A stretch of 45,511 nt of DNA, taken from the NCBI GenBank assembly GCA_017449215.1, contig JAFSJY010000066.1, positions 1 to 45,511 of the forward strand. The letters are read 5' to 3'. This DNA is from Acholeplasmatales bacterium (GTDB taxonomy: Bacteria > Bacillota_I > Bacilli_A > Acholeplasmatales > Anaeroplasmataceae). Position numbers and translations under genes: made by a program. Every line of letters begins with the position of its first letter. The stretch's first letter is position 1. This document shows, piece by piece, positions 1 through 45,511 of the stretch. The notes under the pieces are model-generated. The model had not been told where the DNA came from. It searched no databases and worked only from the letters and a program-made list of their open reading frames with translations.

Positions 1-75
1 ACTAATATAGTTGAGTAATTCAAAAAAACTAATTTTCCATCTATATTACATAATTAAAATATAATAAATTTGTAA

Positions 76-139
76 ATTAAAAAGGCTGTAAACCTTGATA
101 ATGAATTAAAATTCAAAACCTAGGTTTTTTCACAGCCCC
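76..139 (-). terminator. Intrinsic terminator after the pectate lyase gene
   Basis: On the minus strand GGCTGT (132-137 complement) pairs with ACAGCC (84-89), the stem continues through AAACCT/AGGTTT with a small bulge, and an inner TGAATT/AATTCA hairpin caps it. A T-rich run follows. It lies just after the stop codon at 150. Bases 1-75 are AT-rich and show no gene or recognisable element. Confidence 0.75.
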
Positions 140-149
140 TTATTTTTTA

Positions 150-3100
150 TTATTCTGAAATAGCCTTTAGAATTAATCTTGGTCTTACTGTCCAAACGTT
201 ATTTTCTTCATCGAAAGTACCTGCAACAAACTTCCAAGTATTAGTCATATCGAATCCATTATTAGAAGCTAATCCTTCTGAAATAACGAATGCAGTATTC
301 TTTTCATCATCCCATAAATCATAAACCATAGATGAAGAGTTTACTATTTTGTTATAGTATTCACCCCATAAACCATAGTTAGAAGCTGTAAGATATGATC
401 CAAGTGGGTTAGTTACTGGACGACCAACAATTGAGCTTGAGTTCTTATGTGCATAATTCATACCTGCAGCTCTATTTCTTTCTGCATTTAAGAAGATACC
501 ATTATATAAGAAGTCAACTTCAGAAATGTTATTCTTAATTACTACTGTACCAGAACCATTATCTAAGTCACCAATGATACCTGCATTATATTGACCCTTA
601 GAAATTACTAGACCACGTACGAAGTTGTTATATACTTCTGTATAGTAAACAACATTATCATTCTTAATACGGCTGATTAATAGACCAGTGTTACCACCAG
701 CATCTCCACCATCACCGATTACTGCGTCAACATAACAATCATGTACATATAACTTAAATACTGTTTGATCATTATTCATTTGAGCATTACCAATGATACC
801 ACCAGCATACTTGTTAGTAGCATGAATTTGATATTGATTTAATGAATTATAATATAATCTACCATCAGTATATCCAGAACCTGTTGGAGCTACGAAATAT
901 GAATCTCCATCTTCGTTTGTACCAACAAGAGGCATGTAATCTGCATATGGGTTAACTAGTGAGCAGTTAGCAACATAGTTAATACCACCAGTTACTTGAC
1001 CAATGATACCACCAATAGCTTCCTTACCAGCTGTATTTACACGAGTTGCATGTACATTATATACATAACCACCTTGTAATTCACCGATAATAGCTACTTG
1101 CTTAGCAACACCTGTATCACCAATGATGTTGATATTGTCGAATTTAACATCCATGATAGTACCATTAGATACCTTAGAGAATATGTTAACATTCTTTACA
1201 TTAGATGTCTTGCCAGTCTCATCAATTGATACATTAGAAATTGTATGGTTATTACCACGGAATAATCCTGTAAAGTCTACTGGATTTCCAGATATAACAT
1301 AATTGAATCCTGTGAAGTCTAAATCCTTAGTTAAGCTATAGATTGTATTAACAGATAATGAAGTACCGTTAACCTTACCTGTCTTAGCCATATCATAGAA
1401 TGCTTGTTCAGAATCGATATCAACTACCTTAATTTGAGTTGAATATACGCTATTCTTAGCTGCATTAGATCTATTAGAATTTACAACTGCATAATATAAG
1501 TAATATTGTGTACCACCAGTTGTTACTGTTTTATTATCAGCAGTAAATTCGGCAATAATTGAATCAGTATTAATCTTATTATATTGAACATCGCTTCTAG
1601 CAATTAAATCAGCTGCACTACTTAATGTTAATGGTGTAGTTGACCATACTGCAGCAACATCACCTTCAATATTAGATAATCCACCGCTTACTACGAAGCC
1701 ATCCTGGCTTAATGTAACAGCTGCATCACCAACAAAGTCGATATCACAATCTGGATCTACAACATATACCTTATATGTATATGATGTTGTATAAGCTGTA
1801 TTAGATTTTAATGTAGCAGTTGCTGTTATTTCATATACACCAGGAACTGATGTATATACATTAGAAGCTACATCTTCTGCGTCTTTTGCGATTGTATAGA
1901 ACTTAGAATTACCATCTGTTGCATACTTTACAGTATATCTCATATCATATAATGATGCTGGTAATTCAGAAACTGTAATTGAAGAATCGTCAGTTGGATA
2001 TAATCTTGGAGCAATGAATGAACCATAGATATTAACTCTGATAGCATCAGCACCAGTTGATACTATATCACCTAATGTTTGCTTACGACCCTTTACATTA
2101 ATTTTAATTTCCTTAGATTCAGAAACCTTACCAGATGTAGCTGTTGCAGTTAATGTAACCTCTGTATCTGTTTCAGGTACTGTAATTCTTGCCCATGAGA
2201 ATGCTGACCAAGATACTGAATACTCTTCACCATATTCAATATTAATTATCTTAGTATTTGAGCTCTTCCATGAGATATCAGTATTATGTAATAACTTAGG
2301 AAGTCTGAAATCTTGGTAAGTTGCATCATATCTTGTGATTGCTTCACAGATTGATAATGCTGACTTAACAGCAATTTCATCATCTGATAAAGTACCAAAA
2401 TCATTATTATAAAAATCAATCATGTCATAATGATCATATTGATCCCAAGATGTCTTATTTAATGTAGCACCAATAGGCTTACCATCAGCATAAGTCTTTA
2501 AGTCATCAGCTGCTAATGCTACTCTATCACCCATATTTACTGAACCATCAGTATTTCTATTATCAGTATGAATTTTATCAGTAGCTCCAGCTAATTGATC
2601 TCTAAATGAGCTATTAGTTAATGTTGCTTCATAATCTGTATCAAATTGTTCACCATCAATTGCTAATCCAGAAATAACTGAATTAATAGATGATAAATTC
2701 TTAAAGTCTGAATCACTTAATCCTCTTGCAAATTCAACACCACCTGAGAATGCTAAATCCTCAGTTGCTGTTCTATATGAAGAACCATCTTCCCAACCAG
2801 TAAATGCAACATACTTCTCTCCATCACTATATTCAGTATTAAAGATTGAATATGCTGTACTACCACGGAATGCATCCTTGTTATAACTTGAATCGTTTGC
2901 AATTGAATAACCAGCTTGGTTATTTACATAAGATAAAATACCATAGTAACTATTGTAACTTGCGATTGAACGAGCTAGGTCAATATTATTACTCTTATTT
3001 TGAATACCAGGTAAACCTCTTGTATCAGAGATAGTACCATCATTATTGATACCAGCACAGTTATTAAATGCTGTAAAATTTGATACCTGAAGAACACCTG

Positions 3101-4142
3101 GGTTAGAGTTATCACCAATACCATGTAGCTTATTATCGAAAGCTAGTGAATTTTCAACAATAACGTTACCCTTCATTGTTGAACCACCAAGCTTAAATCC
3201 GATACCATCACCATTTAATGTATCATATGTTTCTTCAAGCTCAGCCTTAGGTTTAGTCATATCCTGACCTTCTCTAAAGTGCTTATATGGTAAGAAACCA
3301 TTTTCGAATGATACACAGTTATAAATAATGATTGTACCAATATCACCAGAATCTACCTTAGCAAATAGGTCCCAACCATCATCTGAGTTTCTAGCAGCAA
3401 CACATCCATCAAAGATGTTACCATAACCAACTGTTAACTTAGCTGCGAAACCATCGGCATTTTCACCAAATGTACTATAATCGTAATTTGCGAATGAAGT
3501 ACAATTCTTAATTAAATTACAAGTAGGCCAGCTATCAACTGTTGAATCAGATGAATAAGCACGTCCAATTTGTAAGCCTGTATCTCTATTACCATAGAAT
3601 AAACAATCTTCAATAATATTATGGCTACCAGCAACATAAATACCATTATCTCCAGCACCATATACCTCGATACCCTTAATATACCAGTAATTAGAGTATA
3701 CTTGGATACCTCTGTTTGCATCAGCAGTATACATTGATGAAAAATCAAATATTACTTTTCCAGTATTATTTGGATTGGGCATGATAGTAATGTAGTTATC
3801 ATATGTACCAGATACTACATTTGATTTGTCAACTGCACCTTCTTCTCTTACACCTAATTGTTGTCTATCAGCACTCTTGTAGATACCCTCATTTAATAGG
3901 ATAGTATCACCAGCCAATGCATGAGTATGTGCATAGAAGAATGTTGTAGGTGCAGATGGATTAGTACCATCAACACTATCAGAACCATCGGCAGATACAT
4001 AAATTGTTCTACCACTAGATCTTCCATTTGTTAATTCCACTGCTTCATTTGAATCGCTATTTGAAGCTACAAATGGGGTTAAAGCACCAACTGTTACAGC
4101 AGATAGGGCTAATATAGATAAAATTCCAATTTTCTTTTTCAT
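150..4142 (-). CDS. Secreted pectate lyase, polysaccharide lyase family 9, with modular C-terminal tail
   Basis: Predicted to cleave polygalacturonate by calcium-dependent beta-elimination outside the cell. Residues 1-27 are a signal peptide. Residues ~45-500 are a right-handed parallel beta-helix. The PL9 signature is readable: NADGF with Asp230, NSDDGWD with Asp254, Asp255 and Asp258 (the calcium cluster; the 24- and 4-residue spacings match those I recall for Dickeya Pel9A), and GFKLGG with Lys317, the likely catalytic base. An insert of roughly 20 residues separates the Asp cluster from the Lys compared with Pel9A. Residues ~590-690 resemble an atrophied bacterial Ig domain. Further Ig-like sequence follows, then GLUG-like repeats (~950-1300). 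No LPXTG or other wall anchor is visible, so it is probably released or held by its tail. It starts 17 bp after the lipoprotein gene upstream, with a strong GGAGGG ribosome site, so the two form an operon. Family assignment is firm; exact substrate is inferred. Confidence 0.85.
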   Translation of the reverse strand: MKKKIGILSILALSAVTVGALTPFVASNSDSNEAVELTNGRSSGRTIYVSADGSDSVDGTNPSAPTTFFYAHTHALAGDTILLNEGIYKSADRQQLGVREEGAVDKSNVVSGTYDNYITIMPNPNNTGKVIFDFSSMYTADANRGIQVYSNYWYIKGIEVYGAGDNGIYVAGSHNIIEDCLFYGNRDTGLQIGRAYSSDSTVDSWPTCNLIKNCTSFANYDYSTFGENADGFAAKLTVGYGNIFDGCVAARNSDDGWDLFAKVDSGDIGTIIIYNCVSFENGFLPYKHFREGQDMTKPKAELEETYDTLNGDGIGFKLGGSTMKGNVIVENSLAFDNKLHGIGDNSNPGVLQVSNFTAFNNCAGINNDGTISDTRGLPGIQNKSNNIDLARSIASYNSYYGILSYVNNQAGYSIANDSSYNKDAFRGSTAYSIFNTEYSDGEKYVAFTGWEDGSSYRTATEDLAFSGGVEFARGLSDSDFKNLSSINSVISGLAIDGEQFDTDYEATLTNSSFRDQLAGATDKIHTDNRNTDGSVNMGDRVALAADDLKTYADGKPIGATLNKTSWDQYDHYDMIDFYNNDFGTLSDDEIAVKSALSICEAITRYDATYQDFRLPKLLHNTDISWKSSNTKIINIEYGEEYSVSWSAFSWARITVPETDTEVTLTATATSGKVSESKEIKINVKGRKQTLGDIVSTGADAIRVNIYGSFIAPRLYPTDDSSITVSELPASLYDMRYTVKYATDGNSKFYTIAKDAEDVASNVYTSVPGVYEITATATLKSNTAYTTSYTYKVYVVDPDCDIDFVGDAAVTLSQDGFVVSGGLSNIEGDVAAVWSTTPLTLSSAADLIARSDVQYNKINTDSIIAEFTADNKTVTTGGTQYYLYYAVVNSNRSNAAKNSVYSTQIKVVDIDSEQAFYDMAKTGKVNGTSLSVNTIYSLTKDLDFTGFNYVISGNPVDFTGLFRGNNHTISNVSIDETGKTSNVKNVNIFSKVSNGTIMDVKFDNINIIGDTGVAKQVAIIGELQGGYVYNVHATRVNTAGKEAIGGIIGQVTGGINYVANCSLVNPYADYMPLVGTNEDGDSYFVAPTGSGYTDGRLYYNSLNQYQIHATNKYAGGIIGNAQMNNDQTVFKLYVHDCYVDAVIGDGGDAGGNTGLLISRIKNDNVVYYTEVYNNFVRGLVISKGQYNAGIIGDLDNGSGTVVIKNNISEVDFLYNGIFLNAERNRAAGMNYAHKNSSSIVGRPVTNPLGSYLTASNYGLWGEYYNKIVNSSSMVYDLWDDEKNTAFVISEGLASNNGFDMTNTWKFVAGTFDEENNVWTVRPRLILKAISE

Positions 4143-4159
4143 ATTCTCTAGCCCTCCTT

Positions 4160-5734
4160 CTACTTATCAGTTGCTATAATAAATCCATGTACATAAATAC
4201 CACCATTTGGATTTGCTAAATAATATGTTCCAGCAGATGGAATATCATATACCTTACGTACAATTTCTTGCTTAGCAGCAGTTGTAACCTCAGATTGTAA
4301 AATATCAGCAGACATTGTATGAGTATCTAAGTCCTCAGGATATAAGCATAATTCTCTTTCTTCTTCACCTGTTGATGCAAAGAATACTACAAGCTTTGCA
4401 GGCTTTGTAAATTCAAACTTGAATGCTTGAGCAGAACCCTTAATAGTAACTCTTTCATCAAATGATAAAGAACCAAGATAATCCTTAGCTGCTCTACCTG
4501 ATGTATATGTAGCACCAGTAGTGTAGTAATTATCACTATCAATCTTAGTAGGTAGTGGTCCATGAATAAATGTAGTACCTGCTAATAAGATATCAGCTGG
4601 TAAGTTATCACCAGTTAAACCATTAATTACTGGTGTTAATGTTGTATAAGAAATAATATCTTGAGTAGTTGATTTAGTAATCTTTATACCCTTAGTACAT
4701 TTAACTGTTGGATCACTAATTAATGAAACAGTAATATCCTGTGCTTGATTTACCTTAAAGATATCAACACCATCAATTTGATATTTATCATAACTAAATG
4801 GCTCTGTATATGAATCAGATACAACTGGTTGAACATATACTTCCCATCCAGCTGCTTCTACATCAATACCATCGATAGATTGATCAAATAATGCACTACC
4901 AGAATTAATCTTAATTGATTCAATAGGATCATCTACATCAATAATTAAGAATGCACTAGCATCATTACTATAATTTACACCATCAATTACGATATCATCA
5001 GCTTTATATGTAACCTTAACAACATATGTACCTACTGAATCGATATCAACAGTACTACTATCAATTGATACTTGATCTGGAGTAAGTGATACAACTCTTG
5101 TTTCAGTTGCGTTATCACCAGTTGAAGTCCACTTATGTAACTTAATTGATAAGCCATTTAATAGGTTGTATAAATTAAAGTCATGGTCATAATCATCCTT
5201 ATATTTTTCTACATAAGTATCATGTAATAAATATTCCTTAATCTTTTCGCCATCTGCAAAGCTTACCTCAAGACCTGCATTAAATGTTAGTCCTGGAGTA
5301 GATTCGAAAACAGATGGTTTAACACTAACATTATAAGATTGATTTAAAATTCTATTGCTTAATCTATGTGTAACAGTAACCTTATAAGTTCCCACAGTAT
5401 TCGTGTCTACTTCACTATAATCAACTGTATAGTCCCTAGTAGGCATATTTACTAAACCCTTATTTGCTCCGTTAGCATCATAAACTGATAAAGAACGATT
5501 AACTACTAATCCTTCATAACTAAATTCTTCACCAATATAGAATACTTTTCTAACATTTGAAGTATCTAGTACAATAGATTTTAATTCTGTTCTATCTGTA
5601 TCTTCAATAACAACTGCATCCTCATCATTAACTGGTGAAGTGTTTCTACTTACTGCGTAACTGCCACAGCTAGTCGCAACACCTACAAAAGCTAAAGATA
5701 ATGCTAGAATGCCAATTCTCTTTTTTCCTTTCAT
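4160..5734 (-). CDS. Ig-like domain lipoprotein, first gene of the pectate lyase operon
   Basis: No enzyme recognised. The N-terminus is a lipoprotein-type signal peptide ending in VATSC (Cys23, imperfect lipobox), so the protein is probably tethered to the outer face of the membrane. Two bacterial Ig-like segments (~50-140 and ~150-270, each ending in a 'GTYKVTVT'/'GTYVVKVTY' strand) are followed by less clear sheet-rich sequence. The last ~150 residues (from ~375) form a beta-sandwich-like region with 'AFKFEFTKPAKLVVFF' and a closing 'GTYYLANPNGGIYVHGFII', a pattern I know from tails of surface pectinases and other polysaccharide-active proteins. A pectin-binding role for that end is inference. 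It precedes the PL9 gene by 17 bp and shares its promoter. The AAGGAGG ribosome site 8 bp before ATG fixes the start. Confidence 0.6.
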   Translation of the reverse strand: MKGKKRIGILALSLAFVGVATSCGSYAVSRNTSPVNDEDAVVIEDTDRTELKSIVLDTSNVRKVFYIGEEFSYEGLVVNRSLSVYDANGANKGLVNMPTRDYTVDYSEVDTNTVGTYKVTVTHRLSNRILNQSYNVSVKPSVFESTPGLTFNAGLEVSFADGEKIKEYLLHDTYVEKYKDDYDHDFNLYNLLNGLSIKLHKWTSTGDNATETRVVSLTPDQVSIDSSTVDIDSVGTYVVKVTYKADDIVIDGVNYSNDASAFLIIDVDDPIESIKINSGSALFDQSIDGIDVEAAGWEVYVQPVVSDSYTEPFSYDKYQIDGVDIFKVNQAQDITVSLISDPTVKCTKGIKITKSTTQDIISYTTLTPVINGLTGDNLPADILLAGTTFIHGPLPTKIDSDNYYTTGATYTSGRAAKDYLGSLSFDERVTIKGSAQAFKFEFTKPAKLVVFFASTGEEERELCLYPEDLDTHTMSADILQSEVTTAAKQEIVRKVYDIPSAGTYYLANPNGGIYVHGFIIATDK

Positions 5735-5776
5735 ATTCTAATTCCTCCTTTTTAGGACACTTTACAATTATAACTT

Positions 5777-5805
5777 ATTTTAACATTTAAGCGCTTTCAA
5801 GTCAA
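5777..5805 (-). promoter_or_regulatory. SigA-type promoter of the pectate lyase operon with a cre operator in its spacer
   Basis: Minus strand: -35 TTGACT (5800-5805), 17-bp spacer, -10 TAAAAT (5777-5782). The spacer holds TGAAAGCGCTTAAA (5786-5799), which fits the CcpA cre consensus TGNAANCGNT, so carbon-catabolite repression is expected by blocking RNA polymerase. Confidence 0.75.
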
Positions 5806-5821
5806 TTTGTTTAAACAAATT
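5804..5821. promoter_or_regulatory. 18-bp perfect palindrome abutting the -35 of the pectate lyase operon
   Basis: AATTTGTTTAAACAAATT reads the same on both strands and overlaps the last two bases of the -35 hexamer. Its position suggests an operator for a dedicated regulator, distinct from the cre site 5 bp further on. The regulator is not in this window. Confidence 0.55.
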
Positions 5822-5870
5822 AATATCGTACGTTATTCATACTTTTGTGCCGAATATGTGAAATAGTTTT

Positions 5871-5914
5871 TTTAAAAAATAAAAAAGGCTGCAATACATA
5901 CGTATCACAACCTT
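5871..5914 (-). terminator. Intrinsic terminator after the InlB-repeat lipoprotein
   Basis: Minus strand: AAGGTTGTGATAC (5902-5914) pairs with GTATTGCAGCCTT (5885-5897) using a few G-U pairs, around a four-base loop, followed by TTTTTTATTTTTT. Confidence 0.8.
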
Positions 5915-5932
5915 TGATATTAATTTAAAATT

Positions 5933-7963
5933 TTACTTTTCGTAAGATACACTTAAATTAACGATGAAGAATGACTTACCAGATGATTGGCATGTAATCT
6001 TTAAATAAGCAATATTAGAAGTTGTAGAAACTAACTCAATATCCTTAGTGCCACCATCTTTTGTGAAATCTCCATATACCTTACCAGCAGGTGTTAATAC
6101 ATCAGCTGATGCTACTTCTACATTGTTAGAATCATAAGCTGTAATCTTAACATACTTTGAAGCGCTAGTAGAACCAGCTGTGAAACCAGTCATATTAACA
6201 GTTACTCTCTTAGTTTCATCAGCAATTGTTGGAGTTTGTAAATATGTAGATGTTGAAACATCAGCATTCTTAGCTACAGATATTTGTAAGCAGCTATATT
6301 CATCTGTGTTTGCAATATAACCATCAGAACCAGGTCCGAAATCAGGATTACTACTATCTGAAGTCTTACCATCTTTTTGGTCAGCTTTATATGAACCATT
6401 AGAAGCCCATGTATCTCCAGCTGCAGGTGCCTTTGGAGTATAAGTTAATGTAACCTTAGATGCAGTTTGAAGTGATGCATAAATTGCTGTAGTTGATACA
6501 GTTACGTTAGCTGCTTGTAATTCAGTTGCTAATGTCGCATCTGAATAGAAACCAGCAATTGTATAACCTGTAAAGTTAATTGCATTAAGTTGAGATGTAA
6601 TAGATGCTGCACCTGTCATACCAGTTACAACAAATACATAAGCATCATCAATACCAGTTGCAGCTGTAGATGCAGCTGAATATGGCTTAACAGGTACTGC
6701 TGCCTTTGTAGCTTGAGTAAATGAAGTCCATTCACTAGCAATTGAAGTTACTGCTGCTTCTGTAGTTGCATTATTAATAGCTGTCTTACATGCTTCTATT
6801 TGCTCGTCAATAAATCCCTTTAATACTGTAGATGCACCAGTATATTCAGTACCAGTCTTATAAGTATCAATTGCTTCTAAAGCTTGGTTCTTAGCAGTAA
6901 CTAATGGATTAGCTGTCTTTGTCTCAAATGTAGCAGCAATATTATCTACATTCTTCTTAGATTCACCAGCTGGTTTAGCTGTAAACTTAAGTCCTCTAAC
7001 TGCAGAAATGTTAGTAGAAATATTTTCAGCAAGAGTTGTACCATTGATTACGATTGATGCCTTACCATCAGCTGTATCAATAACAACCTTAACCTTATAT
7101 AAAGTGTTAGTTGCAACAGTAGGATTTGCTGCATCAACAACATCAGCTCCACCATCTAATCTATAAGCGAACTTACCCTTAGTAGTATTGTCTGATCCAC
7201 CCATAACTCTTAGACCAAATACTTCAGTATTTGTAGCAGCTGCACTTGAACCATCTACCTGGAAGAATGCTTCACCATTCTTAATTGCTTCAAATGATGC
7301 TTCAAAATAAACTGTTAAAATACCAGTTGTAGAAATCTTCTTATCACCGAAATCAACATTTAAGTTATTCTTTTCGATATGATACTTACCAGCATTTGTT
7401 ACCTTGTTATCAGCAGATGTTGTTGTAACAGTAACTGTAGTTGCATCAAATGATGAAGTTTCAACAGTTGTAACTGTTTCATCATAGAAATCTGTAGCGA
7501 AAATTTTATTTTCAGATGCAGCTAATGTATCATAATCATTAGCATCTTCAAATACTGCAGTTAAAGTTACAGCACCTGTAACTGCATCATCAAAGTTATA
7601 TGGAGTAACGCCGCCATCAGCTGACCAGAAATCAAATCTCTTTCCAGTTTCAGTTGGAAGAGCAGTTCTAGCAGGCTTTGTAACCTTACCATTCTTTTCA
7701 ACAGTTTGCTTTAAAGCAGTTAATTCTGTTGTTCCATTCATAAATTTAACATCAAATGTTTGAGTAGCTGGAGTTGTGCCTTGGCCTTCACTAGTGCCTG
7801 TACCAGTACCAGTTCCAGTTCCAGTTCCTTCACCAGTTCCAGTTCCTGTGTCTTGAGCAGGAGTATTTTGTGCTGGTGTTGTAGTATCATCACCACAAGC
7901 AGATAAACTAAATACAGCGGCTGCAGCTAATGCTAAGCCTAATAAAATTTTTCTTTTCTTCAT
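5933..7963 (-). CDS. Lipoprotein with InlB-type repeat, lectin-like and C-terminal beta domains
   Basis: The signal peptide ends in FSLSAC (Cys23), a good lipobox, predicting a membrane-anchored surface protein. A Gly/Thr/Glu-rich flexible linker (~30-65) leads to one Listeria-Bacteroides (InlB B-type) repeat, ~70-140, ending 'GAVTLTAVFE'. Residues ~150-350 look like a concanavalin/LamG-type beta-sandwich ('VYFEASFEA', 'LYKVKVVIDTADGKASIVING'). Residues ~355-425 are helical and FIVAR-like. A second short InlB-like piece lies near 440-510, and the last ~140 residues form another beta domain ending 'SFFIVNLSVSYEK'. No catalytic motif was seen, so a polysaccharide-binding role is inference from architecture, from the neighbouring pectate lyase and from its own cre-like operators. 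It has its own promoter and terminator. AAGGAG before ATG supports the start. Confidence 0.6.
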   Translation of the reverse strand: MKKRKILLGLALAAAAVFSLSACGDDTTTPAQNTPAQDTGTGTGEGTGTGTGTGTGTSEGQGTTPATQTFDVKFMNGTTELTALKQTVEKNGKVTKPARTALPTETGKRFDFWSADGGVTPYNFDDAVTGAVTLTAVFEDANDYDTLAASENKIFATDFYDETVTTVETSSFDATTVTVTTTSADNKVTNAGKYHIEKNNLNVDFGDKKISTTGILTVYFEASFEAIKNGEAFFQVDGSSAAATNTEVFGLRVMGGSDNTTKGKFAYRLDGGADVVDAANPTVATNTLYKVKVVIDTADGKASIVINGTTLAENISTNISAVRGLKFTAKPAGESKKNVDNIAATFETKTANPLVTAKNQALEAIDTYKTGTEYTGASTVLKGFIDEQIEACKTAINNATTEAAVTSIASEWTSFTQATKAAVPVKPYSAASTAATGIDDAYVFVVTGMTGAASITSQLNAINFTGYTIAGFYSDATLATELQAANVTVSTTAIYASLQTASKVTLTYTPKAPAAGDTWASNGSYKADQKDGKTSDSSNPDFGPGSDGYIANTDEYSCLQISVAKNADVSTSTYLQTPTIADETKRVTVNMTGFTAGSTSASKYVKITAYDSNNVEVASADVLTPAGKVYGDFTKDGGTKDIELVSTTSNIAYLKITCQSSGKSFFIVNLSVSYEK
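7797..7850. repeat. 6-bp tandem repeat encoding a Gly-Thr linker
   Basis: Copies of the hexamer CCAGTT and close variants run head to tail (plus strand) inside the lipoprotein gene and encode the alternating GT residues of its linker. Such arrays can change copy number by slippage, which would only lengthen or shorten the spacer in frame. Confidence 0.7.
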
Positions 7964-7995
7964 TTTTAAATCTCCTTAAATCTAATTCATCGTTA

Positions 7996-8011
7996 TTGGA
8001 AGCGATTCCAA
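7996..8011. promoter_or_regulatory. cre-like operator downstream of the lipoprotein promoter
   Basis: TTGGAAGCGATTCCAA is a near-perfect dyad whose core TGGAAGCGATTCCA fits TGNAANCGNTNNCA. It lies in the transcribed leader between the -10 and the start codon, where CcpA or another LacI-family repressor would act as a roadblock. Confidence 0.6.
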
Positions 8012-8028
8012 CAACAAAGGTTATAAAA

Positions 8029-8066
8029 ATTATAACATTATTTTTTTGATATGTAAAGCGTTTGCA
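8029..8066 (-). promoter_or_regulatory. Promoter of the InlB-repeat lipoprotein with an overlapping cre-like site
   Basis: Minus strand: -35 TTTACA (8052-8057), 17-bp spacer, -10 TATAAT (8029-8034). TGCAAACGCTTTACA (8052-8066) covers the -35 and resembles a cre site, one base off the usual spacing at its right end. Confidence 0.75.
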
Positions 8067-8111
8067 TAATCTTTATTTTCATATATTTATGTGCGATTTA
8101 ATACTGATATA

Positions 8112-8138
8112 TGAAAAGAAAAGGAAGATTTCTCTTCC
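8112..8138 (-). terminator. Intrinsic terminator after the flavodiiron protein gene
   Basis: Minus strand GGAAGA-GAAA-TCTTCC stem-loop (8123-8138) followed by TTTTCTTTT, directly after the stop codon at 8144. Confidence 0.75.
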
Positions 8139-8143
8139 AATTC

Positions 8144-9286
8144 TTATGCAAGCTTTTCAACTAATTCTTCTATTTGCTTTTTAGCATTATCATCTAAGCT
8201 AGATAATAATTTAACATTAGTATCAATTATTTCTAAATTCTTACACTTAGATAATTTTTCAGCCATTACCTTTGCTGCCATAGGAGCCCATGTACCATTT
8301 TCAATAAATGCTACCTTTTTATTTTGATATCCTCTTTCTACTAATCCATCAATAAATGTATTCATTGAAGGGAAGATTGTTCCATTATATGTAATAGATG
8401 CAAATACGATTCTATCATATCTAAATGCATCCTCAAATGCTTCTGTCATAGAATCATTATTTAAATCACATACAATTGCCTTAATACCCTTAGCTTCTAG
8501 CTTTTCCTTTAATAAATTAGCAGCGTCTAATGTATTACCATATACACTTGCTGTAGGAATGAATACACCCTTACTTTCAGCTTCATATTTACTCCAAGTA
8601 TCATATGTAGATAGATAATAATCTAAATCTTTATCTAGGATTGGTCCATGAAGTGGACAAATAGTTTCAATCTTTAAATTTGCTAATTTCTTAAATACTG
8701 CTTGAACCTGTGCACCATATTTTCCTACTATACCAAAATAATATCTTCTAGCTTCACAAGCCCATCCTTCAGGATCATCATAATCTAATGTACCAAACTT
8801 ACCAAATGCATCTGCTGAGAATAATACATTTTCATATTCGTCATATGTAAACATAACCTCTGGCCAATGAACCATAGGTGCCATAATAAACTTTAAGTTA
8901 TGCTTACCTAAAGATAAATTATCTCCTTCTTTAACAATTAGTTTATTATTCTTTACATCACCATAAAACTGATTTAAGAATTTAAATGACTTATCTGTAG
9001 ATACTAATGTAGCATTAGGATACTTCTTAGTAAATTCTACGATACTACCAGAATGGTCTGGTTCCATATGTGAAATAACTAAATAATCAACATTCTTACC
9101 ATTTAATTTAGCTTCTACATTCTTTAACCATTCCTTACTAAAATGCTTATCAACAGAATCCATTAAGCAAATCTTTTCATCAATAATTAAATATGAATTA
9201 TAGCTCATTCCATTATCTACTGGAAATTGTCCTTCAAATAATTTAATCTCATGGTCATCAACACCAACATATAATACTTCTTTCAT
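8144..9286 (-). CDS. Flavodiiron protein (A-type flavoprotein)
   Basis: Cytoplasmic enzyme of the FprA/ROO family, reducing O2 to water or NO to N2O and so protecting anaerobes. Residues 1-~245 are a metallo-beta-lactamase-like domain with the di-iron ligands in HMEPDH (His73, Glu75, Asp77, His78), 'APMVHW' (His140), 'SADAFG' (Asp159) and 'CPLHGPIL'. Residues ~250-380 are a flavodoxin domain for FMN. There is no rubredoxin tail, so electrons must come from a separate partner not seen here. Length (380) is normal for the core family. It follows the ADP-ribosylglycohydrolase gene by 31 bp with an AGAGG ribosome site and is followed by a terminator, so the two genes are probably one transcript. 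O2 versus NO preference cannot be read from sequence. Confidence 0.92.
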   Translation of the reverse strand: MKEVLYVGVDDHEIKLFEGQFPVDNGMSYNSYLIIDEKICLMDSVDKHFSKEWLKNVEAKLNGKNVDYLVISHMEPDHSGSIVEFTKKYPNATLVSTDKSFKFLNQFYGDVKNNKLIVKEGDNLSLGKHNLKFIMAPMVHWPEVMFTYDEYENVLFSADAFGKFGTLDYDDPEGWACEARRYYFGIVGKYGAQVQAVFKKLANLKIETICPLHGPILDKDLDYYLSTYDTWSKYEAESKGVFIPTASVYGNTLDAANLLKEKLEAKGIKAIVCDLNNDSMTEAFEDAFRYDRIVFASITYNGTIFPSMNTFIDGLVERGYQNKKVAFIENGTWAPMAAKVMAEKLSKCKNLEIIDTNVKLLSSLDDNAKKQIEELVEKLA

Positions 9287-9317
9287 TTTTATACCTCTTT
9301 CTTATTATTTTAAATGA

Positions 9318-10106
9318 TTACTTAAAATCATTAATAAACCTATCAATAATCTGTTTAGCATTACATCCATATATTTCCTTAGGAAGTCTTTTTAATGCTT
9401 CTTCCTTAATATTATCAGGAATACCAAAGAATGCTTCTGCAATAGCTCCTGCAATAGCTGATGTGGTATCACAATCACCACCAATAGATATTGTAGTTCT
9501 TATTGTTTCCTCAAAGCTATCACTAATTAAGAAGCAATACAATGCCTCAGGAACTGAATCCTGACATGTAGCACTAAATTTATAATTCTTTCTTAATTCC
9601 TCATAACTAAAATCTACATCATAAAACTTTTCTATGTAATCCTTTATAAATGCTTTAGATTTACCTATTCTTGCATAATATATGCATATAGCAACTACAA
9701 TAGCTCCCTTTAATCCTTCAGGGTGGTTATGAGTAACAATTGTTACCTTAGTAGCTAAATCCTTAACCTCTTCTTCACTATTACCATACCATCCACAGGC
9801 AGATACTCTCATAGCACTTCCATTACCAAAGCTTCCATATGCATTTCTGCTTGGTCCAAATAACCATTGATAAAATCTACCACCATATCCAGAATCAGGA
9901 TAAGCTCTACCCCATTTCTTTAATGTATCTATGACCTTATCATTATCATTTACATATCCATTTTGTAATATTTCAGCAACGGCTAATGTCATAACTGTGT
10001 CATCAGTAAAGAAATTCTTATCTGTAAATAAAGGAAATTTCATTGTTCTTATGTTGTTAAATTCATAAATAGATCCAACAATATCGCCTATTATAGCACC
10101 TAACAT
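9318..10106 (-). CDS. ADP-ribosylglycohydrolase family protein
   Basis: Belongs to the DraG/ARH family of Mg-dependent hydrolases that remove ADP-ribose from proteins or other acceptors. Visible motifs are GAIIGDIVGSIYE at the N-terminus, FFTDDTVMTLAVAE (first metal-binding acidic pair), HNHPEG, and GGDCDTTSAIAGAIAEAFFG near the C-terminus (second metal cluster). Predicted cytoplasmic, 262 residues, usual family length. I start at the ATG at 10106: the protein then begins MLGAIIGD like its family and GGTGA lies 5 bp upstream. An in-frame ATG at 10118 would add MVII but would sit almost at the transcription start. The gene has its own extended -10 promoter and leads into the flavodiiron gene. 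The acceptor is unknown; no ADP-ribosyltransferase is visible in the window. Confidence 0.85.
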   Translation of the reverse strand: MLGAIIGDIVGSIYEFNNIRTMKFPLFTDKNFFTDDTVMTLAVAEILQNGYVNDNDKVIDTLKKWGRAYPDSGYGGRFYQWLFGPSRNAYGSFGNGSAMRVSACGWYGNSEEEVKDLATKVTIVTHNHPEGLKGAIVVAICIYYARIGKSKAFIKDYIEKFYDVDFSYEELRKNYKFSATCQDSVPEALYCFLISDSFEETIRTTISIGGDCDTTSAIAGAIAEAFFGIPDNIKEEALKRLPKEIYGCNAKQIIDRFINDFK

Positions 10107-10120
10107 AATAATCACCATCG

Positions 10121-10140
10121 CTTCCTTTCTTTAATTATAA
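10121..10140 (-). promoter_or_regulatory. Extended -10 promoter of the glycohydrolase-flavodiiron operon
   Basis: Minus strand TGTTATAAT, an extended -10, 18-20 bp upstream of the ORF's first ATG. No clear -35. Transcription would start only about 10 bases before the first ATG. Confidence 0.6.
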
Positions 10141-10193
10141 CACAACACTAATTAAAGAAAAAAGACTGAAAACAAAAGATACAATGATAATCT

Positions 10194-10224
10194 AAAAAGG
10201 CGTATCTTTTAAGATACACCCTTT
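10194..10224 (-). terminator. Intrinsic terminator at the end of the purine operon
   Basis: Minus strand AAAGGGTGTATC pairs with GATACGCCTTT (one bulge, one G-U) around a six-base loop and runs into TTTTT, six bases after the guaA stop. It closes the operon. Confidence 0.8.
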
Positions 10225-10230
10225 ATAATC

Positions 10231-11778
10231 CTATTCAAATTCAATTGTTGCAGGTGGTTTAGATGTACAATCTAATAGTACTCTATTTACACCTCTAACC
10301 TCATTAACAATTCTTCTTGAAATGATGTCTAATACATCATAAGGAATTCTAGCCCAGTCTGCTGTCATGAAATCTGATGTTTGAACTGCACGAAGTGCGA
10401 TTGCATAATCATAAGTTCTTTCATCACCCATAACACCTACAGATTGCATATTTGTTAAAGCTGCGAAATATTGACCTAAATTACAAGACTTATCAACACC
10501 AGCCTTAGCAATTTCTTCTCTATAAATATAGTCAGCCTCTTGAACAATCTTAACCTTTTCAGCTGTTACCTCACCAATAATTCTAATACCTAGACCAGGA
10601 CCTGGGAATGGTTGACGATATACTAAATAATCTGGAATACCTAATTCTAGACCAACCTTTCTTACCTCATCCTTAAATAATAATCTAAGTGGTTCAATTA
10701 TTTCCTTGAAATTAACAACTGATGGTAAACCACCAACATTATGATGAGACTTAATAGTTGCAGACTTACCAAGACCAGATTCAATAACATCTGGATAGAT
10801 AGTACCTTGAACTAAATAATCAACAGCACCAATCTTCTTAGCTTCCTCTTCAAATACTCTAATGAATTCCTCACCAATAATCTTACGCTTACGCTCAGGC
10901 TCTGTTACACCCTTTAGCTTAGCATAGAATCTTTCTTGAGCATTTACTCTAATGAAGTTTAGGTTATAAGGTCCATTAGGTCCAAATACAGCCTCTACCT
11001 CATCGCCCTCATTCTTTCTTAATAAGCCTTGGTCAACGAATACACAAGTTAATTGTTTACCTACAGCCTTTGATAATAATACAGCAGCAACTGATGAATC
11101 TACACCACCAGATAATGCACATAATACCTTACCATTACCAACCTTTTTTCTGATTGCTTCAATAGTTGATTTAGCAAAATCATCCATCTTCCAATCACCA
11201 ACGCATCCGCATACATCGAATACGAAGTTCTTTAGCATTTGCATACCCTCTAAAGAGTGGTTAACCTCTGGGTGGAATTGCACAGCATAAATCTTCTTCT
11301 CTTCATTTTCCATTGCAGAAACTGGACAAGAAGGTGTCTTTGCTACAATCTTAAAGCCATTAGGTAACTTTGATACGAAATCAGTATGGCTCATCCATAC
11401 CTGAGTTTCAGGTGATACATATTTAAATAATTTAGAATTTGTATCAACATTAACCATAGTCTTACCATATTCACGCTTATCAGCATGAGAAACAGTACCA
11501 CCATTTAAATGTGCAATTGTTTGACATCCATAGCAAATACCTAAGATTGGGTAGCCCATCTTAAATAATTTGCTATCTACAAGTGGAGCATCCTCACCAA
11601 ATACTGAGTTAGGACCACCAGTGAAAATAATACCCTTAGGATTAAATTCTCTAATCTTATCTAAGCTCATATTATAAGGATGAACCTCACAATATACATT
11701 ACATTCTCTTACACGACGTGCAATAAGCTGATTATACTGTCCACCGAAATCTAAGACTAAAATCTTTTCATTCTGCAT
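10231..11778 (-). CDS. guaA: GMP synthase (glutamine-hydrolysing)
   Basis: Converts XMP to GMP with ATP and glutamine. Residues 1-~195 are a class I glutamine amidotransferase domain with nucleophile Cys82 in GICYGC and the catalytic His/Glu in FHPEVNH. Residues ~205-385 are the ATP pyrophosphatase domain with the P-loop LSGGVDSS. The rest is the dimerisation domain with [12 protein letters not shown] and the family's C-terminal end KPPATIEFE. Length 515 is standard. It is the last gene of the purine operon, 9 bp after purB, with AGGAGG before ATG, and feeds GMP from the IMP branch; guaB is not in the window. Confidence 0.97.
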
Positions 11779-11787
11779 AAATACCTC

Positions 11788-13080
11788 CTACTTAATGCCT
11801 AAACGATTATAAATATAATCTACATTAACTAAATAATAATCTAATGTGAAGCATGAATCAATTTCATCATTTGTTAAAGTTGATGAAACAACTGGGTCTT
11901 GCTTCAATAAGCCTCTATAATGAGTCTTTGTTTCTAGAGCCTTCATCGCAATAGGCTGAACTGTATCATAAGCCTTTTCACGAACAAAGCCCTTTTCAAT
12001 TAATTTATATAATACTCTTTGTGCAAAGATTACACCATGAGTTAAATTAATATCCTCAATCATCTTTTCAGGGAATACAGTTAAATTCTCTAAGATTCCC
12101 TTAAAACGATTTAACATATAATCTAATAATTCAGTTGCGTCTGGAAGAATAATTCTTTCAGTAGCTGAGTGAGAAATATCTCTTTCATGCCATAGAGCGA
12201 TATTTTGATAGAATGTATCCATATATCCTCTCATTACTCTAGCACAACCACAAATATTTTCTGAAGAAATTGGGTTTCTCTTATGAGGCATTGCACTAGA
12301 ACCCTTTTGACCCTTATTAAAGAATTCCTCAGTTTCCTTAACCTCTTGACGAGATAAATTTCTAACCTCTAATGCCATCTTTTCAAGCTCAGATGCAATT
12401 AATGATAAGCAAGCCATATAATGAGCATGTCTATCACGTTGTAAAACCTGAGTAGAAATCTTAGCATAATCGATACCTAAATCAGCACATACAAATTCCT
12501 CAATCTGAGGTGGGATATTAGCAAAATTACCAACAGCACCTGATAATTTACCAACCTCTACTTCTTTACATGCATATTCAAATCTTTCTAAGCATCTAGT
12601 CATATCTGAATACCATAATGCCCACTTTAAGCCAAAAGATGTAATATCAGCATGCATACCATGAGTTCTACCAATACAAGGAGTCATCTTAAATTCTAAT
12701 GCTCTCTTCTTAATAACATTCATAATGTCATGAATATCTTTTCTTAAGATATCATTAGCCTTCTTTAGCATATAGCCATTTGCTGTATCAACAACATCTG
12801 TTGAAGTTAAACCATAATGAATCCACTTTTTTTCATCACCTAATGATTCACCAACACATCTTGTGAAAGCAACTACGTCATGCTTTGTTACGGCTTCAAT
12901 TTCCTTAATACGATCTACATTAAATGTAGCCTTATCTAGCTTAGGTAAATCCTCTGCAGGAACTACACCAAGCTTGCTCCAAGCCTTAGCATTAGATATT
13001 TCAACCTTTAAATATGCATCAAATTTAGCTTCCTCAGTCCAAATATCTCTCATGCATTTACGACTATATCTTTCAATCAT
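11788..13080 (-). CDS. purB: Adenylosuccinate lyase
   Basis: Releases fumarate from SAICAR (giving AICAR) and from adenylosuccinate (giving AMP). The fumarase/aspartase superfamily signature GSSAMPHKRNP is present (mobile-loop catalytic Ser), with TSTDVVDTA and GRTHGMHADITSFG carrying the active-site His. Length 430 is typical of the short bacterial form. It starts one base after the folD stop, with its ribosome site GGAGGG inside the end of folD, so translation is probably coupled. Confidence 0.96.
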   Translation of the reverse strand: MIERYSRKCMRDIWTEEAKFDAYLKVEISNAKAWSKLGVVPAEDLPKLDKATFNVDRIKEIEAVTKHDVVAFTRCVGESLGDEKKWIHYGLTSTDVVDTANGYMLKKANDILRKDIHDIMNVIKKRALEFKMTPCIGRTHGMHADITSFGLKWALWYSDMTRCLERFEYACKEVEVGKLSGAVGNFANIPPQIEEFVCADLGIDYAKISTQVLQRDRHAHYMACLSLIASELEKMALEVRNLSRQEVKETEEFFNKGQKGSSAMPHKRNPISSENICGCARVMRGYMDTFYQNIALWHERDISHSATERIILPDATELLDYMLNRFKGILENLTVFPEKMIEDINLTHGVIFAQRVLYKLIEKGFVREKAYDTVQPIAMKALETKTHYRGLLKQDPVVSSTLTNDEIDSCFTLDYYLVNVDYIYNRLGIK

Positions 13081-13081
13081 A

Positions 13082-13942
13082 TTATTTTCCCTCCATATGC
13101 TTTAAATAGCATTCTAGGGTATTTTCCATAAGACATGTAATAGTCATAGGACCAATACCACCAGGTACCTTTGTAATATAAGATGCTTTTGGCTCAACAT
13201 CCTTAAAATCAACATCGCCACATAGCTTATTTGTTTCTAAATCTCTATTAACACCAACATCAATTACAACAGCACCATCTCTAACCATATCAGCTTTAAC
13301 AAATTTAGCCTTACCTACAGCAGCGATTAGAATATCTGCTGTTTTAGTTATTTCAGCTAAATTAGCTGTTCTACTATGACAAATTGTTACAGTTGCATTT
13401 CTATCTAATAATAATTTAGATACAGGCATACCAACAATGTTACTTCTACCAATTACTACAGCATGACGACCTTCAATTTGGATATTAGCATAATCTAATA
13501 CCTCAATAATACCCTTAGGTGTACAAGATACAATACCATCCTGCTTTAAATATAATGATGCAACATTAATTGGATGGAATCCATCTACATCTTTTTCAGG
13601 TGCGATTCTTTTAATTACTAAATCTGAATTAATATGCTTAGGTAATGGTAATTGAACTAAAATACCATCTACTGTATCATCATTATTTAATTCATCAATT
13701 AAATTTAATAATTCATCCTCTGTTATAGTAACAGGCTTTTTAATTGTTGTATTTTGAATACCAATTTCAACACATGCCTTACCCTTACCAGTAACATAAG
13801 AAACACTACCTGGATCTTCGCCAACTAAGATAACAACTAAATGAGGAAGTCTTGGATACTTCTTACCAAATTCAATAACCTCTTCCTTCATCTTGTTACG
13901 TCTTAGAGTAGCAAGCTCCTTTCCACTAATAACAATTGCCAT
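13082..13942 (-). CDS. folD: Bifunctional methylenetetrahydrofolate dehydrogenase / methenyltetrahydrofolate cyclohydrolase
   Basis: Makes 10-formyl-tetrahydrofolate for PurN and PurH. Family features seen: the substrate-domain pattern YVTGKGKAC (the Lys of the usual YVxxK motif displaced to YVTGK), DGILVQLPLPKH, KDVDGFHPIN, GRSNIVGMP in the Rossmann domain, and PGGIGPMTITCLMENT at the C-terminus. Length 286 is normal. Its place between purD and purB ties one-carbon supply to purine synthesis, as in many Firmicutes. An AGTAGG site precedes ATG. Confidence 0.95.
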   Translation of the reverse strand: MAIVISGKELATLRRNKMKEEVIEFGKKYPRLPHLVVILVGEDPGSVSYVTGKGKACVEIGIQNTTIKKPVTITEDELLNLIDELNNDDTVDGILVQLPLPKHINSDLVIKRIAPEKDVDGFHPINVASLYLKQDGIVSCTPKGIIEVLDYANIQIEGRHAVVIGRSNIVGMPVSKLLLDRNATVTICHSRTANLAEITKTADILIAAVGKAKFVKADMVRDGAVVIDVGVNRDLETNKLCGDVDFKDVEPKASYITKVPGGIGPMTITCLMENTLECYLKHMEGK

Positions 13943-13949
13943 AATTTAC

Positions 13950-15197
13950 CTACTTTCTGTAAGCCTTTGCTCCAATATCAGTTCTATGGAACAAGTTCTC
14001 ACATTTAATTGTGTCTACTAATTCATTTGCCTTCTTATTTGCTTCTTCTAATGTTTTACCTGAAGCAACAGCAAATAATACTCTACCACCATTAGTTACT
14101 AATTCACCATTTTCATTTCTCTTAGTACCCATATGGTAAATATTTTCCTTATCAGCACCTTCGATTACATATCCCTTCTTATAATCTCCAGGATATCCCT
14201 TAGATGCAAGTACAATACCAATTGTATAATTATCATCCCAAGTTAAGGTAGGTGTTTTACCATCACAGATAGCAACAAATGCATCATAAATATCTGATGT
14301 TAAACGTGGTAATACAACCTCAGTTTCAGGATCACCAAATCTAGCATTAAATTCAATTACCTTAATGCCTCTCTTAGTTTTCATTAAACCGCCATATAAA
14401 ACACCAGTAAATGGATAGCCATCATGTACCATTGCCTTAGCAGTTGGAATCATAATTTCATTTAATGCATATTCATAGTCTTCCTGTGTAATAAATGGAA
14501 GTGGAGAATAAGCACCCATACCACCAGTATTAGGACCTAAATCATTATCATAAGCTCTCTTATGATCCTGTGCCATTTCAAGTGGATAAACATTTTCTCC
14601 ATTAACAAAGCACATAAATGAGAATTCAGGACCCTCTAAATATTCTTCAATAACAACCTTGCCATGACCGAACTTATCATCTAATAGCATATCTTTTAAT
14701 GCATTATCAGCCTCTTCTAATGTCATAGCAACAACTACACCCTTACCAGCAGCTAATCCATCATATTTAATAACTGTTGGAATAGGTGAAACCTTAACAT
14801 AATCAATAGCTTCCTTATAATCAGTAAATACCTCATATCTAGCTGTTGGAATGTTGTATTTAAACATAAGATCCTTTGCAAAATTCTTAGAAGCCTCAAT
14901 TTGAGCAGCAGCCTTAGTAGGACCAAATGCCTTAATACCAGCATTTCTTAAAGCATCAATAATACCTAATGCTAATGATGCCTCAGGTCCAACTACTACT
15001 AAATCAATTGCATTATCCTTTGCAAATGATACAATCTTTTCTACTTCAGTATCCTTTATATTTAAGCATTCTGCTAAATTTGCAATACCAGCATTACCTG
15101 GTGCTGCAAATATTTTTTCTACTTTTTTTGATTTTGATAGTGCGTGAACAATTGCATGCTCACGTCCTCCACCACCAACAACTAATACCTTAGCCAT
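13950..15197 (-). CDS. purD: Phosphoribosylamine-glycine ligase
   Basis: Second step of de novo purine synthesis: joins glycine to phosphoribosylamine with ATP to give GAR. N-terminal domain begins VLVVGGGGREHAI. The ATP-grasp domain shows IKYDGLAAGKGVVVA, EEYLEGPEFSF and the catalytic-site block NTGGMGAYSP, followed by EFNARFGDPETEVVLPRL. Length 415 is standard. Strong AAGGAG site; 17 bp after purH. Its substrate requires PurF, whose gene is not in this operon. Confidence 0.97.
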   Translation of the reverse strand: MAKVLVVGGGGREHAIVHALSKSKKVEKIFAAPGNAGIANLAECLNIKDTEVEKIVSFAKDNAIDLVVVGPEASLALGIIDALRNAGIKAFGPTKAAAQIEASKNFAKDLMFKYNIPTARYEVFTDYKEAIDYVKVSPIPTVIKYDGLAAGKGVVVAMTLEEADNALKDMLLDDKFGHGKVVIEEYLEGPEFSFMCFVNGENVYPLEMAQDHKRAYDNDLGPNTGGMGAYSPLPFITQEDYEYALNEIMIPTAKAMVHDGYPFTGVLYGGLMKTKRGIKVIEFNARFGDPETEVVLPRLTSDIYDAFVAICDGKTPTLTWDDNYTIGIVLASKGYPGDYKKGYVIEGADKENIYHMGTKRNENGELVTNGGRVLFAVASGKTLEEANKKANELVDTIKCENLFHRTDIGAKAYRK

Positions 15198-15214
15198 AAA
15201 TCTCTCCTTATAAA

Positions 15215-16768
15215 TTAATGCTTGAAGTGACGCATACCAGTGAATGCCATAGGAACATTCTTAGCATTTGCTAAATCAATTGAATCTTGATCCTTCTTAG
15301 AACCACCTGGCTGAACAACAGCAACAACACCATTATTAATACCATACTCTAATGTATCAGAGAATGGGAAGAATGCATCTGAAGCTAATACTAAGCCTTC
15401 AGTAACACCTCTTGAATGTGCTTCTTCGATTGCAATCTTTGCAGCACCAACACGATTCATTTGACCAGCACCTACACCACATGTAGTACCATTCTTAACA
15501 ACTACTATAGCATTTGACTTAACATGCTTAACAATCTTCCAACCAAAATTCATATCAGATAATTGCTCAGGAGTTGCCTTTGTATTAGTAATTACCATAT
15601 CTTCAGTAATTGTCTTAATTTCTGTATCTTGATCTTGAACTAATAAGCCACCATTTACAGATACATATTGTGGCTGCTTAGGATAATCACCTAGCTTAAA
15701 TTCAATTAATCTTAAATCAGGTCTCTTAGCAAATGCTGCTAAAGCCTCATCAGTAAATCCTGGAGCTAGGATAACCTCTAAGAAGATTGACTTACCCTTT
15801 TCACCATGATCAAACTTAATTAAATTAGCTGCTTCACCATCGATAACCTGGTTAGTCGCTACGATACCACCAAAAATTGAAACTGGGTCAGATTCATAAG
15901 CCTTTAACCAAGCTTCCTTTAAATCCTTACCAATTGCTGCTCCACATGGATTCATATGCTTTAAGCCCATTGCAAATGGAGTATTACCAAATTCTCTTAC
16001 AATATTTAAAGCTGCATTAGCATCTTGGATATTGTTATAAGATAATTCCTTACCTTGAATTTGCTTAGCATTAGCTAATGAATAAGGTAAATCCTTTCTT
16101 GTTGCAAAGAACTTAGCATTTTGATGTGGATTTTCACCATATCTTAAGCTTTGAACTATATCAGCCTCAACAAATAGCTTTTCAGATAAGCCAGCCTTTT
16201 CTCTCATATATTCAGCAATCATAGTATCATATTCAGCTGTTAAAGTATAAACCTTAGCTGCTAGTTCTAATCTTGTTTGATATGAAGTATCGCCGTTTTC
16301 CTTAATTTCCTTTAATACTCTATCATAATCATTAATATCTGATACTACAGTAACGAATTTATGATTCTTAGCTGCAGATCTAAGCATAGAAGGTCCACCG
16401 ATATCGATGTTCTCAATTGCCTCAGCAAATTCAGCGCCTCTTTCGATAGTCTTCTTAAATGCGTATAAATTTACACATACTAAATCAATGTACTCAATAT
16501 TGTGCTCCTTAACTTGGGCAACATGAGATTCTAAATCTCTAACTGCAAGTAATCCTCCATGAACATTCGGATGTAAAGTCTTAACTCTACCATCTAAAAT
16601 TTCAGGGAAGCCAGTAATATCAGAAATATCAATAGCCTTAACACCGCCAGCTATTAATACCTTCTTTGTACCACCTGTAGATACTATTTCATATCCACAT
16701 TCCTCTAATCCCTTACAGAATTCTACAACACCAGTCTTATCAGTAACACTTACTAATGCTCTTTTCAT
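15215..16768 (-). CDS. purH: Bifunctional AICAR transformylase / IMP cyclohydrolase
   Basis: Last two steps to IMP. The N-terminal ~195 residues are the cyclohydrolase (MGS-like) domain: ALVSVTDKTGVVEF, STGGTKKVL, GFPEILDGRVKTLHPNVHGG. The remainder is the transformylase, with LRYGENPHQNA and KHMNPCGAAIG carrying the conserved Lys-His pair. The C-terminus PMAFTGMRHFKH is the family's usual end. Length 517 is standard. 10 bp after purN with an AGGAG site. Uses the 10-formyl-THF made by FolD from the same operon. Confidence 0.97.
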   Translation of the reverse strand: MKRALVSVTDKTGVVEFCKGLEECGYEIVSTGGTKKVLIAGGVKAIDISDITGFPEILDGRVKTLHPNVHGGLLAVRDLESHVAQVKEHNIEYIDLVCVNLYAFKKTIERGAEFAEAIENIDIGGPSMLRSAAKNHKFVTVVSDINDYDRVLKEIKENGDTSYQTRLELAAKVYTLTAEYDTMIAEYMREKAGLSEKLFVEADIVQSLRYGENPHQNAKFFATRKDLPYSLANAKQIQGKELSYNNIQDANAALNIVREFGNTPFAMGLKHMNPCGAAIGKDLKEAWLKAYESDPVSIFGGIVATNQVIDGEAANLIKFDHGEKGKSIFLEVILAPGFTDEALAAFAKRPDLRLIEFKLGDYPKQPQYVSVNGGLLVQDQDTEIKTITEDMVITNTKATPEQLSDMNFGWKIVKHVKSNAIVVVKNGTTCGVGAGQMNRVGAAKIAIEEAHSRGVTEGLVLASDAFFPFSDTLEYGINNGVVAVVQPGGSKKDQDSIDLANAKNVPMAFTGMRHFKH

Positions 16769-16778
16769 AATAGTTCTC

Positions 16779-17339
16779 CTAATCTGTTAATTTTTTTATA
16801 ACTCTTGGATATAACACATGCTCAATTTCATGAATACGTGCTTCTACCTCATCTACAGTTTCACCCTCAGTATAATGGAATGCCTCTTGGTCAATAATCT
16901 TTCCTGAATCCATTCCACTATCAACATAATGAACTGTAACACCAAATACCTTTACACCATAATTAAAGGCATCAGCAATACCATGTGCGCCCTTAAATGA
17001 AGGTAATAATGCTGGATGGATATTAATGATTCTTCCCTCATATGAATCTAGTAGAACACTTCCACATAGACGCATATATCCAGCTAAAACTATTAAATCA
17101 ACATGAAGCTCATCTAGCTTTTTAACTAATTCAGCTTCATATTCTTCCTTTTTTCTACCCTTATAATTAATTATGAATATTGGAGTGTTATATTTTTTTG
17201 CACGCTCACATACATAAGCATCAGCGTGGTCAGTAGCCATTAAAACAACATTTGCTTTAATATAGCCATCATTAACCTTCTCCATAATTGCTTCATAATT
17301 AGTGCCGCTTCCGCTAGCAAATATCGCTATATTCTTCAT
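16779..17339 (-). CDS. purN: Phosphoribosylglycinamide formyltransferase
   Basis: Transfers a formyl group from 10-formyl-THF to GAR. Begins with the glycine-rich IAIFASGSGTNYEAI; catalytic segment INIHPALLPSFKGAHG contains the conserved Asn-His, and TVHYVDSGMDSGKII holds the catalytic Asp. 186 residues, normal for the single-domain bacterial form. It starts one base after the purM stop, so the two are probably translationally coupled. Confidence 0.95.
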   Translation of the reverse strand: MKNIAIFASGSGTNYEAIMEKVNDGYIKANVVLMATDHADAYVCERAKKYNTPIFIINYKGRKKEEYEAELVKKLDELHVDLIVLAGYMRLCGSVLLDSYEGRIINIHPALLPSFKGAHGIADAFNYGVKVFGVTVHYVDSGMDSGKIIDQEAFHYTEGETVDEVEARIHEIEHVLYPRVIKKLTD

Positions 17340-17340
17340 A

Positions 17341-18375
17341 TTACTTATGAATTACAACCTTACCAGCGTTATCAGTAATAGTACCAATAATGTATGCCTT
17401 ATCGCCATGCTTAGCTAAAATATCGATAGTCTTCTTAGCATCAGCCTCATTATCTAATGCGATAACCATACCAATACCCATGTTATAAACATTGAACATT
17501 TCTCTATGATCAACCTTACCATACTTCTCTAAGAACTTGAATACTGGTAAAATTGGCCAAGAGCCTTCAACGATATCTAAGCCCATTTCAGGAGTTAAGA
17601 TTCTTGGAATATTTTCATCGAATCCACCACCAGTGATATGAGCAACACCGTGAACATCTACGTTCTTAATTACATCTAAAACCTGCTTACAATAAATTCT
17701 AGTTGGAGTTAAGAATACCTCTCCTGCAACTCCACCTAATTCTTCATTATATGCATGTAAATCTACATTATTATCAGCAATAATCTTTCTAACTAATGAG
17801 AAACCATTTGAGTGAACACCACTAGATGCAATACCAACTAGGATATCTCCAACCTTAACCTTAGAATCATCAATTAGCTTAGACTTTTCAACAACACCAA
17901 CTGCGAAACCAGCGATATCGTATTCACCATCAGAATACATACCAGGCATTTCAGCTGTTTCACCACCGATTAATGCACAACCAGCTTGAATACAACCATC
18001 ACTAACACCCTTAACGATTCTTTCTAGCTTTTCAGGAATAGCCTTTCCTAAAGCAACATAATCTAAGAAGAATAGAGGCTCTGCGCCTTGTGCTAAAACA
18101 TCATTAACACACATAGCAACAGCATCGATACCAATAGTATCATGCTTATCCATCTCAAATGCTAATTTTAATTTAGTTCCAACACCATCAGTACCTGATA
18201 CAAGCATTGGCTCCTTATAATCTAATTTTGTTAAATCAAACATACCACCAAATGATCCGATGTTTGAAACACAACCTAATCTATTTGTAGCAGTAACATG
18301 CTTCTTATATCTTCTTACTGCTTCGTAGCCAGCCTCTAAATCTACACCGCCAGCAGCATATGCCTTTGAACCCAT
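17341..18375 (-). CDS. purM: Phosphoribosylformylglycinamidine cyclo-ligase (AIR synthetase)
   Basis: Closes FGAM to AIR with ATP. Typical blocks: [15 protein letters not shown] at the N-terminus, [48 protein letters not shown] and [14 protein letters not shown]. Length 344 is standard. It lies 19 bp after purC with AGGAGG before ATG, in a run of genes catalysing consecutive or near-consecutive steps. Confidence 0.97.
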
Positions 18376-18394
18376 AGTTCTATCCTCCTATATA

Positions 18395-19108
18395 TTACTT
18401 TAATGTTTCAAGACGCTTTAAGATTTCTACATAAGCGCCCATAACATCACCTAAATCACGTCTAAATCTATCCTTGTCTAGATGATCATTTGTCTTAGCA
18501 TCCCAAAGTCTACAGCAGTCTGGTGAAATTTCATCAGCAAGTACAATCTCACCATCAGCAGTTCTACCAAATTCAACCTTGAAGTCAATTAGATTAACAC
18601 CAATTTCAGCGAACATAGCCTTTAATTCTTTATTAACCTTTGCAGTTAATTCATAAATCTTAGCTAATTCATCATAAGTTGCAGCACCTACTGCTACTGC
18701 ATGATGGTCATTAATAAGTGGGTCACCTAATTCATCATTCTTATAGCAAATCTCGAAGATTGTATTAGAAGGAACTGTACCCTCCTTAATACCTAATCTC
18801 TTAGCCATTGAACCAGCAATTGTATTTCTAACAATTACCTCAAGAGGGAAGATTGTAACCTTCTTACATAATTGATCAGTATCATTTAATGTCTTAATAT
18901 AATGAGTTGGAATACCAGCCTTAATTAATCTATTATAAATGATAGTTGTAATCTTGTTATTTAATTCACCCTTATGAGCGAATAATGCATGCTTTGCACC
19001 ATTACCTGCAGTTGCATCATCCTTATAGTGCATAACAATAATAGTTGGGTCTTCTGTTGAATAAACCTGCTTTGCTTTTCCTTCGTATAATAATTCTTTC
19101 TTTTCCAT
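18395..19108 (-). CDS. purC: SAICAR synthetase
   Basis: Adds aspartate to CAIR. Motifs: [13 protein letters not shown] with the nucleotide-binding lysine, [40 protein letters not shown]-type strand, and [14 protein letters not shown] near the substrate site. Length 237 is typical of the bacterial enzyme. 19 bp after the PurK-PurL fusion. Its substrate CAIR needs PurE as well as PurK; purE is not in the window. Confidence 0.97.
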
Positions 19109-19127
19109 TTTCTTTTCTCTCCTAAGA

Positions 19128-22100
19128 CTAATTTTTAAAATAATCTACTGCGTTCTGGAAGATATTTTGTTGCTTATTTCCAGAAATATTCTTAAATAGG
19201 TTTTCCTCATATCTCTCAGAATGTCCCATCTTACCTAAGATTAAGCCATCCTTAGATACAATACCCTCAATTGCATAATCAGAACCATTTGGATTATATG
19301 GTGCCTCAGTAGTTGGGTTACCATTTCCATCAACGTATAAGAATGCAATTTGACCATCATCTCTTAGCTTCTCAGCTAATTCCTTAGATACAACAAACTT
19401 ACCTTCACCGTGTGATACAGCAATAGAATCAATTTGACCTAATTCTAATCCAGCTAACCATGGTGACTTATTAGTCATAAGCTTAGTTGAAACAATTTGA
19501 GATATATGTCTATTAATATCATTTCTAAATAATGTAGGTGATTCTTTAGTTAATTCACCAATCTTACCATATGGTAATAAACCTGACTTAACTAATGCTT
19601 GGAATCCATTACAAATACCTAAGATTAAGCCCTTTCTAGCAATTAAACGATTAATAGCAGCCTTAACCTTTTCTTGATTTAATACATTAGCGATGAATTT
19701 AGCAGATCCATCTGGCTCATCACCAGCTGAGAAACCACCTGATAATACAAATATATCGCATGCATCAATCATCTTTTCCATTTCAAGAATTGATTCAAAT
19801 ACATCATCTGAAGTTAAGTTCTTAAATACAGATGTTGTAATAGTAGCTCCTGCTCTTCTAAATTGCTTTGAAGTATCATAATCACAGTTTGTACCAGGGA
19901 ATACAGGGAAGTAAGCAACTGGTGTCTTCTTAGCTCCTGATGCAGCTGGCTTTTGATCAAATGGCTTTATATCCATAAGCTCACACTTGTTATCGCCCTT
20001 ATCTTTATATACCTTATTAAACTTAGCAGTATTTGCTTCATATAATTCTTCTAATGTAAATACTTCATTATTGAATTTAGCAGTCTTAGTATCATTTGTA
20101 GAACCAACTAGAATTACATTCTTATAAGCAGGTAATTCATTCTTTGCTTCTACTAAAATAGAACCATAATTGTATCTATTTAATTCCTTTTCATCATAAT
20201 TGATTTCAAAACCAATTTCATTACCGAAGCTCATCTTAGCTGCAGCTTCTACAACACCACCAAATGATAATGCATATGCAGAAATAATATTACCATCAAC
20301 GATATTATTATTTACATATTCAAAATTATCCATTAATTCATCTGTATTTGGAGTGAAGTTTGCATTTTCATTATGCTTAATTAAATATAGCTTATGACCA
20401 GCCTCTTTAAATTCTGGAGAAATAACAGTTCTAGCATCAACTGTTGTAATACCAAATGCCATTAGCATTGGTGGAACGTTGATGTTTTGGAATGTACCAC
20501 TCATAGAATCCTTACCACCAATTGATGGAAGGCCAAATTCATTTTGCATCTTTAAAGCACCAAGTAAAGCAGCAAGTGGCTTACCCCAAGATTCCTTATC
20601 ATTCATTCTTTCGAAATATTCTTGGTAAGAGAATCTCATCTTATTATATTTACCACCAGCAGCTACAACCTTAGAAATTGCTTCTACTATAGCATATTCA
20701 GCTCCATGGTATGGAGAATACATAGCTAAATATGGGTTATAACCATAAGCCATGATTGATGCTGTATTTGTAAATCCATTTAATACTGGAAGCTTTTGAC
20801 AAGAAACCTGAGTTTCAGTTCTTTGAGTCTTTCCACCAAATGGCATTAATACTGTAGACGCACCAATTGTAGAGTCGAACATTTCAATTAAACCCTTTTG
20901 GCTTGTTACGTTATTATCATTTAAAGTATTTAATACTCTATCTCTTAATGGTTCATCGTTCTTATAGAATGGATTCTTATTCTCTACTGAACCAATCTTT
21001 GCCTTAGCTGTATGTACAGCACCAGCTGAATCTATAAACTTTCTAGAAAGATTAACAATCTCTCTTCCTCTATAATGCATTACTAAACGCTTTTCTTCAG
21101 TTACCTTAGCAACCTCTGTTACTTCGATGTTTTCCTCATGACAATACTTCTTAAATTCCTCAACATCCTTAGGCTCAACAACTACTGCCATTCTTTCTTG
21201 AGATTCAGAAATAGCAATCTCTGTTGCATTTAATCCTGAATACTTAACAGGAACAACATCTAGGTTAATATCTAATCCATCAGCTAATTCACCGATAGCT
21301 ACTGAAACACCACCAGCACCGAAGTCATTTGATTTCTTAATTAGCTTAGTAACCTCAGGTCTTCTGAATAAATGAGAAATCTTTCTTTCCTCAGGAGCGT
21401 TACCCTTTTGAACCTCTGATGAGCAAACCTCTAATGACTTAGTTGTATGCTCCTTAGATGAACCAGTTGCACCACCGATACCATCACGACCAGTTCTACC
21501 ACCTAATACTAAAATGATATCACCAGGATTTGGAGATTCTCTTCTAACATTTTCAGCCTTAACAGCACCAACTACTGCACCAACCTCTAAACGCTTTGCA
21601 ACATAATTATCATGATATATTTCTCTAACATGAGTTGTTGCTAAGCCGATTTGGTTACCATATGAAGAATAACCACTTGCTGCCTTAGTTGAAATAATAC
21701 GCTGAGGTAGCTTACCCTTTAATGTATCCTTAACATCAGCGTAGATATTACCAGCACCAGTAACTCTCATTGCTTGATATACATAAGCTCTACCAGAAAG
21801 CGGGTCACGGATAGCACCACCTAAGCATGTAGATGCACCACCGAATGGCTCAATTTCAGTTGGATGGTTATGAGTTTCATTCTTGAATTGTAATAACCAT
21901 TTCTCAATATTTGAATCAACATCAACATCTACAAAAATTGAGCATGCGTTATTTTCCTCACTAACCTCCAAATCATCAAGCTTACCAATAGCCTTTAAAT
22001 ATCTACCACCAATAGTACCTAAATCCATTAAGCACTTCTTTTTCTTTTCTCTCTTTAAATCCTTACGAATGTTATCATATAAATCTAAAGATTCCTCAAA

Positions 22101-23918
22101 TTCACTCTTCATGAATGAATTCTCAATCTTGATATTCTTTAAAACTGTATTGAATGTTGTATGACGGCAATGGTCAGACCAATAAGTATCTAGAATTCTA
22201 AGCTCTGTTTCCCAAGGATCTCTTCCTTCTTCTCTAAAGTATTCAATAACACACTTTAGGTCATCCTCATTCATAGCTAAACCCATCTTCTTTACGAATT
22301 CAGGTCTACCAAAGTGATTAATCTTTCTGAATCCCTCTAATACCTTAACTGGAATGATTGGAGCCTGCTCCATATCAGTTAGCTTACTTAAATCCTTTTC
22401 TCTTGCCTCAACAGCGTTAATTACATATTTCTTAATTTTTTCAATATCTTCATCAGTTGTATTATCATCTAGGATAATGATTCTTCCTGATCTAATATTG
22501 ATTTCTGCCTTTGGATCAATTAGCTTACAGCAGTCGATAGCTGATGAAGCTCTTTGATCGAATTGTCCTGGTAGATATTCTGTTGCAATATACTTCTTGC
22601 CCTCAAGATTTAATTCATCAGTTACATTATCAGTAACGATTTCACCAAATACCTGATATCTACTCTTTTCTAATAATTCATCTGAAAAATTAAATAAATC
22701 ATAAACATTAATTGTTCTTACATTTTGAAGATTTAATCCTAAATTTAGATTTAATTCAGCTTGAAGACTCTTTGCTTCAACCTGGAATTTAGGAAGCTTT
22801 TCAACATAAATTCTATAATTACCCATACTATCTACCTTTTCTTTACAAAATAAATTTTTATAATTTTTATCATATTCAGAAAGCGTCAAGTTTGTGAAAG
22901 TGACATGTGCCATCTTTCTCTTTTCTCTTACTTCCTCCTTATGATAATCATGAACATAAATATTATCATTCTTATCAAGCTTTTTCATATTCTCATAATC
23001 AAAGCCTAGGATATTTTTCATAATTGTTGGACTCTTTAACTTAGGTTCCTCTAAAGGCATATCAAGTAAGAACTTTGCAAGCTCTCTATACTGATTTGTT
23101 GTACAGCCCTCAATTGTATAATGTCCTGAATTATGAGGTCTTGGTGCCATTTCATTGAAATAGAATTCATCACCCTTAACAAAGAACTCAATTGCAAGTA
23201 TTCCATAATAATTGCAGCTTTCCATAAACTTAATGGCAGCTTCCTTTATTTTTTTGAATACTGGTAATTCTTCATTAACAACACATAGGTCTAGGATTCC
23301 TTCCTTATGCTTATTGATACCCATAGGGAAGCAAATCGTTTTATCCTTACCTCTAACTAAAATAGCTGATGTTTCAAAATCATATTTAATGAATTCCTCA
23401 AGGATACCTTCACCCTCTAGGAATGGCTTTACCTTTTCAATGTCATCTAGCTTTTTAATGACAACCTGACCATGACCGTCATATCCAAGCTCAGTTGTTT
23501 TATAAACACATGGAAGACCTAATTCCTTTATTCCAGCCTTTAAGTCATCTAGGTTGTAGATTGCTTTAAATCTTGGAGGTGTTAATCCATGCTCCTTAGC
23601 GTTTGTTTTTTCTCTAATTCTGTTTTGAGAATCAAACAAAGGCTCAATACCCTGTGGGATATTGTATGTATCTCTTATGAATTTTAATTTTTCACCAGGA
23701 ACATTTTCAAATTCATACGTTAATACATCTGATGCCTCACCAAGCTTCTTTAATCCCTCAAGGTCATCATATTTAGAAACAATAACTGAATCACATACAA
23801 ATGAGGCAGAGCACTTAGGATTAGGATCTAAGCATATAGCCTTGCCGCCTAATTTATTAACTTCTTCAGCTAGCATCATTCCTAGCTGTCCACCGCCTAA
23901 AATACCAACAGTTTTCAT
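19128..23918 (-). CDS. PurK-PurL fusion: N5-CAIR synthase joined to phosphoribosylformylglycinamidine synthase
   Basis: One 1596-residue frame holding two normally separate enzymes. Residues 1-~360 are PurK (ATP-grasp; [43 protein letters not shown]), making N5-CAIR from AIR. From Met365 onward is a complete large-type PurL of the clostridial kind: the FGAM synthetase part has [32 protein letters not shown] and a second AIR-synthetase-like half; the C-terminal amidotransferase (~1320-1596) has [11 protein letters not shown], nucleophile Cys near 1436 in GICNGFQ, and the His/Glu of HGEGKF and GHSER. PurL turns FGAR into FGAM using glutamine, so no PurQ or PurS is needed. Normal lengths on both sides show that neither half is truncated. 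Met365 (codon 22824-22826) is preceded by AAAAGG 8 bp upstream, so a free PurL could also be made. It is the first gene of the purine operon, behind an attenuator-like leader. Confidence 0.93.
22824..22840 (-). promoter_or_regulatory. Possible internal ribosome binding site at the PurK/PurL junction
   Basis: AAAAGG (22835-22840), 8-base spacer, ATG (22824-22826) in frame. The PurL homology begins right at this Met ([12 protein letters not shown]), the family's usual N-terminus. This looks like the old purL start kept inside the fused frame; whether it is still used is unknown. Confidence 0.5.
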
Positions 23919-23930
23919 TTTATCTCCTTA

Positions 23931-23968
23931 AAAAATAAAAACAACACCAAAATAGGATTAGTGTTGTT
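23931..23968 (-). terminator. Intrinsic terminator in the purine operon leader (attenuator)
   Basis: Minus strand: AACAACACTAA (23958-23968) pairs with TTGGTGTTGTT (23940-23950), 11 bp with one G-U, loop of seven, then TTATTTTTT. It ends just ahead of the AAGGAG of the fusion gene, between the operon's promoter and its first gene, so it must be read through for expression. Confidence 0.85.
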
Positions 23969-24042
23969 TATTGCATATTAAAATAACCATTAAGACATAA
24001 TGGGTTAGTAGAATTATTTACCTGCTTAGATAGTTTAACCAT
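23968..24042 (-). CDS. Candidate 24-residue leader peptide of the purine operon
   Basis: A short frame beginning MVKLSKQVNN and ending GYFNMQ, with GGAG nine bases before its ATG (24040-24042). An upstream in-frame ATG at 24057 would give 29 residues but has a poor ribosome site. The stop codon TAA shares its last base with the 5' arm of the terminator, so a ribosome reaching the end of this frame would cover the base of that stem. The peptide has no run of one amino acid, is not a peptide I recognise, and carries no obvious purine-related signal. Evidence for it being translated is positional only. Confidence 0.5.
   Translation of the reverse strand: MVKLSKQVNNSTNPLCLNGYFNMQ
23982..24042 (-). 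promoter_or_regulatory. Mutually exclusive hairpins in the purine operon leader
   Basis: Segment 2, TAACCCATTA (23998-24007), can pair upstream with segment 1, ATGGTTA (24036-24042), or downstream with segment 3, TAATGGTTA (23984-23992; nine pairs, one bulge). Segment 3 could instead pair with AATAAAC (23966-23972), which overlaps the 5' arm of the terminator. This is the 1-2-3-4 arrangement of a ribosome-controlled attenuator, but AT-rich sequence can give such pairings by chance. Confidence 0.4.
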
Positions 24043-24077
24043 ACGATTTTTCTCCATTTCAAGTAATAACCACTCTT

Positions 24078-24094
24078 TATAAGCTATGCTTATA
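24078..24094 (-). other. Small hairpin at the 5' end of the purine leader transcript
   Basis: TATAAGC-ATA-GCTTATA, seven pairs with a three-base loop, ~25 bases after the predicted transcription start. May stabilise the leader or be part of a larger fold. Confidence 0.5.
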
Positions 24095-24115
24095 TCTTTT
24101 ACACAAAGCAATAGT

Positions 24116-24144
24116 ATTTTATCATACATTTAAATAAACGTAAA
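24116..24144 (-). promoter_or_regulatory. Promoter of the purine operon
   Basis: Minus strand -35 TTTACG (24139-24144), 17-bp spacer, -10 TAAAAT (24116-24121). An overlapping alternative is TTTATG-18-TATGAT. The transcript would carry a leader of roughly 190 bases. Together with the leader elements this accounts for most of the 343-base gap 23919-24261; the stretch 24145-24233 shows only AT-rich sequence with no clear operator. Confidence 0.6.
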
Positions 24145-24233
24145 CATAAATCAAACTATGTTGGTAATAAAAGCACTTTCAAAGGATTTATGTCCAAATT
24201 TTTATGACCATAAATGAACGTTTAATATAAAAT

Positions 24234-24261
24234 ATTAAAAAAAGAGACAAAGCGTCTCTTT
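24234..24261 (-). terminator. Intrinsic terminator after metG
   Basis: Minus strand AAAGAGAC-GCTTT-GTCTCTTT followed by TTTTAATATT, immediately after the metG stop codon. Confidence 0.85.
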
Positions 24262-26190
24262 TTATCTAACAATATCACCAGGATTACACTTATCGATATT
24301 AACAAGCTCTAGGTAAGAATCATCTAAATCAGAACCACATAATAGCATACCATGAGATTCCTCGCCTCTAAGCTTAATTGCCTTTAAATTCTTAACAACA
24401 ATTACCTTTTTACCAACTAATTCATCTGGATTATAGAATTTAGCAATACCAGATACAATCTGTCTTACCTCAGTACCTAAGTCAATCTTAAATACTAATA
24501 ATTTATCTGCCTTAGGGTGCTTTTTAGCCTCTAAAATCTTACCAACACATAAATCGATTTTTTCGAAATCCTCGATTGAAATTTCTGGCTTAGCTTCTAC
24601 CTTAACCTCTTCTACCTTAGCTTCTAATTTTTTCTCTTTTTCTTCTACCTGAGCCATTATTTCGTTAACATCTAATCTCTTAAATAACATCTCACAGTTA
24701 GAAACCTTATATGATTCATGAGCACCAAATGTAGCATCTGACAATGCAGTTTTTGCTGTATTTAATGCATTGTAAACCTTAAGAGAAGTTGTAGGTATTG
24801 CAGGCTCTAATAGAATTGAAGAAATTCTAATTGCCTCTAATAAATTATATAAAACATTCTTTAAAATATCCTTCTTAGATTCATCCTTTGCTAAAACCCA
24901 AGGAGCTGTTTCATCGATATATTTATTAGCAGCACGTAGTGCCTTTTGGACCTCTTCTAAGGCATCAGCTACCTTAAATTGATCCATTAATGTCTTATAA
25001 TTTTCCTTAGCTTCCTTAATAACATTCTTTAAGTTATTATCAAATTCTGTTTCAGTTGAAGCAGTAATTGCCTCATCACCAAAATACTTCTTTACCATGG
25101 CAATAGTTCTAGAAACTAAATTACCATATGTATTAGCTAAATCTGAATTACTTCTTTCACATACTAATTCATAAGTAATATTACCATCTGATGCGAATGG
25201 AATTTCATGTAATACATAATATCTTACAGCATCTACACCAAATAATGATACTAGCTCATCTGCATAAATAGTATTACCCTTAGACTTACTCATCTTATTA
25301 TGATTTGTTAAAATCCATGGATGACCAAATACCTGATGAGGTAAAGGTAAGTCTAATGACATTAACATAATAGGCCAATAAATAGTATGGAATCTTAAGA
25401 TATCCTTACCAATTAAATGAATATCAGCAGGCCAATATTTATTATATAATTCACCATTATTACCATCTACATCATAGCCTATGCCAGTGATATAGTTTAA
25501 TAGTGCGTCAATCCAAACATAGATAACATGCTTAGGATCACTAATTACTGGAATACCCCACTTATATGAAGTACGAGATACACATAAATCAGGAATAGGA
25601 TTCTTTAAGAAATTATTAATCATTTCATTCTTTCTTGATTCAGGCTGAATGAACATTGGATTTTCATTAATATAATTTAATAATCTTTCTCTATAAGGCT
25701 CAAGCTTTAAGAAATAGCATTCCTCACTATTCTTAGTTACCTTAGCTCCACAATCAGGGCAGCAGCCATCCTTTAAATCCTTCTCAGTAAAATATGATTC
25801 ACAATCTACACAATAGAATCCCTCATATTTACCCTTATAGATATCGCCCTTTGCTAGCATCTTTTCAAATGCCTTAGCAACCTGCTCCTCATGAACCTTA
25901 TCAGTTGTACGGATGAAATGATCATATTGAACATTCATCATATCATAAGTATCTCTTAATTCCTTTGATACCTTATCAACATGCTCCTTTGGAGTAGTGC
26001 CCATCTTTAAGGCCTTTTGCTCGATCTTTTGACCATGCTCGTCAGTACCAGTTTGGAAATAAGTATCAAAGCCATCCTTCTTCTTATATCTTACAATACA
26101 GTCAGCTAAAATAGCCTCATAAACATTACCGATATGTGGCTTAGATGATGTATATGCAATTGCTGTTGTTAAATAAAACTTTTTACTCAT
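24262..26190 (-). CDS. metG: Methionyl-tRNA synthetase
   Basis: Charges tRNA-Met. The class I signature reads SSKPHIGN near residue 15-22, the KMSKS loop is NKMSKSKGNT, and WIDALLNYITG forms the methionine pocket. A four-cysteine zinc knuckle (CVDC...CCPDC) sits in the connective domain. The C-terminus (~540-642) is the EMAP/tRNA-binding OB domain (VGKILEAKKHPKADKLLVF), as in Bacillus MetG. A charged coiled linker (~500-530, rich in EEKEKKLEAKVEE) joins it. Length 642 is standard. It stands alone between its own promoter and terminator; no T-box leader is present because the promoter is only about 35 bases from the start codon. Confidence 0.97.
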   Translation of the reverse strand: MSKKFYLTTAIAYTSSKPHIGNVYEAILADCIVRYKKKDGFDTYFQTGTDEHGQKIEQKALKMGTTPKEHVDKVSKELRDTYDMMNVQYDHFIRTTDKVHEEQVAKAFEKMLAKGDIYKGKYEGFYCVDCESYFTEKDLKDGCCPDCGAKVTKNSEECYFLKLEPYRERLLNYINENPMFIQPESRKNEMINNFLKNPIPDLCVSRTSYKWGIPVISDPKHVIYVWIDALLNYITGIGYDVDGNNGELYNKYWPADIHLIGKDILRFHTIYWPIMLMSLDLPLPHQVFGHPWILTNHNKMSKSKGNTIYADELVSLFGVDAVRYYVLHEIPFASDGNITYELVCERSNSDLANTYGNLVSRTIAMVKKYFGDEAITASTETEFDNNLKNVIKEAKENYKTLMDQFKVADALEEVQKALRAANKYIDETAPWVLAKDESKKDILKNVLYNLLEAIRISSILLEPAIPTTSLKVYNALNTAKTALSDATFGAHESYKVSNCEMLFKRLDVNEIMAQVEEKEKKLEAKVEEVKVEAKPEISIEDFEKIDLCVGKILEAKKHPKADKLLVFKIDLGTEVRQIVSGIAKFYNPDELVGKKVIVVKNLKAIKLRGEESHGMLLCGSDLDDSYLELVNIDKCNPGDIVR

Positions 26191-26225
26191 CTTAATCCCT
26201 CCTTAGAGAAAATAAATACGCGACT

Positions 26226-26254
26226 ATTATATCAAATTATCATAACTTATTCAA
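26226..26254 (-). promoter_or_regulatory. metG promoter
   Basis: Minus strand -35 TTGAAT (26249-26254), 17-bp spacer, -10 TATAAT (26226-26231), about 35 bases before the start codon, which has a strong AAGGAGG site. Confidence 0.8.
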
Positions 26255-26271
26255 TATTTGCAGGGATAAAG

Positions 26272-26295
26272 AAAATGCCGACTAATCGGCATTTT
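26272..26295 (-). terminator. Intrinsic terminator after the P-type ATPase gene
   Basis: Minus strand AAAATGCCGA-TTAG-TCGGCATTTT, ten perfect pairs, a few bases past the stop codon; the T run is short (TTTT C TTT). It could serve as a terminator in either direction. Confidence 0.75.
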
Positions 26296-26298
26296 GCT

Positions 26299-29200
26299 TT
26301 ACCACTTATTAATAAGTTTTCCAATATTATCAAATTGCTTCTTAATCCAAGGAATAGCATATTGATATAGGCGCATTAATGGACCCGCAGCTAAGCATAG
26401 TGCAAGTAAGAATATTACATTATTAACACTTAATGCAGTAACAATACCACCTGTAGATGTAACAACAGATACCTCATATGTTGTCTTGTAATCACCTAAT
26501 TGTAGGTAATACTTATTATCATTACTGTAATATGTTTCAACTAATTCCTTACCAATTGAATGCTCATAATCAGTATAATATCCACCAATGACATAATGTA
26601 AATCATCACTTACTGTAATAGTAGGTGCGAATTGCTTTTCATTTAATGAAATCTTAGTATCGCCATCATCTAGGTATTCACCAGTTTCGATAACATGAGT
26701 TAATGAATATTCTGATTTATCCATATCAACCTTAAATGATAATGGTGTAATACCTGAATTCACATTAATTTCATTAGTATTTCTATCATAGAATCCCTTA
26801 AAGTCATCCTCATAGAATTTTTCAAATTTAAATTTATTATCTACATAATCAGCAAGTTGAATATCATCTAAATCTGGATTACCTGGAGCTACGTTGCTTG
26901 GTAAATAATCATAAACATTCTTAAATACTAAATCATATGCTTCAAAATAAGTATAATATACCTTATTATCATCCTTATCTAAGGTATAGATAGTATATGC
27001 ATATGAATCTCTCATATTTACATATTCATCAACCTTTTCTTTAGCACCATATAATTCAAATATATTTCTACCAGAAGGCACCGCATCAAAATATAGTCTT
27101 CTAGGAGAAACACCAGCAGTTCTTACATTACCAGTTGTTGAAATAACTGGCATAGAAACTCTATATGTTCCACCATCAGAGCCATTATTCATAACCTTCT
27201 TTACAGGATCACCATTAATTAATAATTCTAATGTATCAGGATTAATAGTAATTTGTGTTGAATCACCAGTAAAAATTTGTGAAATACTACTACTTACTGG
27301 ATAATAACCATCATCCTCTACAACACCATTAAAGATATATCTATTATTCTCAATTTCAACCTTTGGTAGGATTGAATACTGACGTCTAGCCTCAGTTTCA
27401 ACATAAGTACCATAATTCATCTTATAGCCATAATAATCATTATCCTTAACTAATGTTGTATAAACAGGATAATTATAATCATTAATATATACCTTACCAT
27501 GACTATCAACTATTAAATCATCGTCGATACCATCATAATATGAAACACCATCAATTAAATATCCACCAGCAAAGATATTACCCTTGTTATCATAGCTGAT
27601 TGTAGGCATATTAATTAAAATATCAGTTTCTTCGCCATTAATTGCATAATAATTAAGTACTGTAGCATCCTTATTAGGATCCTTTGTTTTTGATAAACGA
27701 GTTAATACCTTCTTATCTCCATCAGCTCTAATATTTGTTATTTTTCCATCAATAACAAAATAGTTAGCAGTTGATATTGATATTTCAGGGAATTCCTTCA
27801 TGTACGTGAATTCTTGATTGTCTGAATAATAATCAAATAATGACATTATTGGTCTCAATTCTAATAGATTTGGAAGCATTATTATCATAATTAGGAATAC
27901 TGTATAGCATGTTGTAAACAATATTTTTCTAATCATAGTAAATGGACGACAGGCCTTAAATAGTACCATTAAGCATGTATGAGATGCTGTAATAACAATA
28001 ATAGTTGTTAAGCTCTTATCATCTAAATGTAGCATATCCTTAAGAATAAAGATTAAGGATGATAGCATTGTAATAACTAAGGCACCTGGTAAGGCCTTCT
28101 TAATAACGTTACTTAAGAATCTACCAGAGAATGTATTGTTATTTGGCTCATTAACTAAGATTAATGATGGAATACCAATAGCTAAAATATCAATAATTAT
28201 TAATTGCTTTGGAGTAATAGGATATACTCCTGTAAATATAGCAACTATTGCAAGCAATAATGAGAATATTGTTTTTGTTAAGAATAATGAAGCTACAGAT
28301 GTAACATTATTAATAACTCTTCTACCTTCAGCAACTACGCTAGGCATTGAACCAAAGTCAGAATCTAATAATACTAGGTGTGAGCAAGATCTAGTTGCAT
28401 CACTACCAGAGCCTAAGGCAATAGAGCAATCTGCTGCTCTTAGGGCTAAAATATCGTTAACACCATCACCTGTCATAGCTACGCATTTTTCGGCATGCTG
28501 TAAAGCTAAGACTATAATTCTCTTTTGACTTGGTGATACACGTCCAAATACAGTATATTTTAAAGCTGCACGAGCAACCTCGTTATCATCCATTCCTTCT
28601 AGCGATACATAATTTATCGCATTAGGAACACCAGCACGCTCTGCAATCTTAGAAACAGTTATTGGGTTATCACCTGAAATAACCTTAACCTCAACTCCAG
28701 ATTCTTTAAAATACTTAATTGTTGAAATAGCATTTTGTCTAATGTTATCCTCAATTAATATCATTGAGACAACAGTCATTTCACCTTCAGGTAATGCGTT
28801 ATTTTCAATATATCCAGGAACATATGCTAAGCATAGAACTCTATATCCTAGCTTTGCATATTTTTCTACATCCTTTGAAACACTCTTATATGCATCACCT
28901 AAAACAAATTCAGGAGCACCAAGTGCGAATGTACCATATTTATCAAATGTTACAGCTTGGAATTTTCTTTGAGATGAGAATGGAATAGTACCAGTATATT
29001 TCATTCTCTTACTTAAACCAAATTTATTAATTAATGCATCTGATGTCATATTTCTATCAGGTAATGCATTTAAAATAGCTGAAACAATATTCTTAGTTGC
29101 TAAGCCTGCAATTTGTTCATAATCAATCACATTTTTAACAACCATTGTACCATCAGTAATTGTTCCTGTTTTATCTAGACAGATACAATTAACTCTAGCA

Positions 29201-30438
29201 AGCATTTCAATACAATATAAGTCTTGTACTAATACATTCTTTTGACCTAATCTAATAACACCAACATATAGGGCAATAGATGACATTAGGAATAATCCAG
29301 ATGGAATCATACCTACCATCGCACCAGCTGTTCTTCTTATGTTATTAAATAGTGATACCTCTTGATTGAAATACATTCTTAGGAATAATAGTAAACCAAA
29401 GATAATAACTGGAATAAACATGAATTTAATAATTCTATTTAATGAAATTAATAAATCACTCTTTGGCTTTTTATACATCTTAGCTTGGCTAGATAATTGC
29501 TCAATATAATTATCCTTACCAACCTTATCAACCTTAGCGGCACATTTACCAGAAATAACGAATGAACCAGATAATAGCTGATCTCCTGGCTTCTTAATAA
29601 TTGAATCAGATTCACCAGTTAATAATGATTCATTAACCTCAATCTGACCAGCCATTACGATCGAGTCAGCACAAATTTGCTTTCCGCTTTCTAGTAAAAT
29701 AATATCGTCTAATACAACCTCATCGGTTCTTATTTCCTTAACAATACCATTTCTTCTAACATTTACACTTGATTCATTCATTAATGATAAGCTTTCAATA
29801 GTCTTCTTAGCTCTAATTTCCTGAATAATACCAATAGTAATATTAATTAAAACGATTAATAAGAATGATAAGTCTGTAATTGGTTCAAATCTTTTATATG
29901 TAATCGCAACAATAATTAGAATTGCAGCTAAAGCAAATACTAAGAAATTGAAGAATGATATTACATTACCTGCAATAATTTTTCCAACAGATTTAGTCTT
30001 CTTATCATTTGTCTTATTTACTCTTTCGTCAATTATTCTTTGTTCAACAATTTCAGAAGGTAAGCCAAATTCAGGATCTACATCATATCTTTTTAATATA
30101 GAAGGATTCTTTCTTAAATCCTTTCTATGAGCCTTAATCTTTTTATATTGCTCCTTTTGAAGCTTTTTATTCATCTTAGATTCAGCTTTTTGAATTCTTT
30201 TTCTTTCAGCTTCAGGTAAAAATTCTACCTCATCAATTACCTTAGCCTTGATGTCTTCATCTTCCTCAGTTTGAGTCATTGCTAACGCATCTTTCTTTCT
30301 AAATTCATCAAGATCGTCTACGTTAAATCCATCCTCTAGGGTAGTTTCATCGGCTTTAAGATCCTCTTCAGAATTTTTAGCTAGATATTCAGTTAATTCT
30401 TGTTCATTAAACTCTTCTAGTTTAGAATTCTTTTTCAT
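26299..30438 (-). CDS. P-type cation ATPase with a large extracytoplasmic domain
   Basis: An ion pump of the CtpE-like branch; the ion is not deducible, calcium being the best guess from that family. After a charged ~150-residue cytoplasmic N-extension come paired membrane helices (~155-210), the actuator with LLTGES (277-280), helices with GMIPSGLFL, the phosphorylation motif DKTGT (Asp425), and the hinge TGDGVNDILALRAADCSIALGSG. C-terminal helices follow. Then, unusually, residues ~870-1330 are a polar, Tyr/Asp-rich segment without membrane helices, closed by a final helix (VIFLLALCLAAGPLMRLY) and a short basic tail; topology puts this segment outside. Normal relatives are about 750-900 residues. 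I take ATG at 30438 (AGAGG 8 bp upstream); GTG at 30447 is in frame but lacks a site. The gene overlaps mrnC by 17 bases and ends the cysS operon. Confidence 0.88.
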   Translation of the reverse strand: MKKNSKLEEFNEQELTEYLAKNSEEDLKADETTLEDGFNVDDLDEFRKKDALAMTQTEEDEDIKAKVIDEVEFLPEAERKRIQKAESKMNKKLQKEQYKKIKAHRKDLRKNPSILKRYDVDPEFGLPSEIVEQRIIDERVNKTNDKKTKSVGKIIAGNVISFFNFLVFALAAILIIVAITYKRFEPITDLSFLLIVLINITIGIIQEIRAKKTIESLSLMNESSVNVRRNGIVKEIRTDEVVLDDIILLESGKQICADSIVMAGQIEVNESLLTGESDSIIKKPGDQLLSGSFVISGKCAAKVDKVGKDNYIEQLSSQAKMYKKPKSDLLISLNRIIKFMFIPVIIFGLLLFLRMYFNQEVSLFNNIRRTAGAMVGMIPSGLFLMSSIALYVGVIRLGQKNVLVQDLYCIEMLARVNCICLDKTGTITDGTMVVKNVIDYEQIAGLATKNIVSAILNALPDRNMTSDALINKFGLSKRMKYTGTIPFSSQRKFQAVTFDKYGTFALGAPEFVLGDAYKSVSKDVEKYAKLGYRVLCLAYVPGYIENNALPEGEMTVVSMILIEDNIRQNAISTIKYFKESGVEVKVISGDNPITVSKIAERAGVPNAINYVSLEGMDDNEVARAALKYTVFGRVSPSQKRIIVLALQHAEKCVAMTGDGVNDILALRAADCSIALGSGSDATRSCSHLVLLDSDFGSMPSVVAEGRRVINNVTSVASLFLTKTIFSLLLAIVAIFTGVYPITPKQLIIIDILAIGIPSLILVNEPNNNTFSGRFLSNVIKKALPGALVITMLSSLIFILKDMLHLDDKSLTTIIVITASHTCLMVLFKACRPFTMIRKILFTTCYTVFLIMIIMLPNLLELRPIMSLFDYYSDNQEFTYMKEFPEISISTANYFVIDGKITNIRADGDKKVLTRLSKTKDPNKDATVLNYYAINGEETDILINMPTISYDNKGNIFAGGYLIDGVSYYDGIDDDLIVDSHGKVYINDYNYPVYTTLVKDNDYYGYKMNYGTYVETEARRQYSILPKVEIENNRYIFNGVVEDDGYYPVSSSISQIFTGDSTQITINPDTLELLINGDPVKKVMNNGSDGGTYRVSMPVISTTGNVRTAGVSPRRLYFDAVPSGRNIFELYGAKEKVDEYVNMRDSYAYTIYTLDKDDNKVYYTYFEAYDLVFKNVYDYLPSNVAPGNPDLDDIQLADYVDNKFKFEKFYEDDFKGFYDRNTNEINVNSGITPLSFKVDMDKSEYSLTHVIETGEYLDDGDTKISLNEKQFAPTITVSDDLHYVIGGYYTDYEHSIGKELVETYYSNDNKYYLQLGDYKTTYEVSVVTSTGGIVTALSVNNVIFLLALCLAAGPLMRLYQYAIPWIKKQFDNIGKLINKW

Positions 30439-30823
30439 CCTTTTCACCTCTTAATCTAATACATAAATTAATAAGCTCCTCTAATCTTTCTGTTTTATCA
30501 TCAAGATAAAGAAAGCCCATTAAAGCTTCAAATCCAGTTGCGTCCAGATAATCCTTTAATTCAAGATTCTTTCTAGAGCTATTAACATGTGAGTTTCTTC
30601 CACGCTTAAAAATCATTATTTCTTCATCGTTTAAAATATTTAATTCTAAAAACTTATGAATAAAAAATGATTGTCCCTCACCACTTGTATATTTAATTAC
30701 TTGCTTATGTAAATCATTAACCTTTGTATAACCTAATGATAGCACATATTTTCTAATATATAATTCGAAAATTGCATCACCAATATAAGCAAGTGATAAT
30801 CCATTATATGAATTAGCATTCAT
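30422..30823 (-). CDS. mrnC: Mini-ribonuclease III
   Basis: RNase III-like nuclease without a dsRNA-binding domain that trims 23S rRNA precursors in Bacilli. The signature LSLAYIGDAIFELYIR holds the catalytic Asp, and DYLDATGFEALMGFLYL the second acidic cluster (Glu-Ala-Leu-Met-Gly). Length 133 from the ATG at 30823, which overlaps the cysS stop as TAATG and has GGAAG 8 bp upstream; an in-frame ATG at 30838 would add MEDFI. Position directly after cysS matches B. subtilis. Confidence 0.93.
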   Translation of the reverse strand: MNANSYNGLSLAYIGDAIFELYIRKYVLSLGYTKVNDLHKQVIKYTSGEGQSFFIHKFLELNILNDEEIMIFKRGRNSHVNSSRKNLELKDYLDATGFEALMGFLYLDDKTERLEELINLCIRLRGEKDEKEF

Positions 30824-32151
30824 TATAAAATCTTCCATTCAATTAGCTTATTACGATAAATATCAGCTGTTTCAAAATCCTTATTATTTCTTGCTTCCAT
30901 CCACTTAGAATATGCATCTAACTGCTCATCATTCATTTTTTCAACGAATAAATTAATACCTAATACATCAAAGATAGTCTTAAATGTATTTAATTTAATA
31001 GCTGTCTCATCATAATTCTTAGAACGTAAGCTTGTATTGATTTCCTTAACAATATCATTAATTAATGTTAATACATTTTGTACATTGAAATCCTGATTCA
31101 TATATTCCTTAAATTTAGAAATATCAGAATCATTAACCTTATCAGTTAGCTTATTTTCATATTGTAATGTGTATAAAGCCTGCTTATAAGCTCTTTGCCA
31201 CTTATCATATTCCTTAGCATATTGATTCTTTAAATCCTCACTATAAGAAATAATAGAACGATAAGGTGAGAATAATATTAAGCTTCTTAAAATCATTCCT
31301 TCTTTTTTAGATTCTAAATCCTTAACATAAATAACATTTCCTAATGATTTAGACATCTTTTCACCAGCTAAATCAAGTCTACCTACATGAATCCAATATT
31401 TAGCTAAATGTGTCTTATATAAAGCTTCAAATTGAGCAATCTCATTTTCATGATGAGGGAATTTTAAATCCATACCTCCACCATGAATATCTAAACCAGT
31501 ACCAAATAGCTTATGGTTCATTACAACACATTCAGTATGCCAACCAGGTCTACCTTCACCAAATGGAGAATCCCATTTAATTCCCTCATCAGTCTTCTTC
31601 CATAATGCGAAATCAAGTGGTGATTCCTTCTTTGAATCAACAGAGATTCTAGCACCTGACTCTAAATCCTCAGTTACCTGATTAGAAAGGCAACCATAAT
31701 CTGCAATCTTTGATACTCTAAAGAATACATCTCCATCAACATTATATGCATAGCCCTTATCAATTAATTCTTGGATAAATGAAATCATTTCACCAATATA
31801 ATCTGTTGCGTGAGGAATTAAATCAGGCTTAGCTGAACCTACTTCCTTTACAGCATCAAAATAGGCATTTTCATAGAATGTAGCTATTTCCTTTTCTGTC
31901 TTATTTTGCTCTAATGCTTTTTTAATAATCTTATCATCAACGTCAGTAATATTAGATGCATATGTAACATCATAGCCTAAGAATTTTAAATATCTTCTCA
32001 TCATATCATAGAAAATTACAGGTCTTGCATTTCCGATATGAATATAGTTATAAACTGTAGGTCCACAAACATACATATTTACTTTATTCTCTTGTTGAGG
32101 AATAAATTCTTCCATTTTATTAGTCAATGAATTATATATTGTTAGTCCCAT
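30823..32151 (-). CDS. cysS: Cysteinyl-tRNA synthetase
   Basis: Charges tRNA-Cys. Features: MYVCGPTVYNYIHIGNARP (zinc Cys and HIGH), GWHTECVVM and GGGMDLKFPHHENE (zinc ligands), GEKMSKSLGN (KMSKS). Length 442 is slightly short compared with B. subtilis CysS (466), with the loss spread over the C-terminal region. AAGGAGAG precedes ATG. First gene of cysS-mrnC-ATPase. No clear promoter lies in the 56 bases upstream, which are mostly the neighbour's terminator, so some readthrough or a weak TATATAA -10 must supply transcription. Confidence 0.97.
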   Translation of the reverse strand: MGLTIYNSLTNKMEEFIPQQENKVNMYVCGPTVYNYIHIGNARPVIFYDMMRRYLKFLGYDVTYASNITDVDDKIIKKALEQNKTEKEIATFYENAYFDAVKEVGSAKPDLIPHATDYIGEMISFIQELIDKGYAYNVDGDVFFRVSKIADYGCLSNQVTEDLESGARISVDSKKESPLDFALWKKTDEGIKWDSPFGEGRPGWHTECVVMNHKLFGTGLDIHGGGMDLKFPHHENEIAQFEALYKTHLAKYWIHVGRLDLAGEKMSKSLGNVIYVKDLESKKEGMILRSLILFSPYRSIISYSEDLKNQYAKEYDKWQRAYKQALYTLQYENKLTDKVNDSDISKFKEYMNQDFNVQNVLTLINDIVKEINTSLRSKNYDETAIKLNTFKTIFDVLGINLFVEKMNDEQLDAYSKWMEARNNKDFETADIYRNKLIEWKIL

Positions 32152-32176
32152 AAAAATCTCTCCTTTTATATAGTGG

Positions 32177-32195
32177 AAAAAGAGCCAAAGGCTCT
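32177..32195 (-). terminator. Intrinsic terminator after the GLUG-repeat lipoprotein
   Basis: Minus strand AGAGCC-TTT-GGCTCT then TTTTT, 13 bases after the stop codon. It sits only ~30 bases before the cysS start. Confidence 0.75.
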
Positions 32196-32207
32196 ATTTC
32201 ATTTTTA

Positions 32208-34127
32208 TTAGTTAATTGTGTTAACGAAATTCTTAACGAATGTTTCAAAAACATCCTTATCAGAAGTTGGTTCAAATTTTGCAACATTACTAATATTAGT
32301 TAATGTAGATAAATCATCGTAATTAGTATAGCCAACCATTTCACCAACAAATAAGTATGTAGCTTCTACTTCCTTTGGAGTATAAGATGATGCCTTAGAA
32401 TAATTATCCTCAGATAATGTGTAATAAGGTGTAGAACCAAACTTAGTATCCTCATTAACATCAGCAACTGTTACAGCTAATGTATAGTAAGTAGCAGCTG
32501 AATCATATTCAGTAGCTAAATTGTAATCATCACCAGAAACTACATAATATGTACCTGCTTCTAATTCAGTTTGATCAGCAACTGTTGCTGCAGTAGCTTC
32601 AATTGTATAATAAATAGTTTCAGAAGCTATTTCATATTCAATTCCGTTTACAGTAACAACAGTACCAACTGCCATGTTAGAAATCTTATCATTCTTCTCT
32701 GTTTCAATTAAAGTTCTTTCTGAGCTTGAAGCCTTTCTAGTATCCTTAGCTACTACTTCAACATTACCAGTGAAATAACAATCGCTAATCTTACCAATAG
32801 TTCTATTTAATCTTCCTGCAAAACCACCGATTGCAGCTGTCTTATCAGAATCATTTGCAACTAAACGATCCTCATCAGAGGCTGCCTTAACACTTAAATC
32901 AGTTTTAGCAAAGCACTTAGAAATATTAACAAAACCACTATTAGATCCTAAGAATCCACCAACAGATAAATCAAATTTATCAGTTGAATCAGTCTTAGTT
33001 AATTCAATCTTTCCATTACAATATGAATTATAAATAGTACTTGATGAGCGTTCTACAAATCCAACAAAGCCACCAGCACGGAAATATCCTTCTGTACTTG
33101 ATGTAAACTTCATTACACCAGTAATACTACCAGCTGCGCTACATTCATCAGTAACAATCTTCTTTTCCTTACCATCAATCGTCTTTGTACCAATTGAATT
33201 ACCAGAAACCTTACCAGCAAATAAACCAACGTTTACCTTATATCTAGCTTGAGTAAAATTAATTGTTGCATCAGTAATTTGTGTATTAGTAAATGTAGAC
33301 TTATCTGCAGAACCTACAACACCACCAATATTAACATCACCAGATGAGCTTACTGTAACTGAGTAATTGACATTCTTAATTGTAACATTTGATACAGTTG
33401 TTGATTCAGCACATCCGATTAAAGAACCAGCTGAGAAAGTACCTAAACCATTTGATTCAACTGTAACATTCTCTAAAGTTAAATTAGAAATCTTTGCAGA
33501 CTTTGTATAACCAAATAAGCCATAATAGCTTAATGATGTAGTTGATAACTTAACATTTGAAATCTTATGACCATCACCATTAAATGTGCCATTAAATGCT
33601 TTATCTTCTGATTCAAATAATGATAATTCTTCACCATCAAAATCAATATCATTCTTTAAAATGTAGATACCATCATTATCATCTGTCATTTTCTTAAATT
33701 CTTCTTTTGAAGTAATTTCAATTGGCTTTTCATCATCATACGATAATGTAGTTACCTCTATTTCAGTAATATATGTATCTGTTGATTCATAGTTGATATA
33801 CATCTTGAATAAGTATTTAGTGTTGCTATCTAATCCATCGAATTCAACACTAGCTACTGTATTACTCTTATCAAAAGTAACCTTTTTGTAGTCATCTGAT
33901 GTATCCTTAGGTTCACCATTTTCATAACTATATTTTCTAATAATTGGATATGCATCGCCTGTTTCAAGCTTTGAATTAGCTTCAAATGTACAAGTAATTG
34001 TAACCTTGTTTGATGTAGGCTTTCCTTCCATAATTGCTTTAACTCCAGCTCCTCCAGAGCATGATGCAAGAGTTATAAAGCTTATCATTATAAACAATAA
34101 TCCAAGTAGCTTACTAATCTTTTTCAT
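32208..34127 (-). CDS. Surface lipoprotein with Fn3-like and GLUG-type repeats
   Basis: Function unknown. The signal peptide ends in TLASC (Cys23), a good lipobox. Residues ~30-125 look like a fibronectin-III/Ig-type domain. Residues ~130-480 carry GLUG-like repeats (recurring 'GLFGYTKSAKISNLTL', 'GGFVGFVER', 'GGFLGSNSG', 'GGFAGRLN'), a beta-helical pattern common in adhesins and IgA-protease-type surface proteins. Near 500-600 are two related ~40-residue units with the pattern 'YYTL...DDYNLATEYDSAATYYTL / PYYTLSEDNYSKASSY'. No catalytic motif or wall anchor other than the lipid. It is a single-gene transcript with its own promoter and terminator. Adhesion or matrix binding is inference. Confidence 0.6.
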   Translation of the reverse strand: MKKISKLLGLLFIMISFITLASCSGGAGVKAIMEGKPTSNKVTITCTFEANSKLETGDAYPIIRKYSYENGEPKDTSDDYKKVTFDKSNTVASVEFDGLDSNTKYLFKMYINYESTDTYITEIEVTTLSYDDEKPIEITSKEEFKKMTDDNDGIYILKNDIDFDGEELSLFESEDKAFNGTFNGDGHKISNVKLSTTSLSYYGLFGYTKSAKISNLTLENVTVESNGLGTFSAGSLIGCAESTTVSNVTIKNVNYSVTVSSSGDVNIGGVVGSADKSTFTNTQITDATINFTQARYKVNVGLFAGKVSGNSIGTKTIDGKEKKIVTDECSAAGSITGVMKFTSSTEGYFRAGGFVGFVERSSSTIYNSYCNGKIELTKTDSTDKFDLSVGGFLGSNSGFVNISKCFAKTDLSVKAASDEDRLVANDSDKTAAIGGFAGRLNRTIGKISDCYFTGNVEVVAKDTRKASSSERTLIETEKNDKISNMAVGTVVTVNGIEYEIASETIYYTIEATAATVADQTELEAGTYYVVSGDDYNLATEYDSAATYYTLAVTVADVNEDTKFGSTPYYTLSEDNYSKASSYTPKEVEATYLFVGEMVGYTNYDDLSTLTNISNVAKFEPTSDKDVFETFVKNFVNTIN

Positions 34128-34184
34128 AAATACCTCTTCTAACTTATGGATTTTATTATAAATAAACCATATTTAAACATTACT

Positions 34185-34213
34185 ATTATAACTTAAATGC
34201 TATCTTATATCAA
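34185..34213 (-). promoter_or_regulatory. Promoter of the GLUG-repeat lipoprotein
   Basis: Minus strand -35 TTGATA (34208-34213), 17-bp spacer, -10 TATAAT (34185-34190), close to consensus. Confidence 0.8.
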
Positions 34214-34279
34214 ATAAAATTTGTATATAAGCCTTCATAACCGCATAATTAACTTTATAAATGATTTTTACTTTTTATA

Positions 34280-34288
34280 TGATATAAT
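34280..34288 (+). promoter_or_regulatory. Extended -10 promoter of the activase genes
   Basis: TGATATAAT, an extended -10 with no good -35, about 85 bases before the activase start codon. It is divergent from the lipoprotein promoter. Confidence 0.6.
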
Positions 34289-34309
34289 GTATAAGTAAAA
34301 TTATTGCAT

Positions 34310-34329
34310 AAATGAAATTTATTTCATTT
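34310..34329. promoter_or_regulatory. 20-bp palindrome in the activase leader
   Basis: AAATGAAAT-TT-ATTTCATTT, perfect arms, about 20 bases after the -10. It is itself bracketed by two TTGCAT copies (34304-34309 and 34331-34336). Could be an operator or an mRNA hairpin. No cognate regulator is visible. Confidence 0.5.
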
Positions 34330-34373
34330 GTTGCATATTTAAAATGTATTATTTTTAAAAAGGGGGTAAACCA

Positions 34374-37292
34374 ATGCTTAGATTAGGACTTGACGTTGGT
34401 TCTACAACAATAAAATGTGTAGTAATGGATGAAAATGATCATATAATTTACAAAGATTATAAAAGACATTATTCCCACATAAAAGATAACATAATTTCAA
34501 AATTAAAAGAATTAAGAGAACAAAATATAATAGGCGATAAAATTAAGCTAGCCATTTCTGGTTCTGCTGGTATGGGTATGGCAGATGGTGCTCATATTCC
34601 ATTTGTACAGGAGGTATATGCCACAAGAATTGCTGCGAATAAGCTAATACCAGGCACAGATGTTATTATTGAGCTTGGTGGTGAGGATGCTAAGATTCTA
34701 TTCTTGACTGATGGTATGGAGGTTAGAATGAATGGCTCTTGTGCTGGTGGTACTGGTGCCTTCATTGACCAAATGGCTACATTATTAAATGTTGATATCA
34801 CTGAAATAAATGGTTTAGCAATGAATCATCAAAAGCTATATTCAATTGCTTCTAGATGTGGAGTATTTGCTAAAACAGATATTCAACCTTTATTAAATCA
34901 GGGTGCTTCTAAATCAGATGTCGCCGCTTCTATTTTCCACGCAGTTGTTAACCAAACTGTAGGTGGACTTGCACAGGGTAGAGATATTAAGGGTAAGGTT
35001 GCTTATTTAGGTGGACCTTTAACATTCTTATCAGAATTAAAGGCTGCATTTGATGAGGTTTTACATACTGAGGGTATTTGCCCTAAGAATTCATTATATT
35101 ACGTATCAATTGGTGCGGCATATTGCGCTAATGAGGAATTAAGCGTTGAGGATACTATTAAGAATCTAATTGATTTCTCTAATAAGGCTACATATGCTTA
35201 TAATTCACCATTATTTAAGGATGAAAGTGAATTAAAGGAATTTAATGAGCGTCATGCTAAGGCAAAGGTTGATACATTACCACTTGATGAATATAATGGA
35301 CCATTATATATGGGTATCGATTCAGGATCTACTACATTAAAGATAGTATTAATCGATGATGAGGGGAATATTAGATTTGATAAGTATCAGCCTAATAAGG
35401 GTAATCCTGTTTCTGTTATAAAGGATATATTAACTGATTTATATAAGAAATATCCAAATATCATTATAAAAGGCTCTGCTTCTACAGGCTATGGTGAGGA
35501 TTTAGCAAAGAATGCATTTAATTTAGATGGTGGCCTAGTTGAAACTATGGCTCACTATATGGCAGCCGCTAAATTTATGCCTGAGGTAGATTTCATTATT
35601 GATATTGGTGGGCAGGATATTAAATGCTTCAAGATTGAAAATAATGCCATTTCAAATATTTTCTTAAATGAGGCATGCTCTTCTGGTTGTGGGTCATTCC
35701 TACAAACATTTGCTAATGCATTGGGCTATGATATTAAGGATTTTGCTGAAATAGGATTAATGGCACCTAAACCAGTAGACCTAGGCTCTAGATGTACAGT
35801 ATTTATGAATTCTTCTGTTAAGCAGGCTCAAAAGGATGGAGCTACAATAGATAACATTTCTGCTGGTCTTTCTATATCAGTTGTTAAGAATGCCTTATAT
35901 AAGGTTATTCGTGCAACTAATAAAGAATCACTTGGTAAGCATATTGTTGTACAGGGTGGTACATTCTTAAATAAGGCTGTTTTAAGAGCATTCGAAAGAG
36001 AATTAGATTTAGAGGTTGTATGCCCTAATATCGCAGGCTTAATGGGAGCTTATGGTGCGGCATTATACGCTAAATCATTGAAGCTTGAAAAATCAAATAT
36101 TATTAACCATGATGATTTAATGAATTTTAAGCATGAAGTTAAAAACATCCAATGTAGTGGATGTAATAACCATTGCTTATTAACAATTAATTCATTTGCT
36201 AATAATCCAAATAAATTTATATCAGGTAATAAATGTGATAAGCCATTAGGAATAAAGGCATCTTTAAAGGGTAAAAACATTTATGAATATAATAGAGAAA
36301 GATTATCATCATACCTACCAATAGAAAATCCAAAGCGTGGTACTATTGCTATTCCTCTTGTATTAAATATGTATGAGCTATTACCTTTCTGGTATACATT
36401 TTTTACTGAATTAGGATTTGCTGTTAAAACATCAGGTTTTTCTGATGCTAAGCTATATAGTCTAGGACAACATACTATTCCTTCTGATACAGTATGCTAT
36501 CCTGCAAAGCTAGTTCATGGTCATATTGAAAAGCTATTAAACGATGGTGAGAAAGTAATCTTCTATCCATGTATGTCATATAATTATGATGAAAATATGG
36601 GTGATAACCATTACAATTGTCCTATCGTTGCTTATTACCCTGAAAATATTTTAAATAATGTTTCTAGAATAAATGATATAACATTCATTTCTGATTTCAT
36701 TGGAATTGATGTTAGAGAATTATTTGATAAGAAAATAAAGGTAATGCTTGATAAATACTTTAAGGGCATTTCTAAAAAGGAAATTAAGAATGCCGCTGAT
36801 AAAGCATTTAAGGAATATGAAGCATATCTTTCTGATATTAGAAAAGTTGGAGCTGAATATATTAAGGAAGCTAGAGAAAAGCATATGGAAATCATTGTTT
36901 TATCAGGACGTCCATATCATCAGGATCCTCAGGTTAACCATGGAATTGATAAGCTAATCGCTTCTATGGGAGCTTATGTAATAAGTGAGGAATCAATTTC
37001 TAATTTAAATTCAAAATTCCCTGTTCATGTATTAAATCAATGGACTTATCATTCAAGATTATATTCTGCTGCTAAGTATTGTACTCATGAGGATGATATG
37101 AATTTAGTTCAATTAGTATCATTTGGATGTGGTGTAGATGCTATTACAACAGATGAATGTAAGGCAATCTTGGAATCTAAGGGTAAGATTTATACACAGA
37201 TTAAGATTGATGAAATAACAAATCTAGGTGCGGTAAAGATTAGACTTAGAAGCTTATTTGCTGCACTTAAGCAAAAGAGGGAGGAAAAGTAA
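34374..37292 (+). CDS. 2-hydroxyacyl-CoA dehydratase activase-like protein, N-terminal part
   Basis: Related to the BcrAD/HgdC ATPases that activate radical 2-hydroxyacyl-CoA dehydratases by ATP-driven electron transfer. Two actin-fold ATPase domains in tandem: first ~1-255 (LGLDVGSTTIKCVVMD, NGSCAGGTGAFIDQMA with the cluster-binding Cys), second ~305-570 (GIDSGSTTLKIVLID, EACSSGCGSFLQTFA). Then a cysteine-rich segment CSGCNNHC...NKCDKPLG (~605-632) that may hold an Fe-S cluster, and a DUF2229-like region to the end. Usual relatives are single proteins of about 1400 residues; here 972 residues plus the next gene (431) make up that length. GGGGG site 7 bp before ATG. Its stop overlaps the next start as TAATG. 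No dehydratase gene is adjacent, so its client is unknown. Confidence 0.85.
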   Translation: MLRLGLDVGSTTIKCVVMDENDHIIYKDYKRHYSHIKDNIISKLKELREQNIIGDKIKLAISGSAGMGMADGAHIPFVQEVYATRIAANKLIPGTDVIIELGGEDAKILFLTDGMEVRMNGSCAGGTGAFIDQMATLLNVDITEINGLAMNHQKLYSIASRCGVFAKTDIQPLLNQGASKSDVAASIFHAVVNQTVGGLAQGRDIKGKVAYLGGPLTFLSELKAAFDEVLHTEGICPKNSLYYVSIGAAYCANEELSVEDTIKNLIDFSNKATYAYNSPLFKDESELKEFNERHAKAKVDTLPLDEYNGPLYMGIDSGSTTLKIVLIDDEGNIRFDKYQPNKGNPVSVIKDILTDLYKKYPNIIIKGSASTGYGEDLAKNAFNLDGGLVETMAHYMAAAKFMPEVDFIIDIGGQDIKCFKIENNAISNIFLNEACSSGCGSFLQTFANALGYDIKDFAEIGLMAPKPVDLGSRCTVFMNSSVKQAQKDGATIDNISAGLSISVVKNALYKVIRATNKESLGKHIVVQGGTFLNKAVLRAFERELDLEVVCPNIAGLMGAYGAALYAKSLKLEKSNIINHDDLMNFKHEVKNIQCSGCNNHCLLTINSFANNPNKFISGNKCDKPLGIKASLKGKNIYEYNRERLSSYLPIENPKRGTIAIPLVLNMYELLPFWYTFFTELGFAVKTSGFSDAKLYSLGQHTIPSDTVCYPAKLVHGHIEKLLNDGEKVIFYPCMSYNYDENMGDNHYNCPIVAYYPENILNNVSRINDITFISDFIGIDVRELFDKKIKVMLDKYFKGISKKEIKNAADKAFKEYEAYLSDIRKVGAEYIKEAREKHMEIIVLSGRPYHQDPQVNHGIDKLIASMGAYVISEESISNLNSKFPVHVLNQWTYHSRLYSAAKYCTHEDDMNLVQLVSFGCGVDAITTDECKAILESKGKIYTQIKIDEITNLGAVKIRLRSLFAALKQKREEK

Positions 37293-38587
37293 TGGCTGAT
37301 ATCAAAGTAGATTCTTACGAAGAAGATTTTAATTATCCTAAATTTACTGAAGATATGGTTAAAACTCATACTATTCTTATTCCTTCTATGCTACCAATCC
37401 ATATGGCATTATTTGAATCATTATTATGCCAAACTGGATATAAGGTTGAAATAATGAAAAATGAAGGACCTGATGTAGTAACTGAGGGTTTAAAATATGT
37501 TCATAATGACACATGCTATCCTGCATTATTAGTAATTGGTCAATTCATTGATAATTTAAATCATAGAAATGATCATGATAAACTTGTTTTATTAATAACT
37601 CAAACAGGTGGTGGATGTAGAGCATCTAATTATCTACATCTATTAAGAAAGGCACTAAAAAAGGCTGGATACGGATTTATACCTGTTGTTTCGTTAAATG
37701 CATCTAATCTTGAAAAGGATTCAGGATTTAAGATTACATTACCATTAGTTTTAAATTTATCTTCTGCTATCACATACGCAGATGAATTAATGTATTTAAG
37801 AAATAAATGTCAAACCTATGAAATTAATAAGGGTGAGACAGCAAGATTAGTTGATAAATGGATTAAGGAATTATCTGACCAATATGCTCAAGGTAAGGGC
37901 AGAAAATACGGTCAGATGAAAAAGAATCTAATTCAAATGGTTAAGGAGTTTGATGCTATACCATTAGATTTATCACATAAAAAGCCAAAAGTTGGTATTG
38001 TTGGTGAAATCTATATTAAATATGCATCACTTGGTAATAATCATTTAGAGGACTTCCTAGTAAGCCAAGGTGCTGAGGTAAATGTTCCAGGTTTATATGG
38101 ATTCTTATTATATACTGTTTATAATACTATTTATGATTATGAAATTTATGGTAAGAATAGAAAGAGTGCATTCGTTGCTAAATTAATATTATGGTTCATT
38201 AGAAGACGTGAAAAGATAATGATTAATGCAATGAAGGGCTCTAAATTCACACCAATGAATTACTTCTCTCATACTAAGGATTTAAGTGAAGGTGTATTAC
38301 ACCATGGGACTAAGATGGGTGAGGGCTGGCTATTAACAGCTGAAATGATGGAGCTAACTGAGGAAGGATATGAAAATATCATTTGTGCTCAGCCATTTGG
38401 ATGCTTACCTAACCACATCTGTGGTAAGGGTGTAATGAAGAAAATTAAAAGCATCCACAAGGATGCTAATATAGTAGCGATTGATTATGACCCTTCTGCT
38501 ACTAAAGTAAATCAAGAAAATAGAATTAAGCTTATGCTTGCTATCGCAAGAGAAAGAATTAAGGATGATGAAAAGGCGGAATTATAA
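37292..38587 (+). CDS. Activase-related protein, C-terminal part (HgdB-like fold)
   Basis: Continues the large activase-like protein as a separate frame. It resembles the dehydratase-subunit-like C-terminal third: LIPSMLPIHMALFESLL, HNDTCYPALLVIGQFID, LITQTGGGCRASNYLHLLRKAL, GEIYIKYASLGNNHLEDFL, AQPFGCLPNHICGKGV, with conserved Cys residues in CYP, GGCRASNY and FGCLPNHICG that could bind a cluster. Start ATG shares a base with the upstream stop, and GAGGGAGG precedes it, so the two are coupled and likely form one complex. 431 residues with no internal stop; nothing suggests decay. Confidence 0.8.
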   Translation: MADIKVDSYEEDFNYPKFTEDMVKTHTILIPSMLPIHMALFESLLCQTGYKVEIMKNEGPDVVTEGLKYVHNDTCYPALLVIGQFIDNLNHRNDHDKLVLLITQTGGGCRASNYLHLLRKALKKAGYGFIPVVSLNASNLEKDSGFKITLPLVLNLSSAITYADELMYLRNKCQTYEINKGETARLVDKWIKELSDQYAQGKGRKYGQMKKNLIQMVKEFDAIPLDLSHKKPKVGIVGEIYIKYASLGNNHLEDFLVSQGAEVNVPGLYGFLLYTVYNTIYDYEIYGKNRKSAFVAKLILWFIRRREKIMINAMKGSKFTPMNYFSHTKDLSEGVLHHGTKMGEGWLLTAEMMELTEEGYENIICAQPFGCLPNHICGKGVMKKIKSIHKDANIVAIDYDPSATKVNQENRIKLMLAIARERIKDDEKAEL

Positions 38588-38605
38588 AAAATCCGCCTTT
38601 TTAAA
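38572..38605 (+). terminator. Intrinsic terminator overlapping the end of the activase operon
   Basis: AAAGGCGGA (38572-38580) pairs with TCCGCCTTT (38592-38600), nine pairs, and runs into TTTAA. The first arm is the last coding bases, so the stop codon falls in the loop. Confidence 0.85.
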
Positions 38606-38614
38606 TTCATCAAA

Positions 38615-38663
38615 ATTGTAGCATTTGCATCAAATAGATTGTAGCACGTGCTACAACCTATTT
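38615..38663. other. 32-bp near-perfect palindrome with parS-like core, plus half copy
   Basis: Positions 38632-38663 form an inverted repeat with 15 of 16 bases matching; the centre TTGTAGCACGTGCTACAA is perfect. The half-site ATTGTAGCA also occurs directly repeated 23 bp upstream (38615-38623). The central 16 bases agree with the Bacillus parS consensus at 12 positions. It lies between two convergent genes, beyond the terminator of one, with no T run, so a terminator role is unlikely. Confidence 0.55.
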
Positions 38664-38720
38664 CAATAATTGTGTGTTAAAATCCTTATAGAAAAATTTA
38701 TAATCAACCTTTTTAAATTC

Positions 38721-38754
38721 AAAAAAATGGCTTATCATTTAAGATAAACCATTT
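38721..38754 (-). terminator. Intrinsic terminator after nusG
   Basis: Minus strand AAATGGTTTATC pairs with GATAAGCCATTT (12 pairs, one G-U) around six bases, followed by TTTT, just past the nusG stop. Confidence 0.85.
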
Positions 38755-38760
38755 AATAAA

Positions 38761-39309
38761 CTAGATCTTCTTTATTTGATCAACATTTAATTCAGTTGGA
38801 GTATATGAACCGAATAATTCAAATAATACAGTAACAATACCCTTATCCTCATTAATTTCAGTGATTTCTGTAATCTTACCAGCGAATGCTCCTGAGATAA
38901 CCTCAATCTTATCACCAACAGCGAAGTCTAACTTTGGCTTTACTACTAAGCCTAACTTAGATAGAATTTGATTCATTTCGTCATTAGCTACTGGAACTGG
39001 CTTAGTTCCTCCACCTGATGAACCAAGGAAGCCTGTAACCTTTGGTGTATTTCTTACCATAAACCAAACATCATCATCCATACCCTTTACTTCATCAATT
39101 TCCATTTCAACGAATACATATCCTGGGAATAGCTTATTTACCTTTTCCTTCTTTTTACCCTTCTTATCAACTACTTCAACAGTCTCTTCAGGAATAAGAA
39201 CTTGATAAATCATATTCTCCATATTCATTGAAATTCTACGTCTTTCAAGGTCTGTCTTAACAGAATTTTCATAGCCTGAATATGTTGTTACAATATACCA
39301 TCTTTTCAT
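38761..39309 (-). CDS. nusG: Transcription termination/antitermination factor NusG
   Basis: Binds RNA polymerase clamp and modulates pausing and coupling. N-terminal NGN domain (MKRWYIVTTYSGYENSVK, LFPGYVFVEM, VWFMVRNTPKVTGFLG) and C-terminal KOW domain (FAVGDKIEVISGAFAGKITEI). 182 residues, normal. 13 bp after secE with AGGAGG before ATG; the secE-nusG pairing is widespread in bacteria. Confidence 0.97.
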   Translation of the reverse strand: MKRWYIVTTYSGYENSVKTDLERRRISMNMENMIYQVLIPEETVEVVDKKGKKKEKVNKLFPGYVFVEMEIDEVKGMDDDVWFMVRNTPKVTGFLGSSGGGTKPVPVANDEMNQILSKLGLVVKPKLDFAVGDKIEVISGAFAGKITEITEINEDKGIVTVLFELFGSYTPTELNVDQIKKI

Positions 39310-39322
39310 ATTCTAAATCCTC

Positions 39323-39850
39323 CTAGCTAAATATTAATACGAAGATTTCTGACATAAATGCATCGTATAAATATAATAATCCAACAAAAATAAGCATAAA
39401 TATAAAAGTACGAGCTAAATTACCTAAAAACTTAGGCCATGTTAACCATGTAATCTTCTTAAACTCAGGGAATGCAGGCTTAAAGAATGGCCATACTGCA
39501 TATAATAAACCTAATGAAGATAAACCAACTAATATCCATGCGAATAAAGTAGGATGATCACCAATTAATGGGAAGCTATTCTTTACCTCTAAAGAACCAT
39601 TTAAAATTAAGCATCCTAATAATAATGTAATTAATGCAATTACAATAAATAGGTAGCTTTCCCATTTATGCTCTTCCTTTAGGTATTCACCAATTCTTGA
39701 AATACCACCATGAGCTTCCTTTTCTTGCTTCTTCTCGATTTGCTTTCTTATTTTCTTTTCAACTTGATCTTTTTTAGAAGTTTCTTGCTTTTCTTCTTTA
39801 ACTTCCTTTACTTCAGCTTCTGCTAAAGTATCTTTTTCTTTATCAGCCAT
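39323..39850 (-). CDS. secE: Preprotein translocase subunit SecE with N-terminal membrane extension
   Basis: Small essential subunit of the SecYEG channel. The SecE domain is the last ~60 residues: FKKITWLTWPKFLGNLARTF followed by a membrane helix. Ahead of it is an extension not found in the ~60-residue Bacillus protein: a Lys/Glu-rich cytoplasmic segment (~1-50) and two further predicted helices (SYLFIVIALITLLLGCLIL and LFAWILVGLSSLGLLYAVW). Three helices recall the long proteobacterial SecE. Lies between rpmG and nusG, the standard place, with an AGGAG site. Confidence 0.9.
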   Translation of the reverse strand: MADKEKDTLAEAEVKEVKEEKQETSKKDQVEKKIRKQIEKKQEKEAHGGISRIGEYLKEEHKWESYLFIVIALITLLLGCLILNGSLEVKNSFPLIGDHPTLFAWILVGLSSLGLLYAVWPFFKPAFPEFKKITWLTWPKFLGNLARTFIFMLIFVGLLYLYDAFMSEIFVLIFS

Positions 39851-39858
39851 AAATCCTC

Positions 39859-40008
39859 CTATTTAGTCTCCTTATGAATTGTATATTTATTACATGAAGG
39901 ACAAAATTTCTTAAATTCTAATCTCTCATTATTCTTACTAGGATTTTTAGTAGTTGTATAATTTCTACTTAAGCATTCCTCGCAAACAAGAATAACCTTT
40001 GTTCTCAT
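39859..40008 (-). CDS. rpmG: 50S ribosomal protein L33
   Basis: A 49-residue protein starting [12 protein letters not shown] and ending THKETK-like (…YTIHKETK), with zinc-ribbon pairs CEEC and CPSC, the zinc-binding form of bL33. AAGGTG lies 7 bp before the ATG at 40008. It is 8 bp upstream of secE and transcribed with secE and nusG, as in B. subtilis (rpmGB-secE-nusG). Confidence 0.95.
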
Positions 40009-40030
40009 AATTTATCACCTTTTTATCCAA

Positions 40031-40054
40031 AATAAAAAACCTATACCTAGGCTT
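40031..40054 (-). terminator. Weak hairpin with T run between sigH-like gene and rpmG
   Basis: Minus strand AAGCCTA-GGTA-TAGGTT (one bulged base) followed by TTTTATTTT. It may partly end the rlmB-sigH transcript; the stem is short. Confidence 0.4.
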
Positions 40055-40064
40055 CAAATAAATT

Positions 40065-40640
40065 TTATAACAAAGATTTATCTAAGTCAAGTATAGTATG
40101 TTTTTTCATTGCTTCTTTAATCTCTTTACAAAGCTTCTTATATTTATAATATAGCTTTTGATAATCTAGGTTATTATCACTAGCATATTTCTTTAATGGA
40201 CAATTACCTAAAATACATTCATAAATTAAATATAATGATAGCTTATCATAATATTTATCCTTAATTATTTTAAATAATGTTTTTAATATATAGGTTTCAT
40301 CCTTACTAGTATTATCAAAGAATGATAAATTAGGCTCATTTAATACTAGGCTTTCACTATAATATTCATTTTTTATAATTCTTTTAGCTTTTCTATTTAA
40401 GCTAATCAGAAAATATGAATAAAAGCTTATTCTATAATAATCCTGGTAGCATTTAATACAATTAAATAATACCATTCTAAATTCCTGTGCTAAATCAGAG
40501 CTCTTATTTCCATATGGAACATATTCCTTAGCTAGCATTCTAATTAAATGATCATATTTATTAAATAAAACATCTAATGCTTTTTCATTACCTTCATTTA
40601 TTAAATACAAAAGCTCATAGTCATTGTAATTTATATACAA
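40065..40640 (-). CDS. Divergent SigH-like sigma-70 family factor
   Basis: Called from weak sequence plus strong context. Residues ~5-90 resemble sigma region 2 (NEGNEKALDVLFNKYDHLIRMLAKEY, SSDLAQEFRMVLFNCIKCYQDY, FYSYFLISLNRKAKRII), and ~115-180 a degenerate region 4 helix-turn-helix (CPLKKYASDNNLDYQKLYYKYKKLCKEI). In B. subtilis sigH lies between rlmB/rae1 and rpmGB-secE-nusG, exactly this place. At 191 residues it is shorter than SigH (218). The only plausible start is TTG at 40640: the frame is closed by a stop just upstream and no ATG lies near. No ribosome site is visible; the rlmB stop is 4 bases away, so translation probably depends on termination-reinitiation. Whether it still directs transcription is unknown. 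Confidence 0.65.
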   Translation of the reverse strand: MYINYNDYELLYLINEGNEKALDVLFNKYDHLIRMLAKEYVPYGNKSSDLAQEFRMVLFNCIKCYQDYYRISFYSYFLISLNRKAKRIIKNEYYSESLVLNEPNLSFFDNTSKDETYILKTLFKIIKDKYYDKLSLYLIYECILGNCPLKKYASDNNLDYQKLYYKYKKLCKEIKEAMKKHTILDLDKSLL

Positions 40641-40644
40641 AATA

Positions 40645-41352
40645 TTAATTTGCCATTAAGTCATGTAAAACTATTCCAGCAGATACTGACGCATTTAGGC
40701 TATTAACATGTCCCTTCATTGGAATAGTAATTAAGAAGTCTGATGCTTTAACTAATGTCTTAGACATACCAAAGCCCTCACTACCAATAATTACTGCCAA
40801 ATTTAAGGATTTATCAATATTAGATGATAATGTATCACCACTTGCATCTGTTCCACAAATCCAATATCCCATATCCTTTAATTTATTAATAACTGTTAAT
40901 AAGCTATTAACATACATAATCTTAGTATATTCAATAGCTCCAGTAGAAATATGGGCAACAGTTTTATTTACAGAAACACTATTATTCTTAGGTAAGATAA
41001 TCATATCATATCCAAAGGCATCAACACTTCTAATAATTGCACCTAAATTATGAGGATCCTGAATACCATCTAGAATCAATACTCTACCTCTTTCCTTAGG
41101 TAGAATATTTAAGCTATCCATATCATAAATCTTATAATCAGTACGATGTGCACCATAGCCTTGATTACCATCACCAAATTCGCTATCCATATATTTCTTA
41201 TTAACGATTTGATATTTGATACCCTTATCCTTTAATAAATTTATTATGTTGTTATCTTTCCTTAAAATATCCTCACATACAAAAACAGTTTCCAGCTTAC
41301 TTTTTGCATGTATAGCTGCGTATACGCAATTTTTTCCATAAATTTTAATCAT
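40645..41352 (-). CDS. rlmB: 23S rRNA (guanosine-2'-O-)-methyltransferase RlmB
   Basis: SpoU/TrmH-family SPOUT methyltransferase that modifies G2251 in the peptidyl-tRNA site region of 23S rRNA. Motifs: ILDGIQDPHNLGAIIRSVDAFG (motif 1), IIGSEGFGMSKTLVKASD (motif 2), IPMKGHVNSLNASVSAGI (motif 3, the trefoil knot). A short N-terminal L30e-like domain binds RNA. 235 residues, normal. GGAG 8 bp before ATG. It leads directly into the sigH-like gene; the rae1 gene found between them in B. subtilis is missing. Confidence 0.93.
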   Translation of the reverse strand: MIKIYGKNCVYAAIHAKSKLETVFVCEDILRKDNNIINLLKDKGIKYQIVNKKYMDSEFGDGNQGYGAHRTDYKIYDMDSLNILPKERGRVLILDGIQDPHNLGAIIRSVDAFGYDMIILPKNNSVSVNKTVAHISTGAIEYTKIMYVNSLLTVINKLKDMGYWICGTDASGDTLSSNIDKSLNLAVIIGSEGFGMSKTLVKASDFLITIPMKGHVNSLNASVSAGIVLHDLMAN

Positions 41353-41374
41353 AATAATTACTCCAAGCTCTTAA

Positions 41375-41383
41375 ATTATAACA
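41375..41383 (-). promoter_or_regulatory. Extended -10 promoter of rlmB
   Basis: Minus strand TGTTATAAT, the same extended -10 seen before the glycohydrolase gene; no clear -35. Confidence 0.6.
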
Positions 41384-41392
41384 CTACACCAG

Positions 41393-41419
41393 AAAAAAAG
41401 AAAGGACACAAAAGTGTCC
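41393..41419 (-). terminator. Intrinsic terminator after the DUF1653 gene
   Basis: Minus strand GGACAC-TTTT-GTGTCC followed by TTTCTTTTTTT, three bases past the stop codon. It ends the ecf-truA operon. Confidence 0.85.
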
Positions 41420-41421
41420 AA

Positions 41422-41679
41422 TTACTTATTAAATTTATCGGCAACACTATCGATAGATTGAAGCTCAAATCTATATTGTTGCTTAACATTAGGATATTTA
41501 TTATGGTCTACCTCACTTAAGAACATATCAAGTGGTCTAACCCATAAAGAGCCATCACCATATAATCTTCTATAAACAACCATCTTTTCCTTAGTTTCAC
41601 TATCAAAGGCGATATCCTCTACTAAATAATAATCGCCCTTGAAATGCTTATAAATTCCTTTAATTTTAATTTCTCTCAT
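41422..41679 (-). CDS. DUF1653 family protein
   Basis: Small protein of unknown function, 85 residues, recognisable as DUF1653 by its single compact beta domain: IKGIYKHFKGDYYLVEDIAFDSE, MVVYRRLYGDGSLWVRPLDMFLSEV. Cytoplasmic, no signal peptide or helix. The likely start is ATG at 41679 (MREIKIKG), two bases after the upstream stop; a GTG at 41697 is in frame but adds MLTSLI inside the previous gene. Last gene of the ecfA1-ecfA2-ecfT-truA-NifX-like operon; no functional link is evident. Confidence 0.75.
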   Translation of the reverse strand: MREIKIKGIYKHFKGDYYLVEDIAFDSETKEKMVVYRRLYGDGSLWVRPLDMFLSEVDHNKYPNVKQQYRFELQSIDSVADKFNK

Positions 41680-41681
41680 AA

Positions 41682-42023
41682 TTAATGATGTGAGCACTGA
41701 TGAACCATAGCTGGATTATGATTCAAATTACCATTTAGATAATCAATCACATTCTTTTCAACATCGCCAGTAACACCAGTATAAACCTCTATTCCCTTCA
41801 TCTTTAATAAATCGATAGCGTGAGAGCCAATACCACCAACAAATAATATATCAACATTCCAAGAGGCTAATAAATTAACTAAGTCAGCATGACTTAATCC
41901 ATCATTACCCTTAATTTCTCTTGATATAATATTTCCTTCTTCTATCTGATAGACAGCAAATTGCTCAGTTCTTCCGAAATGACCAAATACCTCACCATTA
42001 TTATAAGCAGCTGAAATTTTCAT
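41682..42023 (-). CDS. NifB/NifX-type dinitrogenase cofactor-binding domain protein
   Basis: Single-domain 113-residue protein of the family that binds iron-molybdenum-cofactor-like clusters in nitrogen fixers, here in an organism with no nif genes in view. Readable family features: MKISAAYNNGEVFGHFGRTEQFAVYQIE, DILFVGGIGSHAIDLLKMKGIEVYTG, and a His/Cys-rich end (MVHQCSHH) that could hold metal. Stand-alone versions occur widely in anaerobes with unknown role, possibly Fe-S or metal handling. Two bases after truA. Confidence 0.8.
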   Translation of the reverse strand: MKISAAYNNGEVFGHFGRTEQFAVYQIEEGNIISREIKGNDGLSHADLVNLLASWNVDILFVGGIGSHAIDLLKMKGIEVYTGVTGDVEKNVIDYLNGNLNHNPAMVHQCSHH

Positions 42024-42025
42024 AA

Positions 42026-42757
42026 TTAATACTTAACGCTATATAAATAAAGCCCAGCACCATCTAAGGATTTATGAGAAATCCTAGGATCCTTCTTTTC
42101 TAATACTTCATTTATAAAGCTTATTTCTTCCTTTCCTCTTCCTATTTCAACTAACGCACCCATCATGCGTCTAATTTGATATTTTAAAAATCCACTACCA
42201 ATAAATATAAATTCTAGCATATCATCAATTTGATTAATTTCTGTATGATATATTTCCTTAATAGTTTCTTTTCTTTTATCAATGCTCGCAGATGCGAAGC
42301 CCTTAAAATCATGCTTACCTTCTAATAATTTAATAGCTTCTCTCATTCTATTAACATCTAAATTAGTAATGTATACTGAATAATTAACCCTTAAAGGATC
42401 ATATTCTCCAGTATTAATATAATATCTATATTCCTTTTCCTTTGCGCTAAATCTAGCATGGAAATCCTCATTTACTATTTCTACATCCTTAATATAGATA
42501 TCACTAGGTAAGAATGCATTAATACCAGATTTAACACCAGATGCTGGTATTTCATTTTCTAAATCAAAATGAATAACCTGCCCCTTTGCATGTACTCCTC
42601 TATCTGTTCTACCAGATGGATAGATTTTAACTTTCTTACCTATAAATTTAAATATGGCATTTTCTAATTCAAGTTCAATTGTTGGAAGCTCATTTTGAAT
42701 TTGAAAGCCCATATAATTATGCCCATCATATGAAATGATACATTTATATCTAGGCAT
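42026..42757 (-). CDS. truA: tRNA pseudouridine synthase A
   Basis: Makes pseudouridine at positions 38-40 of the anticodon arm. Catalytic motif GRTDRGVHAKGQ with Asp52; also ISYDGHNYMGFQIQ at the N-terminus and FLKYQIRRMMGALVEIGRG towards the C-terminus. 243 residues, normal. Overlaps the end of ecfT by eight bases, the same ecfT-truA adjacency as in B. subtilis. Confidence 0.96.
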   Translation of the reverse strand: MPRYKCIISYDGHNYMGFQIQNELPTIELELENAIFKFIGKKVKIYPSGRTDRGVHAKGQVIHFDLENEIPASGVKSGINAFLPSDIYIKDVEIVNEDFHARFSAKEKEYRYYINTGEYDPLRVNYSVYITNLDVNRMREAIKLLEGKHDFKGFASASIDKRKETIKEIYHTEINQIDDMLEFIFIGSGFLKYQIRRMMGALVEIGRGKEEISFINEVLEKKDPRISHKSLDGAGLYLYSVKY

Positions 42758-43745
42758 AATAAATCATACTCCAAATAACTAAACCAAATAAAGCTATTAC
42801 AATTAATAAGCATAAATAATCACGCCATCTTAGCTTTAACTCATCTAGCTTAGTTCTCTTAGCTCCAATTATATATCCTCTCGCTTCCATAGCATTAGAT
42901 AAATCCTCTGCTCTTTTAAAGGATATAACAAACATAGGAACTAATAATGATATTATCTGATTAACCTTTTCCTTTAGGCTTCCTTCATTAAAATCTACAC
43001 CACGAGATGCTTGTGCATTCATTATCTTTCTGCTTTCCTGCATAAGAGTTGGAATAAATCTTAATGTTAAGCTTATAAGCATTGCAAATACCGCAACTGG
43101 TATATGTAATAGCTTAAGTGGAGATAGAATTGATTCTAATCCATTATTAATATCTGTTGGCATTGTAGATAATGTTAATAATGATGTTAATCCAATCATT
43201 AATACAATTCTAATAAAGATATAGCCTGCCTTTATAGCACCCTCATTATAGACAACAAAATCAAAATCATTCCAAATTAGGTTAAAATCCCAATCAAATT
43301 TCTTAAATGGAGAATTCCATAATACAAGGAATACTAAGAATAATATTAATAATAAATAAGTAAATTTTAATGGCATATATTTCTTAGTGAAGAAATAAAT
43401 AAATGTTAATCCTATAATAATTAATGTTTGCCATAAACCAATAGACATATTAAATGTATAAAGGATTGTTGTATTATCACCCTTTGTATATATTAGCTGT
43501 AATATAACAGTAAATAATAAAAGGAATAATACACCCTTAATACCCCTAATTACCTTAATAATAGATATTCTAGTTGTTAGGAATACCAATAAGAATACTC
43601 CAAGTGCTATAAGCATTCCATATATTGTAGGTATTAAGAATATTAATACAATTAAGGCAATAGTTAAGAATATTTTCATTCTAGGATCTAGCTTATAAAT
43701 CCAGCTATTACCAGGAACATATTGACCGAAGGAGATATTATCCAT
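42750..43745 (-). CDS. ecfT: Energy-coupling factor transporter transmembrane protein EcfT
   Basis: Membrane subunit that couples the two ATPases to interchangeable substrate-binding S components for vitamin and metal uptake. FGQYVPGNSWIYKLDPRMKIF is the family's N-terminal signature; about six hydrophobic helices follow; the coupling helices carry the Ala-Arg-Gly motifs QASRGVDF and AMEARGYI that contact the ATPases. 331 residues, rather longer than the ~265 of Bacillus, with an extra loop around 'WNSPFKKFDWDFNLIWNDFDF' (~145-170). Overlaps ecfA2 by eight bases. No S component is in the window, as expected for a group II (shared) ECF module. Confidence 0.92.
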   Translation of the reverse strand: MDNISFGQYVPGNSWIYKLDPRMKIFLTIALIVLIFLIPTIYGMLIALGVFLLVFLTTRISIIKVIRGIKGVLFLLLFTVILQLIYTKGDNTTILYTFNMSIGLWQTLIIIGLTFIYFFTKKYMPLKFTYLLLILFLVFLVLWNSPFKKFDWDFNLIWNDFDFVVYNEGAIKAGYIFIRIVLMIGLTSLLTLSTMPTDINNGLESILSPLKLLHIPVAVFAMLISLTLRFIPTLMQESRKIMNAQASRGVDFNEGSLKEKVNQIISLLVPMFVISFKRAEDLSNAMEARGYIIGAKRTKLDELKLRWRDYLCLLIVIALFGLVIWSMIYYA

Positions 43746-44601
43746 TGATATCGCCTCCTTCTAGATATTTTAATAAATCATCTAAATCATAATGCTCATA
43801 TGAAATATTTAATTTTAATTTTTCATTTAAATAATCTATAAGCTTTAAAACCTCAGGCTTTGTTAAATGATTTTCCTTATAAATATCACTTTCAAATAAT
43901 TTAACCTTATCACCATCATATGTTAAATGTGCATCATTTAATACAACAATTCTAGATGCATATTTATATACAATATCCATATCATGAGAAATCATAATGA
44001 TTGTTTTATTAGTTTCCTTATGAAGCTTATAGAATAATTCCATAATATCTAAAGCACCCTTAGGATCTAAGCCTCTTGTTGGCTCATCTAATAAAATGAT
44101 ATCTGGGTCATATGATAATACACCAGCAATAGCAACACGTCTCATTTGGCCACCAGAAATATTAAATGGTGATTTAGAGGCTAAATGCTCAATACCTAAC
44201 AGCTTCATAATAGATAATGCCTTCTTCTTAGCTTCCTCTTCTGAAAAACCAAAATTCTTAGGGGCAAACATAATATCCTTTAATACAGTTTCTTCAAATA
44301 ATTGATATTCTGGAAATTGAAAAACATATCCTACTCTTTTTCTAATCTTTTTCATTTTAGGATTCTTATTTTTCTTTTTAGTAATTGTATAATCAAATAT
44401 TTGAATATTACCACTTGTAGGAATTTGTAATCCATTCATGTGCTTTAATAATGTTGATTTACCAGAGCCTGTTTTTCCTACAACAGCTATAAATTCTCCC
44501 TTATCAGAAATATCAAGATTAATGCCCTCTAGTGCCTTGATTATTTCTTTTTTCTTAGCTCCCTTATAGCTATGATCTACATTTTGAAATGATATTCCCA
44601 T
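43738..44601 (-). CDS. ecfA2: Energy-coupling factor transporter ATP-binding protein EcfA2
   Basis: ABC ATPase of the shared ECF module. Walker A GKTGSGKST, Q-loop FQFPEYQLFEETV, signature ISGGQMRRVAIAG, Walker B IILLDEPTRGLDP, and switch MISHDMD. The FPEYQLFEE form of the Q-loop and the 287-residue length are typical of EcfA2. Overlaps ecfA1 by 25 bases, so its translation is probably coupled. Confidence 0.94.
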   Translation of the reverse strand: MGISFQNVDHSYKGAKKKEIIKALEGINLDISDKGEFIAVVGKTGSGKSTLLKHMNGLQIPTSGNIQIFDYTITKKKNKNPKMKKIRKRVGYVFQFPEYQLFEETVLKDIMFAPKNFGFSEEEAKKKALSIMKLLGIEHLASKSPFNISGGQMRRVAIAGVLSYDPDIILLDEPTRGLDPKGALDIMELFYKLHKETNKTIIMISHDMDIVYKYASRIVVLNDAHLTYDGDKVKLFESDIYKENHLTKPEVLKLIDYLNEKLKLNISYEHYDLDDLLKYLEGGDING

Positions 44602-45386
44602 AACGCGTCCATCAATTCCTTCTTATTATTTAATTTCTCATTTTGAGATGCTAAATAATAAGCTTTCTGTGAAAAAGGCATATCAAGGTTAGAGCTTAAT
44701 AAAATATCTCGCTCCTTAAAGATTTCTAGAGGCAATCCTTCCTTAATTATTTTACCTTCTCTTAATACAACAATTTTATCTGATTTCATTGCTAAATCTA
44801 AATCATGAGTAATAGTAATTAATGTCTTATGATATTTTTCCTTAAGCTCACAAATAAGCTTAGTTATTTCTACTACTCCCTCTGGATCTAGCATAGAGGT
44901 AGCTTCATCTAAAATAATAATATCGCAATTTAAAGCAAGTATACCCGCGATAGCAACTCTTTGTTTCTGTCCACCAGATAAAGAGCCTGGCTCTCTTTCT
45001 AAGAAATCCTGCATATCTACAAGCTTAGTATATTTATCAATAAGCTCAATCATTTCTTTTCTTTCTACATTATGATTTTCAAGGCCAAATGCGATATCAT
45101 ATTTAACATTATATCCAACAAATTGATTATCAGGATTTTGGAATACTATACCAATTCTTGGTCTTATTTGATTTATTGTTTTACTATCTAAAACGACACC
45201 ATCATAGGAAATAGTACCAGCGGTTGGTTCAATTAATCCAGCTAATAGCTTAGCCATAGTAGATTTTCCAGAGCCATTATGGCCAATAATTGAAACCCAC
45301 TCTCCATCCTTAACATCAAAAGAAATTCCTCTAAGAGCAATATCTTTAGCATTATATGCAAATTTTAAATCTTTTACTTCTATCAT
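44577..45386 (-). CDS. ecfA1: Energy-coupling factor transporter ATP-binding protein EcfA1
   Basis: Partner ATPase of EcfA2. Walker A GHNGSGKST, Q-loop FQNPDNQFVG (the EcfA1 form), signature SLSGGQKQRVAIAG, Walker B IIILDEATSMLDPEG, switch TITHDLDLA. 269 residues. First gene of the operon, with a very strong AAGGAGGG site and an extended -10 promoter. In B. subtilis the gene upstream would be rplQ; here only a terminator of the upstream unit is seen. Confidence 0.94.
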   Translation of the reverse strand: MIEVKDLKFAYNAKDIALRGISFDVKDGEWVSIIGHNGSGKSTMAKLLAGLIEPTAGTISYDGVVLDSKTINQIRPRIGIVFQNPDNQFVGYNVKYDIAFGLENHNVERKEMIELIDKYTKLVDMQDFLEREPGSLSGGQKQRVAIAGILALNCDIIILDEATSMLDPEGVVEITKLICELKEKYHKTLITITHDLDLAMKSDKIVVLREGKIIKEGLPLEIFKERDILLSSNLDMPFSQKAYYLASQNEKLNNKKELMDALWEYHFKM

Positions 45387-45421
45387 AAATATTGCCCTCC
45401 TTTTTAGAAAAATTCAAATCA

Positions 45422-45430
45422 ATTATAACA
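45422..45430 (-). promoter_or_regulatory. Extended -10 promoter of the ecf operon
   Basis: Minus strand TGTTATAAT about 35 bases before the ecfA1 start codon; no convincing -35. Confidence 0.6.
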
Positions 45431-45446
45431 TAAATATAATGATATT

Positions 45447-45481
45447 AAAAATAAAAAAGCACCAATACAATGTATTGATGC
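45447..45481 (-). terminator. Intrinsic terminator of the gene upstream of the window's last operon
   Basis: Minus strand GCATCAATA-CATTG-TATTGGTGC (nine pairs, one G-U) followed by TTTTTTATTTTT. It ends a unit lying beyond the right edge; bases 45482-45511 are too few to identify it. Confidence 0.75.
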
Positions 45482-45511
45482 ATCAATATCAAATGGAGTC
45501 ACAGAGCGGAA

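Follow-up and report, generated by a model that had tools for sequence, protein, structure and literature searches.

A probable translation-coupled transcription attenuator in the leader of a purine operon of Acholeplasmatales, joined in some relatives to a guanine riboswitch

Introduction

In the pyrBI attenuator of Escherichia coli, a ribosome on the leader masks the terminator, polymerase pausing depends on UTP, and the sequence of the leader peptide is unimportant. The his and trp leaders also contain pauses, at which a hairpin lies ∼11 nt before the end of the RNA. Purine synthesis in Firmicutes-like bacteria is usually seen as being under the control of PurR and of aptamer riboswitches. 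The consensus of bacterial pauses reads G−10 Y−1 G+1, with Y-G as its core (PMC9291695). Stop codons placed a few bases ahead of a terminator in E. coli cut termination from ∼90% to <10%, and ribosomes normally have little effect on a terminator that lies no more than 100 bp into a frame unless the polymerase pauses; the same source cites the pyrBI attenuator (PMC4824070).

Here, we examine the leader of a purine operon in a 45,511-nt stretch of DNA from an Acholeplasmatales bacterium (GenBank assembly GCA_017449215.1, contig JAFSJY010000066.1), which is called the window below. Judging from sequence comparison, we give a probability of roughly 0.7 to the reading that this leader is a translation-coupled transcription attenuator with a pyrBI-like logic, joined to a riboswitch elsewhere in the family and standing alone in the window.

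Results

The leader precedes a purK-purL fusion, and its parts are collected in Table 1. Promoter, 5′ hairpin, Shine–Dalgarno (SD) site, 24-codon frame, and terminator were all located where the original prediction had put them. The frame starts with an ATG at 24042 and encodes the peptide MVKLSKQVNNSTNPLCLNGYFNMQ; its TAA stop codon (23970..23968, minus strand) overlaps the first bases of the terminator hairpin H3. H1 has the core ACTTG...CAAGT, H2 falls late in the leader frame, and the 5′ hairpin occupies the position that a guanine aptamer holds in relatives. Two terminator-like sites were found in the region compared with 0.1 in shuffled sequences. The operon continues after purK-purL with purC, purM, purN, purH, purD, folD, purB, and guaA, of which purC and guaA were, like the fusion itself, identified with Pfam and the others named by reading their sequences. 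An Rfam search of the window at gathering thresholds returned zero known RNA families, PRPP, ZTP, and T-box elements included, and a permissive threshold applied to the leader gave chance-level matches only. The original prediction, which saw no conserved core of a guanine, PRPP, or ZTP riboswitch here, agrees with the covariance models.

Table 1. Positions of the leader elements and of the first operon gene in the window
Feature	Position	Strand	Basis or remark
-35 element TTTACG	24139..24144	(-)	17-nt spacer to -10 element; TTTAC kept in close relatives
-10 element TAAAAT, TG just before	24116..24121	(-)	TAAAAT-like element at same position in relatives
5′ hairpin TATAAGC-ATA-GCTTATA	24078..24094	(-)	Common to nearest relative (L025) only
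H1 hairpin GTTATTACTTG : CAGGTAAATAAT, with the SD and AUG of the leader inside	24013..24070	(-)	Covariation
Leader Shine–Dalgarno GGAG	24052..24055	(-)	GGAG, GAGG, or GGGG kept in relatives
Leader frame, 24 codons + TAA	23968..24042	(-)	Open in 28/28 leaders; other frames closed; peptide unconserved
H2 hairpin CCATTA-TGTCT-TAATGG, candidate RNA polymerase pause hairpin	23987..24003	(-)	Compensatory changes
Y-1/G+1 step, putatively pause-like, 12 nt past H2	23974..23975	(-)	Sequence pattern across 28 leaders
H3 intrinsic terminator with T-rich tail	23929..23969 (stem 23969-23939)	(-)	Terminator scan, covariation
Shine–Dalgarno of purK-purL	23924..23927	(-)	
purK-purL fusion, first gene of purine operon	19128..23918	(-)	Pfam

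We drew relatives of purK-purL from genome contigs and 55 genomes of the family to which the window belongs and found that their upstream regions carry the parts in the same order as the window. The comparison set consisted of 28 leaders: 21 ahead of purK and 7 found with a covariance model, R1, which was built from 18 of these 21 and supplied with no gene context. R1 matched before purL where purK is missing (L065, L069, and L074), before purE(-purK) (L077), and before fhs, encoding formate-THF ligase (L078 and L079), gene names at these loci being assigned by reading the sequences. R1 was blind to context, yet its matches front purine or one-carbon genes, and we therefore counted them in favor of the attenuator reading. 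Three further matches (L080, L081, and L083), which lie in other contexts and have no fitting frame, were rejected as false. A search with R1 of 160 genomes from the order and 395 from the class, whose fast filters may lose weak members, found nothing outside the family. Fusions of purK and purL that are 62–68% identical to that of the window also occur on GC-rich contigs labeled Alistipes (L006, L013, L014, L016, and L022), where they stand directly after an apparent purE and have no leader; the fused gene may have moved between the window's group and Bacteroidota.

The frame that begins at the SD-preceded ATG is open as far as the terminator in all 28 leaders; the two alternative frames have 75 and 91 stops, and only ∼19% of shuffled leaders would be expected to keep an open frame. 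The naive product of these chances (1e-18) ignores shared ancestry, and the comparison of frames within the same sequences is the better control. A ribosome-binding site lies ahead of the frame in every leader examined. The terminator stem, as delimited by script, begins at the second base of the stop codon in 14 of the 28, and most of the other frames end within the terminator. The script mistook H2 for the terminator in L027, L028, and L036 and caught the stem of L037 incompletely; inspection by eye puts the stops of these four at the terminator as well. The frames of L043 and L090 continue past the terminator as far as purK, where the stop and start codons overlap (TGATG, ATGA), an arrangement that would couple translation of the leader to that of purK.

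Differences between the leader frames at codon positions 1, 2, and 3 number 290, 369, and 343, with no third-position excess, and the higher BLOSUM score of frame 0 is owed partly to stop codons in the alternative frames. The reading frame of the H2 3′ arm varies among leaders, giving NG, MV/MA, or W. Between L078 and L079, a 1-base insertion alters the C terminus of the peptide, and the stop stays at or in the terminator. Because there is no position-3 excess and H2 is read in different frames, selection seems to act on the position of the ribosome and not on the peptide, and amino acid sensing by the leader is unlikely. QVN is common in the leader peptides, its N codon falling just outside the H1 core. 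Directly after QV, in the window (24019-24013) and at the corresponding place in relatives, there is almost invariably an AAT (Asn) codon, even though it lies outside that core.

On a model-fitted alignment of the 28 leaders, which is biased toward the structure it was fitted to, H1, H2, and H3 were paired in 87.8% of cells, and 20 of 23 pairs change on both sides. This covariation was matched by none of 500 shuffles and by no slid register (29–50% in the slid controls). It holds in the 16 leaders without a riboswitch taken alone and likewise in the 12 with one. H2 by itself is paired in 94% of cells, with compensatory changes. The original prediction had named conservation of the frame and hairpins in relatives as a check, and the outcome of this comparison is positive. 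It had also proposed two alternating hairpins, 1:2 and 2:3; the former, which is our H1, was retained (mean duplex z −1.5), and the latter was discarded (mean z +0.09, no better than shuffles). H1, H2, and H3 are mutually compatible, and H2 is no alternative to either H1 or the terminator. Closure of the SD site by H1 is only partial in energy models.

A Y-G step occurs 11–13 nt after H2 in 23 of the 28 leaders, compared with a mean of 6.7 and a maximum of 14 in 2000 shuffles. This sequence pattern suggests that the polymerase may pause after H2.

Of the 28 leaders, 12 (L033/L008, L034/L020, L038, L039, L040/L011, L042, L043, L045, L065, L069, L074, and L077) have the guanine riboswitch (RF00167) immediately upstream, scoring 63–82 bits against a cutoff of 37; it is absent from the entire genome of the window. 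In all 12, the best upstream partner of the H1 5′ arm overlaps the aptamer core GCAAGUCUCUA; most single z-scores in this partner search are modest, and the evidence is the agreement between genomes. No upstream partner of H1 beat chance in the window, and none was conserved in the leaders without a riboswitch. In sister genomes that have no leader frame (L044, L046–L049, L089, and L100), the strand complementary to the core (AGAGAC) instead forms the 5′ arm of an ordinary terminator. In energy models, the anti-aptamer state lies ∼2–12 kcal/mol higher in energy (less stable) than the full ensemble, so that yielding of the free aptamer is not predicted.

Riboswitches sampled from the order's other families nearly always have a terminator 5–50 nt behind the aptamer and no such frame. 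A possible exception is L137 (genome G063), where a purine riboswitch precedes a frame of 25 codons that has a GGAGG site and stops inside a terminator before a lipoprotein gene; it is possibly an independent case. Other genera of the window's family have further leader frames behind riboswitches, before purE, purK, guaB, and fhs, that end at or in the terminator, with the frame of L090 running through it. In genus g4 (L092 and L182), the frame between a guanine riboswitch and guaB has 10 codons and ends at the terminator, the same plan without H2.

A PurK tree, weak at several deep branches, shows at least five changes of riboswitch presence and one change to leader absence. In leaders without a riboswitch (e.g., L028, L032, and L029–L031), A+T-rich hairpins, one or two per leader and varying from lineage to lineage, replace the aptamer, the first of them in L028 resembling a bare P1 stem (GTCTT..AAGAC). 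In the lineage of the window, the riboswitch has disappeared, leaving the probable attenuator on its own. The N-terminal domain of PurR (PF09182) was found in 0 of 55 family genomes, in a search that detected it in the controls E. coli, Bacillus subtilis, and Lactococcus lactis.

Discussion

The comparison supplies the frame, the position of its stop, the three hairpins, and the presence or absence of the riboswitch; from these parts, we infer ribosome masking, pausing, the direction of control, and the sensor. Transcription from the promoter would first produce H1, by which the SD and AUG of the leader are closed in part, then H2, then the Y-G step 12 nt on, and finally the terminator. A ribosome on the 24-codon frame would reach the stop and mask the 5′ arm of the terminator, permitting readthrough into purK-purL and turning the operon on; were the leader untranslated, the terminator would form and the operon would be off. 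The attenuator model needs the pause, because a terminator so early in a frame (the first 100 bp) normally otherwise escapes ribosomes.

In the members that carry a riboswitch, the free aptamer core GCAAGUCUCUA would pair with the H1 5′ arm, leaving the leader SD open and the operon on, and the guanine-bound aptamer would free this arm, so that H1 forms and the operon is off. Switching does not follow from equilibrium folding of the riboswitch form alone, and we base this step on the complementarity and on the comparison. In the window, which has neither the riboswitch nor any other visible upstream partner of H1, the pause would be the remaining purine-sensitive candidate. With G as the next nucleotide, it could act as a GTP-dependent timing step, which is the most economical guess and the weakest step of the scheme. 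We put forward only tentatively, as somewhat doubtful, the wider proposal that the riboswitch acts on an intrinsic terminator via translation of the leader peptide and that some lineages kept only an attenuator timed by GTP-dependent pausing, a purine counterpart of pyrBI.

The leader might instead be an RNA element alone, with H1 and H2 forming a new aptamer or the site of a protein or small RNA and the frame being incidental. Covariation of H1 and H2 would account for the conserved QV and PL..NG residues, and the lack of peptide conservation by codon position fits as well. An incidental frame, however, would not have remained open in all 28 leaders when ∼19% is the shuffled expectation, nor would it always end at the terminator, and there is a ribosome-binding site ahead of it in every leader examined; we consider an RNA-only element distinctly improbable. 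A classical leader-peptide attenuator, in which stalling at Asn or Gln codons or a metabolite-bound nascent peptide lets alternative hairpins switch, could draw on the frequent QVN, with its N codon just beyond the H1 core. It is very hard to credit against a leader that has no codon run, no third-position excess, and no conserved alternative hairpin, in which H2 is read in different frames and a 1-base insertion (L078/L079) changes the C terminus while the stop remains at or in the terminator. The position counts and the varying frame of H2 likewise tell against the glutamine/asparagine or nascent-peptide sensing that had been entertained for this leader.

The attenuator reading could also hold for the family and the module in the window be unregulated since the loss of the riboswitch, setting only a fixed level of readthrough. 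In its favor, the window has no upstream partner for H1, and its genome has neither riboswitch nor PurR; the frame and hairpins, however, are kept and covary in all 16 leaders without a riboswitch, across the at least five riboswitch changes on the PurK tree, and we judge a fixed readthrough level unlikely. The original view of leader-peptide control as a different solution from riboswitches survives in part: the frame is conserved, but "different" does not fit a leader that follows a guanine riboswitch in 12 of 28 cases. The leader frame appears to have grown together with the guanine riboswitch and not simply as a separate solution.

The window's family has no detectable PurR domain and includes members without a purine riboswitch, yet the putatively ribosome-coupled terminator is kept. 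Plain riboswitch terminators, riboswitches with a leader frame, and the leader frame alone form a natural series, which lets one test how one layer of control is added to, and then outlives, another. The family would also provide a clear case in which the action of a riboswitch on an intrinsic terminator by way of the ribosome can be tested. In the open-access literature, which is the part covered, we found no riboswitch reported to use a leader frame to act on an intrinsic terminator; nor did we find there a ribosome-coupled attenuator of purine synthesis or a guanine riboswitch combined with a leader peptide for purine genes.

Among known systems, the trp and his attenuators share with this leader a leader frame, a terminator, and a leader pause hairpin (hisL: PMC9291695); unlike them, the leader of the window has neither a regulatory codon run nor an alternative antiterminator hairpin. 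The B12 riboswitch of ppe2 with uPPE2 and the pe20 Mbox with the uORF rv1805A in Mycobacterium tuberculosis resemble the family in that a riboswitch governs a small upstream frame that affects the operon (PMC11260477, PMC12810186). These cases involve translational coupling or Rho-dependent termination, whereas the window's family has purine genes, an unconserved peptide, and an intrinsic terminator overlapped by the stop. With the RF00167 terminator platform, the family shares the aptamer itself, placed before the frame in 12 of 28, and a strand complementary to the aptamer core. Ordinary members of that platform (L044, L046–L049, and those of other families) place this strand in the terminator; here, it lies in a hairpin over the leader SD, and the window has no aptamer. 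Like E. coli pyrBI (pyrL), the leader has a short frame that ends at or in an intrinsic terminator and encodes a peptide without regulatory codons, and by the proposed mechanism, a ribosome would likewise mask the terminator, with upstream polymerase pausing setting the timing. No sequence kinship with pyrBI is expected. Unlike pyrBI, the leader of the window serves a purine operon, has a hairpin-type candidate pause with G as the next nucleotide, and holds its SD inside a hairpin, and many members of its family carry a guanine riboswitch in front.
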